Notes under the pieces: model-generated
What the model was told of the DNA's origin: nothing
Databases searched by the model: none
Seen by the model: the letters and a program-made list of their open reading frames with translations, nothing else
Part shown: positions 1-64,000 of the stretch, one piece after another
Layout of the letters: the number at the start of each line of letters is the position of its first letter
How positions within the stretch are numbered: the stretch's first letter is position 1
Made by a program: the position numbers and the translations under genes
Source: Meghimatium bilineatum
Taxonomy: Eukaryota; Mollusca; Gastropoda; Stylommatophora; Philomycidae
Length of the DNA: 64,000 nt
Reading direction: 5' to 3'
NCBI GenBank assembly: GCA_034231615.1
Contig: CM067322.1
Span: 66,325,354 to 66,389,353 of the forward strand

Positions 1-615
1 GTCTTAACATGCTACTTAACATTGTTATAAATGTTAACATAAATCAGACACCAACCGTAGTCCAGCGCCCCCTAGCTATGATAGGCGACAGTTCAAGATG
101 GGACAATCCACATTCTGCCCGAATCCGCAGGGATTAACAGAGGCTCAAATTAAAGCTGATTTATGTCTAGTCTACAGTAAGGAAAAGTATGTGAAAACAC
201 AGTTGTTTGCCTCGTCGTATTATATTCTTTTATGCTGTGAATTCTTCATTCTCGTCTCCGAATTGGAAGCATGTGATAGTGGCTTATGATCCCATAGTTA
301 AAATATTGAAGCCCCTCACAGTGAAATGGTACAATAACACATGTTATAGATGTGTCCAAACAAGGCGCATACATATGAACTTACTCGGTTATCCCATATG
401 CCCCCTCCACCCTGGTGGTCACTTAGACTTACAAGAAGTCCATATAAACCTTTTTTTCAATCTGGTCAGGAGGGGATGGGGGCACTTACGCATCCTGGAG
501 GAAGAACCACAAGATTATTTGAACGAGAAACAACAAGATTTATATGTGTATGCATGTATATGTATTGAGTTGTGCAAATGTATGTGAATATTTTTTTTAC
601 ATGAGTGTGTATATG
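1..615. other. no recognisable feature
   Basis: AT-rich sequence with only short, overlapping open frames that resemble no family I know. Nothing repeats the nearby arrays. I see no gene here. Confidence 0.6.
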
Positions 616-706
616 TTGGTTGTGCATAGAGAATTTGAACATACACAGTCCGCCAATTAAATTATTAGACTGACTTTATGATGGCCAGGACAACATATCG
701 TTCATA
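616..706 (+). repeat. 90-bp direct repeat, left copy
   Basis: This stretch, beginning TTGGTTGTGCATAGAG and containing GTCCGCCAATTAAATTATT, recurs in the same orientation at 5839-5930 with few differences. The two copies bracket 5.1 kb containing the 36-bp and 37-bp arrays. No open frame or element structure is visible in it. Confidence 0.9.
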
Positions 707-721
707 AATATCCACGAAATC

Positions 722-1556
722 TACAAAATAATGTTCACAGATTGATAGCGATAAAGCTTAAAAATAATGTTCACAGATTTATAGCGATAAAGCTTAAAAA
801 TAAATTTCACAGATTTATAGCGATAAAGCTTAAAAATAATGTTCCAAGATTTATAGCGATAAAGCTTAAAAATAATGTTCACAGATTTATAGCGATAAAG
901 CTTAAAAATAATGTTCACAGATTTATAGCGATAAAGCTTAAAAATAATGTTCACAGATTTATAGCGATAAAGCTTAAAAATAATGTTCACAGATTTATAG
1001 CGATAAAGCTTAAAAATAATGTTCACAGATTTATAGCGATAAAGCTTAAAAATAATGTTCACAGATTTATAGCGATAAAGCTTAAAAATAATGGTCACAG
1101 ATTGATAGCGATAAAGCTTAAATATAATGGTCACAGATTGATAGCGATAAAGCTTAAAAATAATGGTCACAGATTTATAGCGATAATGCTTAAAAATAAT
1201 GGTCACAGATTTATAGCGATAAAGCTTAAAAATAATGTTCACAAGATTTATAGCGATAAAGCTTAAAAATAATGTTCACAGATTTATAGCGATAAAGCTT
1301 AAAAAGAATGTTCACAGATTTATAGCGATAAAGCTTAAAAATAATGTTCACAGATTTATAGCGGATAAAGCTTAAAAATAATGTTCACAGATTTATAGCG
1401 ATAAAGCTTAAAAATAATGTTCACAGATTTATAGCGATAAAGCTTAAAAATAATGTTCACAGATTTATAGCGATAAAGCTTAAAAATAATGTTCACAGAT
1501 TTATAGCGATAAAGCTTAAAAATAATGTTCAAAGATTTATAGAAATAAAGATTAAA
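722..1556 (+). repeat. 36-bp tandem array, about 23 copies
   Basis: The unit reads roughly GTTCACAGATTTATAGCG followed by ATAAAGCTTAAAAATAAT. It contains a HindIII site (AAGCTT) in nearly every copy. Because 36 is a multiple of three and the unit lacks stops in some frames on both strands, it gives 174-residue (+) and 173-residue (-) open frames with 12-residue periods (IAIKLKNNVHRF; IIFKLYRYKSVN). These are artefacts of the period and not a gene. Single-base insertions near 1242 and 1362 shift the frame. Confidence 0.95.
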
Positions 1557-1600
1557 AACTCTCGATGATGCAAAGAAAATCAAATATTTTTTAACACGTG

Positions 1601-1621
1601 GTGGGGTGGGGTGGGGGTGGG
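1601..1621 (+). other. G-quadruplex-like G-run cluster
   Basis: Four runs of four or more G separated by single T residues fit the intramolecular G-quadruplex pattern. It lies just beyond the end of the 36-bp array. Confidence 0.55.
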
Positions 1622-1727
1622 ATTTGTACCAAAATGGGACCGTAAGTATTAAAAAAAAAAAGAATGACTAGTCCAATGAGCCCAAACGAAGTTATAGTTA
1701 TTGACTATGGAATGTAGCGTCTTATTC

Positions 1728-2005
1728 TGTGTTTGTTCTCAAATTCCTGCAGATTAGTCAAATGTAGTCCAAAACACGCAAAGCTCCGTGTCATGTTTTA
1801 CAGCTTAGTTACATTTCTGCACAATTCGGCATGATACATTTGATTTAAGCATGGCTTCTGTGACACTCTGACACTCTTTGGAATAGAACAATTAACCTCA
1901 CTACCTAAAAACCTCCTTAGTAGTTTTATGCAACATGCATGGACATGGCAGGTCACAGTGCTGCTATTCTGCGCATGTTCCCCCTTTCATGCGCCGAAAC
2001 ACATG
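1728..2005 (-). mobile_element. SINE1, long form, diverged
   Basis: It matches the dispersed SINE1 family: CTCCTGCAGATTAG-like start, GGATGTAGTCC-like block, a CAGCTTAG block, a GCATGGCTTCTG block, CCTCCTTAG and CAACATGCATGG. The copy is diverged. Orientation is taken from copies elsewhere that carry a (GAA)n tail, so the tail side is at 1728. No TSD was identified. Confidence 0.75.
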
Positions 2006-2087
2006 GGCTTATGATGTATCAAATAACAGTGAATGAACGAATATTAATGACGAATACATAGCAGAAAAATAAAACTCTCGATTATAC

Positions 2088-2515
2088 ATTCAGTATGCGT
2101 TCAGCACACATTCAGCATGCATTCAGCACAAATTCAGCATACATTCAGCACAAATTCAGCATGCATTCAGCACAAATTCAGCATGCATTCAGCACAGTCA
2201 GTATTAATCAGTATTTAGTCAGCATACATTCAACACATTCTGCATACATTTAGTATTTAGTAAACATACATTCAACATACATTGAGCATACATTCAGCAC
2301 ATTCAACATACATTTAGTATACATTCAGAACATTCAGCATACATCTAGTACATTCAGCATACATTCAGCACATTCAGCATGCAATGAGCACATTCAGCAT
2401 ACATTCAGCATGCAATGAGCACATTCAGCATACATTCAGCATACAATGAGCACATTCAGCACACAGTCAGCATAAAATCAGCACATTCAGCATACAATCA
2501 GCAGACATCCAGTAC
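2088..2515 (+). repeat. CATTCAG minisatellite
   Basis: Irregular tandem repeats of about 10-13 bases built on CATTCAGCATA and CATTCAGCACA. Variants are interspersed with no fixed higher-order period visible by eye. Confidence 0.9.
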
Positions 2516-2699
2516 ATCCGACATGCATTTTAACAAAACTAATCGTGTATGAAAAGACATTGTGGTCAATTAACTAAGCATATTTTTAAAAACAGTGTCA
2601 AAGGTCAATATATTGTTGTACTGCAAGATGAATAGATGATTATATTCGTTGTGATACTGTTAATAGACCTATAATTGTTGGTCAATAAGTGAAACGTTC

Positions 2700-3075
2700 G
2701 AAGGCGCCAGTTTCCAGAATATACAAAGTTTCGTGAGATGAAATGCTTGAGGGAAGTCGCCGGGGTCACTAGGCTCGAAAGATTACGAAATGAAGATATC
2801 ATGGAAAGAATAGGTATAATACCTTGTACAGATTACATAGAGAGAGAACAGATCAAGTGGTGTGGCCACATTACGAGAACTCATCACGACACGTTGTCCT
2901 TACAGGCATATAACCACATGAGATCAGGGTACAAAGTCAGAGGAAGACCACGGAAAAGATTGATAGAAAACGTCAGGGACATCCTGAACAGACACGGTCA
3001 TAGCACAGCCGAAGCCACACATCTGGCTTTAGAATGCAAGCTCGAGCTCCTATCACCCCTCGCTTAACGGCAAGA
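2700..3075 (+). pseudogene. RTE/L1-like LINE reverse transcriptase, C-terminal fragment
   Basis: The readable frame (2738-3067, 109 residues) shows the usual order past the RT palm in endonuclease-RT LINEs: a MKCLREVAGVTRLERLRNEDI segment, then an IKWCGHITR segment (family: LKWFGHV-R), then RGRPRKRLIENVRDIL. The upstream RT and endonuclease domains are absent, so this is a 5'-truncated dead copy. The ORF continues slightly upstream of its first ATG, so that ATG is not a true start. Sequence to about 3230 may be the element's 3' part. Confidence 0.8.
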
Positions 3076-3231
3076 GTGGATGACAAACCACTTGGGGAAA
3101 GACAATAGACAAAGTTTGCGTAAATGTTACCCCCTTTAACTAGAAGGTTTCGTCTTGGAGCATTGAACACTTCTGAGTGTTGGGAGTCTAAAGTCAATGA
3201 AATTAAGCTCTGGTTTTCTCAGGAGAATACA

Positions 3232-3738
3232 AGAGCTCTATTACTCGTAATTCTTTTGTACCGACACAAATATACATATTTATAATATTCAGTCAAAGCC
3301 ATTTCATAATTTTCTTAATGATGATTTCGTTACACACCGAGAAACTAAGTCCATCCAACAAGTAGCCCATCATAACCATGCAAGTCTAAGCCATAGAAAG
3401 GTAAACATGATTGATATTGGCCACGTTTATGTCAAGACACGAGCATGATTAAGCCCTATCTATCTGCCTTAAGTCAAATGTCTACTCCAGTTTCGTGTAG
3501 TTATATTTGAAAGCTTTGTCACTACACCATGTCATCCGTCAAGTATGCAATACTATCATGGACACTACATACAATGATTGGGCATGTCTATTTCTGAAGC
3601 AATTACTCACGTGATCGTTGGGACCATTTGTAGAATACCTGAGATGGACATTATTACAATTGCGTAAGAAACTGATAGTCAAGATATTTGATGTCACGAA
3701 TCTCTGGAGCTTGAAGATGTTTGGATTTGACTTTACAT
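3232..3738. other. no recognisable feature
   Basis: AT-rich sequence with no family resemblance on either strand, apart from the beginning of the 18-bp array at the right edge. Confidence 0.5.
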
Positions 3739-3739
3739 G

Positions 3740-3893
3740 CTGGTCATAATTTATGTGTCTGTCATAATTTATGTGTCTGTTATAATCTAATTGTCTGTTA
3801 TAATCTACTTGTCCGTTATAATCTACTTGTCTGTTATAATCTACTTGTCTGTTATAATCTACTTGCCTGTTATAATCTACTTGTCTGACAAAT
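3740..3893 (+). repeat. 18-bp tandem array, about 8 copies
   Basis: The unit is TCTGTTATAATCTACTTG. The left copies are more diverged. The six-codon period creates a VDYNRQ-repeating frame on the minus strand (within 3539-3970), which is an artefact. Confidence 0.93.
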
Positions 3894-3974
3894 AGATATA
3901 CATATTTTCTTTTGTAGCTGTCCGGAATTAATAATAAAGAATACGTTATAGATAAAATATTAATAAACACATTT

Positions 3975-4250
3975 GTGTATCTTCTACTTCTTCTGCATTT
4001 GTTCTCAAACTCCTGCAGATTATCACGATGTAGTCCAAAGATCAGAATGCGCTGTGTTATGGATTACAGCTTAGCTGTGATATCTGCACATTTCGACAGT
4101 ATACACCCTACTTCAGCGTGGCTTCTGAATCACTTTAAGCCTATTTAAGATGGACCAGCAAACTCCATCTCCCCCCCTCCCCCAAAAATACCTCCTTAGT
4201 CGCCTCTTTATTATTCATTGCTTCTACTTTGGGCACCGGAAACATACGTA
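3975..4250 (-). mobile_element. SINE1, long form
   Basis: It starts with CTTCTTCTGCATTTG, then CTCAAACTCCTGCAGATTA, GATGTAGTCC, GTTATGGATTACAGCTTAG, TTCAGCGTGGCTTCTGAATC and CCTCCTTAGTCGC. A C-rich interruption lies near 4165-4190. It is one of the best-preserved long copies, with the tail side at 3975. Confidence 0.8.
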
Positions 4251-4289
4251 CAATATTCGTATATCAATAGGAACATTAGAGTATGGTGC

Positions 4290-5717
4290 CGTAGATTGCT
4301 ACGGAAACCTCAAAAAATAGAATAAAGTTGCGTCTAGAAAGAGATATAATACGGAACAAAGTATAGAGATAGATAATAGAACACGGAAAAGACTTTTATT
4401 ATGTATTAGAGAGATATTAGAACACGGAATAACGTTGAATATAGAGAGATATATATTAGAACACAGAATAAAGTTGAATGTACAGAGAGAGATATTAGAA
4501 CATGGAACAAAGTTGCGAATGAAGAAAGAGAAATTAGAACACGGAACTGGATATATAGAGAGATATTAGAACATGGCACACAGTTGGAAATGTAGAGAAG
4601 ATATTAGAACGTGGAACAAAGTTAGGTATGGAGATAGATACTAGAACATGGAACAAAGCTGGGTGTGTGGAGAGATAGTAGAACATGGAACAAAGTTAGC
4701 ATGCAGATAGATACTAGAACATGGAACAAAGCTTGGTATGGAGATATATACTAGAATATGGAACAAATTTGGGTTTGGTATGCAAAGAGATATTATAACA
4801 TATAACAAATTTGGGTATATATAGATATATTAGAACATGGAACACATTTGTGTATATCGAGAGATATTAGAACATGGAACAAAGTTAAACATGGATAGAG
4901 ATACTAGAACATTGAAAAAATTGGGTTGGATATGTAGTATGTCGGAACAAAGTTTAGTATGTAGAAAGATATTAGAACATGCAACAAAAGTCAGTGTAGA
5001 GAGAGATATTAGAACTTGCAACAAAAGTCAGTGTAGAGAGAGATATTAGAACATGCAACAAAAGTCAGTGTAGAGAGAGATATTAGAACATGCAACAAAA
5101 GTCAGTGTAGAGAGAGATATTAGAACATGCAACAAAAGTCAGTGTAGAGAGAGATATTAGAACATGCAACAAAAGTCAGTGTAGAGAAAGATATTAGAAC
5201 ATGCAACAAAAGTCAGTGTAGAGAGAGATATTAGAACATGCAACAAAAGTCAGTGTAGAGAAAGATATTAGAACATGCAACAAAAGTCAGTGCAGAGAGA
5301 GATATTAGAACATGCAACAAAAGTCAGTGTAGAGAGAGATATTAGAACATGCAACAAAAGTCAGTGAAGAGAGAGATATTAGAACATGCAACAAAAGTCA
5401 GTGTAGAGAAAGATATTAGAACATGCAACAAAAGTCAGTGTAGAGAGAGCTATCAGAACATGCAACAAAAGTCAGTGTAGAGAGAGATATTAGAACATGC
5501 AACAAAAGTCAGTGTAGAGAAAGATATTAGAACATGCAACAAAAGTCAGTGCAGAGAGAGATATTAGAACATGCAACAAAAGTCAGTGTAGAGAGAGATA
5601 TTAGAACATGCAACAAAAGTCAGTGTAGAGAGAGATATTAGAACATGCAACAAAAGTCAGTGTAGAGAAAGATATTAGAACATGCAACAAAAGTCAGTGT
5701 AGAGAGAGATATTAGAA
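4290..5717 (+). repeat. 37-bp tandem array with a decayed left flank
   Basis: From about 5000 the unit is a homogeneous 37 bp (GAGAGATATTAGAACATGC followed by AACAAAAGTCAGTGTA, about 19 copies). From 4290 to 5000 the same GATATTAGAACATGGAAC core appears with variable spacing and many substitutions. The gradient from decayed edge to uniform centre is the pattern expected from unequal crossing-over. Confidence 0.93.
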
Positions 5718-5838
5718 CAAGGGGCAGAGTTTGGTATGTAGAGAAATGAGATCATGAAAGAATATTGGTTGTGGAGAAAGACATCAAAGCATTGAACAAA
5801 TTTGGTTATTTAGACATGAGAACATCAAACAAACAATA

Positions 5839-5930
5839 TTGGTTGTGCACAGAGAATTTGAACATACACCGTCCGCCAATTAAATTATTAGACTGATTGT
5901 ATTGTAGCCAAGACAAGCATATCATTCATG
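5839..5930 (+). repeat. 90-bp direct repeat, right copy
   Basis: Second copy of the 616-706 sequence. It lies just after the 37-bp array, separated from it by about 120 bp of decayed flank. Confidence 0.9.
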
Positions 5931-6039
5931 AATTCATTATTATATAATGAATGAATTAAAAAAATCTTCAAGCCTTTGATCAGTTTAGCATAATCGATAA
6001 AATGTACTTACTACGCAAAACTGAAATCCAACGGAAAGA

Positions 6040-6535
6040 TCCAGGAATAGGGTAATACAGTTTTGCTAGTTAGAGACAAACATAGTAACACACACAACTC
6101 GATGTTTCGACCAAAAGGCCTTTATCAAGACAGACAATTGAAACAATTAAAACATATAACAGAAAGCGAACAGTAATGACATCGACAGTCACATTGGTAT
6201 GTGTAGTTTGGATTGACCGGAAGATGTGAAATGACACCGAACAAGGAAAATACAAAAATGACCACAAACATGTGACACGAAACAAACAGAAACTATGGAT
6301 CGACTAGAGTCATACATGAGACAGGCGCTCATTAATGCCGTCGGGTTTAAGAGTGTCATATTGGTGAATGTAGCGGTTCTCAAGCGTCAGACTGATCCGG
6401 TCGTCATAGAAGCACGACTTAATGGCCGTAACCTGAATTTCCTTGGCGTCCCGATGACCCGTGCCATCTATATATGTCATGACGCAACTCTTGCATATGA
6501 TTGCATTGATTGTGGGACACACATGTTAAACTCAT
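6040..6535 (-). mobile_element. Penelope-like element, inverted 3' end with internal deletion
   Basis: On the minus strand this encodes the end of a PLE GIY-YIG endonuclease: ICKSCVMTYI, then a jump to GHRDAKEIQVTAIKSC, then LENRYIHQYDTLKPDGIN, then a stop and 3' UTR ending at about 6043 (CCAGGAATAGGG). About 30 residues, including the catalytic-Arg segment (GETERRLADRFCEH in the other copy), are deleted between the YI and GHRD parts. It is the inverted partner of 7180-7762, so the two 3' ends point outwards. It cannot encode an active nuclease. Confidence 0.85.
6100..6132 (-). ncRNA. hammerhead-ribozyme-like motif in PLE 3' UTR (UUGAUAA core)
   Basis: Minus-strand order: TTGATAA (6122-6128), a GGCC/GGTC stem II with a TTTT loop, then GAAAC (6104-6108). 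This matches the layout of a hammerhead core (CUGAUGA - stem II - GAAA), but with C3 to U and G8 to A. These two bases pair in the active hammerhead fold, so the change is compensatory. PLEs are known to carry hammerhead motifs. Stems I and III were not resolved and activity is unknown. Confidence 0.35.
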
Positions 6536-7762
6536 CGGAGATCTCTACCTCCCATGTGAACTTTCTTGACATATCCAGCACTATTCAACCATTCTGTCTT
6601 TGCACATCGGTACACTACAAACCGACTGATGTCCATAGCTTTCTTCTATACACCTCTTCTCATCCCTCTGCCTGTCGTCATTCTCTTCCATTATTCCAAC
6701 GTCTTCGTCTTCGGCGCTTGTACAGTTGCGAGGACGACTTCCTCGAGAAGGCCTACGGGATGATGGCTTTCTTTCGCTGTCGCCTGTACCCTGAGAGTAT
6801 CTTCAGGTGTGCCTTTCTTCGAGTGTGCAGTCTCTCCCGTCAGGACACTCTCTCGACTACTCGGAAGTCTTCCTCTTCTGACAGGGTCAAGCTTGTTCTC
6901 ACTTTCCACCCCCATAGCGCTGCCGTTCGCCATGTCCTTTGTCACCTTCCCCTTCTTCAGTCTGACCCCGAGACGCGGGAAGTGCTCTGTGCCCCCTCCC
7001 CCTCTTGTTGCTTACAGACGTGACAAAAAACTCAGGAATCTACTGGTCCCGAGTCACTCCAGCCTGACGTTCCTAATAATTTTGGCACCATCAGATGCAA
7101 ACGCAGCAAATGCTACATTTGTGCCTATGTCACCCAGATCCAGTCTGTCACATTCCCTAAAGCCACCTTCACCATTGACGAGAACTTCACATGTGTGTCC
7201 CGCAACGTCATCTATGCCACCATATGTAAGCGTTGCGTCATGACATATATAGGTGAAACTGAAAGGAGGCTCGCAGACCGATTCTGCGAACATCTGTATA
7301 GCATAAACAACCGTTCGGGTTTGCTTGTAGACGTCGACTTTAATGACACAGGAATTGGGCGCCCAGGACAATCAGGTTACGGCCATTAATTCTTGCTTCT
7401 GTGACGACCGGACCCGTCTGGAGCTTGAGAATCGCTACATTCACCAATATGGCACTCTTAAACCCGACGGCATTAATGCGCGCCTGTCTCATGTATGACT
7501 CTAGTCGATCTACAGTTTATGTTTGTTTGTGTCACATGTGTGTGGTCATTTTTTTATTTCCCTTGTCCGGTGTCATTTCACCTCTTCCGGTCAAACCATA
7601 CTACGCATACCAATGTGTCTGTCGATGTCATTACTGTTCATTTTCTGTTATATGTTTCGATTGTTGTCATGATAAAAGCCTTTTGTTTATAACGTCGATT
7701 TGTGTGTGTTATTATGTTTGTCTCTAACTAGCAAATCTTTATTACCCCATTCCTGGATATAT
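6535..7762 (+). mobile_element. Penelope-like element, RT C-terminus plus GIY-YIG endonuclease, frameshifted
   Basis: The plus-strand frames follow the Penelope-type order. First comes the RT end: NFLDISSTIQ, then SVHYKPTDVHSFLLYTSSHP, then a finger/thumb part with LTFHPHSAAVRHVL and LLQSDPETREV. Then comes a linker with PPLVAYRRDKKLRNLLV and CKRSKCYIC. Last is the GIY-YIG domain (VIYATICKRCVMTYIGET, RRLADRFCEH, then LENRYIHQYGTLKPDGIN with the catalytic Glu). A TGA near 7021 and shifts near 7020, 7075 and 7340 break it. PLEs move by an endonuclease-primed reverse transcription. The RT core is missing, so the copy is dead. The 3' UTR ends near 7758 (ATTCCTGGA). Confidence 0.88.
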
Positions 7763-8129
7763 CTGTTAGCATAAATATGTTTTCTTGGTATGTCTCACAA
7801 GCTGCAACAATTCTGATTTCTAATCTATGGTGTTATATATATGATTTATGAAAAGTATTTATTTTCTTTTAGAATCCACGTCCTGATATGATTTGATTTG
7901 TGCATAATGCGGCTTGAACTATGCCATCTTATTCAACATTAAGATAGGATGAGTTGTCTGCAACTGAACATGGCCATCAATCCAGAGTAGAGTGAGCTCT
8001 AACTAATCTTCTAAACATGCGTTCATTCAATTCAGTATGTTAGTCTCTACTATCTAGTATCTAGTATTTAGATTTGCCCAGACGTGATATCTCAGTAGAT
8101 AATGTACTAAGTCAAAGTCGAGCATTCCA
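7763..8129. other. no recognisable feature
   Basis: AT-rich; nothing recognised on either strand. Confidence 0.5.
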
Positions 8130-8640
8130 AGCTCTATCATCTATATATTTAATGTCTTTTCCCTGCTTTTGATGTAAGGTGTCGCAAGGTTGAATGACAG
8201 GTGGTTTCCGGGCTATAGCAAGTTTGATCGCTTGATATGCAGTATTATTGCGTCGTCTCAGAATGTTGGTAACTCTTTCAATCCACCTTCTTTTTGGTCT
8301 TCATCTGTATCTTGTTGTTTCAATTTTCATGTTGTATGCTTTTGCCGCTCCCTAATAAGGATTCATTCTCATTAAGTGGCCGAATCATTTCAGTCTCTGA
8401 TTAACCACATATCTTTTTCCAAGTCATCGTGATCTCTACACTCCTTATATGATCTTTTCTGTTTGATGCTTTTCGTAGACATCTCATTTCACACGTAGTA
8501 AGCTTTCTCTCTTATTCTTTTGTTAGTACCTATGTCTGATATTGATAACACAACGTTGGTATGAATATTAAATTTATATTTGCCTTTTGGTTTCCAACGG
8601 TATAGATTTGTGTTTTAATCTTCATCTCCAGAACGTTGAA
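8130..8640 (-). pseudogene. RTE-like LINE RT C-terminus, decayed copy
   Basis: Nucleotide similarity to 51985-52500 runs over about 400 bp. The other copy reads TVYEMRYLRKTANKREHVRN and EEITRT on the minus strand, followed by a frame-shifted GHL-R segment. This is the alpha-helical C-terminal region found after the RT in RTE-like elements. Here every frame is broken. The shared landmark AAGTGGCCGAATCATTTCAG (plus strand) lies near 8376-8395. Confidence 0.65.
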
Positions 8641-8679
8641 AACATTTTAACAGCAAGCGATACTTAGATCGCACCAGCT

Positions 8680-8835
8680 TAATTTTTTGACCGTTCTCAA
8701 TCTCGAACTTGGTCTCTCAAGCAGGACAATGGTCCTACTAGATTTAGGATGTAGTCTAGAGAATGGAAATGCACTGTATACCTTTTTTTATATGCACAAC
8801 AGATTCGACTTCGATGGTGGTAACCAAAACGTGCT
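8680..8835 (-). mobile_element. SINE1, short form, diverged
   Basis: It contains CAGGACAATGGTCCTAC (a near-palindrome that marks the short form), GATGTAGTCTAGAGAATGG, and then diverged GCACAACAGATTCGACTTCG, corresponding to the CCAACACATCCGTCTTCGG end of other copies. It carries no visible TSD. Confidence 0.7.
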
Positions 8836-9346
8836 GTCATTTTACTACTTCCATTCAACGATGCGCACCTGTAATCATATCGGTCGTAGACCACGGAACG
8901 AAATCATTGGTCCGCGTACATACAGGCTGATCAAAGTCAAAGCCAACCACGGTTAAATGTTTTCGATCATTTAGCCGCTGTCTTGAGTACTATCGACATA
9001 ACCATAGACATCGACCGCACTTGTGGTGGTAAAAGATGGTTGTTCAATATTCTAGAAAAGTAAACTGATACTGACGACATCATCCCTGTGCAATGCCGTT
9101 ATGCAACAACAAAAAATAGCATAACACAACAGGGTCCATTGGAGAAAGGGAACACAATTATTATAAATATACTTTGATATTCTAGGACCGCATGCAAAAA
9201 AAATAGATCAAGTAGTTTTCAAGAACATTGCTTGAAACTTACTTGAACGTGAAACAACCTTCTATCTCTGCTCTCACAGCTCATTAAATGTATTCCAGTA
9301 TTGGCAGAAGAGCTACAAACAACCTTAATTTGTTGTTAAATCATTT
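8836..9346. other. no recognisable feature
   Basis: Nothing recognised on either strand. Confidence 0.5.
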
Positions 9347-9426
9347 GTAGATCTATTCCCACCTGATCGGTTTCTTATGCACTTACGTAGATCTATTCCC
9401 ACCTGATCAGTTTCTTGTGCACTTAC
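9347..9426 (+). repeat. 40-bp tandem duplication
   Basis: Two adjacent 40-bp copies starting GTAGATCTATTCCCACCTG and differing at two positions. It looks like a recent local duplication. Confidence 0.93.
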
Positions 9427-10017
9427 AGTTAGACATAGCTTCAATGGGTTCGCACTAAACGCAGTAGCATCGGTTATCGTGACCTTTAACTCTCATTTCA
9501 GCGTCTATCTCATGGCAACGAGATTCATTCATAAGGTAGTTTACAGCATACCAGATGGATTTAATTTTACAAACATATTTTCTGTTATGAAAATACATCC
9601 TGAAGTTTACGCACAACTTTTACTGAACATTTGTAAACTGTTACCCCAACCCCTTCCCTTATGTTACAGAGTCAAGTTAAAAGAGTTAAGTACAAAAACA
9701 GTACAATAATACATATCATAAATGTCCCTAGCAGTGAATAAACAGTGTTAAAATTGGAGATAGTTACGTACAGAATAGTGTAGAAATGAGACGCTCATAA
9801 ATAACACCAACAATTTTTTAGCAATTTCTTACCCCCTTCCATCCTTTGTCAACAACCGTCACGTATTTAATGACTATCTCCTTCGTCCCTCCCTCCCCCC
9901 ACCCCCCGCTTTTAATTATATGAACAAGAAGTTCAACTGTTTCCTGCCTAATCAAAATTAGTAGAATAAGAGAAGAGCGAAAACAACTCATATCATTATG
10001 TTGAAATAGAAACATTT
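9427..10017. other. no gene; C-rich run at 9886-9908
   Basis: Unrecognised sequence. The C-rich block (CCCTCCCTCCCCCC and on) would form G-runs on the minus strand and fits a G-quadruplex pattern. Confidence 0.5.
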
Positions 10018-10152
10018 CCGCCGAAGACGGATGTGTTGGGCCATTGGCGCAAATAAAACTGTGACACTCCGCATTTCCATTCTCTGGACTACATCCTGCT
10101 GCAAGAGATCTCCAGCGGGAGTTTGAGAATAAACACTGAAGAAGAAAAAAAA
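10018..10152 (+). mobile_element. SINE1, short form
   Basis: Sense orientation: CCGCCGAAGACGGATGTG start, GGGCCATTGGCGCAAATAAA, CATTCTCTGGACTACATCC, GAGTTTGAGAATAAACACTG and a short GAAGAAG tail with an A-run. It lacks the central palindrome seen in 24733-24893, so it is an internal-deletion variant. Confidence 0.82.
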
Positions 10153-10454
10153 AGAACATATAAAAATGAATTCAAATAATTTAATGGAGAGTATTGAAAA
10201 GGGTATTGTTGACGTCAGTTTTTGCAAATCCCTCTCTCCCTCTTGTCAACAGCTGTCTACTTTTTATGACAAACCTCCCCCCCACCCCCACCCCACCCCA
10301 AACACAACCTTAATTGTTGAATAAAGTTTATATACATCCTCATAAAAAAACGATCAAAACATTTAAAGACACAAAAGAATAAAGTCGAAACCTTCTACTC
10401 CGTTGAAAAGAAAAATATATAAATAAATTGGTAGGCAGGTAAACAGAAACGGAG
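10153..10454. other. no gene; C-rich quadruplex-like block at 10266-10303
   Basis: Runs of C separated by single A give CCCCCACCCCCACCCC-type sequence, which is G-quadruplex-capable on the minus strand. Otherwise unrecognised. Confidence 0.5.
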
Positions 10455-10760
<306 letters not shown>

Positions 10761-11504
10761 GATATATAAACGGATAGACAGACAAACGAAGGAACGGAGG
10801 AACATATTTTTAGCCATAATCTCACATTGATACACTCTACCAGAACCGAATTGTGATTTGTATTTCTATAAATGGTCTCCTGTCTCACTTCCAAGTGCCT
10901 CGGTCAATGGTTTACTGGAAAAACCTAGCCATAATTTTGATATCTTCTGTCAAGTAGATGTTTCATTGGCATGCAGGTAAAATCGAAAAAGAAGTAGACA
11001 AAAACAATGGACATAAGCAATGGCCACTTGCGCACCCTGTCTGCCATGTCTGGTTTAACTTATCTGTTCCAAAGAAACATGCGATGAGAAGACCAATGAA
11101 GGAAAACATGTTTCCTAAAACGTTCAGTATGCAGTGGTGTCTGCAATAAATTAATAGAAAAGTGATTGATGTAACACACATTGTAAGATGTCTTAACATC
11201 ACAGATGTTATTTGATTGGCTAGCCGGAATGAGTGTTTTTCGTGTGGCATGGTGGCCAATAAGCTTTTTCTAGTTTACTAGCTGGGTTCCAAGTATGGGT
11301 TTTTAATCTGAGACCAGTGCATACAGTACATTTAAATCAATCTTGCGGGTCTGTAAAAATGAGTTGACGGGCCGGATTTGCCCACCCTCTGTAAATTGTT
11401 AATTTGGCAAAGTTGTTATGAATCTGAACAATTTTAGAACCTACTTGTGGATACCTATGAAAACAAAATTCAGGAGTCCTGGAAACAGACCTATACTGGA
11501 AATA
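10761..11504. other. no recognisable feature
   Basis: Short open frames on both strands (around 10960-11260) overlap each other and match nothing I know. I treat them as chance. Confidence 0.45.
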
Positions 11505-11660
11505 GTGCTGAGGCTGGGGTAATACAATGCAATTGTAAAATTAACGGACGTAGGTACAAGGTTACCACTATTTATGCACAAAACATACTAACAACGAAAC
11601 AGTGACAGACGACTTTTCGACTAGAAGCCTTCATCAGGACGAAAGGTGAATGTCCTGAAG
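11505..11660 (-). mobile_element. Penelope-like element 3' UTR fragment
   Basis: The left edge, GGGGTAATACAATGC, resembles the left end of the PLE at 6045 (AGGGTAATACAG), and the fragment carries the hammerhead-like motif at the equivalent distance. No coding part is retained. I infer a 5'-truncated minus-strand PLE copy. Confidence 0.5.
11605..11645 (-). ncRNA. hammerhead-ribozyme-like motif with canonical core
   Basis: The minus strand reads CTGATGA (complement of 11631-11637), a short GGC/GTC stem II, then CGAAAA (complement of 11614-11619), then GTCGTC. Both invariant core blocks of a hammerhead ribozyme (CUGAUGA and GAAA) are intact and correctly ordered. It is the best-conserved of six related motifs in this window. 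Stems I and III need a folding check. Confidence 0.45.
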
Positions 11661-11699
11661 TTAATTTCTAATTCTTCTATAATCCATTATATTTCTATA

Positions 11700-11790
11700 C
11701 ATTAAAATATTATATAATACACTACATTTCAATATATTACATTTCAATACATTAGATTTCAATACATTACATTTCAATAACATCACATTG
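11700..11790 (+). repeat. 14-15 bp tandem repeat (ACATTTCAATACATT)
   Basis: About six imperfect copies of a TACATTTCAATACAT-like unit. Confidence 0.8.
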
Positions 11791-11880
11791 AAGTAAGTGT
11801 CTGTTCTTGTTGAGTGTTAGGTACATTGGTTATGGTTATTAATCAACATCATAGCACTCGGTACAAATCTATAAGTAATA

Positions 11881-12735
11881 AATACAATATAAAGTACTAA
11901 GGTTACTGGTAAAGCCTAACTATCAAAGTTAAAAAATAAACAAAAGAACAAGGACTTTTTCTACGTAAAATGAGATGCCAATAGTGATTAATTAATAGGT
12001 GATAAATGAGATCAAATGAAAGTCCAACGTAAAAGACAAAAAGGAATCTAATGCATCATCTATTCCAGGCACTGTCAACTATATATCCTCCCCTACCATT
12101 TTCCCTCACCGTCCATAGTATCAACCTTGTCTATTGGAAGACGCCTGCGACCATTTTTATGTATCAAATACTGCAAATTTTAAAAAGTTTTCTTATTTTT
12201 CTCCCCACCCCTAAAATTTGCATCACCCCCCCCCCTTTTTTTTCCAGTCTCGTCATTGCTTATTGTTGGCCTCCACTTCTGCTATTGTCATCATGTTCTT
12301 TTCCACATACACGTTACTTTGTGTGTGTGTTCTGTGTTCGCTTTTTTCATCCTTTACGTTGGGCTTTCATTTGATCTGATTTATCACGTATTAATTAATC
12401 ACTTTTGTTACCAATAAACATACAAATTCGGACAAAAAGTTCATTTTCATTACTCTATAGGAATTTCTATCTGTCAATGGTGCGTAATCATTGTGAACGC
12501 ACATATTTCAACATCCACTAAACGTGCCTCATTATTCGGTGCGTCTCGCTGTAAGAATGATATCTCCAAATAATCATTTATATTTTGGTATTTCCTGTGT
12601 CATGTTTACTCGTTTCTTGAAAAAAGTCCCATTTGGAACGTATTATAGAAAAAGTCCTTGTTCTTTTGTTATTGGTATTTATTTATTTTTTAATTTGATA
12701 GTTAGGTATTAACAGTAACCTTAGTACTTTATATA
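11881..12735. repeat. large inverted repeat with interrupted right arm
   Basis: The left arm (11881-12037) is the reverse complement of 12342-12411 joined to 12641-12735. Landmarks are TTAATTAATCAC, GACTTTCATTTGATCT, AGAAAAAGTCCTTGTTCTTT and CAGTAACCTTAGTACTTTAT. About 230 bp (12412-12640) is present only in the right arm. The central spacer (12043-12341) is unrecognised. The arms could form a foldback, or record a head-to-head duplicated element. Confidence 0.85.
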
Positions 12736-12749
12736 ATTAGACTTACGTA

Positions 12750-13225
12750 AAACACAGGTTTATATTTTGTTTCAATGGGACACGACAGACTATATCTAAA
12801 ACTAGTGGGTAATGATGGGCAATGATGAGCACACAAGAAATAATAAAAATTACAATACACAAATCACAATCAACGTTTAAACCAAAGATCTTTATCAAGA
12901 CACAAACAAAACATTAAAAGACGACGAATAGAAAAATTATCGCAACGTCCAACGGAAATATGGAAATAATATGCCGGAAGGTCAGAAAGTACATAAAAAC
13001 TTAAATATATGTGGAAACGAACGAACAAAAAGATGAGTAAATGACGGAACAAAAAGAATAAAGACAAAGACCACACCAACTCAGTACTAGACATAAGAGT
13101 GGTCGGAATCGAGTCCAAAAGGCTTGAGTGTACCCAATTCGAAAATGAGACGATTTTCTAGAACATACTATCATCGGTGGTGCAAGATCTGATAGCGGTG
13201 ACCTGAATATCCAACTAAAAATATT
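12750..13225 (-). mobile_element. Penelope-like element, GIY-YIG end and 3' UTR
   Basis: Minus-strand frames read DIQ-VTAI-like sequence near 13200, then a TDD and LEN-type segment (CSRKSSHFRIGYTQAF in one frame, LENRLIFELGT in the next). This matches the end of a PLE GIY-YIG domain with the Glu-bearing helix. It is followed by about 330 bp of UTR containing a decayed hammerhead-like motif (TTGATAA, complement of 12892-12898). The copy is 5'-truncated and frameshifted. Confidence 0.7.
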
Positions 13226-13559
13226 TTTTGAATAATTGTTGTTACGTTTCACGGAGTTACCTTGTATTGACTGTCGTACTTTATATAGTATTTATCATTT
13301 ATTTGTTTGATTACTGCGGCACTATCTTTTTGTTGGACTTCCCCTGGGATTTTGGTTACTTATATATGTACAAATCTATCGGTGCTCAAGGTCCTCTGGA
13401 CAATGTTGGTTGAAGGGTAAGCATGCTTATGGTTCCTGTTACTCGTTATTGAACATTATTCTCACTATGCCAGTTCTACTACTATTGCCACATTTAATGC
13501 AAAATTCTCCAAATCTCATCCGAGATATGTCATTAATATCGATGTATCTATAATCAAGC
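13226..13559. other. no recognisable feature
   Basis: Nothing recognised on either strand. Confidence 0.5.
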
Positions 13560-13912
13560 ATGAGCTCACGAAAACATGTCAGCATGTTACCATTATCCAC
13601 TATGAGCTCCCCATGTCAGCAAGTTACCATTATCCATTATGAGCTCCCCATGTCAGCATGTTACCATTATCCATTATGAGCTCCCCATGTCAGCAAGTTA
13701 CCATTATCCATTATGAGCTCCCCATGTCAGCATGTTACCATTATCCATTATGAGCTCCCCATGTCAGCATGTTACCATTATCCATTATGAGCTCCCCATG
13801 TCAGCATGTTACCATTATCCATTATGAGCTCCCCATGTCAGCATGTTACCATTATCCATTATGTGTTCCCCATGTCAGCATGTTACCATTATCCATTATA
13901 AGCTCCCCATCT
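13560..13912 (+). repeat. 37-bp tandem array, about 9 copies
   Basis: The unit is GAGCTCCCCATGTCAGCATG followed by TTACCATTATCCATTAT and carries a SacI site (GAGCTC). Edge copies are diverged. It shares its unit length, but no obvious sequence, with the array at 5000-5717. Confidence 0.95.
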
Positions 13913-13974
13913 ATTGATGTTTTGGATGCAAAGAAATACAAGTATTAGAAAAAAGTACATTTGAAAACACAATA

Positions 13975-14062
13975 CATTACATCAATGTGTAAAGTACATC
14001 AATGTGTAAAGTACATCAATGTGTAGATTACATCAACGTGTAGATTACATCAATGTGTAGAT
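13975..14062 (+). repeat. 17-bp tandem repeat, 5 copies
   Basis: The unit is TACATCAATGTGTAAAG, with GATTA variants in the last copies. Confidence 0.9.
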
Positions 14063-14319
14063 TGTCATTCGCGTGCTACGTTCTGAGAACACCCAAGGTA
14101 CATGAACTACTGATTACTGAACATTTGGCCCCCGCAGATAATATCACACAAATGGCCGCCATGTATGCCTGCTGTTTCATTTGGTGATTGGATGTACGTC
14201 TGTACGTGGAAGAAAAAAAACACAGACGCACAAAAATGTCTTTGTTAATTCCTCCTCTTGAAAGTCTCTCCTCAATTTTGCCAAATCACAACATGTGGTA
14301 AAAGCATTACAGTCTAGAC

Positions 14320-14514
14320 CAGTGTTTCCCAACCTTTTTGTTACTATGCCCCACCTCAAAAATAACTAAAATTCTGATGCGCCCCTTATGTAACATATAC
14401 ATATATTTTTATATTTAAAAAATTGTATTATTCACACACACAAATTTAAAATTGTCCCCCTGAACAATAAAATGGCTCCCTTGTGAAGAGTACGCCCCAA
14501 GTTGGGAAACACTA
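14320..14514. mobile_element. hAT-type MITE, 195 bp
   Basis: The left end CAGTGTTTCCCAACCTTTTT and the right end GTTGGGAAACACTA form terminal inverted repeats of the kind seen in hAT transposons. The 8-bp flanks GTCTAGAC (14312-14319) and ATCTATAC (14515-14522) match at 6 of 8 positions, the length expected of a hAT target duplication. There is no transposase frame, so the element would depend on a transposase supplied in trans. Confidence 0.8.
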
Positions 14515-14522
14515 ATCTATAC

Positions 14523-14904
14523 CAAGGTTTCTCAAAATGAGTGATACTTCCATCGAGTAGTAGGGGGGGGGGGGGGTTGATATGTATTAAAACACTTCAG
14601 ACAAGACCTTCCTTCAACTTATATACGAGATGACAGCACAAACCCGTTTACGTCATTACTCTTGGCTGAACCTTTTTTTAATTTGTCGCTTTTTTTGTCG
14701 TCCACAATGATAAGCAAGGGTAAGTCAAAGATCAGCCCATTATGTGATAAGTTGTTCGGCCTAAATATTTGCAACAAAGGTGTGTTGCTGGTTTTTGCTG
14801 AACGGACAAGGGCGATAGCTGACAATGAAGTTTAAGAACAATCACTTACTCCGCAGGGGGTACAAAGAATAATACAGCTTTTTACTGTTTCGTAAGTAAA
14901 GTTA
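14523..14904. other. no gene; poly-G run near 14562-14577
   Basis: Unrecognised sequence with an uninterrupted run of about 15 G bases. Confidence 0.5.
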
Positions 14905-15545
<641 letters not shown>

Positions 15546-15547
15546 GG

Positions 15548-16310
15548 ATTAACAGCAGCCTCCGTTCACACCGAGCAGCAGCCACAACTTTCATTGCCGC
15601 AAGACTTTCATAAGCCTTACAATGATGTGGTCATATGATCTTTGAAACTCAGACTTCGGTCCAACATAACCCCCAAGTACTTCACTTCTCCACACCCTCA
15701 CGAAGACACCCCTTGGCAAAGAAACCTATGGCGTGGACGTGTTTACCATATGATCACTCTGGTGAAAACCATGCCTTCGATGGATCAACAAAAGCTCCAG
15801 AACCCCTGAACCACTCCTCTACATTATCAAGACCCCCTCTGAAAACTCCGGGTGCCAACCTCTCCACCTCCGCCCTACCCACACACCAAGACGCCAAAAG
15901 CACAAGACACAGTTCTCCCCGATCCCGCAATGCGACAGTTCGCAATTTGAACTGCATACACATCAAATAAAACTGGGGACAGAGGTAACCCCCGCGGCAG
16001 TCCCGGGCTTATGACTGTTGGTGTTGAGGACCAACTTCCACACTTAAGAACAACCTGTCTCTGAAAATGTGCCGAGACAATCCACCTGACAATAAAAGGA
16101 CTTATCTGGAGTTGCAGCATTATGATCATCAAGACAGTCCAGGGCACTCTCATTAACATCCTCCAGGTGTATTGCAACCGCGCACGTCTCCATTTGTTCG
16201 GTCAAAACTCTCGAACACGTCTTACTCGAATATGGCGACGTTGTGGCAAGTCTGCTTACCCGAACGATAGCCTCCCAACGTTGAGGGCAGTCTGTTATTC
16301 CTCTCTAGAT
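15548..16310 (-). pseudogene. Jockey-type LINE RT fragment (LINE-A/B lineage)
   Basis: Minus-strand pieces in order: an ALDCLDDH segment near 16130, then GLPRGLPLSPVLFDVY (RT motif B, normally PQGLPLSPVLFNVY), then IANCRIAGSGRTVS, where the YADD box follows. That box is lost through a frameshift to CAFG. Next come LDNVEEWFRGSGAFVDPSKA, and an AMKVVAAAR segment near 15570. At least two frameshifts and the lost catalytic Asp pair make it dead. Confidence 0.8.
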
Positions 16311-16390
16311 ATAAGGACAATTTACATGCAACAATCTTTTCTAGCAAAGCTATGAATACTGTAATGAAGTTTTGTTAATCAAGGGAAACA

Positions 16391-16560
16391 CACATCACAA
16401 AACACGCAAACGACGTTTCGACCAAAAGGCCCTATCAAGAATACATTCACAGCATAAAACAACGAGTACGAGCGGCATTAGTGACGTACACATGGCAGAG
16501 GGCACAGGCTTAAAAACTCGTTAGAAAAGAAGACGATGATATGAAAATATTTAAGAAACA
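16391..16560 (-). mobile_element. Penelope-like element 3' UTR fragment
   Basis: It shares the block CGACGTTTCGACCAAAAGGC followed by TATCAAGA with the PLE at 6101-6130. Read on the minus strand this is a hammerhead-like core TTGATAG - GGCC/GGTC stem - GAAAC, lacking one core A. No coding part remains. Confidence 0.5.
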
Positions 16561-16811
16561 CCGATCTAGAACGTGAGCCATATGCAAAAAATGTTAACCA
16601 TCATTTTTGACACAGGAAAGGGGGGGGGGGAGGAACACGAAATGAAAATTGACTCAAATGGCACAAAAATGTTGAGAATCACTGATGTAGGCACGTCGAT
16701 TATAGATATCCTGATGCAGTTCTGGTGTTCGAATCCGGTCTTAATTGAGTTCAGAAGATCTTGTATTTCAATTCTTTAGCAACGTAAACCTGAGATAAAA
16801 CAAGTCAAATT

Positions 16812-17425
16812 GTATACACTGTGGGCATCTGTTATAAGAAGGTATACCTGATACTGTCATAGATGACGTATATAACTGTAGACACTGTGGGCATCTGTTA
16901 TAAGAAGGTATACCTGATACTGTCATCTGTTATAAGAAGGTATACCTGATACTGTCATAGATGACGTATATAACTGTAGACTCTGTGGGCATCTGTTATA
17001 AGAAGGTATACCTGATACTGCCATCTGTTATAAGAAGGTATACCTGATTTTGCCATCTGTTATAAGAAGGTATACCTGATACTGCCATCTGTTATAAGAA
17101 GGTATACCTGATACTGCCATCTGTTATAAGAAGGTATACCTGATACTGCCATCTGTTATAAGAAGGTATACCTGATACTGCCATCTGTTATAAGAAGGTA
17201 TACCTGATACTGCTATCTGTTATAAGAAGATATACCTGATACTGTCATCTGTTGTAAGAAGGTATACCTGATACTGTCATCTGTTATAAGACGGTATACC
17301 TGATACTGTCATCTGTTATAAGAAGGTGTACCTGATACTGTCATCTGTTATAAGAAGGTATACCTGATACTGTCATCTGTTTTAAGAAGGTATACCTGAT
17401 ACTGTCATAGATGACGTATATAATA
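16812..17425 (+). repeat. 32-bp tandem array with a higher-order left part
   Basis: The unit is CATCTGTTATAAGAAGG followed by TATACCTGATACTGY. On the left, units are interleaved with an AGATGACGTATATAACTGTA segment and GACACTGTGGG, giving a longer higher-order period. From about 17030 the 32-bp unit is simple, with about 13 copies. The AGATGACGTATATAA segment recurs at the right end (17408). Confidence 0.93.
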
Positions 17426-17540
17426 CACGATGAGAATCTCGCAGGTGGGAAATAATTATTGACAATATTTTGCACTGTCATTAGATGTAATGATTGACAG
17501 CATCTTGCTGGGACTTATTAAATGAATAACTCAATTGTCC

Positions 17541-17940
17541 AGAGCATTAAATGGATAAACTGTCCTGGTCATGCTGGGGTCAGGAAAAAAAGAGAGCCGA
17601 CTTATTGCCAGGCAATTTGGCAATAGACGACACAATGCTGAGACGAGATAAAGCAGACTTGATCACGGCAGTAATAAATTCATTTCAAGATGAAGATGAT
17701 GTCAATGAGGCTAAGAACGTACACATATAGAGAATGTAATAAATGGGAGTATCTAGAGGAGAGGGGAGGAAAAGTTTTTTGTTTTTTTGAAAGACCCGAA
17801 GATCACGCAATCAACACCTTACCAGGACTCTGAGTCTAGATACACTGGGGTGGCTGCTGAATCGGAGAACGGATCACTTATGGGAGTGCGCCCCACGTGA
17901 TGTGATGCTAGCTTCTAATCAAGAATCAAGCAACGTGCAC
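17541..17940 (+). pseudogene. LINE-A fragment: RNase H end and 3' UTR
   Basis: The translation includes MDKLSWSCWGQEKKRADLLPG (family: I-CPGHAGVRGNERADLLAG) and then RRDKADLITAVINSFQDE. The catalytic His region is destroyed. The 3' UTR carries the LINE-A landmarks GATCACGCAATCAACACC, GACTCTGAGTCTAGATAC and GGTGGCTGCTGAA. The copy ends in AATCAAGAATCAAG, the family tail. Confidence 0.85.
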
Positions 17941-18193
17941 TGTAACAACAGCAGGATATTGTATAATTACAAACATCTTACAGTGCAATATCCGACATGA
18001 ATCCTAATAATTGATATCGTACTGTATCGATACCGCTGGTAGATATTTCATGATTAATAGTATCGAGTACTGTAACAGTGAGCACATTCCATGATTTACA
18101 GTCTGAAATACCGAATAATCCGACAGGAGATTTTGTATGTGGCATAAAAATACACTCTAACAACTATATAGAGGTCAGAACTTTCTTTTTAGC

Positions 18194-18630
18194 TTTAGTT
18201 CTCACACTCCCGCTAGAACCCTCCTGTAACAGGACAACGGACTAACTACATTTCAGAAGGATACATTCCATCGCTTGAGCTTGCTTATTATTACTATCAC
18301 CGGGTTATCGTGTGCCAAGTTCGAAACCACGTCTGGACACACAAATAATCCGGTTCGTAATTTCTCGCCGGACACGACCGCTCCTCCAGTCGACCCAGCT
18401 GTGAATGGGTACCTGACGCGTGAGTTGGGGAAGATAAACACAGCAAGGAAAGGAACTAGCTACCCCACCTAATCGTTTTTGCGACTTAGTACATGAAGAT
18501 ATTATCTTCATCCCCCACGTTAGTTTGTTGGGGTGGAACCTACCTTTACCTTTAGTCCAGATAGTAAATATTCGTTGTGTCGATGATCTACTTGGGCCAA
18601 ATGACCCGACACATCAAACTTCGTTTGTAG
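18194..18630 (-). mobile_element. SINE1, short form, split by SINE2
   Basis: The left part (GTTCTCACACTCCCGC to CTGTAACAGGACAACGG and on to about 18262) and the right part (about 18550-18630, with GTCCAGATAG, TTCGTTGTGT and GACCCGACACATC) are in the correct SINE1 order. They are separated by the SINE2 at 18263-18549. This implies that SINE1 was there first. Confidence 0.65.
18263..18549 (+). mobile_element. SINE2 (tRNA-like repeat)
   Basis: It aligns with the reverse complement of 55150-55465: AGCTTGCTTA, TTACTATCACCGGG, CAAGTTCGAAACCACGTC (B-box-like GTTCGAAAC), GGACACGACCGCTC, GATAAACACAGCAAGGAA, ACCCCACCTAATCG and AGATATTATCTTCATCCCC. Two dispersed copies with a Pol III B-box-like segment support a SINE. 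Its exact ends and any TSD were not resolved. Confidence 0.65.
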
Positions 18631-19020
18631 GTCAGATCTGTATGCGAAAGGTAATATGATTATTTCTGTCCCATCATGGAACTTAAAGTTTAAGATGACT
18701 TTTAATCTATCTCACAAGTGGAATGAAAATATTGCAGATAAAGCAGTACAAATGAGTAATCAAAGTGAGTATTACAAAAATTAATGTTTCTCTGAGCCTT
18801 GTCAAATGCTGCACATGCAACAATCAGTGGCTCTAGTCATTGGATTCGAAGGACTCGCATAGTCTCATCAATTCATGTTATTATTTTAATAAAGATAAAC
18901 ATGATTAATTCAGGACCGTGTGAACCGTGACCAATTTTATTTTTTATAAAACACAACCTCTGATATATAACCACAGCGAACTTGCCTCCGCGATCAGAAG
19001 AAAAGTTTCACCATATCTCA
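18631..19020. other. no recognisable feature
   Basis: AT-rich; nothing recognised. Confidence 0.5.
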
Positions 19021-19024
19021 CCAT

Positions 19025-19705
19025 AAGAAGTACCTTATACTCAAGTACCATACACGTACAAGTACCATACAAACTCAAGTACCATACACGTACAAGTACC
19101 ATACAAACTCAAGTACAATACACGTACAAGTACCATACAAACTCAAGTACCATACACGTACAAGTACCATACATACTCAAGTACCATATACATACAGATA
19201 CCATACAAACGCAAGTACCAAACACAAGTGACATATAAATACAACTATCAAACAAACACAAGTACCATGCAAACACAATTACCATACAAATACAATTGCG
19301 ATATAAACGCAAGTGCCATACAAACACATGCATCATGCAATCACAAGTGTTATACAATCACAAGTACTATAAAGCACAAGTATCAAACAATCACATGTAT
19401 CATACAAACACAAGTATCAAACAATCACATGTACCATACAAACACAAGTATCAAACAATCACATGTACCATACAAACACAAGTATCAAACAATCACATGT
19501 TCCATACAAACACAAGTATCAAACAATCACATGTACCATACAAACACAAGTATCAAACAATCACATGTACCATACAAACACAAGTATCAAACAATCACAT
19601 GTACCATACAAACACAAGTATCAAACAATCACATGTACCATACAAACACAAGTATCAAACAATCACATGTACCATACAAACACAAGTATCAACCAATCAT
19701 CTGCT
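19025..19705 (+). repeat. ACAAGTACCATACAA minisatellite becoming a 34-bp array
   Basis: From 19025 to 19380 loose repeats of a CAAGTACCATACAAACT-like 17-18 bp unit are seen. From 19385 these settle into a regular 34-bp dimer (ACAATCACATGTACCATAC followed by AAACACAAGTATCAA) with about 9 copies. The Thr/Gln-rich plus-strand frames (182 and 138 residues) are artefacts of the repeat. Confidence 0.93.
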
Positions 19706-20221
19706 CATCTGAGATTAGAATTGAAACCTCTTGTCAGAGAAATATGTTAACAATAACACACAGAATATATATATAATTTTAGATCATTTATCGCCTACAC
19801 CGAAAAGATGCGAAGTGATGATGATTATGACGACGACAAAGGTGATGATTTTGATCGCTATTCCTGTTAGGCTGCGCTACCGTGCTCTTGCGCACTCATT
19901 TTTATTCATTGCTGCACAGAGTTTGGGTTGGCGCACAAGACTTACGTATATAAATGTGTAATGTTGATGTAATAACGATATAGGCAGTGTAAATGGATCG
20001 TACTAAAGATGAATTGCATTTTTTTTTTACAGAATAGGTAGAAAGTGTTAGGAAAAGAGTAGAAAAGGTTACATTAATGTGTATATGCACTCTTGTCTCA
20101 GAGGGAACATTGTGTTATGATTGCGATGATGTTGGTGGTGATAGTGATGATGATGGTGATTATGACGACGACGATGATAATGGAGGTGAGAGTTAGAGTA
20201 AGAGTTGAATGAGAAAAGCGG
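19706..20221. other. no gene; GATGAT-rich patches
   Basis: Unrecognised sequence with short GATGATGATTATGACGACG-type runs near 19815 and 20130-20180. Confidence 0.5.
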
Positions 20222-20490
20222 TGGTGGTCGTAACCTTCCATAACAGTTACCATGTTGTTCCGACAGGCCGACGTTGTGCTTGAACTAGTTACGGGCACAG
20301 CGTGGGTGGGTGGAACAACAAAGAAACCTGGCGCAATGACCAGAGTTGTGCCCTGATGTCGATGACTGTTTTGGCGGCATTAGACTCGAAACACTATCGA
20401 GTCGGATGGCTGCTGTAACAGAGGACGGAACACTTATGGGAATTCCCCACGTACTGTGAGGCCAGTTTCTAATCAAGAATCACGAAGTGG
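20222..20490 (+). pseudogene. LINE-A remnant (internally deleted)
   Basis: Two LINE-A blocks are joined. The first is a TTGTTCCGACAGGCCGACG segment, matching the complement near 31985 and coding MLFRQADVVLEL. The second is the 3' UTR end (GGATGGCTGCTGTAACAG, TTATGGGAATTCCCCACG, TTCTAATCAAGAATCACG). RT-C-terminal and RNase H sequence between them is deleted. Confidence 0.7.
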
Positions 20491-20689
20491 TGGTGGTGGT
20501 GGTCATGTAGCTTCTTCGTCTTCTTCTTCTAGCTCGCAGTATAAAATGTCTACACAGAAAATTCGGTTTCATTGATAAACTTTGCTGTATTAGAAAGCTC
20601 CTCAGTGCTGCCATACAGCTTTCCTTTACATTGATAATAGCGATAGTGATTACGTTGATGATTATGTCGATGATAATAATGGTAGTGGG

Positions 20690-20790
20690 ACTGTCAGCAG
20701 AAGTGTGATGGCGGATACACTCAAGGAGAGATCGGAGCAACTATGGATGTGTCCAGTTTGCAGTGATGATGATCCGACGAGAACTAACTA
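20690..20790 (+). pseudogene. LINE-B 3' terminus
   Basis: It encodes VMADTLKERSEQLWMCPVC followed by SDDDPTRTN and a stop, nearly the same protein end as the LINE-B copy at 27660-27745 (VMADTLKERSEQLWTCPEC). Two Cys in a CP-C arrangement are kept. Only the last 35 codons remain. The 42-bp array begins about 70 bp downstream. Confidence 0.8.
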
Positions 20791-20859
20791 GCTAATGGTA
20801 GTGGTGATCAAAGTGGTGCTGCTGGGAGTAATGGCAGTAGCGATAATAGTGACGATGAT

Positions 20860-21160
20860 GATTATGACAACGAGGCTGGTGATGATGATGATGATGATGG
20901 TGGTGGTAACTGTGGCAACGATGGCGGTGGCAACAATCATGATGATGGTAACTGTGGCAACGATGGCGGTAGCAACAATCATGATGATGGTAACTGTGGC
21001 AACGATGGCGGTGGCAACAATCATGATGATGGTAACTGTGGCAACGATGGCGGTGGCAACAATCATGATGATGGTAACTGTGGCAACGATGGCGGTGGCA
21101 ACAATCATGATGATGGTAACTGTGGCAACGATGGCGGTGGCAACAATCATGATGATGAAC
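20860..21160 (+). repeat. 42-bp tandem array, about 6 copies
   Basis: The unit is AACTGTGGCAACGATGGCGG followed by TGGCAACAATCATGATGATGGT. Its period of 14 codons opens three long frames (194 residues on plus, 126 and 129 on minus, one of them His-rich). Their repetitive composition and coexistence on both strands mark them as artefacts. Confidence 0.95.
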
Positions 21161-21877
21161 ACGAGCAAATATTTGAACCAATCAATTAAAGGCTTATTAA
21201 TAAAAATACACCTAACAACAACATGTGCGATATTTCATGCAAGGTCTAGTCTACCACGGAATGTTCACATATTTTATGGATGCCTTGTTTGTTTCAGGCA
21301 GTATATGCATCAACAATGTTGCAGGGTAACCATCTTATCCTTTTCAGTGTGTTTAAAAATTGTAACTTTCAACAGGTGAAGCTGAGATAAATATATCTAA
21401 GCGCCCCCTGTCGACGAGTAGAGGTAGTTGTTTAAGAGATATATTTGCGTATGTTATGTATGTTTGTGTGTATGATGGGGAGTGTGAGGGTGGTAGTAGG
21501 AAGAGGATGGAGAAGTAGAGAAAACATAAAATCGTTCCTTTTCTCGAAAATGAGTTATGGTTACACAAGACAATAAAATTAGTAGAAGCTACCTGGAAAA
21601 AAATAATGTGGTTTGTTGCGTCATGTAGCGCGCTTGTTAGTAGATAATTATCTAATTATATACTGGTTGTGTTATCGTTTTTATCGCCGTCAGACATCTG
21701 ATTACAAGTAAAAATGTATAAGGCAAGATTGACTACTGTGGAAGTTCGTCCAGACACTATATCAAAACTGGAAAGTGGCATTAGAACGGTGGATATTTCT
21801 ATATAAAAATTTTAATGTGGACTTTTAAAAGGTAGATTGATTTATTTCTGCGACTTCCGTTAGTCATTTGGCTGTTT
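21161..21877. other. no recognisable feature
   Basis: Nothing recognised on either strand, including a region with a small GTAGTAGGAAG-rich patch near 21490. Confidence 0.5.
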
Positions 21878-22655
21878 CTTGATTCTTGATTAGAAACTAT
21901 TTTCTCAGCAAGTGGGGCATTCCCATAAGTGCTTCCCTCATCGTTCCAGCAGCCATCTCAATTTATGTAGACTCAGAGTCCAGGTCAGGTGTTGATTGCG
22001 TGATCTTCGGGGCCTTCCAAAAGATTTACGTTTCCTACCCTCTCCTCCTCTAGATACTCACATTTCTAACATTCTTTGTATGTGTATATTCTCAGCCTCA
22101 TTGACATCATCTTCATCTTGAAATAAATTTATTATTGTCTTGATTAAGTCTGCTTTATCTCTTCTCAGCAATGTGCCGTCTATCACCGCATTACCTGCCA
22201 ATAAGTCAGCTCTCTCGTTTCCTCTGACCCCCATCATGACCAGGGCATGACCATGTAATGCTATGGACAACTGAGTTGTTCAATAAGTCCCACCATTCTT
22301 TTCTCAGCATCTACTTTTCTATCTTGCACAGCATGCTTTGGGAGTAAGTGAGTAATACCGAGTGTATTGATGTATCAGTTCTTCTTCAGCGTTCATTCCC
22401 AAACTCTCACTGGTACTCTCATGTAGCAGAACTATAGTCTTATTAGATTTCCAGCAGGGTGTAGTCCAGATAATGGAAAGACGTTATGTCGCTGTTTTAT
22501 TTACGCCAATGGCCCGACACATCTGTATTCGGCAGTAGATGTATTCGTTATAAGCCATTTAAGTGCTGCTGTAACTCCCTCTGTCTCCATCCTCATGCTC
22601 GATGTGACAGTGGGATATGCTGAACATTTCTCAGCCACCTTCACGACGTTTCTGC
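21878..22655 (-). pseudogene. LINE-A RNase H and 3' UTR, interrupted by SINE1
   Basis: From high to low coordinates: KCSAYPTVTSSMRMETEGVT and AALKWLITNTST (RNase H strand and helix with the catalytic Glu). The SINE1 interrupts at 22384-22535. Next is a decayed LLTYSQSML part (family ILTDSQSIL, the catalytic Asp changed to Tyr), then ITWSCPGHDGG. Then comes NERADLLAGNAVIDGTLLRR in another frame, and the LINE-A 3' UTR ending in a CTTGATTCTTGATTAG tail (plus strand). Dead copy. Confidence 0.85.
22384..22535 (-). mobile_element. SINE1, short form, inserted in LINE-A, with TSD
   Basis: It runs from CTTCTTCAGCGTTCATTCCC to CACATCTGTATTCGGC (plus strand). It is flanked by GATGTATCAGTT on the left and GATGTATTCGTT on the right (10 of 12 identical). 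The intact LINE-A copy at about 31204-31216 reads GATGTATCCGTT at the empty site, which confirms the duplication. The (TTC)n on the left is the SINE tail, so SINE1 is on the minus strand. Confidence 0.85.
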
Positions 22656-22663
22656 TGAATATT

Positions 22664-22718
22664 TTGCTGATTATATACCCGTATATAATCTTGCTGATTA
22701 TATACCCGTATATAATCA
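22664..22718 (+). repeat. 27-bp tandem duplication
   Basis: TTGCTGATTATATACCCGTA followed by TATAATC occurs twice in succession. Each unit holds the self-complementary TATATACCCGTATATA. Confidence 0.9.
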
Positions 22719-23889
22719 TGCTAGACTTGTATTCGTGGTTCAATGGTATACTTAAACACAAGAGTCTATTCTTCATCTTCTGCGATCAGGTATTTTACAT
22801 CCAGTCTTATATTGGTAAAATATAGAACGATTTGTTTTAGGTCTTTGTGTGTTCCCCAGTTTGTTTTTCAGACTCTCCTCGGGTTCAGACTGTTGTTCTG
22901 TATAGTGTATACTGTTGTATGTTTTCTGGTGTTTGTATAGAAAAAAGGTCCTTGGCATAAAAAGTATTAGCTCTCTGTTACACCATTTAAGGTTTTCCAC
23001 GATAACAAAATGTTTACTAAATATTTCAAATGTATTATGTTCAGGTATGCACAACGTTAAAATATAAAATTTAAGAAAATCTGTATTGTAATTTTTCTAT
23101 GGGTGTGATAACAATTTATCTAAAATGTGTAGTTTTGTGGAGAAATTTATTTTGCCAAACACTGAATGCATACGTAAATTAAACTGTTGTCAAATATTTC
23201 ATTTCTGCAAACTAACTGAAGTGAAACTAAGTATGTACATTAAAAAAAATATGAAAACTACTTTTATCTATACAATGTTTTGGAAAATAATTTGTTTCAA
23301 ATTTAGATACTAGAAGAATATCATACACATTATGTACCAGTGAGACAGTTGAGACTTGGCACAATCAGGTATAAATAAGAAACAATTCCATCACAGAATA
23401 TCACTGACTGAAGTTAAAACTCTCATCAAAGAAAAATACAAATATGCATGGAGTTAAAGAACATGCAGAAATTGTTGACACGATTTCATCCTAAAGCAGA
23501 ACAGATAACACCAACCTACAATCTGTAGGCTCCTCACAAGACACTATTGACTACAAGCACATTTCCAGAAAATTACCGTTGTCCATAATGAGATATGCCC
23601 ATGTCACATGGGTCCTTATACTCCAGATAACATTCTGTAGATATTCCTAATCTTTGACGAGTTGAGGACTAAAACTTATTTCCAAGAGACATAGCTGAAA
23701 CTGAAACTATGTGGCAACTATGAAGATCTACTGATGACAGAGTTCTTGGAGGCCGACTTCCTGCCTGAATAGACTTCAAGGAAACTGACTGCATAAGAAG
23801 AACAGTATAAGACGACGGCGATGTCAAAATTATTAATGATTTGTTTAAATACTTCCATGTGCATGGCAAATTAATAGTTAGTCATACCA
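22719..23889. other. no recognisable feature
   Basis: AT-rich stretch of about 1.2 kb with no family match on either strand. The small open frames overlap each other and look random. Confidence 0.5.
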
Positions 23890-23899
23890 TTCTTGAACC

Positions 23900-24070
23900 A
23901 CGATGATGGTGGTGGTAATGGTGATGATGATCATAATGAGAACGGTTATGATAATGATGATAAGAAGAAGGAGAATTATGATAATGATGATAGTGGTGTC
24001 GGTGTAGGTGGTTATGATAATGATGATAGTGGTGTCGGTGAAGGTGGTTATGATAATGATGATTATGATG
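23900..24070 (+). repeat. GATGATAATGG-type minisatellite
   Basis: Tandem blocks of GGTTATGATAATGATGAT, with a 36-bp duplicated segment carrying AGTGGTGTCGGTG. They give Asp-rich (+) and His-rich (-) artefactual frames. Confidence 0.88.
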
Positions 24071-24304
24071 AAGGAATATCTTCGAGCAATTTAAAATCGG
24101 AACTAAAAATCCTTGCTTGGGTGATTGCTGATTCAACAGCCCAGGTTCTCAAGTCCTTTGACCACATGCGATTGTGTGATATATGCATAGGTTTGTGAAC
24201 TGTTTTTTGTTCCATATATAGTATTTTCTTTATCTGACCTAGAAGGAAGAAGTATGTTTTCTAATATCATCCAACGCCAGGTATTTTAAATGGTGGTAAA
24301 CGTT

Positions 24305-24400
24305 ATTCCTAAGGTTGAGTGCACAGTCGGCACTAAGTAATTAAGATCCTGCGTTTGATTGGTGCCTGGTCCGATATCTTTAGGTTTCAGTGTTTACTTG
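24305..24400 (+). mobile_element. possible tRNA-like SINE head, decayed
   Basis: GTTGAGTGCACAGTCGGCAC followed about 25 bases later by TGCGTTTGATTGGTGCC has the spacing and rough form of Pol III A- and B-boxes in a tRNA-derived SINE. The body was not found elsewhere in the window, so this is tentative. Confidence 0.3.
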
Positions 24401-24488
24401 ATCAGAAAAAAAAGAACAAATAATGGAAACACGGTAACCTGCCATATATGTTGTAAAAGACAGTTACACTGATTTAAGCTTAGGGATG

Positions 24489-24524
<36 letters not shown>
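24489..24524 (+). repeat. TA microsatellite
   Basis: An uninterrupted run of about 18 TA units. Confidence 0.97.
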
Positions 24525-24529
<5 letters not shown>

Positions 24530-24539
24530 GGAGCGATCC

Positions 24540-24660
24540 ATACATCATGCGGAAGTTTGATGTGTCAAGGCGAAGGGCGCAATTATCGCAGGTAAGCTGT
24601 AAACTATAACTTTATGCATTCGTTCTCCTGACTACCTCCTGAAACTAGCAGAACTTTTAA
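24540..24660 (+). mobile_element. SINE1, long form fragment, sense
   Basis: CATGCGGAAGTTTGATGTGT, then GCGCAATTATCGCAGGTAAG, CTGTAAACTATAAC, ACTACCTCCTG and ACTAGCAG correspond to successive SINE1 blocks in the sense direction. The tail end is not preserved. Confidence 0.65.
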
Positions 24661-24732
24661 GAACACAAGCAGTGAATACGAAATGATGAAAGTTGACTAC
24701 AGTATAATGAATGTTCTTCCTTTTCACCTTTC

Positions 24733-24893
24733 TTCTTCTTCTTCAGCGTTCATTCTCAAATTCCCCCTGGATTTCTCTTGTAACAGGACAATGGTCCTAC
24801 AAGATTTCCAGTTGGATGTAGTCCAGAGAATGGAAATGCGTTGTGTTGCCGTTTTATTTGCGCCAATGGCCCAACACATCCGTCTTCGGCGGA
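24733..24893 (-). mobile_element. SINE1, short form, complete, perfect 13-bp TSD
   Basis: Flanked by CTTTTCACCTTTC at 24720-24732 and again at 24894-24906. The element is about 161 bp. It has (TTC)n on the left (the GAA tail of the minus-strand element), AGCGTTCATTCTCAAATTCC, the near-palindrome CAGGACAATGGTCCTAC, GGATGTAGTCCAGAGAATGG, CGCCAATGGCCCAACACATC and CGTCTTCGGCGGA. Tail plus variable-length TSD indicates LINE-type target-primed insertion. I see no clear Pol III promoter in it. Confidence 0.92.
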
Positions 24894-25019
24894 CTTTTCA
24901 CCTTTCAAACTGTGAAATCCTCTTCACCAACACCATTGAATTTCCCGATGTCCGCGAATTCGTAAAACAAAGGGACTGAAAATGGAAATCAATCATCAAT
25001 CAATCAATCAATAAACCCA

Positions 25020-25300
25020 TAACATTCAGGGTCGTAGGGGTACCACATTGGATGCTTCAGCACACAGAGTCCTCCAGCGAATTCTATCCTCAGCGATGCG
25101 GATGAGTGTGGAAATATCTAGCTCTGTCCATTCCTTGATATTGTCTGTCCATGTCTTTATTTGTCCTCCTCTGCTTCTTCCACCCTCGACAGTTCCCTGC
25201 AGTATTGTTTTTGACAAGGAATCGTGCCTGCATACATGTCCGAACCGTGCTAGTTTTCGTCGTTTCAATACTACTAACAACGCGTGAATTTGTATTTATT
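25020..25300 (-). pseudogene. RTE-like LINE RT C-terminus with 3' tail
   Basis: The minus-strand frame (25280-25026, 84 residues) reads VLKRRKLARFGHVCRHDSLS, then ILQGTVEGGRSRGGQIKTW, then DNIKEWT and IAEDRIRWRTLCAEAS. These match the C-terminal end of many animal endonuclease-RT LINEs. A (TGAT)n run lies at 24990-25012 (ATCA repeats on plus), which is the usual RTE-type simple-sequence tail. The whole palm domain is missing. Confidence 0.88.
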
Positions 25301-26177
25301 TATGTTGCTTTTCCCACCAAATATCGCTGTACTTATTCATCTGTAGGGTATGTCTGCAGTTTTATCACATTTCACCCTTCCCCGAAACAACATTCTTAGA
25401 GAAACGAAAAGATGGATAAATATGAACGACAGAAACAGTTAAGCAATTGTTCACGAAGTGTGAATGAGATAATACAAGTACAAAATCACAAACACACTCC
25501 AAATGTCGACAAGAAACAAAATGATATTTAAACAACGCGCTCTAACTTCAGATACAAGCTGTGGAATTTCTACATCGCAGATCCGTCAATTTCAAACAGG
25601 TGGGCTCAACACACACACAAAAACTACTCAAAAACACAAAGCCAAATAACAGGTGATACATAAATTGCTTTGGCAACGACAGCTCACAATTTTTTGTTAT
25701 CTTCTTTAAACTTGACAAAATGATGGGAAAGTGCAAGGCAATCACAGGTTTGTTCTTGTTGTAAATAATATAATCCAGGAACGATCTACCACTCACGCGA
25801 CATCCTACTCGCAAGTGCTTTGTCATTTCCCCACATTTTAATGCCAATTCCTTAATGGATAATGAAGAAACTGGCGGAAAACTCTGGCAAGTGTTTGAGA
25901 TATAGATACCATCGACTTGGCTACCATGCAGTACAGAAGAATGTAACAAAAACGTAAGTTGGTAAGAAAACGAATTTTCCATACAGAACAACAATACTAA
26001 TTTTTTTTCGTATCAGTAGTACAAAAATATTTCCTGAGGAATCTTAATAATTACGAGACATGTAGAAGTTCAGATTTATGTTAAACAGGGACACAACATC
26101 ACGAACAACTGTGAAACACTAGCTAGATGAAATAAATTGATATCACTTGTTTACCAAATAATCTAGTACAGTTTCCC
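25301..26177. other. no recognisable feature; one 148-codon frame on the minus strand
   Basis: The frame at 25994-25548 has no repeats and a few hydrophobic stretches, but it matches no family I know. It lacks recognisable splice or promoter context. It is probably chance, although it is the longest non-repetitive, non-transposon frame in the window. Confidence 0.4.
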
Positions 26178-26300
26178 AGTCTTCTTCTTCTGCATTTGTT
26201 TTCAAACTTTTGCAGTTTAATTTCCATTCAAGGTTCATTACAATGGACCTATTACTTCTTTCATCTCCTGCGTTGAGCTAGTCATGCAGATTGTAGTCTC
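26178..26300 (-). mobile_element. SINE1 fragment, strongly diverged
   Basis: CTTCTTCTTCTGCATTTG, TTCAAACTTTTGCAG and later CATGCAGATTGTAGTC resemble the tail half of SINE1. Ends are unclear. Confidence 0.45.
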
Positions 26301-26751
26301 ACTACACTTTGTAAGTACAAAAAATTTGCAAAAAACTACGTCACATGACGTCACCAGAGAATGTGTATAAAGAGTTAATATAGTTAAAATGCTACTGCTA
26401 TGGTCCAGTGCTATTTTGGGGAAGGCTGGAAAGTACCAATGCCATATTTCCCGTTTAAGAAATGTCAGTAAAGCGATGAGGTGGTTGATAATGCGATGAG
26501 GTGGTTGATAATGCGATGAGAAATGTCAGTAATGTGATCAGGAAATCTTGCTATAAATCGTTTAACAACTATCCGTATGCATCGAGCGCCATTTTGAAAT
26601 GTTTGTTCCACTAAAAAAATTCTTTTTTTCCGTTGATAACACAATTCTGTTTTACGTGTACAGAATTACTCCAGCAGACGACAACCATTCACTGCATATT
26701 GCTTCATGATGCACTGTGATGCACATTTTGTGATGACGTCATGTACGTCGT
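26301..26751. other. no gene; short GATGAGGTGGTTGATAATGC duplication
   Basis: A 20-bp unit is repeated near 26475-26520. The remainder is unrecognised. Confidence 0.5.
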
Positions 26752-27786
26752 TTGTTCAAATGTTTTCTCCATACCTACCTACAAATCACCGCTGATAAAG
26801 AACACCCTCTACACCCTGAAATTCTCAAAGTGAAAGGCAGTCGACTTAAGAGAGAAACATCGTGGATAAGCGCGCAGAGGATATTATACAGTGTGTGTGA
26901 GCAGATTGGAGGATGTGCTTGCCTGATGCGGAATGGAGTCGGGCGCCCTTAGATTGTCCGACAGCCTTCAAAGTAATAACACTCAAAAGAGAATGCAGGG
27001 ATTGATGTCCGAAGGTGGTGGAGTCAAAGGTACTCGCTCTGATCGGTGAGGTTCCAGGAAAGGTGATATGATTATATATACATATGGGTCGTTTTAGAGA
27101 TACATCAGGAGTGCCTAGACCTTCACTGCTCAAAGGTGGGGGAGAGACCATCAGAGAGGAAAGTGGTGCATTCGCTCAGATGACAAGAAGTGCGACAATG
27201 GAGAATTTGGCAGTAACCAAAGCTTTGAAATGGGTGTGCTCACAGACTGTCTGCGAACATGCCTGTATACTCAGTGACTCCGTGAACATGATTGTGAAAG
27301 TTCAGGCAGGGTACATTCGGGAACAGTGGCTGGATGCAGTGAAGAATTCCTATGTGCGTAAAATGACTTTTATTTTTGTGCCGGGACATTCAGGAGTCCG
27401 GGATAATGAGAGAGCAGATAGGTTGGTCGCACGCGCTGCAACTACGGCTGTTGGTGGAGCGATGTATCGGGCAGACATTTTGAACGCCCTACGGGAAAAC
27501 GCACACAAAAAATACTGTATAATTATTGTAAGAATTACTGTAATAATTACTATAAGGGAGCTTGGTTTGAAATATGGTGTCGCTAGAAAGGAGCGCGTTC
27601 GTGGGCGAGAAAGAATGATGGTAAATCAACGGCGTACTGGGACCGTCAGTCAATGTGTAATGGCGGATACACTTAAGGAGAGATCTGAGCAGCTATGGAC
27701 TTGCCCGGAGTGCAGTGACGATGATCCAACGATTAATCAAGTAACTTTTTTCATACAAAGTGTAGCGAGATTTTATAAATGGTAGA
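26752..27786 (+). pseudogene. LINE-B: RT C-terminus, RNase H and 3' end
   Basis: The RT end reads YLQITADKEHPLHPEILKVK and GSRLKRETSW. RNase H follows: IIYTYGS near 27075 (catalytic Asp of YTDGS changed to Tyr), then after a frameshift GAFAQMTRSATMENLAVTKA (Glu), HACILSDSVNMIVKVQ (Asp), FIFVPGHSGVRDNERADRLV (His and Asp). The last part is VMADTLKERSEQLWTCPECS, ending DDDPTIN. RNase H would remove RNA from the cDNA hybrid during retrotransposition. The copy is 5'-truncated with one altered catalytic residue. A TA tract follows directly. Confidence 0.9.
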
Positions 27787-27787
27787 T

Positions 27788-27788
27788 A

Positions 27789-27853
<65 letters not shown>
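27788..27853 (+). repeat. TA microsatellite at the 3' end of LINE-B
   Basis: A TA run of about 66 bp, starting within 50 bp of the DDDPTIN codons. A second LINE-B copy (57055-57540) also ends in a TA run, so it is probably the element's own tail. Confidence 0.95.
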
Positions 27854-27855
<2 letters not shown>

Positions 27856-28400
27856 AGGTCATGCTATGGCGTTAGAAAAAGAGGAGGTTGTCATGAGATC
27901 GTTGCCACGTTGCTCCGTCCTTGAAACATTGTTGACAAGTAGAGCAGGAACATATAGTGTGCATTCTCCAGACGTAGCATGTGTGTTGATCTCATCGATC
28001 ATCATTGATCTTTGCTTATCAGACACGAAATGCGACTACTGTTCAATCGCATCAGCCAAGATGATTGACACTGAATGAGATTATTATTGTTTGTTTGAGA
28101 ACCCCAGGAATTACGAGCGATTAGCTCTTATTTCCTATGTGCAGTGGTGTGGTATTTCTGAACTATCTTTCATACCCAGGAGCCTTCAACTTTCGGCTTA
28201 GTGCAATGCTTAATTGAAGTAGCCTTCTACGCAGAGGGGGTCTAATGAGTTTAAATTAGTACACATGACTATTCTGTAAAATACTTGGTATTTCTATCTA
28301 TGCTCCTTCAACGTAGAATACAGCGCTGGTGCATGGGATCAGTGTTCTCCAGTTTGAAATATGTGACATCTCATACTGCTGTGTACAGTTCTTGCATATT
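27854..28400. other. no recognisable feature
   Basis: Nothing recognised on either strand. Confidence 0.5.
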
Positions 28401-28404
28401 GCTG

Positions 28405-28890
28405 AAACTCATAGTACATAGTTAAACCCATAGTCCATAGTTAAACCCATAGTCCATAGTTAAACCCATAGTGCATAATTAAACCCATAGTCCATAGTTA
28501 AACCTATAGTCTATAGTCAAACCCATAGTTCATAGTTAAACCCATAGTCCATAGTTAAGCCCATAGTCCATAGTTAACCCCATAGTCCATAGTTAAACCC
28601 ATAGTCCATAGTTAAGCCTATAGTCCATAGTTAAGCCCATAGTCCATAGTTAAACCCATAGTCCATAGTTAACCCCATAGTCCATAGTTAACCCCATAGT
28701 CCATTGTTAACCCCATAGTCCATAGTTAACCCCATAGTCTATAGTTAAAACCATAGTCCATAGTTAAACCCATAGTCCATAGTTAACACCATAGTCCATA
28801 GTTAAACCCATAGTCCATAGTTAACCCCATAGTCCATAGTTAAACTCATAGTCCATAGTTAAACTCATAGTCCATAGTTAAACCCATTGA
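28405..28890 (+). repeat. 19-bp tandem array, about 25 copies
   Basis: The unit is CCCATAGTCCATAGTTAAA, alternating with an AACC variant. The unit contains an internal ATAGT direct repeat. Confidence 0.95.
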
Positions 28891-28984
28891 TACCCTCTGT
28901 GGTAATTTTCTGCGAAATGTATCTCTTAGCCACCATCTCTTCTTTTTCCATCTAAACCCCAATTTAGTGATTGTAGTGGCAATC

Positions 28985-29130
28985 TATTGACAAAAGTAAG
29001 AAGAAATGCAGTGACAACAATAAGAAGAAAACGGTGGACTTATATCGGACATGTACTTAGAATGAATGAAACTAGATTGCCACTGTCATGTGACCACGTT
29101 CCGGAAAGAAAACGTCAATGACACACAGTG
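28985..29130 (+). pseudogene. LINE RT C-terminal fragment (RRWTYIGHVLRM)
   Basis: The plus strand reads VTTIRRKRWTYIGHVLRMNE followed by TRLPLSCDHVPERKRQ and a stop. This is the helical C-terminal segment after the RT in BovB/RTE- or CR1-like elements (family W-WIGHVLRM). The bases 29036-29068 coding WTYIGHVLRMNE are the apparent source, inverted, of the neighbouring 33-bp array. Confidence 0.82.
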
Positions 29131-29144
29131 GCAATGCATTTTCA

Positions 29145-29448
29145 TTACTTCTAAGTACATGTCTAATGTAAGTCCCATTCATTCTAAGTACAATGTCTAA
29201 TGTAAGTCCCATTCATTCTAAGTACATGTCTAATGTAGGTCCCATTCATTCTAAGTACATGTCTAATGTAGGTCCCATTCATTCTAAGTACATGTCTAAT
29301 GTAAGTCCCATTCATTCTAAGTACAATGTCTAATGTAAGTCCCATTCATTCTAAGTACAATGTCTAATGTAAGTCCCATTCATTCTAAGTACAATGTCTA
29401 ATGTAAGTCCCATTCATTCTAATTACATGTCTAATGTAAGTCCCATTC
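29145..29448 (+). repeat. 33-34 bp tandem array, about 9 copies, inverted copy of the adjacent RT motif
   Basis: The unit is CATTCATTCTAAGTACATG followed by TCTAATGTAAGTCC. Its reverse complement matches 29036-29068, the GHVLRMNE-coding stretch of the RT fragment, at 30 of 33 positions by hand comparison. Some copies have an extra A (TACAATG), giving a 34-bp period. Confidence 0.93.
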
Positions 29449-29451
29449 ATG

Positions 29452-29715
29452 TTAGTAGTTACCTACCTTAATGTTAGCAATTGCCTATCCTAATGTTAGT
29501 AGTTACCTACCTTAATGTTAGCAATTGCATATCCTAATTTTAGCAATTGCCTACCCTAATGTTAGTAGTTACCTACCTTAATGTTATCAATTGCCTACTC
29601 TAATTTTAGCAGTTGCCTACCCTAATGTTAGCAATTGCCTACCCTAATGTTAGCAATTGTCTACCCTAATGTTAGCAATTGCCTACCATAATGTTATTAA
29701 TTGCCTACCCTAATG
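29452..29715 (+). repeat. 22-bp tandem array, about 12 copies
   Basis: The unit is TAATGTTAGCAATTGCCTACC plus C or T. On the left an AGTAGTTACC variant alternates with GCAATTGCC, so part of the array has a dimeric period. The array directly abuts the 33-bp array. Confidence 0.93.
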
Positions 29716-29814
29716 TTAGCAATGCATCAAACAATAAAATATACTAGATTCAATCATAGTTAATGCTCAGATCTTTGGTAGGGGAAAGCACAGGAGTAGC
29801 AAGAGCGAATTCAA

Positions 29815-29940
29815 TGAAGAAACGATGTGGATAAATGTGTGGAGAAACTATGTGGATAACTGTGTGGAGAAACGATGTGGAGAAACGATGTGGATAACTG
29901 TGTGGAGAAACTATGTGGATAACTGTGTGGAGAAATCTGT
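29815..29940 (+). repeat. GTGTGGAGAAACGATGTGGA minisatellite
   Basis: About five imperfect copies of GATGTGGATAACTGTGTGGA followed by GAAAC, with ACTATG/ACGATG variants. Confidence 0.88.
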
Positions 29941-30419
29941 CAGCACTAGTGCTCAAAACTGCGCACAGTTACACGTATGTTAGACACAGAACATAGAGAA
30001 CGTGTACATGATACATCAACACAAACACAGTAACGTTGCACACACTAGAGCCAAGAAGTGATAACTTACACAAAATATGCTCTATACAATAACCAAAACA
30101 AAAAGAGTAGTAAAAGACAACTTGGAACGGAACTCAAGTTTTTCCAAGTGGCGATTTTTCTTCGATGCATGTGGTTTTTAATTCTATCCGAACGTTTCCA
30201 AACCAGAGTTGCCAAAGAGTTGGAAATGAATGTTTAGATAAAATTTGGTAAAACATAGCGAAACTTATGAACTGTTCTTTAAAAAATATTAAACACATAA
30301 TTTAAAAAGCTTGAATTCACTACAATGTCATTAAAACCCAAATAAATGTAACATTTCACAACGTGATTAATATTTTATGCAATATATCTTTGCAAATAAA
30401 TTTAGTTGAGGGAGTTCTT
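29941..30419. other. no recognisable feature
   Basis: AT-rich; nothing recognised. Confidence 0.5.
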
Positions 30420-30714
30420 AGAAGCGATAAAGAACCAATACGGATGTATGGAAGTGAATCTTTACAATCATCAAAACAGTGAAAAATGATATAGAGACAG
30501 CAGAGTTGTTGTTATATAGAAGAATGTTAAGAACACCACGACATATAAATGTCGTAATAAAAACATGTTGAAAGAAGAGAATTGATTATTACCATCAGAA
30601 AAAGATAGTCCATATTACATTTTTTGAACACATCACGAGAAGAGGAAAGATGGAAAATATAATGACAACAGGCAAGTTAAAGAGCAAGCGGGGTAGGGGA
30701 AGAGCAAGAGATTC
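30420..30714 (+). pseudogene. RTE-like LINE RT C-terminus, interrupted by LINE-A
   Basis: The readable parts are YGSES-like sequence, DIETAELLLYRRMLRTPRHI, then VHITFFEHITRRGKMENIMT, TGKLKSKRGRGRARD. These are successive C-terminal RT segments (ETW, RRML, FGHI-R, GRR-RGRQR). It stops abruptly where the LINE-A tail begins at 30715. LINE-A therefore probably inserted into this older fragment. Confidence 0.78.
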
Positions 30715-32015
30715 TTGATTCTTGATTAAAAACTCACTTCACATCACGCAGTGCATTCCCATAAGTGCTCCGCCCTCCGTTCCAGCAGCCATCCCAGCTA
30801 TGTAGACAGAGTCCCGGTTAGGTGTTTATTGTGTGATACTCCGGATTTTCCTTAAAAAAATACTTTTTCTTCCCTCACCTCTAGATACTCCCATTTCTAA
30901 CATTCTCTGTATGTGTACGTTCTCAGCCTCATTGACATCATCTGCATCTTGAAATCAATTTATTACTGCATTCATTAAGTCTGCTTTATCTCTTTTCAGC
31001 AATGTGCCTTCTATTGCCTCATTGCCTGCCAATAAGTCGGGTCTCTCGTTTCCCCTGACACCAGCATGACCAGGGCAGTATATCCATGTAATGCTCTGGA
31101 CAATTGAGTTGTTCAATAAGTCCCACCATTCTTTTCTCAGCATGAACTTTTCTATCTTTTGTAGTATGCTTTGAGAGTCTGTGAGTATTACCGCGTGTGT
31201 TGATGTATCCGTTATCAACGAATTAAGTGCTTCTGTAACTCCCTCTATCTCCAGCCTCATGCTTGATATGACAGTAGAATATGCTGAAGATATCTCAACC
31301 AACTTCACGCCGTTTCTGTAAGCAACAAAACCCCAACCGCTTTTATTTGTGTTTCTGATAAGGAGCCATTTGTGTATATAATTATGTCTTGTGGTTTCGA
31401 CTGTATTGGGGCGAGTTCATGCACTGTAACCTGGACCCTGACACCAGTTCATTTTCGACACGCTTTATTTATTTGTTGTATTATTACTTTAGTCAGTGAT
31501 TTCTACTCAGTGTCTATCTTCACCCATTCACTGCCCTTTCCTATTTCTTCAAATTCACATACTCTTCACAGTGTGTCTTCAGCTCTGCCATCCATCATCT
31601 GCCACGCTTGATTCGTTTTCCCTTTGATTCATCTAGACGTTGGTGTAACGGGTGGTGGTTGTATTCTGTCACTTTAAGGTACGACCTAACTTGTGCTACC
31701 TGATGTCACTCTCTAATGCTGGGGAAATCAAACAGAAATCTCATAGCAGAGATGGGTGTATTTCTAGTACACCCCAGTACCACTCTCATTGCCTCATTTT
31801 GGACTTTTTCCAAATTTTTTAACATACCGCTTCCCGGCAAGTGGTATTTTCAGAATATTTTTGACAGCATGAGATTGTGATCCAACATTTTCACTGCATA
31901 CAAACGTTGTCGCAGTTGTATTGTTGACACATTTCACCTTTCGTTTGTCGATGATTACCTTCCTCATTAAAATCTTTAGTTCAAGCACAACGCCGGCCTG
32001 TCGGAACAACATAGT
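30715..32015 (-). pseudogene. LINE-A: RT end, linker, RNase H and 3' UTR
   Basis: This is the longest LINE-A copy. From high to low: a KVQNEA/VLG-type RT end decayed to FGKSPK and WYWGVLEIHPS, a stop-rich linker, then an almost clean RNase H (31308-30955). The RNase H shows SSMRLEIEGVTEALNSLI (Glu), HAVILTDSQSILQKIEK (Asp), ITWIYCPGHAGVRGNERPDL (His; RADL changed to RPDL, Asp kept) and TLLKRDKADLMNAVIN. The tail is CTTGATTCTTGATTAA (plus strand). It is dead through upstream stops. Confidence 0.88.
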
Positions 32016-32300
32016 AACTGCTATCGAAAGTTACGACTACGGGATCTTCAGGAAAAAACGAACTATAAGAGTAACTGTGACCACTCATGACGCCATTTTA
32101 ACTCAGAGAGACCAAGAGAGAAGATGCTTGACAACCTGCTATTGTGATGAGAGAACAGCGGTATCGGAAATAATTGACAGCTCACGAAACAGAAGGCTGC
32201 GGAAAGACATGAAAATCAACGCCACACAGCAAGGACTAAGATAAGATAAGAAGTAACTAAATTCTCCAATTATGGTTACAGCAGAAGATTACGTTTCACT
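32016..32300. other. no recognisable feature
   Basis: A 107-codon plus-strand frame (31921-32244) partly overlaps LINE-A on the other strand and matches nothing I know. Confidence 0.4.
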
Positions 32301-32304
32301 ATGT

Positions 32305-32625
32305 TTCTGATTGAGTTTAGACAGTTGAAAAACAGTGGAGCCAGTAGAAAAACAATTCTACCAAAAATTTTCCTATGTGACCAGGTTGTGTTTAGACATT
32401 TGAAAAAACAGTGGAGACAGTAGAAAAATAACTCTACCAACAATTTTCCTATGTGGCCAGGTTGTGTTTTGACATTTGAAAAAACAGTGGAGACAGTAGA
32501 AAAATAATTCTACCAACAATTTCTCTATGTGGCCAAGTTGTGTTTAGACATTTGAAAAAAAAAAAACAGTGGAGACAGTAGAAAAATAATTCTACTAACA
32601 ATTTTCCTATGTGACCAGGTTTTTT
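32305..32625 (+). repeat. 76-bp tandem array, about 4 copies
   Basis: The unit contains GTTGTGTTTAGACATTTGAA, AAACAGTGGAGACAGTAG and AATTCTACCAACAATTTTCC. Copies differ mainly in the length of the A-run and in GACCAGG/GGCCAGG. Confidence 0.93.
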
Positions 32626-33163
32626 TATATTTTCATGAATTTAAAGGTAGAAAAAAAAGAGTAAAATTTGAACATTTTCAAATTTGTCAAAAATACAAAA
32701 CTAACTAATTAACAAATTTGAAAAAAGGAAATAATTATAGGTCTATAGCAAGTGACCAAAAATTCGTATAGAAAACTCCAATATGGCAACCTTGTTCCAA
32801 ATACCCACTATCCATTTCGAAGAAGAAATACACAGGAATTTCTACAATTCTTTCAAGTTTTGACAGCATTTGTAGGAATGTCTATGTTTCGAAAAGCTTG
32901 TCCAATGAATATGAGTCATAGAAAAGACTGAAGTTACAGGTAATTAGAACACGTTAGAAAAAGGTGAAGATTCTCCTCTCTAAAAATCTCAGGTGTCTGA
33001 ACACTTCAAAGGTAGCAATGTATCATTTTTGGTCTTTGTTGCAAACATTATCAATGACAACTTCAAGACATAAGCCAAGACCGTAACTTGAAAAAGTATT
33101 CTATCTGGTGATACTGAATCGATACCAACTTTTGTAAAAGTCACTTTCTTTAGCAAGATTATT
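32626..33163. other. no recognisable feature
   Basis: AT-rich; nothing recognised. Confidence 0.5.
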
Positions 33164-33757
33164 TTCTTCTTTTGTTCGCTAATAATGTCTATATCTGCAG
33201 TGTTGTTTCTTGTATAAATTGGACAGTGTTTTCCATTTTTTGTTTTGTACCATAAAGTTTAACATGCATAGGTGTATCAGAAGGCCAGTATGTGCACCTT
33301 AATCTGTCATAGTTTGCACATTCTTGAAGGATATGTTCTGAAGTCTGGTTGGCTTGTCCGCATGTACACTTTGCTGTTGTACCAATTAAAAATTGTGTAT
33401 ACATATGGCTGTTTACTCTATTGTGTCCAGTTCTGAGTCGAAATATGATGACCTGTTCTTGTCTGTTAAGTAGGTCGTAGTTGTCACGTGGAGGTAAATT
33501 AGGCTTTCGTTGTGCCTTTATCGCAGATTTCTTTTGGTGATAGCTGGTTGGTGCATCCAGTTGCTGCATATTAGAACCTTCCGTGGCCAGCTCTCTCATT
33601 TCCTGATATTTAACAGTGTGATGGAATCCATTGCAGTATAATTCTACACCTATTTTGCACTATGGACAATACCTCTTTTAACTCTTGTAGTTTATTGGAT
33701 TGTAGTGCCTCTAGTACTGATCTTGCATCTGTTAGTAGTACAGCAAGGTTATAAATC
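33164..33757 (-). mobile_element. LINE-C: RNase H second half and C-terminus, 5'-truncated
   Basis: From high to low: YNLAVLLTDARSVLEALQS (catalytic Asp), ILQWIPSHC (His) followed by a stop, then TSYHQKKSAIKAQRKPNLPP, LNRQEQVIIFRLRTGHNRVN, MYTQFLIGTTAKCTCGQANQ, TSEHILQECANYDRLRCTYW and MENTVQFIQETT. CTCGQ plus ILQEC looks like a Cys-rich terminal knuckle (C-C-H-C order) shared by all LINE-C copies. The 3' end is TTAGCGAAC plus a short GAA-type tail. At least one in-frame stop is present. Confidence 0.9.
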
Positions 33758-33892
33758 AATGGTTCTTAGACTGGGGATCGTCAGTACATCGTCAGATGAT
33801 TCACACCGTCTGAAAGTTATTTTATGAATTTTTACATTTTCAATAAAACAATAAACGGGCAAATAGAAAATATAAATCCAAAAAAGAAGTTG

Positions 33893-33965
33893 CAAGCCTC
33901 GGTAGTGTACTGTTAAATCACTCGTTCGCAGATCAATAGATCCAGGTTTCAAGTTCAGTTGTTAT
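33893..33965 (+). mobile_element. possible tRNA-like SINE head
   Basis: CCTCGGTAGTGTACTG (A-box-like) is followed by CCAGGTTTCAAGTTC (B-box-like) at tRNA-like spacing. No second copy was found in the window. Confidence 0.3.
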
Positions 33966-34964
33966 TCCTGGTTTGACATTTTTTTTATTGAATTACATAT
34001 GTAGCTCACCCGCCCACAGTTAAGCAGTTTTTGCAAGGCTCACACTCTGGAACTATCTAGAAATGGCGCCATCATACTGAATAAGTACGGTAGGTTATAC
34101 AATGGTCAAGCGGTTTCTTGTCAGCAGCTGGCTAAACAGCTGAGAACTGTGGGGGACAGATGAGTATTGTGACGCTGGTTCATGACTCAGTTTCCTATAC
34201 CTTTACCAAGGCACACGTTAGATAGATTTTATTGTAAATTTCTTGGAAATTATATATACGGGTTTATTCATCTTAACAGAGGACCTGAAGTCAGTCTGTA
34301 CCAGAGGATAATGATAATGATGATAATCATTATGAAATAACCCCTTTAACTGTGAGCATGTAGCTCTTAACAGCTCATAACCTTTCTGACAAAAACATAG
34401 ATTCTCATCAGTTGAGTAGCCAAGGTGGCACTTAGTTGCATTCGAATTGCTGTCTCAAAGAAATGGTTATGTTTATGAAATTTATGAAGTTTTGGTCCCT
34501 GAAAGAAGGCATTCCATTGCAACAGCATCACTGGAGCATCAAGTCCTGCCAAGATTGCAGTATATATGTCTGTACTAACTAATTCAGCATTCTTCCGTTT
34601 CATCTGTTGACCTATATGCAGTGACGGTACACCTAGCATTCTCCGTCACCTTGGAATCCACCAAAAACGGATAAAGGTACAATGTTCGCAAGTCTGAATC
34701 TCTCCCCAACTTTACTTAGTCGCCCCCCTACGTCATATCTTGAAAAGATACAGTATCCATATTATTTGCACCTTGAACTAGATGTCCAGGCCCCACTGGC
34801 CACACGGACGGAGCCTGTACCAGATGGTGTTAATCGGTTATGAGCCGAATATGTATTTCCATAGCTAAACATGCTGATTCATAAGCGATTTGACTTATTA
34901 CATAATACACATGGGGAACATAATCACGTCTGAACCTTCGTTCTTCTGCCCTCCTGAGAATTGC
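33966..34964. other. no recognisable feature
   Basis: About 1 kb with no family match. A 90-codon minus-strand frame (34639-34367) is unsupported. Confidence 0.45.
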
Positions 34965-35160
34965 ATAGGTTCTAATCAAATTTTCAACCTAAGCTCACTA
35001 TGCTAACTCCTCAGATTATCAGGATATCGTCAGAAGAAAATGTCTTGTGTTATGATTTACAGTTAAGTTGTAATATCTGCACTGTTTAGTCTGACATGTC
35101 CGACTTCAGCATTGTTTCTTGGTCACTTTGACCTTATATGGGATGGTGTACCTATTTCGA
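34965..35160 (-). mobile_element. SINE1, long form fragment
   Basis: CTAACTCCTCAGATTATCAG, TTGTGTTATGATTTACAGTT, GTAATATCTGCAC, GTCTGACATGTCCGACTTCA and TGGTCACTTTGACC follow the long SINE1 order. The distal part is missing. Confidence 0.7.
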
Positions 35161-35229
35161 TATGAATGGAAGGTGAAAAATGTGATATTCTTCACAACGT
35201 CAACATGCGGGTGAATTGGTGTTGATATT

Positions 35230-35320
35230 GTAAGGAATTGTAGCTTCCTTCAATGTCGAGAACATCACGAATTTGTAAGGAATTGTAGCTTCCTTCAATG
35301 CCGAGAACATCACGAATTTG
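35230..35320 (+). repeat. 45-bp tandem duplication
   Basis: GTAAGGAATTGTAGCTTCCT and what follows occurs twice with one substitution (GTCGAG/GCCGAG). Confidence 0.95.
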
Positions 35321-35394
35321 TTTCCATCACATACATAATGCCATCAGTAATTTCACATCGATGAATCTGCTAAATCGAACATCAGATTAATTAT

Positions 35395-35635
35395 AGACTT
35401 GCCTGGCGTGTGGAGACCAGACATGCCCGGCGTGTAGAGTCCAGACATGCCCGGCGTGTAGAATCCAGACATGTCCGGCCTGTGGAGACCAGACATGCCC
35501 GGTGTGTGGAGACCAGAAATGCCCGGTGTGTGGAGACCAGAAATGCCCGGCGTCTCGAGACCAGACATGTCCGGTGTGTGGAGACCAGACATGCCCGGCG
35601 TGAGGAGACCAGACATGCCGGCGTGTGATGATCTT
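35395..35635 (+). repeat. 24-bp tandem array, about 10 copies
   Basis: The unit is GTGTGGAGACCAGACATGCC plus CGGC. Because 24 is divisible by three it opens four overlapping frames on both strands (for example MSGLHTPG repeats), none of them a gene. It is the most GC-rich array here, with CCGG in nearly every unit. Confidence 0.95.
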
Positions 35636-36111
35636 ATCTCCATACCTAAAACCATGACCATATATATATATAATAAATATGATCTGTGGGATAAAACATG
35701 ATCGCGTCACAATTCTTGATTGATTTGACTTGATCCTGTGGTTTTTGTTTTTTCTCATTGGTCAGCCAATGAAAAAACGTATATCAGATCAGCCAAGATC
35801 GGTGATTTCATCACGGATTCGCTCACATATCTTATTGAAACTAAAGTCGGTCATGTATGAATTTACCCAAGGCTGAGATCAGAGCACATATAGAAAGAGT
35901 TTCTTGTCAGTTATATAATCCTGTGGATTCATCGCAAATCATCCTTCAAAAGTGAAACTATTTGACATTTTCTGTGATTTCCTTTGACTGTTGACCCAAA
36001 GTGACCAATAAAAACACGGAAATAATCAAATAGCTTTATATTTTAAGGTTGATTCTGATGAGTCATTATTACCTTATAATTGACGAGGGAATCGTATAGG
36101 CACAACCGGTG
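35636..36111. other. no recognisable feature
   Basis: Nothing recognised on either strand. Confidence 0.5.
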
Positions 36112-36120
36112 TGCGGAAAC

Positions 36121-37216
36121 TTCTTTTCTTCTTCTTTGTTCGTTGTCAAACTCCTGAAAATTAGCAGGATGTAGTCCGTATAATGGGATAGTTGTGTCAT
36201 AGTTTAGAGTTTTGGTGCGATGTCTGTACGTTTCGGTCTGACACATGTGGCTTCAATTTGGCTTCTTCTTCTTCTTCTTCTTCTTCTTTCGTTCACTTGA
36301 AACATGTCTATATCTAAATTCTGTCTCCTTAATAAAACTCACTGTCTTTTGTAGTTCATACAGTGCCCCATAGAGTTTTGATTCCAGTGTTGTTTCCTCT
36401 GGCCAATATGTCTGCCTCAGCGTTTCATGCTCAGAACACTCTTGAAGTATATGTTTGGCACTCTGTGCTGCCTGTCCATATGTACACATGGCCGTGTTGC
36501 CAATCTTGAACTTTGTATACATGTGACTGCGTAGTCGGTTGTGTCCTGTTCTGAGACGTAGAATTATAACTTGTTCTGGTCTGCTCATAATATGATAGTC
36601 ATCTTGTGTTGGTGTTTGTGGCTTTCTTATTGACTTGATCATCTGTTTTTTTTCTGATGGTAGGTGATTGGTATATCTGGTTGGTCTTCGGCAGCACCTT
36701 CCTTAGCCAGTTGGTCTGCTTTTTCATTTCCTGGTATTCCACAGTGAGAGGGTATCCACTGCATGGTTACCCTATACTGGTAAGACAATTATCTAAGTAG
36801 TTTTTTCAACTCTGTTAGTTTTCCAGACTGGAGAGCTTGAAGCACTGACCTTGCATCTGTCAGGAATACCACAGGCTGTAGGTCAGAGTTGGAGTTCAGC
36901 AGTTTTTTAGCTGCCACACTAATTGCCTGGATTTCAGCATCATAATTATTGCAGAATTTTCCTGTTGGTGTTCTGATGGTATCTCTAGGCTTGTGTGGAT
37001 ATTCTATATATACACCTGCACCTCCATTTCTCACTGCATTCTGTGCTGACCCATCTGTGTATACTCTAATTTGGCTTCTGAATCACTTTGAACCTATGAG
37101 ATGGGGCAGTTAACTCCATCAAATAACCTTCTTAATCACTCCTTACAACATGCATGGAAGATAAACAGTGTTGATATTCTTCTCTCCCTTTTCGAGCCTC
37201 GGCAATACACGAAAAA
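36121..37216 (-). mobile_element. SINE1, full-length long form, split by LINE-C, 9-bp TSD
   Basis: TGCGGAAAC flanks it at 36112-36120 and 37217-37225. Removing the LINE-C insertion leaves about 283 bp of SINE1: (TTC)-rich tail side, GTCAAACTCCTGAAAATTAG, AGGATGTAGTCC, TTCGGTCTGACACATGTGG, then beyond the insertion TTCTGAATCACTTTG, AACTCCATCAAATAACCTTC, CAACATGCATGGAAGAT and GAGCCTCGGCAATACACG. It is the reference long copy in the window. Its 5' end is at 37216. Confidence 0.92.
36266..37067 (-). mobile_element. LINE-C: near-complete RNase H and C-terminus, 11-bp TSD
   Basis: AATTTGGCTTC lies on both sides (36255-36265 and 37068-37078), inside SINE1. On the minus strand: RVYTDGSAQNAVRNGGAGVY (Asp), NYDAEIQAISVAAKKLLN (Glu), VVFLTDARSVLQALQSGK (Asp), a single in-frame TAA, MQWIPSHCGIPGNEKADQLA (His, Asp), TYHQKK with an A-run about two bases too long, then RPEQVIILRLRTGHNRL, CTYGQAAQSAKHILQECSEH. 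It ends in a (GAA)n tail. All RNase H catalytic residues are present but two lesions kill the frame. Confidence 0.94.
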
Positions 37217-37225
37217 TGCGGAAAC

Positions 37226-37935
37226 GACATGCTTCACATCTAAACTAAATTTAAACTTGTGTGTCTTTTCTAATATTCAAATTCTGGTAGACTCGAATAT
37301 ATTGCTTTAGAAAATATGTACCTAATACTTTCCAATTCAAACAGGCACATTCAATCTAGAAAACGATGCTACAGCACAATGACAGGTTATTTTTAACCCC
37401 ATTATATGCAGGAACTGTTCATTTGTTTGGGAAAATAGAAAAAAAAAGATAATAACACTGAAGTTTTTCTACAGTAAAAGAAATTGCAAAGCGCTGAAAT
37501 AAGATTTGTGCAAAATTGACGTCTAGTTTCTGAAATTAAGTATGCAATGAACAAGTTTGAAAAATGAAGGATTGTAAACGTAAATTCTTACTTCGTCTTC
37601 AGGAACCTGAATTCATTTCTGACAACAGACTCGATGAGATCTAAGGAAAACAGTAATGCAATGTGCTGATTCAATATTGTCTGATGGGCAGTTCTGTAGC
37701 ATGTTTACAGTTCATGAAAAACGTCCAGGTAGAAGCAGAGAATAGGAAGTAATACATTTAACAGTTAATATAAAAGACTGAATCGCATGATGTAATCCGT
37801 CTTTCAGTAATAAAACAGACTGAATCAAATCAAACTGTACAGTTAAAAGTTCACAAAACAGACTGACTGAATCACATCAAACACTATCGTTTAAAGATTA
37901 CAAAACTGGCTGAATCCCATAATGTAGTTTAGTTT
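37226..37935. other. no gene; loose ACAGACTGAATCA repeats
   Basis: From about 37770 to 37935, and again near 38200, imperfect copies of ACTGAATCACATCAAAC and of GTTTACAGTTCATAAAAT recur. Otherwise unrecognised. Confidence 0.5.
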
Positions 37936-38005
37936 ACAGTTCATAAAATAAACGACGTTTCGGCTTAAAATTATACATCTGGACGAAATGCAACAGACAA
38001 ACGCG
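37936..38005 (-). mobile_element. possible PLE 3' UTR remnant with decayed hammerhead-like motif
   Basis: CGACGTTTCGGCTTAAAATT followed by ATACATCTGGACGAAATG keeps the CGAAACGTCG side and the CGTCC side of the PLE motif (minus strand). The CTGATGA core is degraded to CAGATGT. No coding part is seen. Confidence 0.35.
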
Positions 38006-39174
38006 CAATATTCTTAACACAGAAATCACATATTGTGTAACAATAGTGGTAGGACAAAAGTTTGGTGTAAAGCATATCATGGGAAATATACACAGTAAAG
38101 CTGGAAGAATCCAGCAAAAGAAGAGGAGACAAACATAGCATGACGAGCGGATAGAGTGTGATAAACTAGATCATCTTATTGAGTTTACAGTTTATAAAAT
38201 AGATTGAATCAGTGAGGTAACGTATACTAGCAGCCATTGAAAGAACAAAAGCATGTTGTTACATGAGCCACTGCATGTGCCGAATTTATATTAACTGAAA
38301 CTATTATTTTTTTACATGTACGAACTATTTGCTGAATCAAATCTGCAGTATTTTTTAAACATTAAATAATTCGTAATCAAATAGTAAACAGTTATCTATC
38401 CTTTGTGTAAAAAAAAAGGCAAAAAATGTTCACTCACTGTTATCAAGCCACATCCGTCATTTGTATCGCATGTGACCCCCAGCAGCATCAATACTAGCTT
38501 GGTTTTTGATGATGGATATGCAGGGTACCCGAGCTATTAAATTGTTTATATGATGGATGTGCTGTATCATTACCTATTTCAGACCATTAGTTAAGCCTTA
38601 GTATTGTCTTGTGTAAGAGTTAGTGGCATTATTACTATCGCTTCTTGTATTGCTTTAGTGAATGTCCGTCCTGGTGGATACCATAGCTACTGTGACGAGG
38701 GCATTGTTTTGTATTGTTTCTATTTTAGAGATATCGCTTGATGCTATTGACCCGTACATAATGCTAGCATATTCTAATTTGGCTCTAGTAAAGGCTTTAT
38801 GGAAACCTGTTGTTGTCTTAGTCGACGCTCTCCATCCACTACTGCGCATGTAACGCAGCATATTTAGAGCTTATCTGCTTTGTAACTTATATGTTTATGC
38901 AATATAAGACTTGGATCTACCACCGCCCCCACGAATTTGGTGGATGGAATGAATTTTTTTGATTCATTATTAATATATACAGTCTTAATGTTATATCTGA
39001 ACCCTTAATGCTGCAGAGCGTTCCTACTGTTTTTGTTAGAATTAATTTAAAACCCCATTTTGTCATCCAGGTTTTTGCGTTATTTAGTTGTTGAATCATT
39101 ACTTTTAGATATCTGATATTATTGTATGGGCTCCAGATTTCAGCATCATTTGCAAACTGTGACGGACTATTCTT

Positions 39175-39883
39175 CATCATCATCAAGTGCCGTCTCCGCA
39201 ACGAAGGTTGGCTGCAACGTATCTCCAACATCTCCTGTCTCTTGTCTTGGTGGTGCACTCTGCTAGACTGTAACCTGTCCATCGTGTAATGTTACTCTCC
39301 CACTTGTATCTCTGCCTACCTCTTGCTCGCTTCCCTTTGACTTTACCCTCAAGTAAGGTCTTCAATAGGGTGTCATGTCTTTTAATGTGTCCAAAGTATT
39401 TTATTTGCCTGATCTTTATTTCTCTTAGTAGTTCTTTCTTCATATTAAGTGTTTTAGCACCTCTTTATTTGTTTTCTTCTCTTTCCATGATGTTCTCCCT
39501 ATTCTTCTATATACCCACATCTCAAAGGCATCAATTTTGTCTTCTAATTGTTTATTTAGTGTCCATGTTTCTGAGCCATACATTAATATGGAATAGATGT
39601 AGCATTTTATAATTCTCATTTTTAACTTGTTTGTAATTTGTTTAGATATTAATAATTTCCTCATGTCATTGAATGTACTTTTAGCCATTCCTATTCTCCT
39701 TTTAACTTCTGTTTCACATCTGCCATCATTTGTGACTATGTGTCCAAGATATTGATCCAAGATATTGATCCAAGATATTGATCCAAGATATTGATCCAAG
39801 ATATTGATCCAAGATATTGATCCAAGATATTGATCCAAGATATTGATCCAAGATATTGATCCAAGATATTGATCCAAGATATT
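39175..39883 (-). mobile_element. 5'-truncated RTE-like LINE inserted in the RT, 11-bp TSD
   Basis: GGACTATTCTT flanks it (39164-39174 and 39884-39894). On the minus strand it starts with a 13-bp array and continues YLGHIVTNDGRCETEVKRRI, AKSTFNDMRKLLISKQI, MYGSETWTLNKQLEDKIDAF, MWVYRRIGRTSWKEKKTNKE. After a frameshift it reads IRQIKYFGHIKRHDTLLKTL, RARGRQRYKWESNITRW and DRRCWRYVAANLRCG. It ends in a short GATGATGATG tail. It is the C-terminal third of an RTE-type protein. Confidence 0.92.
39742..39883 (-). repeat. 13-bp tandem array at the 5' end of the inserted LINE
   Basis: About 11 copies of GATCAATATCTTG (minus strand), the sequence coding DQYLG at the truncated element's start. With a 13-bp unit the reading frame rotates, giving a 13-residue repeat ISWINILDQYLGS. 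The array begins directly at the target duplication. Confidence 0.95.
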
Positions 39884-40299
39884 GGACTATTCTTAATATC
39901 AGTTAATTCAAATAAACCATTAACCATTATTTTAAATATTCTGTTTAAATATTGTTGGAGATATTACAGATCACTGCGTGGTGTCTTTGTCCTATTCATA
40001 TGTATTTCTGAAATGTCATTATTTATTTCAACTTTAAAGTACATATCTTACATATGTTGTTATGTAGTTATATGCCTTACGAATCATCTATATCTGTGTT
40101 CTTAATTTTAAACAGAGCTCCTTCTCTCTAGCACTCGGCGCAAGCTGTCGCTACGTCGAGGAAGACAGCCACTCTGTCTCCTCTTTCGACATTCTTGGTA
40201 GGTAATAGTAGGATTCCCACTTTTGAAAATATTATGAGCGGATGAGGTCCCTTCAATATGTCAGATATATACATTGATATCTCTATTAACACTCTGGTC

Positions 40300-40725
40300 A
40301 TGCTCCCTAGTGTAGGGCAACCTTATACCCTCAACCCCCGCATGTCTTGGAACGAATTAAGGTAATCTTTCTGGTTATAGATTGTGTCAAGAAAATCACC
40401 CGTTAACTATGGCAGGTTTCCTCTTGAACTTTGCGAAGCGTGTTTATTGACTAACAAAGTCTGCAAGCATGAGAATAGTCCTATGACATTAGACAGGGCA
40501 TTGTCTCCGGCACGGCCGTTGCCTCAATCATAAGATTGCTCGTTGATGTAGTGAACGCGCGGCTGGATTCTATGGCGGTTTTAACACCTCGTCGAACAGA
40601 AATGCCCAACAGTAAAGTTGGTGACGAATGACTGACCCATTAGTGTAGATTATTTCATCATTTTCTGCAATATTATCGTCAATCAGCCCTGACTTTCGCA
40701 TCCATCGCCACCGGATTGTTTTCCC
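40300..40725 (-). pseudogene. decayed LINE RNase H domain (A/B lineage)
   Basis: EIIYTNGSVIRHQ (YTDGS changed to YTNGS), then in a shifted frame GVKTAIESSRAFTTSTSN, LMIEATAVPETMPCLMS (Glu), HACRLC, NTLRKVQEETCHS, and a degraded IRSKTCGG where PGHAG belongs. Stops and frameshifts are frequent. The order and spacing match RNase H in LINE-A and LINE-B. An FLDV-containing stretch near 40150 might be an RT motif but is unsupported. Confidence 0.55.
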
Positions 40726-41115
40726 GGCAACTTCTGTTACTGATTACTGATTATTAGCAGAATCTCATCCACAGGATCATTGCAAGTAGAGTCACATATT
40801 TGTCAGATATCTTCTACCTGTCACAACCACAATCTGCCCCTTTTGAACCTGAAGTTACTCATTTTATTTAAATCTGCATGTAATTGATAAAGTATTGCAG
40901 CACTGATTTTGAGATATGCCCGAGCTTGTCACATCCTGATTCTGAGAAACAATGTCAGGAAGTCAATGATAAATCTCTAAGTCACACAGTGTGTATCCTT
41001 GGTGCATCCTAAGATATCTTAAGATCATCTAGATGATGTCATGGCATCGTTCTGAATCATGTGCATTCTGGCAATAGTACCACTAACCGTGAATATGATA
41101 CAAACGTATGATATG
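40726..41115. other. no recognisable feature
   Basis: Nothing recognised on either strand. Confidence 0.5.
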
Positions 41116-41193
<78 letters not shown>

Positions 41194-41237
41194 TATAAAC
41201 ATGTGTAGCGTATCCTTTTCGTAGTCTCGCATTTTAG

Positions 41238-41287
<50 letters not shown>

Positions 41288-41290
41288 AAT
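41116..41290 (+). repeat. TA and TC microsatellites
   Basis: A TA run (41116-41191) and a TC run (41236-41287) with a few TTTC interruptions. They lie at the truncated 3' end of the LINE-B copy. Confidence 0.95.
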
Positions 41291-41292
41291 GA

Positions 41293-41896
41293 CTACACCC
41301 TTCCCATACGTGCATCATCTATTTTAACTTTCTGAATCATATTCAGTGAGTCACTTAGTATGCATGCATGGAAATAGGCTTGGGATTCCAGCCATTTAAG
41401 TGTCTGCGTTACGGCAAATACTTCCATTGTTAGACTGCTTGTTGTTATGGTAAAGACACAACTGGCAGCGTGTGCTGTTTTTCCTTTTGATCTGGCAGTA
41501 GAGGTCCATGTGCATCGGTGATGAGGGATGACCAATCCGTCCATGCAAATCACATCTGTGTCATCGGCATGCTCGCAGATGAGTGCCTTGACCTCAGCAT
41601 CCACTCTCACGGGGCTGTGTTCCCTGCATTATCTATTGAATGTAAGGACGGTCTTGACTGCCTCTTGAAAGACCATAGGAATAGGTATCCATTCCTCGCC
41701 AAGAGTTATGCCTTCTGGGATAGATCTGTTTAAAGGTATCCTCGGCACGACCCATCCACGATTTACCTCTCTTGAGCCTGCTTCCCTTCACACGAGGGAG
41801 CTCGCTGTGTGTTGGGTGGTCAATGTCAGAACACACTATGAGGTATGCACGGGCACACCACATATCAATTCTATATGCTCGCAAAATCAGTTGCAA
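41293..41896 (-). pseudogene. LINE-B: RT C-terminus and first half of RNase H
   Basis: From high to low: HPTHSELPRVKGSRLKRGKS, WMGRAEDTFKQIYPRRHNSW (RT tail as in 26800-26880). After a frameshift come VKALICEHADDTDVICMDGL (YTDGS changed to CMDGL, Asp kept), AASCVFTITTSSLTMEVFAV (Glu), HACILSDSLNMIQKVK (Asp). It then breaks off into microsatellites before the His motif. The 3' half and tail are missing. Confidence 0.85.
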
Positions 41897-42351
41897 TTAA
41901 TGTTGTTGATATGAATTCTTTCTATTGAACTTCTGTTAGAATGCTACTATTAAACACAATACATTTAGCTTACTACACGCAGTTATTACAATTATACACT
42001 GTCCATAAATTATGTCAACAATTAGGGAAGGAGAGGTCTGAAAATTTTAACAGTTGTTGACCCGAGGGGGCGGGGTGGGGGGAGGGATTGTCAGAAGTTG
42101 ACTTTATCTATACTATTTTTATACATCAATTAAATTTTATGAATTTGAAATATTTTTTATAAATATCTGAGAGAGATAATCATGTAGTTTGTGCGTTAAT
42201 TCTTCGGCAGCATAATTTTTTTACTCCCAAAAGGTAACCTTTTTTTGTGCGGACATAATCAAGCAGAGAAGTGTCCCTGAATTCTTGACAATTTTTGTCA
42301 AAAATTACCACAAAATTGTGGACGAAATATATGGACAACCACTTACAGTTA
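41897..42351. other. no gene; G-rich quadruplex-like block at 42062-42086
   Basis: GAGGGGGCGGGGTGGGGGGA and the following AGGG give four G-runs. Otherwise unrecognised. Confidence 0.5.
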
Positions 42352-42420
42352 TATACATTCCATTCTCTGGAATATATCCTGCTAATGTGCAGGAGTTTGA
42401 GAAGAAACGCAGAAGTTCTC
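42352..42420 (+). mobile_element. SINE1 tail-end fragment, sense
   Basis: CATTCTCTGGAATATATCC, TGCTAATGTGCAGGAGTTTG and AGAAGAAACGCAGAAG match the last 70 bp of SINE1. The copy is 5'-truncated. Confidence 0.75.
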
Positions 42421-43317
42421 CTATTATAGCATTTCACTGAGTTTCACATACGTTTTGTACAAAATTTAGATTAGCTATGTTTGGTTATATTTTACCTGAC
42501 AATTAGCCATCGCCAGACTTCTAGACAATTACCGCAAAGTAAAGTTTTTGGGTTTTTTTTTTTTTGCCATAAACAGTTTCAATCATCTGGCAACAGTACT
42601 CGGTTACCAAATCTGGTGGTGGTCTGAGCACAACAGCCTGATAAGCGCTGAAGCGAGTAATGGATAACAGACAACTCTGGGAAACAAAGACGAAACGTTT
42701 GAGAAAGTACATCTTCTAAAGGATAGCAGGCACACGTGGACAGGTAAATGACAGCACATGTTGGTAGGTATCTGAAATAATAATTACAAATCACAACACA
42801 AGTAGGGGCCTACAAACGTTCTGTCAAAACATTGCGAGATTACACGATCATCTTTCAACTCCCGCCTATTTGCTTCCATCAACGAAGCACCTAGACATAT
42901 AAGACCTCGTGAGATAAAGTACCGATTACATTAACAGAAATCCCTGCCGGCAGATGTCCGTTCAAGTAGTGTTATTCTACCGCCAAGATACCAGATAAAT
43001 CCATTACAAAATAATACTGATACCCTTCGTGTTAGACTTAATCGTAAACAAAATCATAACAAAATAATAAGTATACGGATTAGCTTTCACAACAAACGAA
43101 TCATAACTGGCGACTTATCAATAGCATTCGAATCTAGAGACGCGTAAAGTTTGTCTATGTTTATTGTTCTATGCAAGGGGAATAACTACCGTTTACCTCT
43201 TGTGATTTAACGAAAGTTCGGAGGAGTTGTAGATGCATCGAGATGTCTTCCTTTTTAGTTTTGTGGGTGAGTGTACTGTGATGATTTTCTTGAATCGTCT
43301 TGAGTGAGTATCTGCAT
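42421..43317. other. no recognisable feature
   Basis: About 0.9 kb with no match on either strand. Confidence 0.5.
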
Positions 43318-43548
43318 CTACATATTAGCAGGATGTAGTCCGGAGAACGGATTGTGTTATTTCTTGGTTTACAACTAGACTTCGATGTCTGCGCCTTTCA
43401 TTCAGCTTCATCATTTTTTGGGTTCACTTTGCCCTATGAAACAGTCAACTCCAGCTCTAATCCTCCTTAGTTGACTCTTACGATAGGCATATTAGATCAT
43501 GGTGTTGCTATTTTTGGTCCCCTTCCGGGTCCTGTCAATACACGATTG
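43318..43548 (-). mobile_element. SINE1, long form
   Basis: CATATTAGCAGGATGTAGTC, TTGTGTTATTTCTTGGTTTA, AGACTTCGATGTCTGCGC, GGGTTCACTTTGCCCTATGA, AGTCAACTCCAGC and CCTCCTTAGTTGACTC, ending GGGTCCTGTCAATACACG. The 5' end (43548) matches that of the copy ending at 37216. Confidence 0.78.
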
Positions 43549-43639
43549 ATGAAACTTTATATATTTGTATCCCGTATAGTTGCCCATCTTCTTGATGTAA
43601 CGCATGACTCTCGAAAATCATCAATTATTGAGTCTCTAA

Positions 43640-43770
43640 ACACTTTCATCACATACAGACCACATGTACTACATAATAGACACACTTTCAGCACATACAG
43701 ACCACATGTACTACATAATAGACACACTTTCAGCACATACAGACCACATGTACTACATAATAGACAGACA
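43640..43770 (+). repeat. 42-bp tandem array, 3 copies
   Basis: The unit is CACATACAGACCACATGTAC followed by TACATAATAGACACACTTTCAG. The copies are nearly identical, which suggests recent expansion. Confidence 0.95.
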
Positions 43771-43854
43771 ACCAAAATCTCCAAATCTTTGAACAAGATT
43801 ATTGGAAAACATTGGTGGTTTTTTTTACAATGAGTACAAAAAGTTGAAAGTTGA

Positions 43855-44098
43855 AAAGTCGTAGAGGATTGACTTCACTGTACTCGGTTTCCCATATGTA
43901 CTCCGTCCCTCTCAACGAAGCGGCACGCCGCCTGTCGAGAGTATCACTCATAGCACGTAACTCCGTAGCTTCAAGCGATAATCCACAGGGATATCCGAAA
44001 AAAATCCACCTTGTACACAAGACGACAGGAGCCGGATTCGAACCCATGACCTCTTGAACACAAGGCGACCAGCGCCACTATGCTAGGGAGATACCTTG
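43855..44098 (-). mobile_element. SINE3, tRNA-derived
   Basis: On the minus strand CTAGCATAGTGGCGCTGG (A-box form) is followed by CATGGGTTCGAATCCGGC (B-box GGTTCGAATCC) at tRNA-like spacing. A body of about 170 bp runs to 43855. The sequence lacks a complete tRNA fold, so I call it a SINE rather than a gene. Confidence 0.68.
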
Positions 44099-45084
44099 AG
44101 TACAACTGAGTGTCCAAGTCTCTGAACATGCAATAACATTATGTAGACATGAATTACAACTGAACTTACAACTATTGTAGTGCTGCCGTTTCCAATGACG
44201 TAGAATAGGAGGAGGATGGTCGCACAAATGAACATGAAAAACAATTATGTACACAAATAAATATTTGCTACTAGTTGCTTATATTTTGTACATTGTCTGG
44301 GACAATACGTTGTTGAGAGTAAGTGGGGTCAACCTGGACACAAGTGTTCCTGTTAGACTTCAGCAATCTGTCGTGTCAATCTGCGGCATGCCTCTCACCG
44401 TAAAATAACTTTCCAGAAGTGCTTAATAGCCGTTCCTTGAGCAGTCCCTACAGATGCAAACAAATATCCAAGTGAACCTTCCTTTATACATGAGTTATAC
44501 AACTCACTGTTAATTAGTTCATTATTGTGGAATAGCGACCACTCCCGCTGATAACAAGAGGCAGTTCTGTCACCGTCACTTCTGACAAACCATAGCACCG
44601 CGTAAAGACCCCGGGTGTTTTTAAGGACATCTAAATTAAATGTTACAGCAGGTTGAGCCTCAATGTCATAACAACGAAGAAACGAACTACGATGGGTTGA
44701 CTAGAATTAACAAAGGTCTAATGGAGACTAATAAAATTCACCAAGTCTCAACTGAATCCCAGATTTTCACCGGGTCACAACAACTCATAAAAATAACAAG
44801 ACGTCCATCACTGCAATATCCCGTCGTGCATATATTCACATTATCTACATTTCATTATTTCTGGGATTAGTAACTGGAATCCCCGCAGAGAAACAGCCTG
44901 AAGTTGAGATACGCTCGTGTGAAAGCTTCACCGAACAGAAACACATCTGATTGACTGTCAAATCTATGTTGTGTTACAGGAAAATTACCAGCTCATAGAG
45001 TGTCTGTTCACATTGGGAAGTACAACTCAAAAACTAGACGGGGTTGCAAAGTGCTCATAACCTCAAGTGTAAATTACTGATGTC
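44099..45084. other. no recognisable feature
   Basis: About 1 kb without a match on either strand. Confidence 0.5.
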
Positions 45085-45450
45085 CAATATCTCTGGTTGG
45101 TTGGCTGGTTGATTGCTTGTTTTAGTTGTTTGGTTCGCTGGTTCTTTGATTGCCTTGATGACTGGTTAAATGGTTAGCTGGCTGTTTGGTGGTTTGCTTG
45201 GTTTTGCTGTTTCGCTGGTTGGTTCGCTGGTTGGTTGGTTGTTTGGTTGGTTGGTTTGATGACTGATTGATTAGTGGGTTGGCTGGCTGGCTGGTAGGTT
45301 GGTCGGCTTGATAACTGATAGATGTGTTGGTTGGCTGGCTGGCTGGTAGGTTGGTTGCTTCGTTTGGTTGGTTGGTTCGCTGGCTAGTTGTTTGGTTAGT
45401 TTCCTGGCTGGTTGATTTATTGGTTGGTTGGTTGGTTTATTAAATAATTA
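45085..45450 (+). repeat. degenerate TTGG/TGGC microsatellite
   Basis: An imperfect GGTTGGTTGGCTGGCTGG-type array. It is more decayed than the related TTGG/TTAG array at 14905-15545. Confidence 0.93.
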
Positions 45451-45884
45451 GTCGTCACACCATCCTTATTGCACACACTTGTCCATATGTGATTCGAACT
45501 CCCATTGAGTATCTCTGCCATCATGCGAGTTTCAGTTTTATATTAGTTAACGACTGTCCTTCCAACCTCATTAAGAGCCTTGCCTTCATTTTATTTCTAT
45601 ACCGTATTTTGAGTCCCCTTTGTTCATTCAGAACTTTAAAAAAAAAGAATCATCACCCTAATTAGTTTCCTTTGCTGGTTGTTTATTGTAATATTTCTTG
45701 CGCATTAATACCAAGCGCTTATTTAATTACTGCGTTATTCCGGTGCTATCATATGGATGTTAGAGCTGGAAAAGCTCTTTATCTTCAGAAAAGAAATTAC
45801 TGGGTTTCCAGAACAAATGTCTTAACTAACACCCATTGAAGTGAATTCAAATCGAATGATAACATCAGAGAAGAGACACATCAA
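45451..45884. other. no recognisable feature
   Basis: Nothing recognised on either strand. Confidence 0.5.
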
Positions 45885-46135
45885 AATGTCATCACAGATG
45901 TTTCAGAAAACGCCGTTGGTCCTACATCAGGCATGTCCTACGCGCAGACACCAACAAAATACACCACAAATCTCTTGAATGGATACCTACAGTCAAAAGA
46001 GCAAGGGGTAGACCAAAAGAAACACTCAGAAGAACAATACTTAGAGAAAGTAAAACAACCAATATTCATACTATTCAAGAAAAGCTGCACAGAAAAGCTT
46101 TGAACAGACAGAATTGGAGAGATCTGACCTCTGTC
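45885..46135 (+). pseudogene. LINE RT C-terminal fragment leading into the 28-bp satellite
   Basis: The plus strand reads RRWSYIRHVLRADTNKIHHK, SLEWIPTVKRARGRPKETLR, RTILRE, EKLHRKALNRQNWRDLTSVT. This is the C-terminal region of an endonuclease-RT LINE (family W-GHVLRM, W-P-GKR-RGRPK-TWRR, A-DR-W), probably the same lineage as 28985-29130. The last codons are already the first satellite unit. The copy is 5'-truncated. Confidence 0.85.
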
Positions 46136-49100
46136 ACCACACTCTTGCTAGTCAACTTCTGTCACCACACTCTTGCTCGTCAACTTCTGTCACCACACGC
46201 TTGCTCGTTAACTTGTCACCACATTCTTGTTTGTCAACTTCTGTCACCACACTCTTGCTCGTCAACCTCTGTCACCACACTCTTGCTAGTTAACTTCTGT
46301 CACCACACTCTTGCTCGTCAACTTCTGTCACCACACGCTTGCTCGTTAACTTGTCACCACATTCTTGTTTGTCAACTTCTGTCACCACACTCTTGCTCGT
46401 CAACTTCTGTCACCACACTCTTGCTCGTTAACTTGTCACCACACTCTTGTTTGTCAACTTCTGTCACCACACTCTTGCTCGTTAACTTGTCACCACACTC
46501 TTGTTTGTCAACTTCTGTCACCACACTCTTGCTCGTTAACTTGTCACCACACTCTTGCTCGTTAACTTCTGTCACCACACTCTTGTTTGTTAACTTTTGT
46601 CACCACACGCTTGTTTGTTAACTTGTCACCACATTCTTGCTCGTCAACTTTTGTCACCACACTCTTGTTTGTTAACTTCTGTCACCACACTCTTGTTTGT
46701 TAACTTTTGTCACCACACGCTTGTTTGTTAACTTGTCACCACACTCTTGCTCGTTAACTTTTGTCACCACACTCTTGTTTGTTAACTTCTGTCACCACAC
46801 TCTTGTTTGTTAACTTTTGTCACCACACGCTTGCTCGTTAACTTGTCACCACATTCTTGCTCGTCAACTTCTGTCACCACACTCTTGCTCGTCAACTTCT
46901 GTCACCACACTCTTGCTCGTCAACTTCTGTCACCACACTCTTGCTCGTTAACTTGTCACCACACTCTTGTTTGTCAACTTCTGTCACCACACTCTTGCTC
47001 GTTAACTTGTCACCACACTCTTGTTTGTCAACTTCTGTCACCACACTCTTGCTCGTTAACTTGTCACCACACTCTTGCTCGTTAACTTCTGTCACCACAC
47101 TCTTGTTTGTTAACTTTTGTCACCACACGCTTGTTTGTCAACTTCTGTCACCACACTCTTGCTCGTTAACTTCTGTCACCACACTCTTGATAGTCAACTT
47201 CTGTCACCACACTCTTGCTCGTTAACTTGTCACCACACTCTTGTTTGTCAACTTCTGTCACCACACTCTTGCTCGTTAACTTCTGTCACCACACTCTTGC
47301 TCGTTAACTTCTGTCACCACACTCTTGTTTGTTAACTTCTGTCACCACACTCTTGTTTGTCAACTTCTGTCACCACACGCTTGTTTGTCAACTTCTGTCA
47401 CCACACGCTTGCTCGTTAACTTATCACCACACTCTTGTTTGTCAACTTCTGTCACCACACTCTTGCTCGTCAACTTCTGTCACCACACTCTTGATAGTCA
47501 ACTTCTGTCACCACACTCTTGCTAGTCAACTTCTGTCACCACACTCTTGCTCGTTAACTTGTCACCACACTCTTGTTTGTCAACTTCTGTCACCACACTC
47601 TTGTTTGTCAACTTCTGTCACCACACTCTTGTTTGTCAACTTCTGTCACCACACTCTTGTTTGTCAACTTCTGTCACCACACGCTTGCTCGTTAACTTAT
47701 CACCACACTCTTGTTTGTCAACTTCTGTCACCACACTCTTGCTCGTTAACTTCTGTCACCACACTCTTGCTCGTCAACTTCTGTCACCACATTCTTGTTT
47801 GTTAACTTCTGTCACCACATTCTTGTTTGTCAACTTCTGTCACCACATTCTTGTTTGTCAACTTCTGTCACCACACGCTTGCTCGTTAACTTATCACCAC
47901 ACTCTTGTTTGTCAACTTCTGTCACCACACTCTTGCTCGTCAACTTCTGTCACCACACTCTTGATAGTCAACTTCTGTCACCACACTCTTGCTAGTCAAC
48001 TTCTGTCACCACACTCTTGCTCGTTAACTTGTCACCACACTCTTGTTTGTCAACTTCTGTCACCACACTCTTGTTTGTCAACTTCTGTCACCACACTCTT
48101 GTTTGTCAACTTCTGTCACCACACTCTTGTTTGTCAACTTCTGTCACCACACGCTTGCTCGTTAACTTATCACCACACTCTTGTTTGTCAACTTCTGTCA
48201 CCACACTCTTGCTCGTTAACTTCTGTCACCACACTCTTGCTCGTCAACTTCTGTCACCACACTCTTGCTCGTTAACTTCTGTCACCACACTCTTGCTAGT
48301 CAACTTCTGTCACCACACGCTTGCTCGTTAACTTATCACCACACTCTTGTTTGTCAACTTCTGTCACCACACTCTTGCTCGTCAACTTCTGTCACCACAC
48401 TCTTGCTAGTCAACTTCTGTCACCGCACTCTTGCTCGTTAACTTGTCACCACACTCTTGTTTGTCAACTTCTGTCACCACACTCTTGCTAGTCAACTTCT
48501 GTCACCACACTCTTGCTCGTTAACTTCTGTCCCCACACTCGTGCTCGTCAACTTCTGTCACCACACTCTTGCTCGTTAACTTCTGTCACCACACTCTTGC
48601 TAGTCAACTTCTGTCACCACACTCTTGCTCATCAACTTGTCCCCACACTCTTGCTCGTTAACTTCTGTCACCACACTCTTGCTAGTCAACTTCTGTCACC
48701 ACACTCTTGCTCGTTAACTTGTCACCACACTCTTGTTTGTCAACTTCTGTCACCACACGCTTGCTCGTTAACTTCTGTCACCACACGCTTGCTCGTCAAC
48801 TTCTGTCACCACACTCTTGTTTGTCAACTTCTGTCACCACACTCTTGCTCGTTAACTTCTGTCACCACACTCTTGCTCGTTAACTTCTGTCACCACACTC
48901 TTGCTCGTTAACTTCTGTCACCACACTCTTGTTTGTCAACTTCTGTCACCACACTCTTGCTCGTTAACTTCTGTCACCACATTCTTGTTTGTCAACTTCT
49001 GTCACCACACTCTTGCTCGTTAACTTCTGTCACCACACTCTTGCTCGTCAACTTCTGTCACCACACTCTTGCTAGTCAACTTCTGTCACCACACTCTTGC

Positions 49101-49500
49101 TCGTTAACTTGTCACCACATTCTTGTTTGTCAACTTCTGTCACCACACTCTTGCTCGTTAACTTCTGTCACCACACTCTTGCTCGTCAACTTCTGTCACC
49201 ACACTCTTGCTAGTCAACTTCTGTCACCACACTCTTGCTCGTTAACTTGTCACCACATTCTTGTTTGTCAACTTCTGTCACCACACTCTTGCTCGTTAAC
49301 TTCTGTCACCACACTCTTGCTCGTTAACTTCTGTCACCACACTCTTGCTAGTCAACTTCTGTCACCACACTCTTGCTCGTTAACTTCTGCCACCACACTC
49401 TTGCTCGTTAACTTGTCACCACACTTTTGTTTGTCAACTTCTGTCACCACACTCTTGTTTGTCAACTTCTGCCACCACACTCTTGCTCGTTAACTTCTGT
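46128..49500 (+). repeat. 28-bp satellite, 3.4 kb, about 120 copies, higher-order repeats
   Basis: The unit is ACTTCTGTCACCACACTC followed by TTGCTCGTTA, with shorter ACTTGTCACC units lacking three bases and TTTGT/TAGT/CTCGT variants. GTTAAC and GTCAAC (HpaI/HincII sites) recur per unit. Because unit lengths mix, frames rotate and yield many repetitive ORFs. Blocks of mixed variants recur: the segment at 47547 onwards recurs 470 bp later, and identical minus-strand stretches occur at 46372 and 46892 (520-bp shift). Confidence 0.96.
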
Positions 49501-49831
49501 TCAACCTTTTTCCGATCCACTCCCTTCCCCCCCCCCTAAAAGTTATTGTAATTTATGGACGGCCTCCTAATAAGTAAGGGCAAATGTTTCATTTCTGTGC
49601 CCGTGTCTTTCAGTGGACACACGCGAGATTAATACTCCACGCAGAATTACTCGTGCACTCTTTTCTTATTGCAAAACAATAGGACATATTCGGTATTAGA
49701 TCATGTAGATTGTAGACTGTAGATCTTAGGAATGTATCTGTACTTCAACAGACTTTTCTATCGCTCTAGCAAATTCTAGTTATGTATTAGTCTCGCTAAG
49801 TGAATGTTGAATAGTTTACTTTTTACTACGT
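49501..49831. other. no recognisable feature
   Basis: Nothing recognised apart from a C-run near 49527. Confidence 0.5.
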
Positions 49832-49833
49832 CG

Positions 49834-49896
<63 letters not shown>

Positions 49897-50205
49897 GCTA
49901 CTACTACTACTACTACTACTGATAATATTACTACTACTGCATTAACTATTACTAATACTACTACTTACATTACTAATACTTCGATTACTACTTCTACTAC
50001 TGCTACTGTAATACCAATATTATTACTACTGTTACTAAGACTACTACTGTTACTACTTAAATTGTTACTGTTACTATTACTACTTCTATTTCTAAAATTA
50101 CTACTTATATGACTACTTATAACTACTACTGCTACTACTACTACAACTATTACTATTTTCTACTGCTGGTACTACTACTACTACTACTATTACTACTACA
50201 ACTAC
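49832..50205 (+). repeat. CTA trinucleotide microsatellite
   Basis: A pure (CTA)n run of about 70 bp, then increasingly interrupted CTA/TTA repeats, and a second purer patch near 50165-50200. The Thr-rich frame (49804-50112) is an artefact. Confidence 0.96.
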
Positions 50206-50645
50206 AAGAGTATTAACTATCGCAAAGGCAACGAAACAGTACACTGCACGAGGATTGGTTCCATATGCTGTGAGTTACAACAAAAGAGACGAGTCCTGGA
50301 CATTTCTGAAGATAAGTTAACTTGATATTACTTTGAAATGTCTGTTTGGTTCGAAGGTCAGTCTTGTTCGTTGAGCAGCATCGCTACATTCAGAAGATTT
50401 ATGTCTCACCATCTTTCATTCATTCAGATAACTACATCAGACTCCACGTTCTTGAATGTCATTCCCTGCAGATCATGTTCGGTTATCTCTTAGAGGCACA
50501 GCCAGCACTAAGTGAACCTGATTTGATACACTTTTTACAAGGATTTTTCGTCTTTGTGGGGGAGGAGGAGGAGTTGAAGTCTTATTCATTTCTTAATCTT
50601 CACATTTTTTTCTAGTTCCAATATCTTAACATTTCTGCTTATCAT
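50206..50645. other. no recognisable feature
   Basis: An 89-codon plus frame (50346-50615) has no family match and no supporting context. Confidence 0.4.
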
Positions 50646-50649
50646 TTCC

Positions 50650-50880
50650 TACCATTGCTCTTATAATATTTTCTTACTTTCTGTTTATCAATTCCTTACA
50701 TTACTTTTATACTATTTTCTTTCTGTTCATCAATTCCTTACATTACTTTTATAATATTTTCTTATTTTCTGCTAATCAATTCCTTACATTACTTTTATAA
50801 TATTTTCTTATTTTCTGCTAATCAATTCCTTACATTACTTTTATAATATTTTCTTACTTTATGTTTATCTATTCCTTCCA
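50650..50880 (+). repeat. 46-50 bp tandem array, about 4.5 copies
   Basis: The unit is TTATTTTCTGCTAATCAATT followed by CCTTACATTACTTTTATAATATTTTC, with GTTTATC variants at the edges. Confidence 0.9.
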
Positions 50881-51034
50881 TTACTCGCATATTATTACCT
50901 CAATTTATGTTTAATACCCCCCTTTACTCTTGTACTTTGAAGAAAGTTTCCCCTTGTTATTTATTTTTTCGTTGATTTTTTTCGTTGAATCTGAACCTTG
51001 CTCTTATTTACTAGTGAAACTAGAAACATGGTGA

Positions 51035-51905
51035 TGAAGTTTTTCTAATCACAGGATACAAACATTATATATGTAAACTTCATCTAATCACTGGATACAA
51101 ACATTATATATGTAAACTTCATCTAATCACTGGATACAAACATTATGTGTGTAAACTTCATCTAATCACTGGATACAAACATTATATATGTAAACTTCAT
51201 CTAATCACTGGATACAAACATTATGTGTGTAAACTTCATCTAATCACTGGATACAAACATTATGTGTGTAAACTTCATCTAATCACTGGATACAAACATT
51301 ATGTGTGTAAACTTCATCTAATCACTGAACACAAACATTATGTGTGTAAACTTCATCTAATCACTGGATACAAACATTATATATGTAAACTTCATCTAAT
51401 CACTGGATACAAACATTATATATGTAAACTTCATCTAATCACTGGATACAAACATTATGTGTGTAAACTTCATCTAATCACTGGATACAAACATTATATA
51501 TGTAAACTTCATCTAATCACTGGATACAAACATTATGTGTGTAAACTTCATCTAATCACTGGATACAAACATTATATATGTAAACTTCATCTAATCACTG
51601 GATACAAACATTATGTGTGTAAACTTCATCTAATCACTGGATACAAACATTATATATGTAAACTTCATCTAATCACTGGATACAAACATTATATATGTAA
51701 ACTTCATCTAATCACTGGATACAAACATTATATATGTAAACTTCATCTAATCACTGGATACAAACATTATATATGTAAACTTCATCTAATCACTGGATAC
51801 AAACATTATGTGTGTAAACTTCATCTAATCACGGGATACAAACATTATGTGTGTAAACTTCATCTAATCACGGGATACAAACATTATTTGTGTAAACTTC
51901 ATCAC
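51035..51905 (+). repeat. 39-bp tandem array, about 22 copies
   Basis: The unit is AAACTTCATCTAATCACTGG followed by ATACAAACATTATGTGTGT, with a TATATGT variant interspersed. Thirteen codons per unit give a 256-residue frame of VCKLHLITGYKHY repeats. The near-identical copies and the variation at silent and non-silent sites alike do not suggest protein selection. Confidence 0.95.
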
Positions 51906-51984
51906 CCTGTTTCGTAGTTTCTCCTGTTGAATTTTTCTACAGCTGTTATATAATATATATATATAATATGCTGCAGAGCCAGCT

Positions 51985-52630
51985 CTAAAAACGATTGAAC
52001 TATCTATCTAGTGTCTTTTTCTTTGCTGTTGCTGTGAGAAGTCTCTGGGTTGAATGTTTTTCATGTTCGTGCTATGACACTGTTGGTTGTTTTATATGCA
52101 GTAATATTTTGATTTCTCAGAACGTTGGTAATTCCTTCAATCCTCCTTATTCCTCTGCGTTTTGTTGTTTCCATTTTCATGTTGTATACTCATGCTGCTG
52201 GCCAATATAGGTTCATTCTCATTAAGTGGCCGAACCATTTCAGTCTCTGTTTTTCAACCACAGACGATGGATGTTCCAACAGTTCTTGTAATCTCTTCAT
52301 TCCTCACATGTTCTCTTTTGTTTGCTGTTTTTCTTAGATATCTCATTTCATACACAGTAAGATTTCTCTCTTGTTGTTTAGCCATTGTCTATATCTGACA
52401 TTAATAACATATTGTTAGTATGAGCCTTGAATTTATGATTTGCCTTCTGGTTTCCATCGATGTAGATGTGTGATTCAAGATTGTCGTAAGTTCATAATTT
52501 ACGTAGTTTGCTTTTCTAATTTGTGACACGATCGCTTTGTAAAAGTGTTCCACAATATTTATATTCTTGTACTTGTTTCAGTAGTTGATAATTTATCTTT
52601 ATGCTAAATTTATTGGGTTCTCTGCCTAAT
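51985..52630 (-). pseudogene. RTE-like LINE RT C-terminus
   Basis: From high to low: KFSIKINYQLLKQVQEYKYC followed by GTLL (family F-YLGS-IT), then TVYEMRYLRKTANKREHVRN, EEITRTV, and a shifted GHL-RM segment. It is broken by frameshifts and stops. It is the better of two copies of one repeat (the other at 8130-8640). Confidence 0.72.
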
Positions 52631-52674
52631 ATGCGCCAACGCTTATGCAGTCCACCCGCAAAACAACGCATCCA

Positions 52675-52960
52675 TCCATAACCAGGTAGGGTCGTAGGGA
52701 TACTACATTTGATATGTTAATGCACAGGGTCTTTCAGTAATTTTTAACTCCAGCGATGCGATGCGGATGAGTGTTGAAAAATCTTATCCAATCCAGTATT
52801 TGATGTTGTCTGTCTGTGATTTCCTTCACCATCTTTGCTTCTTTGACACTCAATTGTTCTCTACAAGAATGTTTTTAAAAGGAATTATTTCAGTATAAAT
52901 GCTCAAACCATACAAGTTTTCATCATTTTGCTATTGAAAGTATTTATTTTTGTGAATCTG
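52675..52960 (-). pseudogene. RTE-like LINE 3' end, decayed
   Basis: Nucleotide similarity to 25026-25280: GGGTCGTAGGGATACTACAT, GCACAGGGTCTTTC, CAGCGATGCG, ATGCGGATGAGTGTTG. This is the same RT C-terminus family in the same strand sense, but no frame is open. Confidence 0.68.
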
Positions 52961-53104
52961 GAAGAATAATTTATTTCTTACGCACTCTATGTGGAATGTG
53001 CAAAACTCAACTACAACATTAGTATTCTAAAGTCTATATAAATAAACAATAGTGAATGGAGAATCACATCTATATATACAACACTGTCCTCACATTTCCA
53101 CTCT

Positions 53105-53195
53105 GTAAGCCTCTCGGCTCTGTGCTAGCTGCCCAGCTTCTTCTAGTGTCATGTTCAGAAGGTCTTCGACGTCATGTGTCCATTGTAGTCCAATG
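53105..53195 (-). pseudogene. LINE C-terminal codons
   Basis: On the minus strand the frame reads LQWTHDVEDLLNMTLEEAGQ, then LAQSREAYRVE and a stop. I recall a similar ending (WTHDIEDLL and LAQDR) in animal LINE ORF2 proteins. Only about 30 codons remain. Confidence 0.5.
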
Positions 53196-53239
53196 TATAG
53201 AGAATCAAATGTATAGGTAGTACGCTATCACACGATGCC

Positions 53240-53560
53240 AACGTTGATGATGAAGTGTATACAAGGATCGCCAAGGCAAGCAAAACTTTCGGCAGATTAT
53301 ACGAAAATGTTGGACGTAGAAATGGCATTAACCTGCAGACTAAGCTGAAAGTTTACAAAGCAGGGGTACTTCCAGTGCTGTTATACGCTAGTGAAACATG
53401 GACTGTGTATAGACGTCATGTGAAAAAACTCAATCACTTTGACACAACTTGTCTCAGAAACCTTATGAACATCAGATGGCAAGACAATATTTCAGATACC
53501 ACTGCTCTTGATAGAGCTGGTATCCCCAGCATTGACACTATTCTGATGCAGTCGCGGCGC
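53240..53560 (+). pseudogene. RTE-like LINE RT fragment
   Basis: The plus frame reads YTRIAKASKTFGRLYENVG, TKLKVYKAGVLPVLLYASET, WTVYRRHVKKLNHFDTTCLR, NIRWQDNISDTTALDRAGIP, SIDTILMQSR. This is a continuous RTE C-terminal region (family RI-KASQAFGRL, LLYGAETW, LRRIL-IRWQD-I-D). It breaks off exactly where the GHV-RM motif should begin and is replaced by TLREPLP and a stop. Confidence 0.9.
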
Positions 53561-53754
53561 ACACTTAGGGAACCGCTCCCTTAAATTATTGCGTATTAAG
53601 CTCCACAGTTACCCTTGTCTTTCTTTATATTAAAGTGTCAACTGTAAACCTAATACTGTGTACATCACAACACTCGGGTTTCGAAATTAAGACTTACACA
53701 ATTCAATGCGAACATGTGAATAAATCAATCAATCAAGTGATATTCCGAGCTGTG

Positions 53755-54060
53755 AAGGTGAACATGCTTCTCCACAACTCTCTGTCTCTTGTGTTGTTAA
53801 TAAGTTCAATTGGTGACTTCTTTTTGTGTCACAGTCACAACCCATCCAGAAATGTCTCTCTTTGTCTTCCTCTGTTTCTTCTCTCCTTATTCTTTCCTGT
53901 GGTTACTAAATGGTAAGCTTTACTTTCCTCATCACATGCCCTAAAAATCTGTATTGCCTCTTTCTAATATTCACTATATTTTCTCGTTTTACTCCAGAAC
54001 TCACTATTAGTTTTCTTGGGTTATCCGTAGAAATGGCATCATTCTTCTTAAAAACCATAT
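53755..54060 (-). pseudogene. LINE RT C-terminus, decayed
   Basis: The minus strand reads NIRKRQYRFLGHVMRKVKLT, then a GEKKQRKTKRDISGW-like stretch that corresponds to the G-RARGRQR basic patch. Frames shift around 53930 and no intact domain remains. Confidence 0.6.
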
Positions 54061-54689
54061 CTCGTGTGAAGAAATAGTATGCAATATTACTAGATTTGAT
54101 AACTTGTTACATACTGATAATGATATTATCTTAATTAAATAGTATCCAGCTTCGGTGTAAAAAGAAATATGTTTAACTTAGGCGTCGCCAAATGGTTACA
54201 TATTTATGGAACAAATGATTGATTTCGATCAGGAAAAAAACACAGGACACCTCACCCTTAGGTGTCGTTATAATTGTTGATCGATCTGTTTCGAGAATAA
54301 AAATCCGATGTCGTTTGTTTCATTTCTCAACAATACCCGAATGTTTTTGTATTTTAAATAAGTCTTCTTCGCTGATGTTTTCTACCTTCACAGATATTCA
54401 TCTGCTTCTATCCATGTTCATCTTTTCACGCCATTCTTTCTCATATTTTTTTTATTCTTGGAATTAATCTACTAAATAATATTTGTTCAAATTAAAAATT
54501 CTTAGAAAGCCAAAATTTAAGGAGAATATCTTGCATACATGAATACATTAAATACATGATGCCGCGGTCCGATTGTTGAAAATCACTGCTATATATGATT
54601 TGCCTCCATTATATTATTTTTTAAATAAACACTACATGGTCAATATATTTGTGCCCTTTGTTGTGATAAAGGGCCTTTCAACCGCGTAT
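54061..54689. other. no recognisable feature
   Basis: Nothing recognised on either strand. Confidence 0.5.
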
Positions 54690-55080
54690 GTTAATTAAAC
54701 TTGGTTATATGAAAGCTTCCTGCTATTTTTAAATATATATATATAATGGAGGCCGTGGAGCAGGTAATCTTGTCACCAGGAACGCCGAATAAGAAAAATA
54801 TCTCTTATGGTGAGATATAATCTTTTCAACTTTGTGTGACACTAACCGCGAATGTAAGTCCAATTTGGTTATATCAAACTTTCAACAATCAAATAATAGC
54901 GTTTCTGGCAATCCAGTCTTCACAACCTCCCGAGTTGTTTGCTTATGTAAAATATACTTCTTATGGTGAGATACGCTTCTTTCAAATGAGAACTCTAGTC
55001 TAAACTCTTTACATCAGAACCTTTAACCTTCTGAAAATTGTGGAGGACATGGTTCTAATAATCCAGTGTCACTGTGACAT
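54690..55080 (+). repeat. degenerate tandem repeat, unit about 155 bp
   Basis: Blocks recur in order: AACTTGGTTATATGAAA / AATTTGGTTATATCAAA, AATATCTCTTATGGTGAGAT / ATACTTCTTATGGTGAGATA, and GGAGGCCGTGGAGCAGG / GTGGAGGACATGGTTC. A related TTTGGTTATATCAG plus ATGGGGATCATG stretch occurs at about 62007-62060. Confidence 0.5.
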
Positions 55081-55149
55081 TTGGTAGTACGTCCACAGAG
55101 TTGATTAGAATATTATATTTTAATTTCGTATTGCCTCTGTTAGATAAAT

Positions 55150-55465
55150 GAAAAATAATGTCCCATGGAAGCAACCTGCCGTCGGGGATGAAGATAACTT
55201 CATATACTAAGCCGAAGCAACTATTAGGTGGGATGGCTGGCTTCCTTCCTTGTTGTGTTTACCTTCCCTACCTATTGCATCAGATACCGTGTACAGCTGT
55301 GTGGATTTGAAGATCGGTCGTGTCATGCCACTGATCACGACCCAGACTGATTTTTATTTACCCGGACGTAGTTTCGAACCTGTAACGCTGTTACCGGGTG
55401 ATAGTAAGCAAGCTTATTAGTAACGAAAGCCTACTATCAACTATGCCACTGCGCTCATGTTAGAT
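55150..55465 (-). mobile_element. SINE2 (tRNA-like repeat)
   Basis: Reverse complement of the 18263-18549 repeat. On the minus strand GCAGTGGCATAGTTGATAG (A-box-like) precedes AGCTTGCTTACTATCACCCG, GTTACAGGTTCGAAACTACG (B-box-like), ATGACACGACCGATC, GGTAAACACAACAAGGAA, CCCACCTAATAG and TATCTTCATCCCCGACGG. The distance between boxes is longer than in a tRNA, so the head may carry an insertion. Confidence 0.65.
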
Positions 55466-55847
55466 AACTCATGTCTTATTCCATGTCAGATGTGTATATT
55501 ATTTGGTTATATCCCTTGCACCATAATGCCCTTCATTATTACAATTATGATCAGGCCAGATCAATGCGACCATTAAGTGCGTTAATCAGAGTAGAATACT
55601 GCAGGCAAAAGAGAGAAAAAACTAAATGAAAGATAACCGTTTATTCTCATCCCCACACCTACTATATTTCTGCTCACATTGCAACATGCTTGTCAAAGCC
55701 GGGTTGGATTCATCTGCTATTTGAACAATTAGTCATTTCTTGAACTTGAACAATGTCAAGCTTATCTTCGCTTGTGAGACGGAACATCATTTTCATCATT
55801 ACAATTATCTTCTCATATTTCTTGGAACACGTAATAATATTTCTTCT
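55466..55847. other. no recognisable feature
   Basis: Nothing recognised. A short SINE1 piece (CTCCTGCAGATTCGCAAAAT) follows at 55848-55890. Confidence 0.5.
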
Positions 55848-55894
55848 GTATTAGTTCTCTGAAGCTCCTGCAGATTCGCAAAATGTATTCTGTT

Positions 55895-55985
55895 TGTTCA
55901 GACTATCCTGTTTGTTTAAACTATCCTGTTTGTTCAAATTATCCTGTTTGTTTAAACTACCCTGTTTGTTCAAACTATCATGTTT
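55895..55985 (+). repeat. 18-bp tandem repeat, 5 copies
   Basis: The unit is ACTATCCTGTTTGTTCAA, with TTTAAA variants. It abuts the 3' side of the L1-like RT fragment. Confidence 0.92.
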
Positions 55986-56748
55986 GTTTATTGTTCACAA
56001 CTCGCATCCATATGATATTATATGAATAATGTAGCACTGCAGTGATCTTTTTCTCATCTCTAATACTACGGTCATATTACACAATATATTTTTCATTTTA
56101 TGAATGATGTTTTTGCCTGCCCTAATCTGCTTCTTATTTACGCTGAGCTTCTTCCATCTGATGCCGTCGCTGTACCTAAAAACTTGAATTGTTGGACCTG
56201 CTTTAATACCATGTTGTTTACTTTGATCTTGCACGTTGTTGAATTTTATTTCTTTGAAATAACCACCACGTCTGTCTTCTTGCTGTTTAATAAGAAGTCT
56301 TTCTCTTTACTTTCTGTGACTACTATCTTAATCAGTTCTTGAAGATCTTCTTCACTTTTAGCAATCCGAACAGTGTCACCCGCATACCTTAAAATATAAT
56401 ATACCGGTATGTATGTTATTTACTCCCACTTATATTCCAAGGATACCAACTACTGCGGGTATTATGTTTTCACTGTATAAAAATAGCATGTCTGGTGAAA
56501 GTACACATCCCTGTCTAACAGCTTGTTGTATTTTTTTAAATGGTCCAAATTGATTTCCTTGTCGTATTGCTGCTGTTTGGTGCCAGTACATGCTCTTGAT
56601 TTTTAAATCATTACTGTCAATGTTCAAATTCTCTTGCATGTGGATATCTTCACTATGTTTAACTTTATCAAATACTTTTGTGTAGTCTATAAAACATAGG
56701 TACAGGTCTGCTTTTACCTCTATAGACCTCTTTCTTGGTGCTATTGCG

Positions 56749-56749
<1 letters not shown>

Positions 56750-56844
<95 letters not shown>
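56750..56844 (+). repeat. TA microsatellite inside the RT coding region
   Basis: About 95 bp of TA with one TTA break. It sits between the codons for GKGTING and APRKRSIEV, where related RTs have no gap. Confidence 0.95.
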
Positions 56845-56846
<2 letters not shown>

Positions 56847-57045
56847 ATTGATGGTACCTTTGCCTTCTACAACACTACATTGCTCTAGACTTATTTCTGC
56901 ATTTTGTTTCTCACTCTCTCCATAATTATTACGAGAAAGATTTTTGTTATTTGGCTCATGAGACTGATTTTTACGATGTTTTTCACATTCGGTTTCTTTG
57001 GTAAGGCTATAAATATGGATTTCATTAATTCATCGGGCATGCAGC

Positions 57046-57054
<9 letters not shown>

Positions 57055-57144
<90 letters not shown>

Positions 57145-57540
57145 TTCAACAATTTAGTTAGTTAATCGTTGGATCATCGTCACTGCACTCCGGACAAGTC
57201 CATAATTGCTTAGATCTCTTCTTGAGTGCATCAGCCATCACACGTTTGCTGACGGTCCCAGTAAGCCGTTGATTGACCCTCAGTCTTTCTCGCCCACGAA
57301 ACCGCTCCTTTTTAGCGACACCACATTTAAATCAAACTCCCTTATTCTTGTCATGGATTAAGAGTCATCGTCACTTATAAAATCATTTATTCGTGCGTTT
57401 TCCCGTAGGACCTTCAAATGTATGCCCGATTCATTGCTCCACCAACAGCAATAGTAGCAGTGTGTGCGTCAAACATATCTGCTCTCTCATTACTCGGGAG
57501 GATTCCCGCATGTCCCGGCACAAAATTAAGTGATTATTTC
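57055..57540 (-). mobile_element. LINE-B 3' end inserted in the L1-like RT
   Basis: From high to low: LNFVPGHAGILPSNERADMF (RNase H His and Asp motif), TATIAVGGAMNRAYI, then GVAKKERFRGRERLRVNQRL, VMADALKKRSKQLWTCPECS, DDDPTIN, stop, and a TA tail (57053-57141). It lines up with 27395-27853, including the tail. The RT reading resumes on both sides. I could not identify a TSD, and a few RT codons seem lost at the site. Confidence 0.88.
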
Positions 57541-57864
57541 TACTCCAAAATCTTCTAAACCTTCTATTTCCTCTAATGTAATATAGTCTGGTCCTGTGGC
57601 TTTCCCATTCTTTATGTGTCTTACGCTCTACCTTACTTCTGCTACAAATATAGATGACCACTCTTCTTTTTTTTAAATGTTTATCAGGTCTATTGTAACC
57701 ATAAAGTTTTTATATATTCCGACAACATATGTTTTATTTGCTCCTTTCCTATTATTACCCGACTTGTTTTAGATGTTAAACACCCTGTACTGTTTGCGTT
57801 CGTTTCACTGTTATTCATCAATTTGCTTATCTAGTAATGTGTTTTGTTTGTAATGTGATTCTTC

Positions 57865-58334
57865 ATCTTCTTTCGTTCGCTAATAATGTCTATATCTGCA
57901 GTGTTGTTTCTGTATAAATTAGACAGTGTTTTTCCATTTCTTGTTTTGTACCATAAAGTTTAACATTCACCGGTGTATCAAAAGCCATTATGTGCATCTT
58001 AATGTGTCATAGTTTGAACATTCTTGAAGGATATGTTCTGAAGTCTGGTTGGTTTGTCCACAAATACACTTTGCTGTTGTGCCAATTAAAAATTGCGTAT
58101 ACATATGGCTGTTTAGTCTATTGTTTCCAGTTCTGAGTCGAAATATGATGACCTGTTTTGTCTGTTAAGCAGGTGGTAGTCGTCCCGTGGAGGTAAGTTA
58201 GGCTTTCTTTGTGCCTTTATCATGGATTTCTTTTGGTGATAGCTGGTTGATACATCTGGTTGCTGCATGTTATCACCTTCCTTGGCGAGTTTATCAGGTC
58301 TCTCATTTCTTGCTATTCCACTATTAATATTTAC
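57865..58334 (-). mobile_element. LINE-C, 5'-truncated
   Basis: From high to low: SGIARNERPDKLAKEGDNMQ (RNase H end; family CGIPGNEKADQLAKEG), TSYHQKKSMIKAQRKPNLPP, then frame-shifted RTGHN, CGQTNQTSEHILQECSN-type segments. The 3' end GACATTATTAGCGAACGAAA is followed by a short GAAG tail. The 3' half has small indels relative to the other copies. No TSD was found. Confidence 0.85.
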
Positions 58335-58547
58335 ATTAGGGATGGGGTAAGGATCAGTTATAAATGAAATAATACGCAGTGGACGCCAGAAAGAAAGATT
58401 AACCTTTCGCATCATTTGTTGTGTTTGAAACTAGATTTATTAAGTTCTGTAACCATTTTTCTTTTTAAATATGTAGCTTTTAAAGAAAGTAAAACACTGC
58501 CCAAACCAGCAGTTAATTTTTTAAAGCATCAACATTTGTTTAAATTA

Positions 58548-58850
58548 TGAAAATTAGCCAACATTTTGAATATTAATTAGTTGTACGTGCATCTGAGAAT
58601 CACAGCAATGTGATCAACAGATGCGTCTTGTCTTTGCGAATACAAAAATATATAGTTTCTGCAGTATTTTATTATGTTTAATGGATATATAATTTATTTC
58701 ATTATAATTATGCTAATTAGCCACCATTTTGAATATCAATTAGTTCTGTGTCCATCTGAAAATTCTAGAAATGTGATCAACATAAGCGTCTTGTCTCCGG
58801 AAACACAAAAATGTATAGTTTGTATATTGTATTATTGAAAATAACAAAGA
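58548..58850 (+). repeat. 163-bp tandem duplication, diverged
   Basis: AATTAGCCAACATTTTGAAT and AATTAGCCACCATTTTGAAT start two successive copies. Both continue with AATTAGTT, CATCTGA, ATGTGATCAACA, GCGTCTTGTCT and ATATAGTTT/GTATAGTTT. Confidence 0.85.
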
Positions 58851-61224
58851 TAATTTAGAAATTATCATCTTGACTACATTTTGTGATCACAAGTTTTATT
58901 TATTTTTTCCTATATGTTTCATGTAAATTATTTTGATGTCAAATTCATTAGAAAAAAATGCATAACTTTTTTTCAGAATTGACGTACAAGTCTTGGTTGA
59001 GGTATAGTTGAATTGCAATTTTAAGGGCTATCTAACTATATTGTTTGCAATTATGTAGCACTATTTTGGAAGTTGTGTCCAAGTACCTAGTATATGCTTT
59101 ATAAACTAATGAATCACACGATGACCAAACCATTATATCTGTTGGTTTTGTATGTATTGTAGAATTGATATGACACCCACTCTTTCTCTTATGACATCGT
59201 TTCTAATTCTGTGTCTTCTGGTCACTCAAAATTGTTGACGTCATTTATGTACAGCCACTATGATTGAACTAACCGATTAACAAAAGTGATGTCCTGGCTG
59301 GTTTGATTTAAAAAAAATAATTTTGTGGCGCTTATAATATCCGGAAGTGTAAATGTGCAAACAATAAGTTTCGTACAAAAATAGTTTATCAGTGCTTTAC
59401 TAGCTGTTGAAAAGGTTATATTATTTTGTAATTATACAGCGTCACACTTAGTTGAAATTTCGGGTAAGTTTTTTCCATAGTTTATGTCCTACTTTAAATG
59501 TTATTGATAGGTTAATGATGACTTTTAGTAGTGTGGTAGTAACTGTTGTAAAGTAAGTAAAACTTCAAGTAAGGCCCGCGCATCCGAAAAGTCAGGTTCG
59601 TGAAAGTGAAAGTGGCGAGGTTCGATGGGAAATATGACTATTATATTATATACTATGACTATGACATTTATTTACTAGAGCTAATGAGTAGGCCTAATCA
59701 GTAGGTAATGGTTAGATAGGTTAGGGATACATTTTTTTACCCCAAATAAATATTTTCCCAGTACATATGATACTGAAACTAAAAACTTACACCACCACAC
59801 TACTCAGTTACAGTTTACACAGCTGTAAGTAACTTACAGTACTCATCCATACACACAGTACGTATTGACCATATAATAACTATACTGTCTTAGTGTCTAT
59901 ATTTGCTACAGTACTGTACTGAGTACACACTACAACATTCAACATGACTACACTTCACTACACCTAGTACACACAGTACTGGTACAGGTACACTAGTCAG
60001 TACAGTTGAGTACGACTGGTTAGCAATGTCACTTGAATACTAGCTAGCTAGTCTTAAAATAAATTAAAATAGTAGGGCCTAGTAGTAAATCTATATTAAA
60101 TAATCTGTGTAGTCACAGTAGTGTACATTTAAATTAACAGTTCACAGTACACAGACTTGGTTTATAACTTTCCAGTCAGGATGGACACACACCACAGTGA
60201 ACCATAGGTACACCACTGTTGTTGGCTGTCATTGACGCATCGCAGTTAAGCATATCATCACTCACTCATATCATATGTCATGTTTTTTCAAATTAATGTG
60301 GCATAAAAATAATTTACATGAAACATAGTACATACTACATACTTAGGCCAGTAAATCACGCTGGCCTAGGGACCTAGGCCTATAAGAAAATGGTAAAAGT
60401 ACAGATTAGTTCTCCACTGTGCTATACATAGCACACTGTTGACAATTTAAACTATCATCCAATGTCATGGATTCCTGTGTAACAATCAAAATAATGGCTG
60501 CCGTTGACGTCACAATCTGACACACAGCTCAACTCTAGACACAGACGAACGTATGCATAATCTGTTTGTTTTCCAATTTACACATTTTTACAATTTCCTA
60601 TTATTTGTGGTGAGCGATCAGTATTTCTGCCCGCTACACACGGAGAGAGGTGCTCGCACACATTAGAAATATTATTTCTAATCCTAACCATACTCTAAGT
60701 ACTTATCCGTAAGCTTGCCAAATCGCACAACAAAGGTCAGATAACATCTCGAAACTAGAGAAAAGGTCACAGTGAACTATACTGTACTTGAGCAAAGAAA
60801 ATATATAAACTAAACTTAAGTTGTGACCACAAAATTAATAGGGCATGGGCTTTTAATAGAGCTGATCTGATAATCATCATAATCATTTCTGAATTAGCCT
60901 AGGCCTATTATTTTCAAAATTTCTGATACAGTACACTGGGACTAGTAGATTTTCAAAATGCATATTAAAGTTTACTGGCAGCATTATAACACCACAGCTA
61001 GATAGGCCTTGAAATTTGCAATTCAATGATACCTCAGTTTAAGTCTGTAGGCCAATTCTGAGAAAAGTTATGATTTTTTGGGGTCTAAATTTAATGAAAA
61101 GATAATTTTATCAGAACATATAAGAATATATGAACTGACTAGAGAAGAAAGTTGTGACCGCGAATTACAGCAGAGTTAATAATTTATGAAATATCTTAAT
61201 CTACAAACAATAAAATATGAAACC
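58851..61224. other. longest stretch without repeats or transposons; no gene seen
   Basis: About 2.4 kb of AT-rich, apparently unique sequence. It includes a GTACTG/CAGTAC-rich patch (59800-60010) and a palindromic TGACGTCA at 60505-60512 beside AATGGCTGCC. I see no long open frame and no confident splice-site pattern. If a host exon or promoter exists in this window it would most likely be here or near it, but nothing shows one. Confidence 0.45.
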
Positions 61225-61312
61225 ATCATTCTACCCTGAGAGATTTACTGAAGCGGAGATCTGATCACCTATGGACGTGTCCGGTATGCAAAGAGGATAA
61301 TCAACAGACCTA
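61225..61312 (+). pseudogene. LINE-B-like terminal codons, diverged
   Basis: The plus strand reads LRDLLKRRSDHLWTCPVCKE followed by DNQQT and a stop, comparable to MADTLKERSEQLWTCPECSDDDPTIN in LINE-B. This suggests a related but distinct lineage. Only about 28 codons are recognisable. Confidence 0.55.
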
Positions 61313-62210
61313 ATACCTAATAATCTATATTCAAAATGACGTTGAATAGTCTAATTATTAAATATTTCAGTTGTTTATGACAAATTATGCAACAAACTAT
61401 ATATTTTGTGTGTGCGGATAGTTAAGACGAATCTGTTGATTACATTCTGATAAATTTCATATTCAGTTAGGGCTAATTGTATTCAAAATGGCAATATTAC
61501 ATAACAGTACTGCAAAATATATCTTATAATTTTTACTTTAAGAAGAAATAATTTACCTTGTAATAATAGCGTTGTATATGATTGTTGATCCCAAGGAACA
61601 TTAATGAAAACTATTAAGCAATTAAATATAATTAATAATTAAGCTGCAAATACTTACAGTTAAACTTTATGGGATATCAGAACTACAAAAAGGTAACGAG
61701 ACATCTGAACTAAAAAAAAATATACAAGACATCTGAACTATAAAAAGTAAACATCACCTACAATATAATCAACCAACAACTCTGACATAGGTATCTCATT
61801 CAGCAATAAATCTAGTGGCAAAGTAATGCTCACTAATTTAAGAAGAAAGAGTTACAGGCCTACGGCATGGTTTTGACCTACCCCGAAGCACTAAATTCTG
61901 AATGACTCCAATATGAGATAATATTTCCACCATAATCAATTGCCAACATATATCTAAATGACGTCCTGTCCTGAATCGTACTTTAATCGTACTGTATAGT
62001 CCATTTTGGTTATATCAGTTTTTTTACTTTAAAAATAATGGGGATCATGATTCAAGTAATTTTGTCATTGTAACAGTTATATATTAATTTCCCACATAGG
62101 CGGATCAGAAAATGTATAACCTAAAGCAATATTTTCCGTACGTCCGCAAAACTGATGTCCAGGTACCTACTGTTAGTAATACTGTCTATTAATATTACTA
62201 GTAGGCCTAA
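61313..62210. other. no gene; one stretch related to 54.7-55.0 kb
   Basis: Around 62000-62070, TTTGGTTATATCAGTTTTTT and AATGGGGATCATGATTC resemble units of the degenerate repeat at 54690-55080. The rest is unrecognised. Confidence 0.45.
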
Positions 62211-62211
62211 A

Positions 62212-62300
62212 ACGTCCGGCTCTGTGGCAGAGTAGTACAGTGCCCGTCTATGACGGCTAAGGTACTGAGTTCGATCCCCACCACAGGCAATTGTGCATCC
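62212..62300 (+). mobile_element. tRNA-derived SINE head
   Basis: GGCTCTGTGGCAGAGTAGT (A-box form), CAGTGCCCGTCTATGACGGC and TGAGTTCGATCCCCACC (B-box GTTCGATCC) follow the tRNA arrangement. The acceptor ends (GGCTCTGTGG and CCACCACAG) pair only partly. The flanking body was not found twice in the window, so a decayed tRNA pseudogene is possible. Confidence 0.5.
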
Positions 62301-62527
62301 AGACCGTTCAGAAAGCACTGGCAAACTGCTAAATGTATTTATATTGCCTAGAAAATCACTACATCCAAAAAATAATGGATTGATAGACGCATCCTGAATA
62401 GGATATGCTACTAATTAGTAGGCTTAATAATAATTCAACATTTAAAAACTAACTGTGGTACTTTATGGGATAATGTGTCCACACTTTTAACGAAACAAAC
62501 CATATATTATTTAATGAAACAAACTTT

Positions 62528-62652
62528 TGCTAAAGGCTCATACAATGCAACATCATTGATCTGTGTGTAACGCACTGAGAGGCCCTCCTCCCCTAGAGGG
62601 AGGGGGGGCTCTCAGTATGTTGCATGCAGATCGAATGACCTGTAGCAAATGC
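62528..62652. repeat. foldback palindrome, 125 bp
   Basis: The arms pair around CCCCTAGAGGG. The inner stem CTGAGAG...CTCTCAG brackets CCCTCCTCCCCT and AGGGAGGGGGGG. The outer part continues imperfectly (TTGCTAAAGGCTCAT with the complement of ATGACCTGTAGCAA, and GATCTG with CAGATC). The right arm is G-quadruplex-like. It may be a non-autonomous foldback or MITE-like element. Confidence 0.75.
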
Positions 62653-62676
62653 TGCATGTTTTTATCTCCGCATCTT

Positions 62677-63017
62677 ACCTCCACGGGATGACTACCACCT
62701 ACTTAAAAGACAAAAACAGGTCATCATATTTTGACTGAGAACTGGACACAATAGACTAAACAGCCATATGTATACACAATTTTTAATTGGCACAACAGCA
62801 CAGTGTAATTGTGGACAAGTCAACCAGACTTCAGAACATATCCTTCAAGAATGTGCAAACTATGACACATTAAGATGCACATACTGGCCTTCTGATACAC
62901 CAATGAATGTTAAACTTTATGGTACAAAACAAGAAATGGAAAACACTGTCCAATTTATACAAGAAACAACACTGCCGATATAGACATTATTAGCGAACGA
63001 AAGAAGAAGAAGAAGAA
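62677..63017 (+). mobile_element. LINE-C, 5'-truncated, perfect 13-bp TSD
   Basis: ATCTCCGCATCTT flanks it at 62664-62676 and 63018-63030. The 341-bp insert reads LPPRDDYHLLKRQKQVIIF, a stop, LRTGHNRLNSHMYTQFLIGT, TAQCNCGQVNQTSEHILQEC, YDTLRCTYWPSDTPMNVKLY, MENTVQFIQETTLPI and a stop. It ends with GACATTATTAGCGAACGAAA and (GAA)n. The perfect TSD and near-clean frame suggest a relatively recent insertion. Truncation at insertion means it was dead on arrival. Confidence 0.95.
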
Positions 63018-63154
63018 TCTCCGCATCTTGGAAGCTGTATGAAATCAGATATAATATTTAAAAGTTGGAGTGTGTGTGGACACATTATCCTGTAATGAAC
63101 CCTAACTGCTGTCCATGCTAAAATTAATTTATTAAATTTAAAAGCACCCATATG

Positions 63155-63430
63155 TTGCCTATGCCTAAAAGGGGAGAAAATAATAGCAGATTGTTTAAGT
63201 TTGCTTCCATGCATGTTGTAAGAGGTGACTAAAAAGGTTATGAAGCAAAGATGAATGCCCCATCCCATAATGATGATAGTTACTGATCCATTCAGTGACC
63301 CAGAAGTCATGCTGAAGTCGGATGTGTCAAATCAAAAGGCGCAAATATTGCAGCAAACCATGATAACACATTCTGTTTTCTGAACTACATCCTGCTAGTC
63401 TGCAGGAGTTTGAGAACGAATGTAGAAGAA
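63155..63430 (+). mobile_element. SINE1, long form, near full length
   Basis: Sense order: TTGCCTATGCCTAAAAGG, TTCCATGCATGTTGTAAGAG, GTGACTAAAAAGG, CATGCTGAAGTCGGATGTG, GCGCAAATATTGCAGC, TTCTGAACTACATCCTGCTA, GTCTGCAGGAGTTTGAGAAC, GAATGTAGAAGAAAAC. It has the same 5' limit as the copy ending at 37216. The tail is short. Confidence 0.85.
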
Positions 63431-64000
63431 AACTTTAAAAATAGATTGGAGTGGGCCTGCACTCAAATGCAACAAAATACAGAGAAGTGATTTTACAAAA
63501 TATGGTAGGTTGCTTTATTTAAATTATTACAAGAAAGAGTAACAGATGCACGTTGAAAGCTCATTGCACACTTGAATGTTGTAATTTTGCTAATACTTAC
63601 TTTAAAGAATGTAATTAATAGCTTAAAGTACATTCACACTTTGACTCAGGGAACATTGGGATAAACATTCAGAGAGAGAAGACATTTAATAGACGCCACA
63701 TCACAGAAGAAAGTAGGACAAGTTCATGCCATTGAGATATTGAAGCCGTATTCAGCTGTATTTTTATTCACCAATTGTATACCTATGTGTGGGCCCACTT
63801 CCAAAAAATGATGTCTTCTTCTGCGATCACTCTCTTTTAATCACAACGAATATATCGTGTGATTTCCGTCGGGGAGCGTGAAATACGTTGTACTGCAAGT
63901 TCCACAGTAAAACTGTGTTATTTACACCTCGGTTGGCTCACTTTGTGGTCTGAACGTCCGTGGCCCAACACATCCTTTTTTCATCATGTCTTTAATTTGG
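63431..64000. other. no confident feature; possible SINE1 remnant near 63808-63990
   Basis: CTTCTTCTGCGATCACTCTC and, 170 bp later, GTGGCCCAACACATCC resemble the two ends of a short-form SINE1 on the minus strand. The middle is too diverged to be sure. Confidence 0.35.

Follow-up and report, generated by a model that had tools for sequence, protein, structure and literature searches.

How does a tandem array begin, and can its beginning still be read once the array has grown? The origin of an array's first unit can seldom be seen, because it is erased by amplification and homogenisation. A short array near the middle of the 64-kb window (the whole stretch of DNA that was analysed) raises this question in an accessible form, as it lies beside an open frame resembling a reverse transcriptase (RT), and its units resemble part of that frame read on the opposite strand. 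The locus is considered here with respect to what the array was derived from, and by which steps.

The array and the adjacent RT-like frame

The nine-copy array of the first-pass annotation is real, and is reported by Tandem Repeats Finder at 29149-29450 with a period of 34, a 33-letter consensus, 9.0 copies and 97% matches. In the phase adopted here (Table 1), the units stand head to tail in an orientation that is identical in all nine. Counting substitutions only, mean pairwise divergence is 3.2% among the nine units and 1.4% among the interior seven, with the private changes sitting in the first and last units and the interior units homogenised. The term 'satellite' is too generous for such an array. 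Classical satellites form long arrays that are abundant and occur at many loci or in heterochromatin, whereas the window holds a single array of the 33-bp kind of about 300 bp, which is a minisatellite. What had been called a direct view of satellite birth is a deduction from one locus, and it concerns a minisatellite.

Three further arrays lie close by, giving four arrays (units of 19, 33, 22 and 25 bp) in about 1.5 kb at 28405-29940, of which the 33- and 22-bp arrays abut at 29449. No relation is evident between the 33-bp unit and the abutting 22-bp unit, their score of 15 ranking 28th of 380 comparisons among 20 units. The top of the 380 comparisons (score 36) is held by the 31-bp unit of 2084-2517 and the 42-bp unit of 43640-43766, which are alike.

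The RT-like frame upstream of the array is open from 28930, and 28990 is the analyst's chosen start, from which onward the translation reads TKVRRNAVTTIRRKRWTYIGHVLRMNETRLPLSCDHVPERKRQ. The segment WTYIGHVLRMNE begins with the W codon at 29035, and its 12 codons occupy 29035-29070. It carries the W-Y-IGHVLR motif, which we take to be a hallmark of certain LINE C-termini. In a single BLASTP comparison with the window frame 45863-46129, itself called a LINE C-terminus by eye, 9 of 20 residues are identical (E 6e-6), and part of this match falls outside the 33 bp shared with the array. A Pfam search of 28987-29121 returned zero families at E values up to 1, and for the comparison frame at 45863 it returned no LINE family, only a sub-threshold DUF7463 (E 0.024). 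Thus, the proposal that 29036-29068 encodes WTYIGHVLRMNE of a LINE RT C-terminus stands as far as an RT-like frame is concerned, whereas its LINE part finds no echo in Pfam. Judged from one pairwise match and the motif, with Pfam silent, the LINE identity of the fragment is likely but not settled. The frame is presumed in what follows to be a LINE fragment and the source of the array.

Elsewhere in the window, an RT match was found in only one of ten further frames submitted to Pfam (RVT_1 at 56433-56771, E 2.4e-7), and RNase H matches lie at 27084-27785 (E 1.5e-7) and 30955-31308 (E 5.2e-10). The frames at 2693, 39443 and 45863 are RT-like by eye, and Pfam names none of the three RT. Two of these frames are associated with arrays of their own. 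The 45863 frame (plus strand), which resembles a LINE C-terminus, runs stop-free into an array that starts at 46130 and comprises 122 copies of a 28-bp unit over 3.4 kb (45863-49500 in all). Inside the minus-strand frame 39443-39886, for which Pfam finds no family, a 13-bp array of 10.9 copies at 100% occupies 39743-39884 on the minus strand; it lies at QYLG codons in direct orientation, and is perhaps a second, very recent array derived from RT-coding DNA, here without inversion. A further structure, at 6142-6451 and 7357-7665, consists of long 90% inverted repeats (among the 25 longest of 256 pairs) around or overlapping the frame 7024-7386, which has a sub-threshold GIY-YIG match (E 0.032). 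We suppose that the structure at 6142-7665 is possibly a Penelope-like element.

Table 1. Features of the array, the adjacent frame and the inverted repeat that joins them
Feature	Position	Strand	Remarks
RT-like C-terminal frame, containing RRKRWTYIGHVLRMNETRLP	28990-29121	+	43 codons and stop at 29119-29121; from translation
12-nt perfect inverted copy of 29073-29084	28975-28986	-	Near the fragment start
Left arm of inverted repeat	29036-29086	+	Within the RT-like frame; 51 nt, 84% complementary
Spacer (hairpin loop), 38 nt	29087-29124	+	RT-like frame enters the spacer and stops at 29119-29121
Right arm, inverted copy	29125-29175	-	First 18 bases (29125-29142) outside the array; other 33 are the first unit
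Nine-unit 33/34-bp minisatellite	29143-29443	- (relative to the RT-like frame)	Five 33-bp and four 34-bp units; adopted phase

An inverted repeat joining array and frame

On the minus strand, the consensus of the units and 29036-29068 agree in 30 of 33 bases, with three mismatches, just as the first-pass annotation had counted. Alignment of single units with the same stretch, which that annotation had called for, gives 3 to 5 substitutions per 33 bases in each case, with one inserted base in addition in the four 34-bp units; the first unit differs at 5 of 33 positions, and the other eight at 3 to 4. The gap between 29068 and the first unit measures 74 bp, and not the 'about 80 bp' given earlier. 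Aligned locally with 29123-29460 in reverse complement, 28987-29122 scores 62, whereas 500 dinucleotide shuffles of the fragment gave a mean of 16.6 and a maximum of 29, and chance similarity of unit and fragment is ruled out by this difference. With 28985-29460 masked, no further DNA copy of the fragment stretch is found elsewhere in the window, where the two strands give best scores of 24 and 28.

In the alignments, three differences from the fragment are common to all nine units, and must therefore predate amplification or have arisen in the fragment. One of the three alters the glycine codon of the motif, and glycine is presumably the consensus residue at that motif position. If glycine is ancestral, the array holds the derived state at this codon, a reading that is weakened by the arginine found in the 45.9-kb frame too. 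The minus-strand reading of the array unit retains the RT-like motif. As to direction, the open frame continues past both ends of the homologous segment. The fragment, and not the array, is the likely source, because both the frame and the match to the 45.9-kb frame extend outside the 33 bp; derivation of the fragment from the array is disfavoured on the same grounds.

Pattern searches in viral_contigs and genome_contigs (viral, bacterial and archaeal contigs) gave 0 matches for the array, which is uninformative for an animal-like genome. For the RT-like piece, viral_contigs gave 8 pattern matches, none of them a confirmed relative, and these have little bearing on such a genome either.

The match between unit and fragment is part of a larger structure that the first-pass annotation had overlooked, an inverted repeat with 51-nt arms that pair at 84% across a 38-nt spacer and mismatch at 8 of 51 positions (Jukes-Cantor, JC, 0.176). 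The inverted homology outreaches the 33-bp unit by 18 bases on the spacer side, and runs unbroken into the first unit. The inner end of the right arm, at 29125, lies 4 bases past the sense-frame stop at 29121. As single-stranded DNA, 28965-29185 folds with DNA parameters into a hairpin of -40.9 kcal/mol (z -6.86), and 0 of 200 shuffles are as stable. A nearby reverse-complement copy across a short spacer, the arrangement by which template switches are recognised, is present at this locus. Since an array that merely resembled the fragment is not expected to carry extra homology next to its edge, the inverted arm probably came first and the array grew from it, and the minisatellite is read as a descendant of the right arm of the inverted repeat. 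The arm is longer than the unit, it passes unbroken into it and the motif is kept, so that the origin of the array from an inverted copy of the adjacent fragment, as first proposed, is the most likely one. The part of the fragment upstream of 29036 is not mirrored, on inspection by eye, at the far edge of the array, implying that the far end of the original arm has been lost. A fold-back artefact of sequencing or assembly was rejected by reasoning, as arms made in that way should be almost identical, and those observed have 8 mismatches in 51 positions.

Smaller matches accompany the inverted repeat. The 12-nt pair 28975-28986/29073-29084 is possibly a second small switch; it is not significant, given that 45 of 500 mononucleotide shuffles of 28890-29122 contain a perfect inverted pair of at least 12 nt. 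A third copy of the core of this pair, AGTGGCAAT, occurs at 29127-29135. At the junction, TGTCAT (29084-29089) and ATGACA (29118-29123) provide a microhomology of only 6 nt, which is a possible priming site for the switch.

Within the window, the inverted-parent arrangement is a special case and not the rule. For this comparison, 75 overlapping Tandem Repeats Finder rows were merged into 29 arrays, short-period and some small arrays being excluded, and each of them was compared, on both strands, with its own 1.5-kb flanks and set against control scores. The inverted flank partner of the 33-bp array scores 51, a value reached by 0 of 86 controls (control maximum 25). An inverted match above all of its own controls was obtained for 3 of the 29 arrays, with the 33-bp array by far the strongest; for the other two, 22664-22722 (26 against 25) and 43640-43766 (23 against 22), the partner scores one point above the control maximum. 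Direct edge copies above controls were found for two arrays, 4408-5719 and 20897-21157. Inverted pairs no more than about 500 bp apart (score of at least 38) were scanned for without gaps, giving 304 raw pairs, which were reduced, on removal of those dominated by two dinucleotides and of near-duplicates, to 5 rows at 2 loci, the 29036-29175 region and 11979-12407. The latter is a 64-nt inverted pair (11979-12042/12344-12407) with 301 nt between its members, and is possibly a MITE.

Inversion, amplification and rival explanations

The explanation that probably holds is one local inverted duplication of a LINE-type fragment by fold-back or template switching, followed by tandem growth of a 33-bp piece. 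Here, a degenerate LINE-type fragment, an RT C-terminus on the plus strand, would have undergone a single local inverted duplication, in which synthesis of a strand, having passed about 29121, turned back on itself or moved to another template, so that the fragment was copied in reverse. The two copies would then stand tail to tail as an inverted repeat, with arms of 51 bp or more and 38 nt between them. A head-to-tail duplication of a 33-bp piece of the new antisense arm would have come next, and slippage or unequal exchange would have extended it to nine units and homogenised the interior by the same process. The greater distance of the first unit from the fragment (5/33), itself part of the arm, is read as edge decay. 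Homogenisation of the array appears to be younger than the inversion, because divergence between the arms amounts to 8 of 51 positions (JC 0.176), against 3.2% among the units and 1.4% among those of the interior. We infer from these features the LINE nature and source role of the fragment, the fold-back step and the order of events, and the product was presumably a neutral by-product without function.

Hairpin or template-switch copying had been invoked earlier for the locus as a whole, rather than unequal crossing-over. Such copying is a good reading of the inversion step, but it does not extend to the amplification, where homogenised units in one orientation fit slippage or unequal exchange. 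A homogenised interior with divergent edges is what these ordinary processes typically leave behind, and amplification looks like a separate, ordinary step that is distinct from the inversion, so that the two kinds of process need not be set against each other.

The order of elements bears on the chemistry of the inversion. Sense (28990-29121) is followed by the spacer and then by antisense (29125-29443), and the turn lies 3' of the element whichever strand is read. This order fits a fold-back or template switch in DNA replication or repair, or second-strand snap-back, and there are documented cases of inverted repeats written by template switching (PMC8794818, PMC7954356). Retrotransposition chemistry could also be held responsible, the inverted copy arising by twin priming or by snap-back of the LINE RT and the array being added later. 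Inversions at the 5' end were found in human L1 insertions (18.4% of germline and 21.9% of somatic ones; PMC12016303), and R2-type proteins make insertions in which snap-back junctions are seen (PMC11371274). However, in twin priming and first-strand snap-back, as interpreted from these sources, the inverted part is 5', giving antisense then sense, so that the sense-first order found here disfavours both. The 3' element end expected of such events is missing in addition, and only second-strand snap-back would fit. Retrotransposition as the origin of the inverted copy is therefore highly improbable.

An inverted repeat can also be assembled without any fold-back copying, if two fragments from one LINE family were inserted or left independently in opposite orientation, tail to tail, and the antisense one expanded. 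The window holds retroelement debris, such as the RVT_1 and RNase H matches and the frames RT-like by eye described above, and an arm divergence of 8/51 could equally be the divergence between two members of a family. Against such an assembly, both pieces span the same short stretch, the antisense piece being just 51 nt long, and its inner end is 4 bases beyond the stop at 29121, a point on which two truncations would have had to converge independently. In addition, the remainder of the window contains no other DNA copy (best scores 24 and 28). Two separate fragments are thus rather unlikely to have produced the locus. A small mobile element of the fold-back or MITE-like kind is very unlikely. 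In that case, the palindrome with AGTGGCAAT ends would be the element, with the array as its cargo, and the LINE likeness would merely have come along. The 12-nt inverted pair and the third copy of its core agree with this possibility, and arrays borne by MITEs and by Helitrons or Helentrons are known (PMC12628747; for oyster Helentrons, PMC7492417). Against it, the 12-nt pair is not significant (45 of 500 shuffles), no target-site duplication is seen by eye at 28975/29084, the one pair of ends inspected, and the remaining window has no second copy.

If a local inverted duplication with later tandem growth is the correct explanation, the presumed source, the inverted intermediate and the array all survive within about 460 bp, and the order of inversion and then amplification is readable from them. 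The 33-bp array would thus be a small, well-preserved case of array birth, with no new mechanism by itself. It is unlikely that minisatellites are seeded by a route of their own in which transposon coding DNA is copied in inverted form by template switching, the palindrome destabilises replication, and expansion takes place in the copied arm instead of the source. Against its generality, only 1 of the 29 arrays in the window has a strong inverted partner. Were the route real and common in this repeat-rich genome, many arrays should lie beside a single reverse-complement 'parent', with half of a hairpin joining the two.

Comparison with known systems

Tandem repeats related to LINE reading frames have been described in other animals. 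For instance, PROsat of Phodopus and Pvc 20 of Phoca are related to L1 ORF2, and HinfI/SCR1 of chicken is related to the CR1 3' UTR and partial ORF2 (PMC9659126). The array described here resembles them in that its unit is related to coding DNA, in this case presumed, of a non-LTR retrotransposon. Unlike PROsat, Pvc 20 and HinfI as they are presented in that source, it consists of nine 33/34-bp units that are inverted, with the presumed source fragment still 74 bp off and the joining arm preserved. More generally, satellites have been traced to LINE UTRs, LTRs, gag/pol domains and parts of DNA transposons, and to MITE and Helitron routes (PMC12628747), and nine satellites are reported to stem from short tandem arrays within Ogre-type LTR retrotransposons (PMC7004042). 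Among the routes described in the passages covered of PMC12628747, none has coding DNA copied in inverted form and expanding afterwards. In the literature on repeat-array origins that was covered, which is limited and makes this a weak statement, no origin of exactly this kind was found.

The inverted copy itself has parallels in the short-range template-switch inversions of the four-point model (PMC7954356, PMC8794818), with which it shares a nearby reverse-complement copy and a repeat capable of forming a hairpin. It differs from the inversions treated in those sources in that part of the copied arm has turned into a tandem array; fitting the four switch points would require the ancestral state. 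The internal arrays of MITEs, Helitrons and Helentrons (PMC12628747, PMC7492417) likewise lie beside inverted repeats in a transposon-like context, whereas at the locus described here the terminal repeat is not significant and the window holds no second copy. Tandem arrays from LINE ORFs and inverted copies made by template switching are each known, and their combination at one locus, with the source adjacent, is a modest variant of both.
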